Virus record (IMG/VR): IMGVR_UViG_3300037847_001396
Location: 1-20,301 of that record
Length of the DNA: 20,301 bases
Strand: one strand, 5' to 3'
Source of the DNA: a virus
A model generated the notes under the pieces. It saw only the letters and a program-made list of their open reading frames with translations. It had not been told where the DNA came from and searched no databases. The position numbers were made by a program, and so were the translations under genes. This document shows positions 1-20,301 of this stretch, one piece after another (the first letter of the stretch is position 1; every line of letters starts with the position of its first letter).

Positions 1-1
1 G

Positions 2-64
2 TTGCTTCTAATTCTAGGTATTTGCATTATGGAAAACAAGGAGATAGATTATTATGGGTATTAG
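2..64 (+). CDS. Possible C-terminal end of an upstream membrane protein gene (partial at window start)
   Basis: One frame is open from the left edge to a TAG at 62-64. It gives a hydrophobic stretch (LLLILGICIM) followed by a short polar tail ending in YYGY. It would overlap the small terminase start by 11 bases, the same overlap and nearly the same ending (WYGY) seen where the small membrane gene at 529-753 meets the large terminase. Only 20 codons are visible, so this is a weak inference. A second frame is also open here, to 162, but overlaps the terminase deeply and is less likely. Function unknown. Confidence 0.3.
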   Translation: MLLILGICIMENKEIDYYGY

Positions 65-422
65 AGGACCAAAACCAGGAACTCCAAGAGTTGGAGGAAG
101 AGAAAAAGGTACACCCAACAAGAAAACTGTTGAGTTGCAAGATAGAGTCAAGAAGTTTATGAAAGAACAAGGCATAACTAACTTTGACCCATTAGTCGCA
201 CTTGCTGGTATTGCAGTGGACAAAGCAACTCCTTTGAAATTAAAAGTTGAATCGCTAAAAGAATTAGCACAATACTTGCATCCAAAGAGAAGAGCAGTGG
301 AAATAAGTGGTGAACAAACTATAAATGTACAAGAAAAGGAGAAGAAACTAAAAGAAATAGACGATCTATTAGATAAGATAGAGGAAAAGAAAATAACGCA
401 AAATCCTGAATCATTGAATTAG
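54..422 (+). CDS. Terminase small subunit-like DNA-packaging protein
   Basis: This 122-aa basic protein opens with a Gly/Pro/Arg-rich segment (MGIRGPKPGTPRVGGREKGT, then PNKKT), of the kind seen at the start of many phage small terminase proteins. A helical middle follows (about residues 25-75, with VALAGIAVDKATPLKLKVESL), then a Lys/Glu-rich C-terminus that probably forms a coiled coil (about 90-115). In this family the small subunit binds the packaging site on phage DNA and directs the large subunit to it. An AAGGAG ribosome site at 38-43 supports the ATG. Its place just upstream of the large terminase fits. The call rests on the N-terminal motif and context; sequence conservation in this family is low, so a search could also return 'hypothetical'. 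Confidence 0.7.
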   Translation: MGIRGPKPGTPRVGGREKGTPNKKTVELQDRVKKFMKEQGITNFDPLVALAGIAVDKATPLKLKVESLKELAQYLHPKRRAVEISGEQTINVQEKEKKLKEIDDLLDKIEEKKITQNPESLN

Positions 423-512
423 TAAACTGTGTTTGCAAATTTTCAGTATCCAGAACTTGCTAAATAGGTATTATAGAAAAAATTTTTATTTTTTTATTTG
501 CCGAAGGAAAAT

Positions 513-518
513 GGAGGG
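513..518 (+). promoter_or_regulatory. Ribosome binding site that sets the start of the small membrane gene
   Basis: GGAGGG lies 10 bases before the ATG at 529. The longer reading frame would begin with a TTG at 433 and run through a very A/T-rich stretch with no ribosome site, and an ATG at 511 sits only two bases after an AAGGA. This site favours the start at 529. Confidence 0.55.
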
Positions 519-528
519 ATATGCTAAT

Positions 529-753
529 ATGCTAATATTTCGTTGGGTTGCGTTCCTTATTGCATTTGTGTCTGTGTATATTTTAATAACACCCAATACA
601 CAGTGGCAATGGTTAGGATGGTCAATAGGATCTGTATCTTGTGTAATGTGGATTAGATTTGCATTTATGGATAAAGATTGGGCAAGGTTTTGTATGGAGT
701 TAATGTATTTTGTACTTGCTATATGGGGTGTTATAAATTGGTATGGATATTAA
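529..753 (+). CDS. Small three-helix membrane protein between the terminase genes
   Basis: This 74-aa, very hydrophobic and Trp-rich protein has three likely membrane segments, at about residues 4-21, 27-46 and 53-71, joined by short polar loops (TPNTQWQ and FMDKDWA). I do not recognise it firmly. The spacing of W, G and N/W residues (WLGWSIGS, then MWIRFAF, then IWGVINW) resembles tiny PnuC/YgjV-like three-helix proteins of bacteria and phages, which is only an inference. Its last 11 bases overlap the start of the large terminase, so the two are probably translationally coupled. The frame extends upstream to a TTG at 433, but the start at 529 has a proper ribosome site. A membrane gene between the two terminase genes is unusual; a lysis, transport or superinfection role is possible but unproven. 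Confidence 0.7.
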   Translation: MLIFRWVAFLIAFVSVYILITPNTQWQWLGWSIGSVSCVMWIRFAFMDKDWARFCMELMYFVLAIWGVINWYGY

Positions 754-2005
754 AGAATTATTAAAAGATTTACCAGAATCAGAAATAGACAAAAGACTTT
801 TTAGATTAAAGTGGTTAAACTTGGCTAGACCAAAACAGCTGACACCAAAAGGCGACTGGTCTATATGGCTTATATTAGCTGGGAGGGGATGGGGAAAAAC
901 ATTAACAGGTGCACAAGACATGGCTTGGTTTGCATTAAAAAATCCAGATAGTCGTTTGGCTATCGTTGCACCAACCTTTGCCGATGGTCGAGACACTTGT
1001 ATTGAAGGAGAATCAGGTTTGTATTCAGTGCTTGATGAAAAGTTAATTGCAAACTATAATAGATCTTTGGGTGAATTAGTCTTGGTCAATGGTTCTAGAT
1101 TTAAAACATTCAGTTCAGATACACCAGAAAGATTAAGAGGTCCACAGCACCATAGAGTATGGTGTGACGAACTTGGTTCTTGGAAATATAGCGAAACATG
1201 GGATCAAATGATGTTTGGTTTAAGGTTGGGAGAAAGTCCTAAAGTAATTGTAACAACAACACCAAAACCAATACCATTAGTTAAAGATTTAGTAAAAAGA
1301 AAAGATACAATCATAACTCGTGGTTCAACATTTGAAAATGAAAAGAATTTAGCTGATTCAAGTTTAAAACAACTAAAAGAAAGATACGAAGGCACAAGAC
1401 TAGGTCGTCAAGAATTATACGCAGAAGTTCTAGAGGATGTATCTGGTAGTTTATGGAGCAGAGACTTAATTGAGAAGTCTATGATGAAGTACAATGAAAA
1501 ACTACCAGATATGAAAAGAATAGTTATAGCAGTTGACCCAGCAGTAACTGCAAATAAAAATTCTGACGAAACTGGTATTGTTGTTTGTGGTATAGATTTT
1601 CAGGGCAAGTATTATATACTAAATGACATATCAGGTAAATACTCTCCTGATGCTTGGGCAAAGAAAGTTGTAGAAGCATATGAAAGTTATAAAGCAGATA
1701 AAGTTATTGCTGAAGTAAACAATGGTGGTGATTTAGTTGAAAGAGTTGTAAAAACACAACACGAAAGTGTAAGTTATAAATCTGTAAGAGCAACTCGTGG
1801 TAAGTTTGTTCGTGCTGAACCTATTGCTGCATTGTATGAACAAAAAAGAGTTAAACATTTAGAAAGATTTAGTTTATTAGAAGACCAACTATGTAGTTAT
1901 AATCCAGAAATAACAAAACAATCGCCTGACAGATTGGATGCATTAGTTTGGGGACTAACAGAGTTAAGTGCTAGGTCAGGTATAGCAAGTTGGAAGATAT
2001 CATGA
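743..2005 (+). CDS. terL: Terminase large subunit (packaging ATPase and nuclease)
   Basis: At 420 aa this is full length for a compact large terminase. The N-terminal ATPase has a Walker A motif AGRGWGKT (residues 46-53), a Walker B motif RVWCDE (138-143, catalytic Glu 143) and a coupling TTTP motif (171-174). The C-terminal RNase H-like nuclease shows the expected acids: Asp 265 in VIAVDPA, Glu 324 in IAEVNNGGD and Asp 399 in PDRLDALVWG. The enzyme docks on the portal, pumps DNA into the prohead and cuts the concatemer. The pattern resembles the COG5323 group that includes the gene transfer agent terminase of alphaproteobacteria. The start overlaps the upstream membrane gene by 11 bases, and the stop overlaps the next gene's ATG by four (ATGA). 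All key residues are present. Confidence 0.97.
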   Translation: MDIKELLKDLPESEIDKRLFRLKWLNLARPKQLTPKGDWSIWLILAGRGWGKTLTGAQDMAWFALKNPDSRLAIVAPTFADGRDTCIEGESGLYSVLDEKLIANYNRSLGELVLVNGSRFKTFSSDTPERLRGPQHHRVWCDELGSWKYSETWDQMMFGLRLGESPKVIVTTTPKPIPLVKDLVKRKDTIITRGSTFENEKNLADSSLKQLKERYEGTRLGRQELYAEVLEDVSGSLWSRDLIEKSMMKYNEKLPDMKRIVIAVDPAVTANKNSDETGIVVCGIDFQGKYYILNDISGKYSPDAWAKKVVEAYESYKADKVIAEVNNGGDLVERVVKTQHESVSYKSVRATRGKFVRAEPIAALYEQKRVKHLERFSLLEDQLCSYNPEITKQSPDRLDALVWGLTELSARSGIASWKIS

Positions 2006-2796
2006 TAAATTTAAAAACACCAAAACAAAAATTAGCAGAGTGGGCATTACAAAATAGGATGCGTAGAAATTTTGAGGTAAAACTTGCTAATTCTATGAAA
2101 AAAGAAATAAATCGTACTGCTTCTGAAGTTTCTGCTGCATATATGATATCTGGTCGTCAAAGTATAGGCATTTATTCAAGACAACACTTTGCAAGAGTAA
2201 AAAATCTAATATTTACACATTGGAAAGCAGTAACAGATACTTTTAGGTCAAGAATACTATCTCAAATAAGATTATTACAAGAAACAGAAAGAAAAGAATA
2301 TGAAGATGAATTTGATAAACAATTTGAAAGTTTTCTGTTTACTTATGGCTCGGAAAAGGTTACTAATATAAGTTCCACTACTATGGCAAATATTCGTAGT
2401 GCTATAGATAGTGCGCAGACAGATGGACTTGATGTCGTATCAACTGCAAGAAGAATCACAGAACTAACTGCAATTAGTTCTATAACCAGAGCAGTATTAA
2501 TCGCTAGAACAGAAACTCATCAAGCTGCAAATTATGCAAACTTTACAAGTCTTGATGTAGTAAACATTCCTGAAACAACAAAGGAGTGGGTGGCTGTTAA
2601 TGATGCTCGAACGAGAGATGACCATAGTATTGCCAATGGTCAAGTAGTTTCTAAAAATGGAGACTTTGTCGTTGGTGGTGCGGTGTTGAGATATCCTGGA
2701 GATCCTTTAGGACCACCTCAACAAGTTATTAATTGTAGGTGCACATTTGTTGTTAATGTACCTGAACCAGACTTTGGAGGGTTTGAAGATGAATAA
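2002..2796 (+). CDS. Minor head protein, Mu F / SPP1 gp7-like
   Basis: The C-terminal part of this 264-aa protein carries the hallmarks of the phage head morphogenesis domain (Mu F family): ARTETH (168-173), Trp 196, DARTRDDH (201-208), a Gly/Pro segment (LRYPGDPLGP, 229-238) and the terminal Cys motif NCRC (244-247). The N-terminal two thirds are mainly helical. In Mu and SPP1, members are minor head proteins associated with the portal during assembly. Here the gene directly follows the large terminase, while the portal gene lies about 14 kb away. The frame also allows a TTG at 1990, but the ATG at 2002 overlaps the terminase stop as ATGA, which I prefer. A C-terminal tail DFGGFEDE follows the domain and also encodes the ribosome site for the next small gene. 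Confidence 0.9.
   Translation: MINLKTPKQKLAEWALQNRMRRNFEVKLANSMKKEINRTASEVSAAYMISGRQSIGIYSRQHFARVKNLIFTHWKAVTDTFRSRILSQIRLLQETERKEYEDEFDKQFESFLFTYGSEKVTNISSTTMANIRSAIDSAQTDGLDVVSTARRITELTAISSITRAVLIARTETHQAANYANFTSLDVVNIPETTKEWVAVNDARTRDDHSIANGQVVSKNGDFVVGGAVLRYPGDPLGPPQQVINCRCTFVVNVPEPDFGGFEDE
2776..2780 (+). promoter_or_regulatory. Ribosome binding site for the 44-aa membrane peptide
   Basis: GGAGG lies eight bases before the ATG at 2789, inside the last codons of the minor head gene. Its strength and ideal spacing are the main reason to accept the short downstream frame as a gene. Confidence 0.65.
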
Positions 2797-2923
2797 AATA
2801 TTTGATTGGGTTTGGAATCCATTAAAGAGCCTTTATAACTTTTGGAGCAAAACTTTATCTAAAAAAGGAAAGTTAGCTGTCGCAGTAGTAGCAGCAATAA
2901 TATTAATTATAATTTTTTATTAG
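2789..2923 (+). CDS. 44-aa single-pass membrane peptide
   Basis: This short frame starts inside the end of the minor head gene (8-base overlap) and fills the otherwise empty gap before the protease gene. The peptide has an aromatic, amphipathic N-terminal half (MNKIFDWVWNPLKSLYNFW), a basic hinge (SKTLSKKGK) and one C-terminal membrane helix (AVAVVAAIILIIIF, about residues 29-43) ending three bases before the protease frame opens. A strong GGAGG at 2776-2780 with eight-base spacing supports translation. I do not recognise a family. The shape, a cytoplasmic amphipathic segment then one helix, could fit a holin-like or capsid-associated membrane peptide, but nothing shows a function. It is short enough that gene callers will often miss it. 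Confidence 0.7.
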   Translation: MNKIFDWVWNPLKSLYNFWSKTLSKKGKLAVAVVAAIILIIIFY

Positions 2924-2932
2924 TAAATGAAC

Positions 2933-2937
2933 GAGGT
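2933..2937 (+). promoter_or_regulatory. Ribosome binding site that favours the protease start at 2945
   Basis: GAGGT lies seven bases before the ATG at 2945. The alternative ATG at 2927 has only A/T-rich sequence before it and no recognisable site, although coupling to the upstream stop at 2923 could still allow its use. Confidence 0.5.
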
Positions 2938-2944
2938 CAACCCA

Positions 2945-3958
2945 ATGGAAGAAAAGTATCACAAAAAACCTAAAGACAAAGATAAAGATAAAAAGAAACC
3001 AAAAATGAAAGAAGAAGTCGCAAAAGACACTTACGACAATCCAGGAGAAGCAGCAGCCAGAGCAAAAGAAATAGGTTGCACAGGTATTCATACTAGAGAC
3101 GGAAAATTTATGCCATGTAAAACTCATGGTGATTATATGGAAGCAGTTTCAAAAGAAACAGACAAGTATGGTAAGAAACCTAAAGACAAAAAAGAAGATG
3201 ACTATGAATGTGATTGTGGTGCTGAAAATGAAAAATGTTTATGTGAGCATTCTGACTATGATGAATTAGATGAAAAAGATTGGGTTGACCAAAGCATAGC
3301 AGACAAAGGACAAAGACAAGTTTACGAATGTGAAATTAAAACTCAAGGCGATGCAGAAGGAGAGTTTGAAGGATATGCTTCAACTTTTGGTAATGTAGAT
3401 AAAGGTAATGATGTTGTCGTCAATGGAGCATTCAGAAAAAGTTTAAGAAGAAGACCTTACAATAAAGTTAAATTATTATATCAACATCGTACTGATGAAC
3501 CAATAGGAGTTTTCAAAGGTATGAGAGAAGATGAAAATGGTTTATATGTAAAAGGTCAATTAGCAATGGGTACTCAAAAAGGTCGAGAAGTTTACGAACT
3601 TATGAAGATGGGTGCACTTGATGCTATGTCAATCGGTTTTAAGGCAGATCCTAAATCTCAATCTTACGACGAAAGAAGAAGAAAAAGATTTTTAAGGGAT
3701 GTTGACCTTATGGAAGTTTCCCTCGTAACCTTTCCGATGAACGACAAAGCTGTTGTTCATCAGGTAAAGGGTGCGGATCGAACAATTCGTGAATGGGAAG
3801 TTCTTTTGCGGGATGTAGGAGATTTATCACGAATGGAATCAAAGATTGCTGCGAAAGCAGTAGTCGATGCTCTTGAGCAACGAGAGGTTGCTGAAGACTT
3901 TGGTGATGTGTTAGAATCAATAGAAAAAGTAAAGAAAGTCTTAACAACAAACAATTGA
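2945..3958 (+). CDS. Prohead maturation protease (HK97 U35 type) with Cys/His-rich N-terminal extension
   Basis: Numbered from the ATG at 2945, the protein has 337 aa (343 if the ATG at 2927 is used). The protease domain spans about residues 139-275: FEGYASTFGNVD, catalytic His 181 in LLYQHRTDEPIG, Ser 229 in ALDAMSIGF, and a conserved acid, Glu 257, in LMEVSLVTFPMN. This serine protease cuts the capsid N-terminal scaffold region during maturation. Before it lies a 130-residue extension that is not part of the family core. It has a Lys/Asp-rich stretch (7-25), then C45, H49, C58 and H61 in GCTGIHT and MPCKTH, then C89, C91, C98, C100 and H102 in ECDCG and CLCEH. These look like metal-binding clusters. 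I recall similar GC-GIH-MPC-TH segments in other phage head proteins. After the protease, a helical tail (about 276-335) may be scaffold-like. The DNA for the tail uses unusual codons. Confidence 0.93.
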   Translation: MEEKYHKKPKDKDKDKKKPKMKEEVAKDTYDNPGEAAARAKEIGCTGIHTRDGKFMPCKTHGDYMEAVSKETDKYGKKPKDKKEDDYECDCGAENEKCLCEHSDYDELDEKDWVDQSIADKGQRQVYECEIKTQGDAEGEFEGYASTFGNVDKGNDVVVNGAFRKSLRRRPYNKVKLLYQHRTDEPIGVFKGMREDENGLYVKGQLAMGTQKGREVYELMKMGALDAMSIGFKADPKSQSYDERRRKRFLRDVDLMEVSLVTFPMNDKAVVHQVKGADRTIREWEVLLRDVGDLSRMESKIAAKAVVDALEQREVAEDFGDVLESIEKVKKVLTTNN

Positions 3959-3962
3959 CAAT

Positions 3963-3969
3963 AGGAGGT
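3963..3969 (+). promoter_or_regulatory. Strong ribosome binding site of the major capsid gene
   Basis: AGGAGGT, a full Shine-Dalgarno match, lies four bases before the ATG at 3974. It is the strongest site noticed in the window, as expected for the most abundant virion protein. The following decoration-like gene has a similar AGGAGG at 5202-5207. Confidence 0.75.
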
Positions 3970-3973
3970 CAAA

Positions 3974-5200
3974 ATGGCTGACAATGATAAAATCAAATCA
4001 GCGATCGAAAGTCTAGGAACTACTTTTGAAGAGTTCAAAAAGACTAACGACGACCGATTGGCTCAAATTGAAAGTAAAGGCTCTGCAGACCCATTAACTG
4101 AAGAGAAATTATCTAAAATCGAAAAAGATTTAGATAAAATCGAAGAAGTTAATCAAGCTGTAGTTAAAGCTGCAAACTCTCAAAAAGACCATGAGGAAAA
4201 ACTGGCTCGTATTGAAAAGATGTTGTCTAGACCTTTATCATCAAAGGACGATGTAGCAAAAGCTGATGAGCAGAAGGTTGCATTCGAATCTTACTTGAGA
4301 AAAGGTAAAGATGGCGTTGAACCAAACGAGTTAAAAGTTTTAACAGCATCTAACGACACAGCTGGAGGATATCTTGCTCCACCTGAATATGTTAGAGAAC
4401 TGACTAAAACTATAATAGAAATCTCACCAATCAGAAGCATTTCAAGAGTGAGAAGTACAACTAACAGATCTATTCAAATTCCAGAAAGAACAGGAACTTT
4501 TTCTGCTGTATTCGTAGCAGAGCAAGGAACTCGTTCTGAAACTACTGGTTATGCGACTGGTCTGAGAGAAATACCTACTCACGAAATGTATGCTTTGGTT
4601 GATATTTCAGAGCAAGAGTTAGAAGATTCAGTCTTCAATCTTGAGCAAGAAATGTCTGCAGAGTTCGGTGAGCAATTCGCAAAAGCAGAAGGTACTGCAT
4701 TTGTAAGTGGTAATGGTGTAGGAAAACCAGAAGGGTTTTTAACAAACTCTGAAATCGGCACAGTTAATTCAGGCAATGGTACTGCATTAACAGCTGATGG
4801 TTTAATTTCACTTTACCATGAGCCAAAAGCAGAGTACGCACAGAATGGTAGTTTCATTATGTCAAGAAGCACATTGGCTGCTGTTAGAAAATTAAAAACT
4901 TCTAGCAACGACTATGTCTTCCAAGCAGGTAATCAACTATCAGGTGGTATGGTGTCAACTATTTTAGGAGCACCATATGTTCAGGCAACTGACATGCCAG
5001 CTGTGGGTGCAGGTAATAAGCCAATCGCTTTCGGTGACTTTAGAAGAGGTTACATGATTGTTGACAGAGTAAACCTTGCGATCTTAAGAGATCCATTTAC
5101 TCAAGCAACTTCAGGTAATGTTAGATATGTTGCTAGAAAGAGAATAGGTGGACAAGTTATCTTACCAGAAGCAATCAAAACTCAAACAGTAAGTGCATAA
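3974..5200 (+). CDS. Major capsid protein, HK97 fold
   Basis: The 408-aa protein has the standard HK97 precursor layout. Residues 1 to about 90 are charged and helical, with heptad-like repeats (LTEEKLSKIEKDLDKIEE), matching the scaffolding delta domain that the protease removes. The mature shell domain follows, starting near LKVLTASNDTAGGYLAPPEY (120-139), with family features such as APPEYVREL, the E-loop and P-domain region SRVRSTTNRSIQIPE, and GNGVGKPEGFLTN. The cleavage site is not obvious; somewhere in 95-125 is an inference. It is placed directly after the protease and before a decoration-like gene, the usual order. Codon choice includes more C-ending codons than the fibre genes, consistent with high expression. 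Confidence 0.96.
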   Translation: MADNDKIKSAIESLGTTFEEFKKTNDDRLAQIESKGSADPLTEEKLSKIEKDLDKIEEVNQAVVKAANSQKDHEEKLARIEKMLSRPLSSKDDVAKADEQKVAFESYLRKGKDGVEPNELKVLTASNDTAGGYLAPPEYVRELTKTIIEISPIRSISRVRSTTNRSIQIPERTGTFSAVFVAEQGTRSETTGYATGLREIPTHEMYALVDISEQELEDSVFNLEQEMSAEFGEQFAKAEGTAFVSGNGVGKPEGFLTNSEIGTVNSGNGTALTADGLISLYHEPKAEYAQNGSFIMSRSTLAAVRKLKTSSNDYVFQAGNQLSGGMVSTILGAPYVQATDMPAVGAGNKPIAFGDFRRGYMIVDRVNLAILRDPFTQATSGNVRYVARKRIGGQVILPEAIKTQTVSA

Positions 5201-5212
5201 TAGGAGGAAACA

Positions 5213-5644
5213 ATGCAAGATCTTAAAAATAATATCGGAGTTGTTCAGTCTTTAGCACCAGCTGCAAGAGATGCAGATGCCAATGGCACAGGAGTAGATT
5301 TACAAGGTTTTGAATCTGCTACAGTTGTAATTGACATGGGTGCGGAAGGAATAACTTTATCAAGCACAAATAAGATTGAAATAGAGTTAGAGCATTCTGA
5401 CGATAATTCAACTTTCACTGATGTAACATCTTCAGCAGATGTAATTGGAGCAACACCAGATTCAAGTGGTGTAATTGCTACTTTTGATGATCCAGCTGAA
5501 GCACCAGCAATCGCTAGTGTTGGTTATATCGGTGGTAAAAGATACATTAGAGCAGTGGCTAACTTCTCTGGAACACATGGCACAGCGACGCCAATGTCAG
5601 TTTCAGTGATTAAAGGTCATGCTAGAAAAAATCCTGTATCTTAA
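5213..5644 (+). CDS. Capsid decoration / head-associated protein-like
   Basis: A 143-aa acidic, beta-rich protein follows the capsid gene at 12 bases, with a strong AGGAGG site. Recognisable segments are VVQSLAPAARDAD, VDLQGFESATVVIDMG, EHSDDNSTFTDV, GYIGGKRYIRAVA and the C-terminal VIKGHARKNPVS. I recall many phages with a protein of this pattern directly after the HK97-type capsid gene, usually annotated as hypothetical or head protein. A decoration or stabilising role on the capsid surface is inferred from position, size and composition, not from a catalytic motif. A hairpin immediately downstream probably marks the end of the high-expression capsid segment. Confidence 0.7.
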   Translation: MQDLKNNIGVVQSLAPAARDADANGTGVDLQGFESATVVIDMGAEGITLSSTNKIEIELEHSDDNSTFTDVTSSADVIGATPDSSGVIATFDDPAEAPAIASVGYIGGKRYIRAVANFSGTHGTATPMSVSVIKGHARKNPVS

Positions 5645-5654
5645 TAAATACTTT

Positions 5655-5684
5655 TGGATGGGGGAGCAACAAATCCCCCATTCA
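5655..5684 (+). terminator. G+C-rich hairpin after the capsid and decoration genes
   Basis: An 11-pair stem is formed by TGGATGGGGGA (5655-5665) and TCCCCCATTCA (5674-5684), with one G-T pair and an eight-base loop. It includes five consecutive G-C pairs in an otherwise A/T-rich genome. It lies in the 59-base gap after the decoration-like gene. No clear run of T follows the stem (TTAAATTAAGG), so it may act as a partial terminator, a transcript-end stabiliser or an attenuator rather than a classic intrinsic terminator. It is the only strong G+C-rich hairpin I noticed between genes. Confidence 0.6.
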
Positions 5685-5703
5685 TTAAATTAAGGAGAAT
5701 AAA

Positions 5704-5937
5704 ATGAAAATAAAAATGTTAGTCGGTGCAACTGGTTCAGCAAATCCTGAAGGCAGTGTTTCAATCAATTACAAAAAAGACGAAATTTATGATATGTCAG
5801 CAGATTGGCAACAAAAATTAGCAAATACTTTTATAAGCAATGATTTAGCAATGGAAGTAAAAGTGGAAGAAGTAAAAGAAGAAAAAATTGAAAAAGAAGA
5901 AAAAAAGACTAAAAAGAAAAAGAAAAGTATATTATAA
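5704..5937 (+). CDS. Small structural protein with Lys/Glu tail
   Basis: This 77-aa protein has a short N-terminal domain (MKIKMLVGATGSANPEGSV, then the segment YKKDEIYDMSADWQQKLANTF) followed by a tail made almost only of Lys, Glu and Val (about residues 50-75). Phages often carry a small protein of this shape near the capsid genes: a beta domain, an xVxE/D segment, then a charged tail. Its function is not known to me. AAGGAG at 5692-5697 supports the start. The stop shares one base with the next ATG (TAATG). It is the first gene after the hairpin, so it may be transcribed less than the capsid gene. Confidence 0.65.
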   Translation: MKIKMLVGATGSANPEGSVSINYKKDEIYDMSADWQQKLANTFISNDLAMEVKVEEVKEEKIEKEEKKTKKKKKSIL

Positions 5938-6311
5938 TGAGTACAGCAGGAATACATAATTTATTATGTGATCAAGGTGCGACATTTAGAAAAACACTAA
6001 CAATGTTTCAAAGTGATGGAACAACTGTAGTAGATTTAACTGGTTATTCAGCTAGAATGAAAATAAAAGATGAAGTTGGAGGAACATTGATTAAAAGTCT
6101 AACGAGTGCAACTAATGGTGGTTTAACTATTGGTGGCTCTGCTGGTAATGTTACTAATGGAGAGATAGATGTTTTAATTTCTGCTACTGATACTGCATCT
6201 TTTGCTGCTCCACAAACTGCTGTTTATGATTTAGAAATAGTAAGTAGTGGTGGTATAGTAGATAGAGTTTTACAAGGTAAATTTATTATAAATCCAGAGG
6301 TAACAGATTAA
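5937..6311 (+). CDS. Conserved beta-rich virion protein (baseplate-upper-protein N-domain-like)
   Basis: The 124-aa protein starts with CDQGATFRKTLTMFQSDG and continues with VDLTGYSARMKIKD, then NGGLTIGG, GEIDVLISATDTASF, AVYDLEIVS and a final GKFIINPEVTD. This arrangement (gap-free beta sandwich, 'DQGATF', 'DLTGYSARM', 'YDLEIV', 'PEVT') is one I recall in many phages as a small tail or baseplate-associated protein, resembling the N-terminal domain of baseplate upper proteins. It would serve as an adaptor rather than an enzyme. It has no ribosome site of its own and probably depends on coupling to the preceding gene through the TAATG overlap. It also shares one base with the next gene. Confidence 0.65.
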   Translation: MSTAGIHNLLCDQGATFRKTLTMFQSDGTTVVDLTGYSARMKIKDEVGGTLIKSLTSATNGGLTIGGSAGNVTNGEIDVLISATDTASFAAPQTAVYDLEIVSSGGIVDRVLQGKFIINPEVTD

Positions 6312-6535
6312 TGGCTAATCAAAGAAACACAGTCACAGTAACAGATACAGGGATAGTAAAAATTGTATCAGTTGGTACACAAGGACCAGCAGGAAGTTCT
6401 GCTTTCTTGGGTAAACCAATAGACCAAACTTCAACTGCAACAGGTAATGAATTATTGCAGTATAAAGCATCAGCAGGAGAATGGAAAGGCGTCACATCTC
6501 CTGATGGTTTAACAATAGACGCAGGAACATATTAG
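6311..6535 (+). CDS. Short collagen-like tail fibre adaptor
   Basis: A 74-aa protein with a beta-rich start (MANQRNTVTVTDTGIVKIVS), one collagen-like turn (GTQGPAGSSAF), then ELLQYKASAGEWKGV and the ending LTIDAGTY. Marine phages often carry a 'VSVGTQGPxG' protein in the fibre region, and longer versions have extended Gly-X-Y repeats. Here the collagen part is reduced to two or three triplets. The last seven residues (TIDAGTY) and the 24 bases coding for them are identical to the end of the next fibre gene, suggesting exchange or duplication. Two in-frame stops separate it from that gene. Probably an accessory or linker piece of the fibre. Confidence 0.6.
   Translation: MANQRNTVTVTDTGIVKIVSVGTQGPAGSSAFLGKPIDQTSTATGNELLQYKASAGEWKGVTSPDGLTIDAGTY
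6511..6534 (+). repeat. 24-bp direct repeat, copy 1
   Basis: The sequence encoding the C-terminal TIDAGTY of the short fibre gene, including the first two bases of the stop, is identical over 24 bases to 7663-7686 at the end of the next gene. Copies lie 1152 bases apart in direct orientation and in the same reading frame. Confidence 0.9.
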
Positions 6536-6547
6536 AAGGAGTGAGTC

Positions 6548-7687
6548 ATGGCTAATACTATAAAGATAAAAAGAAACACTGGCTCAACAGCACCAACTAC
6601 TTCAAATATTGCGCAAGGTGAATTAGCGATATCAGAATCTAATAAGATTCTATTTTATCGTGATGCCAGTGATAATATCTTAAAGATTGGTGGTGAAGGA
6701 GCATTCTTAAGATCCGACCAGAATGATACATTCACTGGTAATTTAACAATTACAGGGAATTTAGAAGTACAAGGAGATACAGTACAACAAGATGTAGCAA
6801 CTTTAACAGTTGAAGATCCATTAATTGAACTAGCAAGAAACAACACTGGTTCAGATGCAGTTGATATTGGTTTCTTCGGAACATACGATACATCTGGTTC
6901 AACTGATTTGTATGCAGGTATATTTAGAGATGCAAATGATAGTGGTAAGTTTAAACTATTTAAAGATTCTCAATCAAAACCTACAACAACAGTAAACACA
7001 AGTGCAACTGGATATACAGCTGCAACTTTAGTAGCAAACATTGAAGGTAATATAGCAGGATCGCCAACTATTACAGCTGGTACTATTGCTACATCACTAG
7101 ATATGAATGCAAATGAGTTAATACTAGATGCTGATGCTGACACAAGCATAACTGCAGATACTGATGACCAAATAGATATTAAAGTCGCTGGTGCCGACCA
7201 AGTTAAATTTCTAGATGGTTCAATAGTTCCTTCAGTTGATGATGATGTAGATTTAGGTAGTAACTCACTTAAATTTAAAGATATTTACATTGATGGAACT
7301 GCACAATTAGATGCAGCAAATGTAAATGGTTCAGCAGTTGTTAATGTAGGAGATGCACAAACTCTTACAGGTGCTAAAACTTTACAAGTACCATTATTTC
7401 AAGACAATAGTGATACAAGTAAAAAAGTTACATTTAGCATGGCTAGTATTGGAACAAGTACAACAAGAACATTTACATTCCCAAATGCAAATACAACTTT
7501 TGTTGGTACTGATACTACAGATACATTAACAAATAAAACTTTAACATCTCCAACTATCGCAAAGATACAAGGTGGTGGTACTAATACTAATGGACATGTT
7601 GTTCCTAATTTAGCAGATGATACATTTGCATTATTAAACGCAACTCAAACATTAGCAAATAAAACAATAGACGCAGGAACATATTAA
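6548..7687 (+). CDS. Tail fibre-like protein
   Basis: The 379-aa protein begins with a module common at the start of phage fibre proteins (MANTIKIKRNTGSTAPT, then IAQGELAISESNKILFY, residues 1-47). Next comes GNLTITGNLEVQGDTVQQDV (64-83), which leads into VEDPLIELARNNTGSDAVDIGFFG, then Ala/Thr/Asp-rich repeats, DVDLGSNSLKFKDIYIDG and TLTNKTLTSPTIAKIQGG. I recall these segments, often together, in the tail fibres of cyanophages and other marine phages. They form extended beta-rich shafts. It probably contributes an adsorption fibre. A GAAGGAG site at 6535-6541 precedes the ATG. The gene ends with the same 24 bases as the gene before it. No chaperone or peptidase domain is visible at the C-terminus, and many relatives are longer, so this may be one part of a split fibre. 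Confidence 0.8.
   Translation: MANTIKIKRNTGSTAPTTSNIAQGELAISESNKILFYRDASDNILKIGGEGAFLRSDQNDTFTGNLTITGNLEVQGDTVQQDVATLTVEDPLIELARNNTGSDAVDIGFFGTYDTSGSTDLYAGIFRDANDSGKFKLFKDSQSKPTTTVNTSATGYTAATLVANIEGNIAGSPTITAGTIATSLDMNANELILDADADTSITADTDDQIDIKVAGADQVKFLDGSIVPSVDDDVDLGSNSLKFKDIYIDGTAQLDAANVNGSAVVNVGDAQTLTGAKTLQVPLFQDNSDTSKKVTFSMASIGTSTTRTFTFPNANTTFVGTDTTDTLTNKTLTSPTIAKIQGGGTNTNGHVVPNLADDTFALLNATQTLANKTIDAGTY
7663..7686 (+). repeat. 24-bp direct repeat, copy 2
   Basis: Exact second copy of the sequence at 6511-6534, again coding TIDAGTY just before the stop codon (here TAA rather than TAG). Confidence 0.9.
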
Positions 7688-7704
7688 TGAATAGATAGGA
7701 GAAT

Positions 7705-8154
7705 ATGCCAGAACAAGATAAAGAACTTTCAAAACTTAAAGAAGCATTAAAAATTAAAACAGCTGAAAGCATGGTCAGCAACAATAAGGTTGGTGAGTAT
7801 GTAGGTAAACTTCTGGATGCTGAAACTAAAATTTTAATTTTAAGTGATGAAAATAAAAAGTTATTAGAAAAAGTAGATGAGCATGAACAGATAAAAGCAG
7901 ATCTAAACGATAAAAATAAAACTGTTCACTCTCAAGAGAGTAATGTTGTTGCACTTCGTGATAAAGTTACAACAATGAAGAAGCAACATCAAGCTGAATT
8001 AGAACATCATGGTAGAACTATTGATGACTATCAAAGAAAGTTAAAAGAAAAAGAAAAAATGATAGAAACAATGGGTGAAGAAATAAAAAATTTAAAAAGT
8101 GGTAAAAGGAAAAAAAGGAGCAAGAAGTTAGATGTCAAACACAGTAATTCTTAA
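7705..8154 (+). CDS. Coiled-coil protein in the fibre region
   Basis: This 149-aa highly charged protein is predicted helical almost throughout, with heptad-like Leu/Ile/Val spacing in about residues 20-130 (segments such as LLDAETKILILSDENKKLLE and ALRDKVTTMKKQHQAELEHH). It ends in a very basic tail (KSGKRKKRSKKL). It has no catalytic motif. An AGGAGA site at 7697-7702 supports the start. The last 23 bases overlap the next gene in another frame. A structural rod, an assembly chaperone or a scaffold for fibres would fit the shape. I do not recognise a specific family. Confidence 0.65.
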   Translation: MPEQDKELSKLKEALKIKTAESMVSNNKVGEYVGKLLDAETKILILSDENKKLLEKVDEHEQIKADLNDKNKTVHSQESNVVALRDKVTTMKKQHQAELEHHGRTIDDYQRKLKEKEKMIETMGEEIKNLKSGKRKKRSKKLDVKHSNS

Positions 8155-8329
8155 GAAAAATAGTTCAGCAGGTAATGCACCATCAGCATCAGATTTATCA
8201 GCAGGAGAGTTAGCTGTAAATACAGCAGATGGAAAATTATTTACTAAACATACTGATGGGACAGTTAAAACTATTGCTGAAGCACAAATTAGTGAGGATG
8301 CGACTGCTTTGGCTATCGCTTTAGGATAA
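8132..8329 (+). CDS. Stand-alone fibre N-terminal module
   Basis: All 65 residues match the module that opens the fibre at 6548: NTVILKKNSSAGNAPSASDL parallels NTIKIKRNTGSTAPTTSNI, and GELAVNTADGKLFTKHTDG parallels GELAISESNKILFYRDASD. Longer phage fibres usually carry this 'GELAxNTADGKLF' unit at the N-terminus, where it attaches the fibre to the tail. Here it is a separate gene with only a short tail (ISEDATALAIALG). It may cap or adapt a fibre, or be the remnant of a split gene. AAGGAG at 8115-8120 precedes it, and it overlaps the coiled-coil gene by 23 bases. Confidence 0.7.
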   Translation: MSNTVILKKNSSAGNAPSASDLSAGELAVNTADGKLFTKHTDGTVKTIAEAQISEDATALAIALG

Positions 8330-8330
8330 T

Positions 8331-8666
8331 ATGGCAAATACATTTAAGTTAAAAACAAAAGATGGTTCTTCAGTAAATGCAGATACATTTATGACTGTTT
8401 ACACTGTTCCTTCATCAACATCAACAATCGTACTTGGATTAACTATCGCTAATATAACAACACAGTCTATTGAAGTAACTGTTTTTTTAGAAAACAATGA
8501 TGGTGATAATGTTAATGTTGCAAAACTAGCATCAGTGCCAGCAAAAAGTTCACTAGAGTTAATGACAGGTAATAAGTATGTTATGGAGGCAAGCGATATT
8601 CTTAAAGTGAAATCAGATATAGCAAATAGTGCAGATGTCACTTTATCAATTATGGAGATATCGTAA
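8331..8666 (+). CDS. Small beta-rich virion protein
   Basis: A 111-aa protein: MANTFKLKTKDGSSVNAD, TVYTVPSSTSTIVLGLTIAN, SIEVTVFLENNDGDN, then SVPAKSSLELMTGNKYVMEASDILKVKSD and a C-terminal SADVTLSIMEIS. I recall proteins with this 'TVYTVPxxTxxIVxGLxxAN' pattern in marine cyanophages and pelagiphages, encoded among tail genes and annotated as structural or hypothetical. A beta-sandwich fold is likely. It starts one base after the previous stop and shares one base with the next ATG (TAATG), so it sits in a tightly coupled string of appendage genes. Its exact location in the virion is not known. Confidence 0.65.
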   Translation: MANTFKLKTKDGSSVNADTFMTVYTVPSSTSTIVLGLTIANITTQSIEVTVFLENNDGDNVNVAKLASVPAKSSLELMTGNKYVMEASDILKVKSDIANSADVTLSIMEIS

Positions 8667-8682
8667 TGGCAAGTTATATAGG
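8666..8682 (+). repeat. 17-bp repeat at fibre gene start, copy 1
   Basis: ATGGCAAGTTATATAGG, coding MASYIG, is identical to 12079-12095. The proteins diverge right after it, so the two genes share a conserved N-terminal tag. Confidence 0.8.
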
Positions 8683-10195
8683 TCGTAGTCCATCTACGAC
8701 TAAAGAGTTAGATGATAATGAAGTAACAACTGCAAAGATTAATAACAGTGCAGTAACATCTGCAAAGATTGCAGATGGCACAATCGCAATAGCTGATTTA
8801 TCAGCAACTGGAACAAAAGACAATACTACATTTTTAAGAGGAGATAATACTTTTCAAGTTGTTAATACTGATTTATCTGCAGACACATCTCCACAATTAG
8901 GTGGTAATTTAGATGGTAATGGAAACACAATAGATTTATCTGGTAACACTACTCATATAAATTTACCTAGAGGATCAACTGCACAACAAACAACTCCAGC
9001 ATCAGCTAACGAAGGTGCTATTAGATATAACACAGACAATAATGTTGTATATTATTCTAATGGATCTGAATGGATAAAAATTTCTGGTATTACACCAAAT
9101 TTAAACACTGTAACAGGAAAAATTTTAGTTGGTTCAGCAACTACACTAACACTAGCTGGGGAAGGTTTTTTATCATCAGGTCTCGTTGTAAACTTTTTAC
9201 AAACAGCAGATAGTATTAATGCAAATGTAACTGTAACTCCATCATCAGATACTGCTGCATCAGTAGCTGTCCCATCATCAGTTTATAGTAATGTTACTGG
9301 TGGTAATGCTGTAACTATAAAAGTAACTAATAGTGATAGTCTTTCATCTAGTGGTGTAAACACAACAGCAGTAACTCTTCCTAGTGGTGGAACCATATCT
9401 AACTCTGGTAATTATAGAATACACACTTTTACTTCTTCTGGCACATTTACTAACACGATAGCTGGTTTATCAGCAGAATATTTAATTATTGCTGGTGGTG
9501 GTGCTGGTGGTAATAATGATGGTGGACAAGATGCTTCTGGTGGATCTGGAGGTGGTGGAGCTGGAGGTTATAGGTCTGGTTCTACAACTGTTTCTAATGC
9601 TACAGGATACACTGTAACCATAGGTGGTGGTGGATCTGGTGGTAGTGCAAGTGGAGGAAACTCATCTTTCAACAGTATTACAAGTACAGGAGGAGGTGGT
9701 GGTGGACAAGTTTCATCTAACACAGGAAGTAATGGAAGTAATGGTGGCTCTGGTGGAGGAGCTGGTACTGATGATAGCTCTACTTCTTTTAGTGGAGGTT
9801 CTGGAACATCTGGACAAGGAAATAATGGTGGTGGCGGATCTGGACCAGGAGGAGCTGGTGGTGGCGGAGCTGGTGCTGTTGGTGCAGATGGAGGTAGCAA
9901 TCACGAAGGTGGTAATGGTGGTGCTGGTACAGCATCTTCAATCACAGGATCTAGTGTAACTAGAGCTGGTGGTGGTGGAGGTGGAGTTGGTGCTGGTGGC
10001 GTATCTCCTGGATCTGGAGGTTCTGGTGGTGGCGGAACTGGTGCATCAAGAAATGTATCTGATGCTACTGCTGGTACTGAAAACACTGGTGGTGGAGGAG
10101 GTGGTGGTTGTGATACTAACAATGCCTCTGAAACACAAGGAGCAAATGGTGGAAAAGGAATAGTAATAATTAGATATGACACAACAAGTTTATAA
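8666..10195 (+). CDS. Glycine-rich fibre / adhesin-like protein 1
   Basis: The 509-aa protein is modular. Residues 1-65 begin MASYIGRSPS and carry a fibre repeat (NSAVTSAKIADGTI). Residues 66-140 include PQLGGNLDGNGNTIDLSGNT and EGAIRYNTDNNVVYYSNGSEW. An IPT/Ig-like domain follows (about 141-238). From about 248 (YRIHTFTSSGTFTN, then AEYLIIAGGGAGG) to 500 lies a glycine-rich domain dense in GGGG and GGxGG, closing with GKGIVIIRY. This last domain type is common in phage tail proteins. In the gp38 adhesin of T4-like phage S16 glycine-rich segments form packed polyglycine helices that display host-binding loops, and a similar role is inferred here. It starts with the same 17 bases as the gene at 12079. 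Confidence 0.8.
   Translation: MASYIGRSPSTTKELDDNEVTTAKINNSAVTSAKIADGTIAIADLSATGTKDNTTFLRGDNTFQVVNTDLSADTSPQLGGNLDGNGNTIDLSGNTTHINLPRGSTAQQTTPASANEGAIRYNTDNNVVYYSNGSEWIKISGITPNLNTVTGKILVGSATTLTLAGEGFLSSGLVVNFLQTADSINANVTVTPSSDTAASVAVPSSVYSNVTGGNAVTIKVTNSDSLSSSGVNTTAVTLPSGGTISNSGNYRIHTFTSSGTFTNTIAGLSAEYLIIAGGGAGGNNDGGQDASGGSGGGGAGGYRSGSTTVSNATGYTVTIGGGGSGGSASGGNSSFNSITSTGGGGGGQVSSNTGSNGSNGGSGGGAGTDDSSTSFSGGSGTSGQGNNGGGGSGPGGAGGGGAGAVGADGGSNHEGGNGGAGTASSITGSSVTRAGGGGGGVGAGGVSPGSGGSGGGGTGASRNVSDATAGTENTGGGGGGGCDTNNASETQGANGGKGIVIIRYDTTSL
9490..10130 (+). repeat. Low-complexity GGT/GGA-rich tract 1
   Basis: This stretch encodes the glycine-rich domain of the gene at 8666-10195. Runs such as GGTGGTGGTGGA recur many times. 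The repetitive triplets open long reading frames in other frames on both strands (Pro-rich on the minus strand); these are by-products, not genes. The tract is similar to 11461-12025 and could recombine with it. Confidence 0.85.
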
Positions 10196-10209
10196 AAAAG
10201 GGATATATA

Positions 10210-10584
10210 ATGGCACATTATGCTAAAGTAAGAGATGGTAAAGTAATCAATGTTATTGCAGCTGAAGCTGATTTCTTTGATACTTTTATTGATGAAACTC
10301 CAGGAGAGTGGATACAAACATCTTACAATACAAAAGGTGGAGTGCATAAACTAGGAGGAACACCTCTCAGAAAAAACTATGCTGGTATTGGATATACTTA
10401 TGATAAAAATTTAGACGCATTTATTCCACCAAGACTTTTTCCATCTTGGACACTTAATGAAACGACTTGTTTGTGGGAACCACCAATAACAAAACCAAAC
10501 ACAGGAAGATATAAATGGGATGAAGAATTATATCAAAGCGATAACACAAAAGGATGGGTAGAGGTAACAGATGACGAAAGCTAG
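10210..10584 (+). CDS. Conserved marine-phage structural protein
   Basis: The 124-aa protein contains segments I recall from cyanophages and other marine phages: MAHYAKVRDGKVINVIAAEA, WIQTSYNTKGG, GGTPLRKNYAGIGYTYDKNL, DAFIPPRLFPSWTLNETTCL and WEPPITKPNTGRYKWDEE. In T4-like cyanophages the equivalent lies among tail or fibre genes and is called a conserved structural or hypothetical protein. Aromatic and proline content is high, and there is no enzyme motif. It sits between the two glycine-rich fibre genes and overlaps the second by 14 bases. Its sharp conservation compared with the flanking low-complexity genes suggests a fixed structural interface. Confidence 0.75.
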   Translation: MAHYAKVRDGKVINVIAAEADFFDTFIDETPGEWIQTSYNTKGGVHKLGGTPLRKNYAGIGYTYDKNLDAFIPPRLFPSWTLNETTCLWEPPITKPNTGRYKWDEELYQSDNTKGWVEVTDDES

Positions 10585-12064
10585 AGATTTTGCAGATATA
10601 GCAGGAGCAGTTAGTAATGGTAAAATTGCTAATTCAGATGTTAATGTATCTTTTGAAAACATAGTAGATACAGGAACAGAAGGAACTAAAATTGCAAAAG
10701 GAACAACAGCACAAAGAGGATCTACACAAGGACAATGGAGATTTAATAGTACAACTGGTTTTTTTGAAGGTTATGATGGTACAACTTTTAAAGCACTAGA
10801 CACAGCACCTACTGTATCAAGTGTATCACCTACAGATGTTGATAGTGGTAGTGGATCGACAACAAGTTTTACAATAACAGGAAGTGGCTTTTCTTCAGGT
10901 TCAACAGTTAAATTTATAGCAGCAAATGGAACTGAAGTAACAGCAAACTCAACGACTGTAAATAGTACAACACAAATAACAGCTGTTGAAGATGATAGTA
11001 GTTTTGCTAACGCACAAGAACCATATGATGTAAAAGTTATAAGTGCTTCAGGTTTATCAGGACAATTAGATGACCAAATTAATGTAGATACTGCACCAAC
11101 TTGGTCAACTTCAAGTGGTTCATTAGGAACTGTTTATGATAGTGCTAGAAGTTCTGCGAGTTTATCTGCATCTGCAACAGATGCAGAGGGTGACACTATT
11201 ACTTATAGCGTTCAATCAGGCTCATTGCCTGCAGGTGCTTCTTTAAATAGTTCATCAGGTGCTATAACAGGATACAATGCTGTTGGTTCAGATACAACTT
11301 CTAGCTTTACATTAAGAGCAACAGCAGGTGGTAAAACTGCAGATAGAGCATTTTCAATAGTAGTAAAAGCACCAGTTTCAACAACTTATTCTTACACAGG
11401 TTCAAACCAAACATTTACTGTTCCTACAGGTGTTACTGCAATTACTTTAGATATTAAAGGTGCAGGTGGTGGTTCTCAAGGAAACTCTGGTGCAGGTGGT
11501 ACAGGTGGTAGAACACAAGGAACAAGAACAGTATCAGCAGGTCAATCATACATTATTATCGTAGGAGAAAGAGGAAAAACAACTTCTTCAGGTTCATCAT
11601 TTGGCGGAGGTGGCTCTTACACTTCAGGTCATGGTAATGGTGGTGGAGGTGGAGGTCTCTCTGGTATCTTCTTAACATCATTCACTCATGGTAATTCAGT
11701 TGCTATCGCTGGTGGTGGTGGAGGTGGTGCTTATGGAGGTGCCTCTGGTGGAGCTGGTGGTGGTTCATCTGGTGGCTCTGGCTCTGGTGGTGGCGGAGGT
11801 GGTGGAACACAAAGTTCTGGTGGCTCTGGTGCTGGTGGTGCAGGATCTGGTTCTGCTTTATCAGGTGGCTCTGCTTCTGGAGGTGGTAATGGTGCTTCTG
11901 GTGGAGGTGGCTACTATGGTGGAGGTGGTGGTGCCGAAGGTAGCACTGACTATCCAGCTGGTGGAGGTTCTGGTTATATAGGTGGACTTCAAAGTGGTGC
12001 TACTACAACTTCTGGTGGAGGAAATTCAACAAACAACGATGGTTCAGTAGTTATAAGTTATTAA
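10571..12064 (+). CDS. Glycine-rich fibre / adhesin-like protein 2
   Basis: A 497-aa modular protein. Residues 1-77 form a fibre-type head (MTKARDFADIAGAVSNGKIA, QGQWRFNSTTGFFEGYDG). Residues 78-172 fit an IPT/TIG-like domain (PTVSSVSPTDVDSGSGSTTS, FTITGSGFSSGSTVKFI). Residues 174-268 fit a putative Ig (He_PIG-type) domain (APTWSTSSGSLGTV, YSVQSGSLPAGASLNSSSGA). From about 270 (TYSYTGSNQTFTVPTGVTAI) to 492 is a glycine-rich domain with GGGGGG, GGGGYYGGGGG and GGGSGYIGG, ending VVISY. The pattern resembles the glycine-rich domain of ALK/LTK receptors and bacterial relatives. It is probably a receptor-contacting or spacing part of the appendage. It overlaps the preceding gene by 14 bases, with GAGGT at 10561-10565 as ribosome site. 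Confidence 0.8.
   Translation: MTKARDFADIAGAVSNGKIANSDVNVSFENIVDTGTEGTKIAKGTTAQRGSTQGQWRFNSTTGFFEGYDGTTFKALDTAPTVSSVSPTDVDSGSGSTTSFTITGSGFSSGSTVKFIAANGTEVTANSTTVNSTTQITAVEDDSSFANAQEPYDVKVISASGLSGQLDDQINVDTAPTWSTSSGSLGTVYDSARSSASLSASATDAEGDTITYSVQSGSLPAGASLNSSSGAITGYNAVGSDTTSSFTLRATAGGKTADRAFSIVVKAPVSTTYSYTGSNQTFTVPTGVTAITLDIKGAGGGSQGNSGAGGTGGRTQGTRTVSAGQSYIIIVGERGKTTSSGSSFGGGGSYTSGHGNGGGGGGLSGIFLTSFTHGNSVAIAGGGGGGAYGGASGGAGGGSSGGSGSGGGGGGGTQSSGGSGAGGAGSGSALSGGSASGGGNGASGGGGYYGGGGGAEGSTDYPAGGGSGYIGGLQSGATTTSGGGNSTNNDGSVVISY
11461..12025 (+). repeat. Low-complexity GGT/GGA-rich tract 2
   Basis: Encodes the glycine-rich domain of the gene at 10571-12064 with strongly repeated GGTGGWGGT units. 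It is comparable to the tract at 9490-10130 and likewise produces false reading frames in other frames. Confidence 0.85.
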
Positions 12065-12078
12065 TGAGGAAATTTTAA

Positions 12079-12095
12079 ATGGCAAGTTATATAGG
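12079..12095 (+). repeat. 17-bp repeat at fibre gene start, copy 2
   Basis: Identical to 8666-8682 and again coding MASYIG at the start of a fibre gene. Confidence 0.8.
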
Positions 12096-13107
12096 AATAT
12101 CACCCCCAGAACAAACAGGAATCGTAAATAGATTCAAATACACTGCGTCTGGTAGTCAAACTGCATTTAGTGGTAATGATGCTAATGGTAATAGTTTATT
12201 TTATATTTCTACTAATCCAGTTTTAGTTTTTATGAATGGTATTCAACTTGTTGAAGGAACTGACTTTACAAAAACAAGTAACACAGTCATAACATTAGCA
12301 AGTGGTGCAGCTGCAAATGACATTATAGAAATTTTAAGTTTTGGTTCATTTGATTTAAACAATGCTACAACTACAAGAACACAATTAGGTTTAGGCACAG
12401 CAGCAACGCAAGATGTAGGAACATCAGCAAATAATGTAGTACAATTAAATGGTTCAGGTGCTTTACCTGCAATAGATGGTAGTAATTTAACAGGTGTAGC
12501 AGAAACAAAACCTACAATATCAGGTATAAGTCCTAGCACAATAACAAACGCACAAACTTCAGTAACAATCAGTGGTACTAATTTTACATCAGTACCATTA
12601 GTTCAAGCAATAAATTCAACAGGTGCAATAACTTTTGCTGATAGTGTTACTTTTACAAATGCAACAACTATTGTTGCTGCGTTTACCTTGACTACTGATG
12701 GCACTTATTTTATAAGAGTAGAGAATCCAAATGGTTTAGCTGTAAGAAGTTCAAGTGCATTATTAACAGTTTCAGATGCACCTACTTGGACAACTTCAGC
12801 AGGAAGTTTAGGCACAGTTGCTGCTGGAGCAAGTGTTAGTTTATCAGTTGCTGCTAGTGGTGATAGTACCATTGCTTATAGTGAAACAACAGCTGTTTTA
12901 ACAAGTAATGCTAATACTCCAGCTGCAACTATGAATTTAAGTTTAAATAGTTCTAGTGGTGCGATAACAGGAACAGCACCATCACCAACAGGTGCAACTA
13001 CTTATACTTTTACTTTAAGAGCAACAGACCAAGAATCACAAACTGCTGATAGACAATTTACAATAACAGTATCAGTAGGAGCAACAGGAGGAGGACAATT
13101 TAACTAA
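12079..13107 (+). CDS. Fibre-like protein with Ig-type stalk domains
   Basis: This 342-aa protein starts with MASYIGISPPEQTGIVNRFK and a domain I recall in marine fibre proteins (YTASGSQTAFSGNDANGNSL, VLVFMNGIQLVEGTDFT, LASGAAANDIIEILSFGSFD; residues 20-92). A fibre linker follows (LGLGTAATQDVGT and GALPAIDGSNLTGV). Next are an IPT/TIG-like domain (144-231: PTISGISPSTITNAQTSVTI) and a putative Ig domain (233-332: APTWTTSAGSLGTV and SLNSSSGAITG), a paralogue of the one in the gene at 10571. It has no glycine-rich tip and ends TGGGQFN. The codons for that ending supply AGGAGGAGG at 13086-13094, the ribosome site of the next gene. Probably a stalk or adaptor for neighbouring adhesins. Confidence 0.75.
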   Translation: MASYIGISPPEQTGIVNRFKYTASGSQTAFSGNDANGNSLFYISTNPVLVFMNGIQLVEGTDFTKTSNTVITLASGAAANDIIEILSFGSFDLNNATTTRTQLGLGTAATQDVGTSANNVVQLNGSGALPAIDGSNLTGVAETKPTISGISPSTITNAQTSVTISGTNFTSVPLVQAINSTGAITFADSVTFTNATTIVAAFTLTTDGTYFIRVENPNGLAVRSSSALLTVSDAPTWTTSAGSLGTVAAGASVSLSVAASGDSTIAYSETTAVLTSNANTPAATMNLSLNSSSGAITGTAPSPTGATTYTFTLRATDQESQTADRQFTITVSVGATGGGQFN

Positions 13108-14531
13108 TGGCTAGCACAAAAATAGAATATGCAAAAGGTGGTTCAGATTTTAGAACTAAAGGGACAATTTCTTGCTGGGTTAAAAGAGGTAGTGTAGGTG
13201 TTCAACAAGATATTTGGTCTTGGGGAGAAAATAATTCTTCTGATTGTTATTTAAGATTTGATACTGCAGATAATGTTGAAATGCATTGTGATGGAGCTGG
13301 AGGAACTTTTAATACAACTCAATTATACCGAGATGTTAATGGTTGGTATCATTTTGTATTTTCTTTAGATGGTTCTAATAGTACAGCGAATTTAAGGAGA
13401 AGATTTTGGATTAATGGTGTTCAAATAGATGAAGGTAGTGGTAAAAATGATGTATCTGCATTTAGTAATGCTGTTTTAGGTTGGCATAGTACACAAGATT
13501 TATGGATAGGTGCTAGAGCAAGAAGCCAACAAAGTGGAGATTTAGAATATTTCGATGGTTTAATTTCTCATTTTCATTATTGCAGTAATTATTCTTATGC
13601 TGCAAGTGATTTCGGTAGTTTTGACAGCACAACTGGTGAATGGAAAATAAATACTGCTCCTAATGTTCAATATGGTTCAGAAGGATTTTTCTTAAAAATG
13701 GAAGATAGTTCTAATATGGATTTAGATAGTAGTGGCAATAATAAAACTTTAACTACAAGTGGAACACTTACAAAAACAGAAGATTGCCCAAGTAATGTTT
13801 TTTGTACGATGAATCCTCTTAATCATGATTATGCATCTACAAATACAGATATAGGTGCAGGGAATACTTTTGTATATCCTAGAGCAAATGACAATTATAA
13901 TTATGCAGTTTCAACTTTAGGTATGCCAAAAGGTAATGGTAAATTTTATGCAGAAGTAAAATATGTAACTTATGATAATGTTACAGCAGGTGTTGGTATT
14001 GTTGATATGGAATATGTTTCAGAAATATTTTATCAAAATAGAAACTTACCAGAACAAACAGCATCTACATATATAGGTAGAGTTATATATTTAAAAAATG
14101 GTTACTCAATAGTACCAAGCACAGAAAATAATAGTTATGGTAGCAGTTATGCAAATGGAGATATTATTCAAATTGCTTGTGATATGGAAAATGGTGCAAT
14201 TTATTTTGGAAAAAATGGTACATGGCAAAACTCTGGAGATCCTACATCTGGTGCAAGTAAAACTGGTGCAATAGATATATCGTCACAATCTTGGTACACA
14301 GGATCTACACATTGGGGATTTTGGTGTGGAGATAAAGCAAGTAACCATGATAGGTTTGCATGGAATTTTGGTAATGGTACTTTTGCAAGTCAATCTGGTA
14401 GTTTTGGTTCCCAAAGTTATAGTGCAACAGCAGTATCTAGTGCAGGAACTAATGCAAGTAATAATGGAGTGTTTGAATACAATGTACCAACTGGCTACAC
14501 AGCTTTATCAACAAAGGGGTTAAACAAATAA
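13107..14531 (+). CDS. LamG-like plus SPRY-like lectin-fold virion protein
   Basis: The 474-aa protein appears to combine two concanavalin-A-like folds. Residues 1-165 fit a LamG/laminin-G type domain (TKGTISCWVKRGSVG, QDIWSWGENN, GWYHFVFSLDGSN, RRRFWINGVQID, LWIGARARS, FDGLISHFHY). Residues 276-424 fit a SPRY/B30.2-like domain (GKFYAEVKY, TAGVGIVD, GDIIQIACDMENGAIYFGKN, GTWQNSGDP, WGFWCGD, WNFGNG). The junction (SEGFFLKMEDSS and TEDCPSNVFCTMNPLNHD) is typical of marine phage fibre proteins. Such folds often bind glycans or proteins, so a host-binding role is likely but inferred. It ends VPTGYTALSTKGLNK, a motif that in relatives I recall runs straight on into the repeat unit encoded by the next gene. 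Here a stop at 14529-14531 and a new start at 14533 separate them. Confidence 0.75.
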   Translation: MASTKIEYAKGGSDFRTKGTISCWVKRGSVGVQQDIWSWGENNSSDCYLRFDTADNVEMHCDGAGGTFNTTQLYRDVNGWYHFVFSLDGSNSTANLRRRFWINGVQIDEGSGKNDVSAFSNAVLGWHSTQDLWIGARARSQQSGDLEYFDGLISHFHYCSNYSYAASDFGSFDSTTGEWKINTAPNVQYGSEGFFLKMEDSSNMDLDSSGNNKTLTTSGTLTKTEDCPSNVFCTMNPLNHDYASTNTDIGAGNTFVYPRANDNYNYAVSTLGMPKGNGKFYAEVKYVTYDNVTAGVGIVDMEYVSEIFYQNRNLPEQTASTYIGRVIYLKNGYSIVPSTENNSYGSSYANGDIIQIACDMENGAIYFGKNGTWQNSGDPTSGASKTGAIDISSQSWYTGSTHWGFWCGDKASNHDRFAWNFGNGTFASQSGSFGSQSYSATAVSSAGTNASNNGVFEYNVPTGYTALSTKGLNK

Positions 14532-14532
14532 T

Positions 14533-15927
14533 ATGGCATACACAACAATTAATAAATCCACAGAACATTTCAATACTAAACTTTATTCTGGTAATGGCTC
14601 TACAAATAATATTACAGGAGTTGGTTTCCAACCTGATTGGCTATGGATTAAATCTAGGGGTGCGACAGAAAATCATGTTTTATATGATTCAGTTAGAGGT
14701 GTTACAAAACAATTATATTCTAATACTTCTGGAGCAGAAAGTACAAATGCAACTGCTTTAACTGCTTTTGCGTCAGATGGTTTTAATCTTGCAACAACAA
14801 ATACTAATACGAATGCTAATGGTGCAAATTTTGTATCATGGAACTGGAAAGCAGGAGGAACAGCACCTGCTATAACTTATACAGTTAAAGTAGTTTCAGA
14901 TAGTGGAAACAAATATAGATTTGATGACTTTGGTACAAGTGCTGTAACATTAGATTTACAAGAAGGTGGCACATATACTTTTGACCAATCAGATAGTTCA
15001 AATGCTGGTCATCCATTAAGATTTTCAACAACATCAAATGGTACTCATGGTGGTGGTAGTGAATATACAACTGGTGTAACAACAACAGGAACTCCAGGAA
15101 GTTCAGGAGCAAAAACAGTTATTACAGTTGCATCAGGTGCTGCAACTTTATATTATTATTGTACACAACACTCTGGTATGGGTGGTCAAGCAAATACAAA
15201 CTCATTATTTGGTTCTTCTAATTTTGCTGGTAGCATACAAACAACTGTATCAGCAAATCAAACTGCAGGATTTAGTATTGTTAGATATACAGGAACAGGA
15301 AGCAATGCTACTATTGGTCATGGTTTAGGTGCAGTACCACATATGTATATCGCAAGAAATATTACTGATAGTGAACAATGGACAACTTACCATGTAGGAA
15401 TGGATACTTCTGCACCAGAAGACCATCACATGAGATTAAACACTACTGATTCAAGAGTAGATGAGGCATCAGTTTGGAATGATACAGCACCAACAAGTTC
15501 AGTATTTAGTGTTGGCAGTTCTGGTGCACCTAATGGAAGTGGTGATAATCATATTGCTTATTGTTTCACAAATATAAATGGTTATAGTAAGTTTGGACAT
15601 TTTATTGGGAATGGCAATACAAATGGTTCATTTATATACACAGGATTTAGACCTGCATGGGTTATGATAAAAAGGAGAGATAGTGCAGACAACTGGACTA
15701 TTTGGGATGATGCAAGAAATACTAATGGTGATTACAATTGGACATTAGAAGCAGACACTACTTCTGGTGAATGGAATGATAGTAATTTTAGACATGAATT
15801 TTTATCTAATGGTTTTAAATTAAGGAATAGTTTTGCACAAACAAATGCAGATGGTGGTACTTATATATACATGGCATTTGGTCAAACATTAGTCGGGAGT
15901 AACGATATTCCCAATAACGCAAGGTAA
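14533..15927 (+). CDS. Triple-repeat fibre protein with inserted cupredoxin-like domain
   Basis: A 464-aa protein of a type I associate with marine phage appendages. Three related units can be read: residues 18-108 (YSGNGSTN, GFQPDWLWIKSR, YDSVRG, ASDGFNL, WNWKAGG), 252-355 (YTGTGSNATIGHGLGAVPH, IAYCFTNINGYSKFG) and 357-450 (IGNGNTNGSFIYTGFRPAWV, MIKRR, LSNGFKL, YIYMAFG). Between units one and two lies a separate domain (about 115-222): TYTFDQSDSSNAGHPLRFST, GTPGSSGAKTVITVASG and LYYYCTQHSGMGG. It has the ligand pattern of a type 1 copper protein: His 160, then Cys 210, His 213 and Met 216 in a C-x2-H-x2-M loop. Copper binding is an inference from these residues; the repeats are seen directly. 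AAGGGG at 14514-14519 precedes the ATG. Confidence 0.78.
   Translation: MAYTTINKSTEHFNTKLYSGNGSTNNITGVGFQPDWLWIKSRGATENHVLYDSVRGVTKQLYSNTSGAESTNATALTAFASDGFNLATTNTNTNANGANFVSWNWKAGGTAPAITYTVKVVSDSGNKYRFDDFGTSAVTLDLQEGGTYTFDQSDSSNAGHPLRFSTTSNGTHGGGSEYTTGVTTTGTPGSSGAKTVITVASGAATLYYYCTQHSGMGGQANTNSLFGSSNFAGSIQTTVSANQTAGFSIVRYTGTGSNATIGHGLGAVPHMYIARNITDSEQWTTYHVGMDTSAPEDHHMRLNTTDSRVDEASVWNDTAPTSSVFSVGSSGAPNGSGDNHIAYCFTNINGYSKFGHFIGNGNTNGSFIYTGFRPAWVMIKRRDSADNWTIWDDARNTNGDYNWTLEADTTSGEWNDSNFRHEFLSNGFKLRNSFAQTNADGGTYIYMAFGQTLVGSNDIPNNAR
14875..15198 (+). other. Cupredoxin-like domain within the fibre gene
   Basis: This segment encodes residues 115-222 of the fibre protein. It begins YTVKVVSDSGNKYRFDDFG, runs through a beta-rich body, places His 160 in AGHPLRF and ends with the Cys-x2-His-x2-Met loop at 210-216. 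Known cupredoxins such as amicyanin and plastocyanin use one upstream His plus a C-terminal Cys, His and Met. It interrupts two homologous repeat units cleanly. Confidence 0.68.
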
Positions 15928-15930
15928 ATT

Positions 15931-17928
15931 ATGGGAGTATTTGATAACATAAGAAATATTTTTAAAACTAAAAAAGTTGAAACAAAACAAGTTTCATCTA
16001 ATTATGCTATGGTTAGTAATGTAAATGTTGCTGGTCAAAAGTATAGTTATGAAGATTTAGTAAAAGAAGGATATGAAAATAATGCTATTGCTTTTAGATG
16101 TATCAATGAAATATCACAAGGTGCTGCTGGAGTTAGATTAAAATTATTTAGAGGTAAACTAAATGTTGATGACCATCCATTATTAGATTTACTTGCTAGA
16201 CCATCCCCAACAAAAGGATATGTAGAATTATTTGAATCATTATATTCGTTTTTATTATTATCTGGTAATAGTTATTTAATTGGTACTGGTGCTGAAGGCT
16301 CTGAACCAAAAGAGTTATATTGTTTAAGACCTGATAGAATTAAAATAATTCCAGGGCAAACGAATTTACCAGAAGCATATCATTATTCAATAAATGGTAA
16401 AACAATATCTCAATATGATGTAAATCAAGAAACAGGTGAATCACCAGTAAAACATTTTAAATTATTTCATCCTAAAAGTGACTATTTAGGTTTGTCTCCT
16501 TTAGTTGCTGCTGCGAGTAATATTGATAGTCATAATTTAACAAACAGACATAATGTATCATTATTATCAAATGGTGCTAGACCTAGTGGTGCAGTAATAT
16601 TTAAACCAAAAGATGAAACTGGTTCAACAGTTCAATTAAGTGATACTCAAAGAGCACAAATATTAGCAGATATGGAAACTCGTTTTAGTGGTACTAATAA
16701 TGCTGGCAGACCTATGTTACTTGAAGGTGATTTTAGTTTTCAACAAATGGGTATGTCACCAAAAGATATGGACTTTTCAGTATTAAAGAAAATGTCAGCA
16801 ATAGATATAGCATTATGTTTTGGTGTACCAGCACAGTTAGTTGGTATTCCTGATGCACAAACTTATAACAATATGCCAGAAGCAAGACTTGCATTATATG
16901 AAGAAACAATTATACCAATATTAAGAAGAATACAATCTGACTTAAATGAATGGCTAACACCACAGTTCGGAGATGATTTAAGATTAGAATATGATGTTGA
17001 TAGTATTCCTGCTATGGCAGAAAGTAGAAAAAGAGTTTTTGAATCTGTTGTTAGTGGAGTTAATTCTGGTATCTTAACTCGTAACGAAGCAAGAGAAAAA
17101 TTAGGTTACGATCCAATAAAAGGAGGAGATACTTTATTCATTAGTGCTACTATGATGCCAATTAGTTTAGCTGGTGATAGTGTTGGTGATGATGAAGATG
17201 AAAAGAGTTTAGAGATAACAGATGATTATCCAGATGAGAAAGCAATATCAGATATTGATTTAAGACCAACAGATAGCATGGCAGCAGAAGCAAAAAGAGG
17301 TTTGGCTTGGAGAAAAGAACATGGTAGAGGTGGTACTATGGTTGGTGTTGCTAGAGCAAATCAATTAGTAAACAAAGAAAACTTATCACCAAGCACAGTA
17401 AAAAGAATGTTTAGTTTCTTTAGTCGTCATGAAGTAGATAAACAAGGTCAAGGATTTAGTCAAGGTGAAGATGGATATCCATCAGCTGGAAGAATAGCAT
17501 GGGCTTTGTGGGGTGGCGATCCTGGATTTAGTTGGGCTAGAAAGAAAGTTGGTCAGATAAACAGAGAATCTGAAAAATTAGATAATGATTATACTGAACA
17601 AGAAACAGAAAGTCAAGAGGATATAGAAGAAAAACAACTTACTGCTGCAGTAAAAGAAGGACTAAAAAACAAGGTAAAAGACCATAATGAAAAACATGGT
17701 GATAAAAAAGGTAAAAGAGTTACTGTTAGGATGTTAGGTGCTGTATTTAGAAGAGGTATAGGTGCTTATAGAACAAATCCACAATCAGTAAGACCTAATG
17801 TAAGAAGTGAGGAGCAATGGGCATATGCTAGAGTAAATGCATTTTTATTTGCTGTAAGGACAGGTAAATTTAGATCTGGTCAGTTCGATAGAGATTTACT
17901 TCCTTCTGGTCACCCATTAAAAACATAA
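15931..17928 (+). CDS. Portal protein (HK97 type) with two extra C-terminal domains
   Basis: The 665-aa protein is far longer than an ordinary HK97-family portal of about 400-430 aa. Residues 1 to about 415 are the portal: NNAIAFRCINEISQGAAGVR, HPLLDLLARPSPTKGY, LSGNSYLIGTG, LRPDRIKIIPG, GLSPLVAAASNID, FGVPAQLVGIPDAQTYNN and ILTRNEAREKLGYDP. It forms the ring at the capsid vertex that the terminase and connectors dock on. An acidic linker (416-445) leads to a second domain (445-543: DSMAAEAKRGLAWRKEHGRG, LSPSTVKRMFSFFSRHEVD, GYPSAGRIAWALWGGDPGFS) and a third (570-665: GDKKGKRVTVRMLGAVFRRG, GAYRTNPQSVRPNV, AYARVNAFLFAVRTGKF, DLLPSGHPLKT). Both extra units are ones I recall fused to phage head proteins; their roles are unknown to me. 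The gene lies about 14 kb from the terminase, not next to it. Confidence 0.93.
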   Translation: MGVFDNIRNIFKTKKVETKQVSSNYAMVSNVNVAGQKYSYEDLVKEGYENNAIAFRCINEISQGAAGVRLKLFRGKLNVDDHPLLDLLARPSPTKGYVELFESLYSFLLLSGNSYLIGTGAEGSEPKELYCLRPDRIKIIPGQTNLPEAYHYSINGKTISQYDVNQETGESPVKHFKLFHPKSDYLGLSPLVAAASNIDSHNLTNRHNVSLLSNGARPSGAVIFKPKDETGSTVQLSDTQRAQILADMETRFSGTNNAGRPMLLEGDFSFQQMGMSPKDMDFSVLKKMSAIDIALCFGVPAQLVGIPDAQTYNNMPEARLALYEETIIPILRRIQSDLNEWLTPQFGDDLRLEYDVDSIPAMAESRKRVFESVVSGVNSGILTRNEAREKLGYDPIKGGDTLFISATMMPISLAGDSVGDDEDEKSLEITDDYPDEKAISDIDLRPTDSMAAEAKRGLAWRKEHGRGGTMVGVARANQLVNKENLSPSTVKRMFSFFSRHEVDKQGQGFSQGEDGYPSAGRIAWALWGGDPGFSWARKKVGQINRESEKLDNDYTEQETESQEDIEEKQLTAAVKEGLKNKVKDHNEKHGDKKGKRVTVRMLGAVFRRGIGAYRTNPQSVRPNVRSEEQWAYARVNAFLFAVRTGKFRSGQFDRDLLPSGHPLKT

Positions 17929-17929
17929 T

Positions 17930-18136
17930 ATGAAAGATAAATTAATTGAAATAAAAACTACAATGAGGATTGAAGACCAATCTGATGGTGAATCAAAAAT
18001 TACATTTACTATTACTGGTTTTCCAAATAGATTAGTTGCTGGTTTATATGCTGCTGATTTATTAGCAATGAGAGATATAAATATGCACGAAGAGATAGGT
18101 GAATATGTAAGAAAAGATAAGGAGACTTTACACTAA
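17930..18136 (+). CDS. Small unknown protein between portal and connector
   Basis: The 68-aa protein reads MKDKLIEIKTTMRIEDQSDG, then a beta segment (ESKITFTITGFPNRL), a short helix (LVAGLYAADLLAMRDI) and a charged end. It has no signal peptide, membrane segment or catalytic motif. The start is one base after the portal stop, and its stop shares one base with the connector ATG. It also supplies the AAGGAGA ribosome site (18118-18124) of the connector gene. Its position suggests a small assembly or connector-associated factor, but I do not recognise a family. Confidence 0.6.
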   Translation: MKDKLIEIKTTMRIEDQSDGESKITFTITGFPNRLVAGLYAADLLAMRDINMHEEIGEYVRKDKETLH

Positions 18137-18798
18137 TGGCTGGATTAAAAATTACATCACAAACTAATATTACACCTGTTACTTTAAATGAAGTTAAACA
18201 AACATTAAGGATAGATCCAGATAATTTTGACCAAGATTCAGAATTAACAATGATGTTAAGGTCTTCAATTAAAGTTTTAGAAGAATATACTGGTCGTTCA
18301 TTTATAACTAAAACATATGAACTTGCTTTAGATAGAATACCTTATTCTCAAGAAGATAAATTAATTGAAGGATTTAGCACTGGACCATTTATGGACAGAA
18401 CTGCTAACTATATAACTTTACCTAAATCACCATTAGTTGCAGTTACAAGTTTTAAATATTATGATGATTCAGATACTGAATCTACTTTTGCTACTAGCAA
18501 CTATTATGTTGATAATTATTCTGATACTCCAAAAGTAGTATTAAGAAGAAGTCAAACTTTTCCTGATGTAGCAAGTTTAAGAGTTGCTAATGCTTTTATA
18601 ATTACTTTTACTGCTGGTTATGGGACAGCACCAAAAGATGTACCAGAAACAATAAAACAAGCGATAAATCTATACACATCGCACTTGTATGAAAATAGAG
18701 AGCTATATATTGAACAAAAACCTATACCTGTGCCGATGACTCTAGGAACTTTATTACAACCATTTAAAGTTATTAGATTTAGCAACAGGTTAGGATAA
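18136..18798 (+). CDS. Head-tail connector protein, HK97 gp6-like
   Basis: A 220-aa protein with the usual opening of the phage gp6-like/phiE125 gp8 connector family: ITPVTLNEVKQTLRID (residues 13-28), then a helix, LEEYTGRSFITKTYELALDR, a beta region with ITLPKSPLVAVTSFKYYDD, then ITFTAGYGTAPKDVPETIKQ and a C-terminal helix (AINLYTSHLYENRELYIE). The protein forms a ring below the portal to receive the closure and tail proteins. Length and motif order are normal for the family. It overlaps the neighbours on each side by one base (TAATG junctions). Confidence 0.9.
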   Translation: MAGLKITSQTNITPVTLNEVKQTLRIDPDNFDQDSELTMMLRSSIKVLEEYTGRSFITKTYELALDRIPYSQEDKLIEGFSTGPFMDRTANYITLPKSPLVAVTSFKYYDDSDTESTFATSNYYVDNYSDTPKVVLRRSQTFPDVASLRVANAFIITFTAGYGTAPKDVPETIKQAINLYTSHLYENRELYIEQKPIPVPMTLGTLLQPFKVIRFSNRLG

Positions 18799-19217
18799 TG
18801 GCAAAAGATTTTAAAGTATCAGAAGACACTGGCGTAAGTATGCCACTAAAGAACTTAATAAGCATAGTTGCTTCAGTTGCTGTTGGTGTTTGGGCATACT
18901 TTGGAGTAATTGAAAGAATAAATAAATTAGAGACAAGTAAACAATTAATGTCATCTGATTTAGAAAAGAATACAGAATTTAGAATTAAGTGGCCACGAGG
19001 TGAAATGGGTTCACTTCCTGCCGATAGCGAACAATATATGCTTATCGAAGATCTTTATAAATCTGTAGAAAAATTACAAGCACAACAAGAAGCAGGAATG
19101 CACAATAAAGTCAATATTGAATTTTTACAAAAACAAGTTGAAAAAGCATTATCTGATATTGAAGAATTAAAAGATAAAGCAAGAGATATGCATTACAAAA
19201 ACGGAAATGGACAATGA
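18798..19217 (+). CDS. Membrane-anchored coiled-coil protein of marine phage type
   Basis: The 139-aa protein has a short polar N-terminus, one likely membrane helix (about residues 17-38: LKNLISIVASVAVGVWAYFG) and a helical, charged remainder. The remainder includes INKLETSKQLMSSDLEKNTE, FRIKWPRGEMGSLPADSEQY and a coiled coil (about 85-130). I recall close look-alikes in cyanophages and other marine phages, annotated hypothetical. The layout, a membrane anchor followed by a coiled coil, resembles inner-membrane spanins or membrane-linked assembly factors. No function is shown. It lies between the gp6-like and head-closure genes and overlaps the next small gene by four bases. Confidence 0.7.
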   Translation: MAKDFKVSEDTGVSMPLKNLISIVASVAVGVWAYFGVIERINKLETSKQLMSSDLEKNTEFRIKWPRGEMGSLPADSEQYMLIEDLYKSVEKLQAQQEAGMHNKVNIEFLQKQVEKALSDIEELKDKARDMHYKNGNGQ

Positions 19218-19429
19218 TAGAAACAGTAATAGCTTTATTAATGATAGTAAATAATGAAATTCAAGAACATAGAATACAACCATCTATGTCAGAATGTTTA
19301 AAAGGTAAAAGGATTGCAGACAGACAATTAAAATCTGGTGGCAATGTTAGATACCAATGTTTAAAATCTGATGCAGAAATTGAAATATATATGGACAAAA
19401 AACACATTAAAAAATTAATATTAAAATGA
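19214..19429 (+). CDS. Small two-cysteine protein paired with the membrane coiled-coil gene
   Basis: The 71-aa protein starts with a hydrophobic stretch (MIETVIALLMIVNNEI) that may be a short signal or anchor. Next come MSECLKGKRIADRQLKSGGN and VRYQCLKSDAEIEIYMDKKH, with two Cys that could form a disulfide, and an ending in KKLILK. There is no lipobox, so it is not a standard outer-membrane spanin. It overlaps its neighbours on each side as ATGA junctions. I recall similar small proteins accompanying the preceding gene type in marine phages. Secretion and pairing are inferences. Confidence 0.6.
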   Translation: MIETVIALLMIVNNEIQEHRIQPSMSECLKGKRIADRQLKSGGNVRYQCLKSDAEIEIYMDKKHIKKLILK

Positions 19430-19785
19430 AGAACAAACCAAAAATAGGAGATTTAAGACATTTAGTGAGTTTACAAAACTCAACTAATACTGCTGATGGT
19501 GCTGGTGGATTTACACAAAATTATAGCACAATAGCAGATGTATTTGCATCTATACATCCTAAAAAAGGCAATGAAATATTTAGTGATGGTGCGCAAGGTA
19601 TGCAAGTTGAAAATCCTGTAACACATGAAATATTTATAAGATATAGAGATGATGTTACTATAAACAATACAACTAAAATAGTTTTTGGTACAAGAGAATT
19701 TAATATAAGATCTATTTTAAATTTAGAAGAAAAAAATAGATTTTTAAAAATAGAAGCAGAGGAGCATACAGCAATATCAGCATGA
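19426..19785 (+). CDS. Head-tail joining / head closure protein
   Basis: The 119-aa protein matches the phage head-tail adaptor/closure family: IGDLRHLVSLQNSTNTADGA near the start, GGFTQNYSTIADVFASI, then HEIFIRYRDDVTINNTTKIV and FGTREFNIRSILNLEEKNRF, closing KIEAEEH. In HK97, SPP1 and related phages this protein sits under the connector ring and seals the DNA-filled head before tail joining. Size and motif order are standard. The ATG overlaps the previous stop (ATGA), and the stop overlaps the next ATG the same way, so the connector genes are translationally linked. Confidence 0.88.
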   Translation: MKNKPKIGDLRHLVSLQNSTNTADGAGGFTQNYSTIADVFASIHPKKGNEIFSDGAQGMQVENPVTHEIFIRYRDDVTINNTTKIVFGTREFNIRSILNLEEKNRFLKIEAEEHTAISA

Positions 19786-20249
19786 CGCAAGTAAAAGCAA
19801 CAGTTGTAGGAAGTATAGAGTTACAGAAAAATTTAAAAAATATTTCTGATAAAGGCAAAGAATTAATCGCACATGCAGTATTTAAAAGTGTAGCAGATGT
19901 TGAAAAAGAAGCAAAACAATCAATACAAAGAGGTGCTAAAGCAGGTGTAGTTTATCAAAGATATAATCCAAGAAGAACACACAAAGCATCTGCTCCTGGA
20001 CAACCACCAGCATCTGATACTGGATTTTTAGTAAACAATATAAAAAGAAAAATAGATAGTGATAAAATGGGTGGTGAGATTGCTAGTCGTGCTTTTTATA
20101 GTAAGTTTTTAGAGTTTGGTACTTCAAAAATGTTACCAAGACCATACATGTTTCCTGCTCTAGAAAAAAATAGACAAAAGATTATGCAAAGAATAAAACA
20201 AGCAATAAAAGTAGCAGGACAAAAATCACAAACAAGAGGAAGTAGATAA
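19782..20249 (+). CDS. HK97 gp10-like tail completion protein
   Basis: The 155-aa basic protein carries the conserved features of the HK97 gp10 family: an N-terminal helix (GKELIAHAVFKSVADVEKEA), HKASAPGQPPASDTGFL (residues 67-83), ASRAFYSKFLEFGTSKM (101-117) and PRPYMFPALEKN (119-130). The family acts at the head-tail interface of long-tailed phages. Its length is normal. It follows the closure gene with an ATGA overlap and shares one base with the next gene (TAATG), the typical order closure, gp10, DUF3168, major tail protein. Confidence 0.92.
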   Translation: MTQVKATVVGSIELQKNLKNISDKGKELIAHAVFKSVADVEKEAKQSIQRGAKAGVVYQRYNPRRTHKASAPGQPPASDTGFLVNNIKRKIDSDKMGGEIASRAFYSKFLEFGTSKMLPRPYMFPALEKNRQKIMQRIKQAIKVAGQKSQTRGSR

Positions 20250-20301
20250 TGTCAGACCATAGTTTTGAATTACAGAAAACAATATTTACTACATTAAATA
20301 G
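20249..20301 (+). CDS. Start of a DUF3168-like tail terminator gene (cut by window end)
   Basis: Only the first 17 codons are visible, reading MSDHSFELQKTIFTTLN. This is a common opening of the DUF3168 (tail terminator / completion) family, which follows the gp10-like gene in many siphoviruses and gene transfer agents. An AAGAGGA at 20233-20239 precedes the ATG. The call rests on this short opening and the gene order. Confidence 0.6.
   Translation, partial: MSDHSFELQKTIFTTLN

Follow-up and report, generated by a model that had tools for sequence, protein, structure and literature searches.

The stretch of DNA analysed here (the window, 20,301 nucleotides of the IMG/VR virus record IMGVR_UViG_3300037847_001396) contains on its plus strand, at 14533..15927, a gene for a virion appendage protein of 464 amino acids, in which a first DUF7483 repeat is followed by a predicted cupredoxin domain and then by DUF7483 repeats 2 and 3. 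The assignment draws on the match to PF24299 (DUF7483; E 9.7e-114, 380.3 bits against a cut-off of 27 bits, which places the protein in the family), on matches to the PHROGs 19943 (virion structural) and 24898 (tail fiber), and on the repeat layout. Judged from its family, the protein is probably located in the virion. The gene order in the window is unusual in that a long block of appendage genes (5213-15927) separates the major capsid gene (3974-5200) from the portal gene (15931-17928). Two proteins encoded in this block (8666-10195 and 10571-12064) end in long poly-glycine-rich domains resembling the glycine-rich adhesin tips of phages, and the former has a Gly_rich_2 domain. The portal protein has a C-terminal extension (approximately residues 440-665) that matches a separate PHROG of unknown function, 2859.

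An optional domain between DUF7483 repeats

The translations of the open reading frame and of the stretch at 14875-15198 agree with the initial annotation, which had described a discrete domain at residues 115-222 between two homologous repeats. The domain and its position between repeats hold, but the number of repeats does not, as comparison with 80 loci of the same protein family indicated three homologous repeats of about 110 amino acids each, with the domain between repeat 1 and repeats 2-3. Repeat 1 (residues 1-114; 14533..14874, plus strand) was delimited by an iterated profile search against relatives, and repeats 2 and 3 (residues 223-464; 15199..15924, plus strand) by the repeat layout and by their relatives in 68 phage records, many of which are pelagiphages. 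Residues 115-222 (14875..15198, plus strand) form an extra module precisely at the junction of repeats 1 and 2. About four of the 80 DUF7483 relatives have the module in this place (L148, L149, L151 and L198); the first is identical to the window, and repeats 2-3 of the other three match those of the window at approximately 68, 54 and 44%, respectively. In the other DUF7483 loci with complete ends the repeats directly adjoin each other without the module. Because so few of the relatives carry it, the module seems to be dispensable at this junction.

Where the domain is present, it is strongly maintained. In three pairs of genes with the module at the same junction, dN in the domain was 0.055, 0.056 and 0.106 compared to 0.27-0.58 in the repeats, being 4-10 times lower than in the repeats of the same genes. 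Synonymous divergence (dS) was similar in the domain and the repeats in two of the three pairs; in the third (L151) the domain had the lower value, and a recent exchange of the domain is possible there. As dN was lower at a similar dS in two of the three pairs, purifying selection acts much more strongly on the domain than on the protein surrounding it. Recent arrival was also considered as a cause of the low divergence of the domain, and the similar dS in these two pairs speaks against it.

Predicted cupredoxin fold and putative copper ligands

The fold of the domain was approached by modelling, structural comparison, profile comparison and a bridging protein from a host. The AlphaFold2 model of the domain, built on an alignment of 31 natural relatives, is all-beta with nine strands (pLDDT 87.7, pTM 0.83), and in Foldseek all 50 of the 50 PDB matches listed were type 1 copper proteins, including copper nitrite reductase, two-domain laccases, CueO, rusticyanin, AcoP and amicyanin (ranks 36-37). 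None of these matches has more than a modest E-value (best E 8.6e-4; TM reaches 0.64), but as a list they are uniform. A Foldseek search with the full protein found nothing on DUF7483, and matches came through the cupredoxin only. At the level of profiles, hhalign aligned a diverse phage profile with plastocyanin-type cupredoxins of marine genomes at E 9.5e-8, with all four of the His, Cys, His and Met ligands in register; this strength depended on the more diverse phage profile and on the plastocyanin-type targets, since against a mixture of azurin and plastocyanin types the match had been weak (E 6e-4). The bridge is a secreted Prochlorococcus cupredoxin, which scored 32 bits with the phage profile and 30.2 bits with Pfam Copper-bind (above the cut-off of 21.2), and is 37% identical to Prochlorococcus plastocyanin-like proteins. 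Residues 115-222 thus almost certainly have the fold of type 1 copper proteins, a Greek-key beta sandwich of seven to eight strands, and both the structural and the profile comparison support the proposal of the initial annotation.

The domain is nevertheless distant from the described families. Alone it reached 13.4 bits against PF00127 Copper-bind, below the cut-off of 21.2 bits, and PF00127 matched nine of the 31 close relatives at E up to 1 (best E 0.013). The amicyanin equivalog TIGR02657 (cut-off 110.2 bits) did not match the domain of the window and gave 16-21 bits for baseplate-type relatives. Searching the PDB sequences with phmmer and the single domain gave nothing useful, and with a profile of the close relatives gave antibody chains and pseudoazurin, none of them significant. 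In a tree, the phage domains are set apart from the classical cupredoxins with 98% support; the support in the tree is too low for counting captures from hosts. No Pfam or NCBIfam family was found for a cupredoxin of phage appendages.

The ligands lie where they were first proposed. The codon of the first His ligand, H160 (in GHPLRF), is at 15010..15012 on the plus strand, and the ligand loop C210-x2-H213-x2-M216 occupies 15160..15180 on the same strand, with C210 at 15160-15162, H213 at 15169-15171 and M216 at 15178-15180; the C-x2-H-x2-M spacing is identical to that of amicyanin. In the model, H160 comes just before the strand at 52-55, C210 ends the strand at 96-100, and H213 and M216 fall in the loop that leads to the last strand, which is the cupredoxin arrangement. 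Amicyanin- and plastocyanin-type proteins (PF00127) share the Greek-key beta sandwich, the His before strand 4 and the C-x2-H-x2-M loop before the last strand. In contrast to them, the domain of the window is part of a virion appendage, has no signal peptide, scores below the cut-off and belongs to a separate clade, and its first His is followed by Pro and not by Asn, as in the HPxHLHG segment of multicopper oxidases. The type 1 copper domains of two-domain laccases and of copper nitrite reductase are the best structural matches among those listed, but the domain of the window is single and its HPLRF segment lacks the ligands for type 2 and type 3 copper, which indicates that there is no catalytic centre. 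The secreted Prochlorococcus cupredoxins (the 148-aa type, L134/L494) belong to the same family by profile and share the HPFYIKT and YYYVC-x2-H segments, but they are free cell proteins with a C-x2-H-x4-M spacing and are not parts of virions.

The initial annotation had made its proposal depend on the conservation of the His/Cys/His/Met set among relatives, and the set is conserved also in distant ones. After clustering at 90% or at 70% identity, the ligand positions rank first or close to first in conservation; the full set of four is present in 99 of 100 clusters at 90% and in all 34 at 70%. Among 419 distinct near-complete domains, 401 have the first His, C-x2-H and Met, whereas the axial position is Gln in ten, Leu in one and Thr in one; C-x2-H is absent from six, two of which are contig ends. 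Axial Gln and Leu are natural variants of type 1 copper sites. Two relatives have lost all the ligands together. Because some of the loci had been found through patterns containing the motif, the search was repeated as a control with three queries cut before the ligand loop, and of the loci found in this way 227 of the 232 that could be scored have the complete set. The five exceptions are three near-identical proteins with Cys replaced by Ser, one locus cut off where the stretch that was read ends but showing CHYHSG, and one without a recognisable loop. This rules out a motif-biased search as the cause of the conservation, as the invariance across diverse relatives rules out a chance origin of the pattern. 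H172 was rejected as a ligand because it is missing in short-loop relatives. Among the loops, two of the three assigned to the metal end from strand order and topology are the most conserved, with a mean conservation of 0.78 compared to 0.50-0.70 elsewhere, and the non-ligand residues of the ligand loop have 0.58. Going by the conserved residues, the domain very probably binds copper at an intact type 1 site.

Two kinds of natural variants were seen. In the near-identical pelagiphage-type fibres L277, L278 and L279, Cys is replaced by Ser with the rest of the site intact (YYQSSSHDYM), which makes them a natural knock-out of the putative copper site. Cyanophage fibres of about 1600 amino acids (L321, L323, L338 and L340) have three cupredoxin domains each, and in the third (approximately residues 1404-1521) the axial Met is replaced by Gln (WCHYHTGQGG), as in stellacyanins.

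Distribution among phages and cells

The domain was confirmed in at least 595 viral contigs in a scan of IMG/VR. Among 50,697 phage records, the window type was found in 26, the cyanophage type II in 52, the pelagiphage type in 29 and the baseplate type in 327, these counts overlapping. The initial annotation had pointed to similar YxYCxxHSGMG segments in other marine phage proteins, and both scans show that they are widespread there. Among the matches listed, the isolates infect Synechococcus, Prochlorococcus, SAR11 and OM43, and the rest are marine single-cell or fosmid records. In further baseplate-type relatives of unstated habitat the ligands are kept in nearly all. The proteins carrying the domain are tail fibres, including those of SAR11 and OM43 phages, a gp7-type wedge protein (whose second copy keeps the site) and a gp9/10-like baseplate connector, which has a T4_gp9_10_N domain at its N-terminus and the cupredoxin at its C-terminus. 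Through this C-terminus the 327 baseplate-type records, essentially all cyanophages, are related to the others. The C-terminus of the cyanophage gp9 also gave a weak independent match to the copper nitrite reductase 2vmj (E 0.005). The cyanophage proteins share the N-terminal domain with gp9 and gp10 of T4 but differ in the C-terminal part, which is a cupredoxin without a match to T4 PDB chains. Presence in the particle has been detected for one member: the 498-aa baseplate wedge protein S-SZBM1_206, whose C-terminus is a cupredoxin domain with the HCHM site, was identified at the protein level by mass spectrometry of CsCl-purified particles (9 peptides, 24.9% coverage; PMC9146016).

Relatives of the domain are also found in cells, namely SAR86, other gammaproteobacteria, Prochlorococcus and Marine Group II archaea. 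Genomes of Pelagibacteraceae (L091, L096, L103 and L116-L120) have T7-like tail fibre genes with the domain, and these are probably prophages, as a near relative, phage HTVC028P, has an integrase. Prochlorococcus MIT 9201 encodes a 2970-aa Ig-like repeat protein (L086, ORF from 2033) with one window-type cupredoxin inside a repeat; in the tree it is close to the domain of the window, and a recent exchange of the domain between phage and cell is likely. Giant viruses may have cupredoxin-like proteins too, as the BFVD matches to the model include beta-sandwich proteins of Pithovirus LCPAC302 and Marseillevirus LCMAC201/202.

Possible role of the domain

We infer that the domain serves a structural or docking role rather than acting as a lure or an electron carrier, and we lean towards this role for three reasons: all kinds of appendage (fibres, connectors and wedge) retain the site, a catalytic centre is missing, and the variable neighbours of the exposed His argue against one fixed partner in electron transfer. 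Conservation in all appendage kinds also favours a general structural or docking use over a particular receptor. From what is generally known of cupredoxins and of the site of fibre assembly, the domain would be made and folded metal-free in the cytoplasm of the host and would take up copper outside it, during or after lysis. Bound copper would hold in place the loops of the metal end, where cupredoxins contact their partners, and the face fixed in this way could bind a neighbouring virion protein or the surface of the host, the domain not acting as an enzyme. However, cupredoxins fold in the apo form as well, and Ig-like domains serve comparable purposes with no metal at all, and therefore structure alone fails to account for the kept axial ligand. 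Taken as a whole, a true cupredoxin with an intact type 1 copper site, which is an optional module in the appendages of marine tailed phages, loads copper outside the cell and has a structural or docking use, has in our estimate about an even chance of being the right description.

The cupredoxin fold itself is known, but its use as a repeated and putatively metal-competent module in the adsorption machinery of phages did not appear in the open-access literature searched, where cupredoxin- or plastocyanin-like domains in phage tails were not found. If copper is bound, many of the most abundant phages of the ocean (those of SAR11, OM43, Prochlorococcus and Synechococcus) carry copper sites on their fibres or baseplates, some of them with several domains in one polypeptide. 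Phage adsorption would then involve a metal and perhaps redox chemistry, marine viruses might count as a pool of copper-binding colloids, and whether tail metals help infection could be tested directly. A broader suggestion, which we regard as doubtful, is that type 1 copper domains entered the adsorption machinery of marine phages repeatedly and in several families, and that the copper has a part in infection by signalling contact, by acting as a redox trigger or by luring the copper uptake of the host, as a parallel to the Trojan Horse proposed for iron.

The domain could also be a copper lure, the metal-loaded form mimicking a secreted cupredoxin and being recognised by an outer-membrane copper uptake receptor of the host. 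This would be the copper version of the Trojan (Ferrojan) Horse idea, in which the iron in phage tails has been proposed as a lure (PMC11705849), and a precedent for the receptor is found in Pseudomonas aeruginosa, where secreted azurin binds the TonB-dependent copper transporter OprC (PMC6907878). Domains of the same family are present in proteins of likely hosts (Prochlorococcus, SAR86 and other gammaproteobacteria), and the isolates with the domain among the matches listed are marine or cyanobacterial. Iron-binding HxH fibres of the T4 gp37 type likewise have metal sites on tail appendages, reported also in marine phages, but they differ in fold, in motif and from the metal predicted here, and no HxH motif (two His two residues apart) occurs in the 464-aa protein. 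A lure is nevertheless unlikely, as conservation of the site is just as high in the gp9/10-type baseplate connectors, for which receptor binding is not an obvious role, and the residues beside the exposed His vary freely.

Less probable still is electron transfer, in which the copper site would swap an electron with a partner on the host surface or in the virion and report contact with a living cell. The ligands and their spacing are those of electron-carrying cupredoxins such as amicyanin, and the axial changes are to Gln or Leu, which tune the redox potential and do not abolish the site. Electron carriers, however, usually keep a docking patch around the exposed His, whereas the x positions of C-x2-H are highly variable here (TQ, TN, SV, SS, QN and others), and no redox partner domain was seen adjoining the cupredoxin.

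It is improbable, to a slightly greater degree, that the domain is an ordinary Ig-like spacer whose four residues bind another metal such as zinc, or none. Beta-sandwich spacers are common in phage fibres, the window itself has two He_PIG Ig domains, and a few members of the family have lost the ligands and kept the fold. Against this, the soft Cys/Met/His set is near-invariant with Met replaced mainly by Gln, and the low dN and the joint loss of all ligands in two cases indicate that a type 1 site is under selection.

That the domain is a photosynthetic plastocyanin (petE), acquired as an auxiliary metabolic gene, can practically be dismissed, although the annotation of a relative in Synechococcus phage S-SCSM2R as PetE could be cited for it. 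The domain is part of appendage and baseplate proteins, has no signal peptide, is found as well in phages infecting SAR11 and OM43, which do without plastocyanin, and is apart from the classical cupredoxins in the tree; the S-SCSM2R protein is itself of the virion family and adjoins structural-type genes. For the two reasons given last this gene (L525:2300-2806) may not be a photosynthesis gene. At least one cyanophage "petE" thus looks like a virion-type cupredoxin, and some counts of auxiliary genes may need checking.
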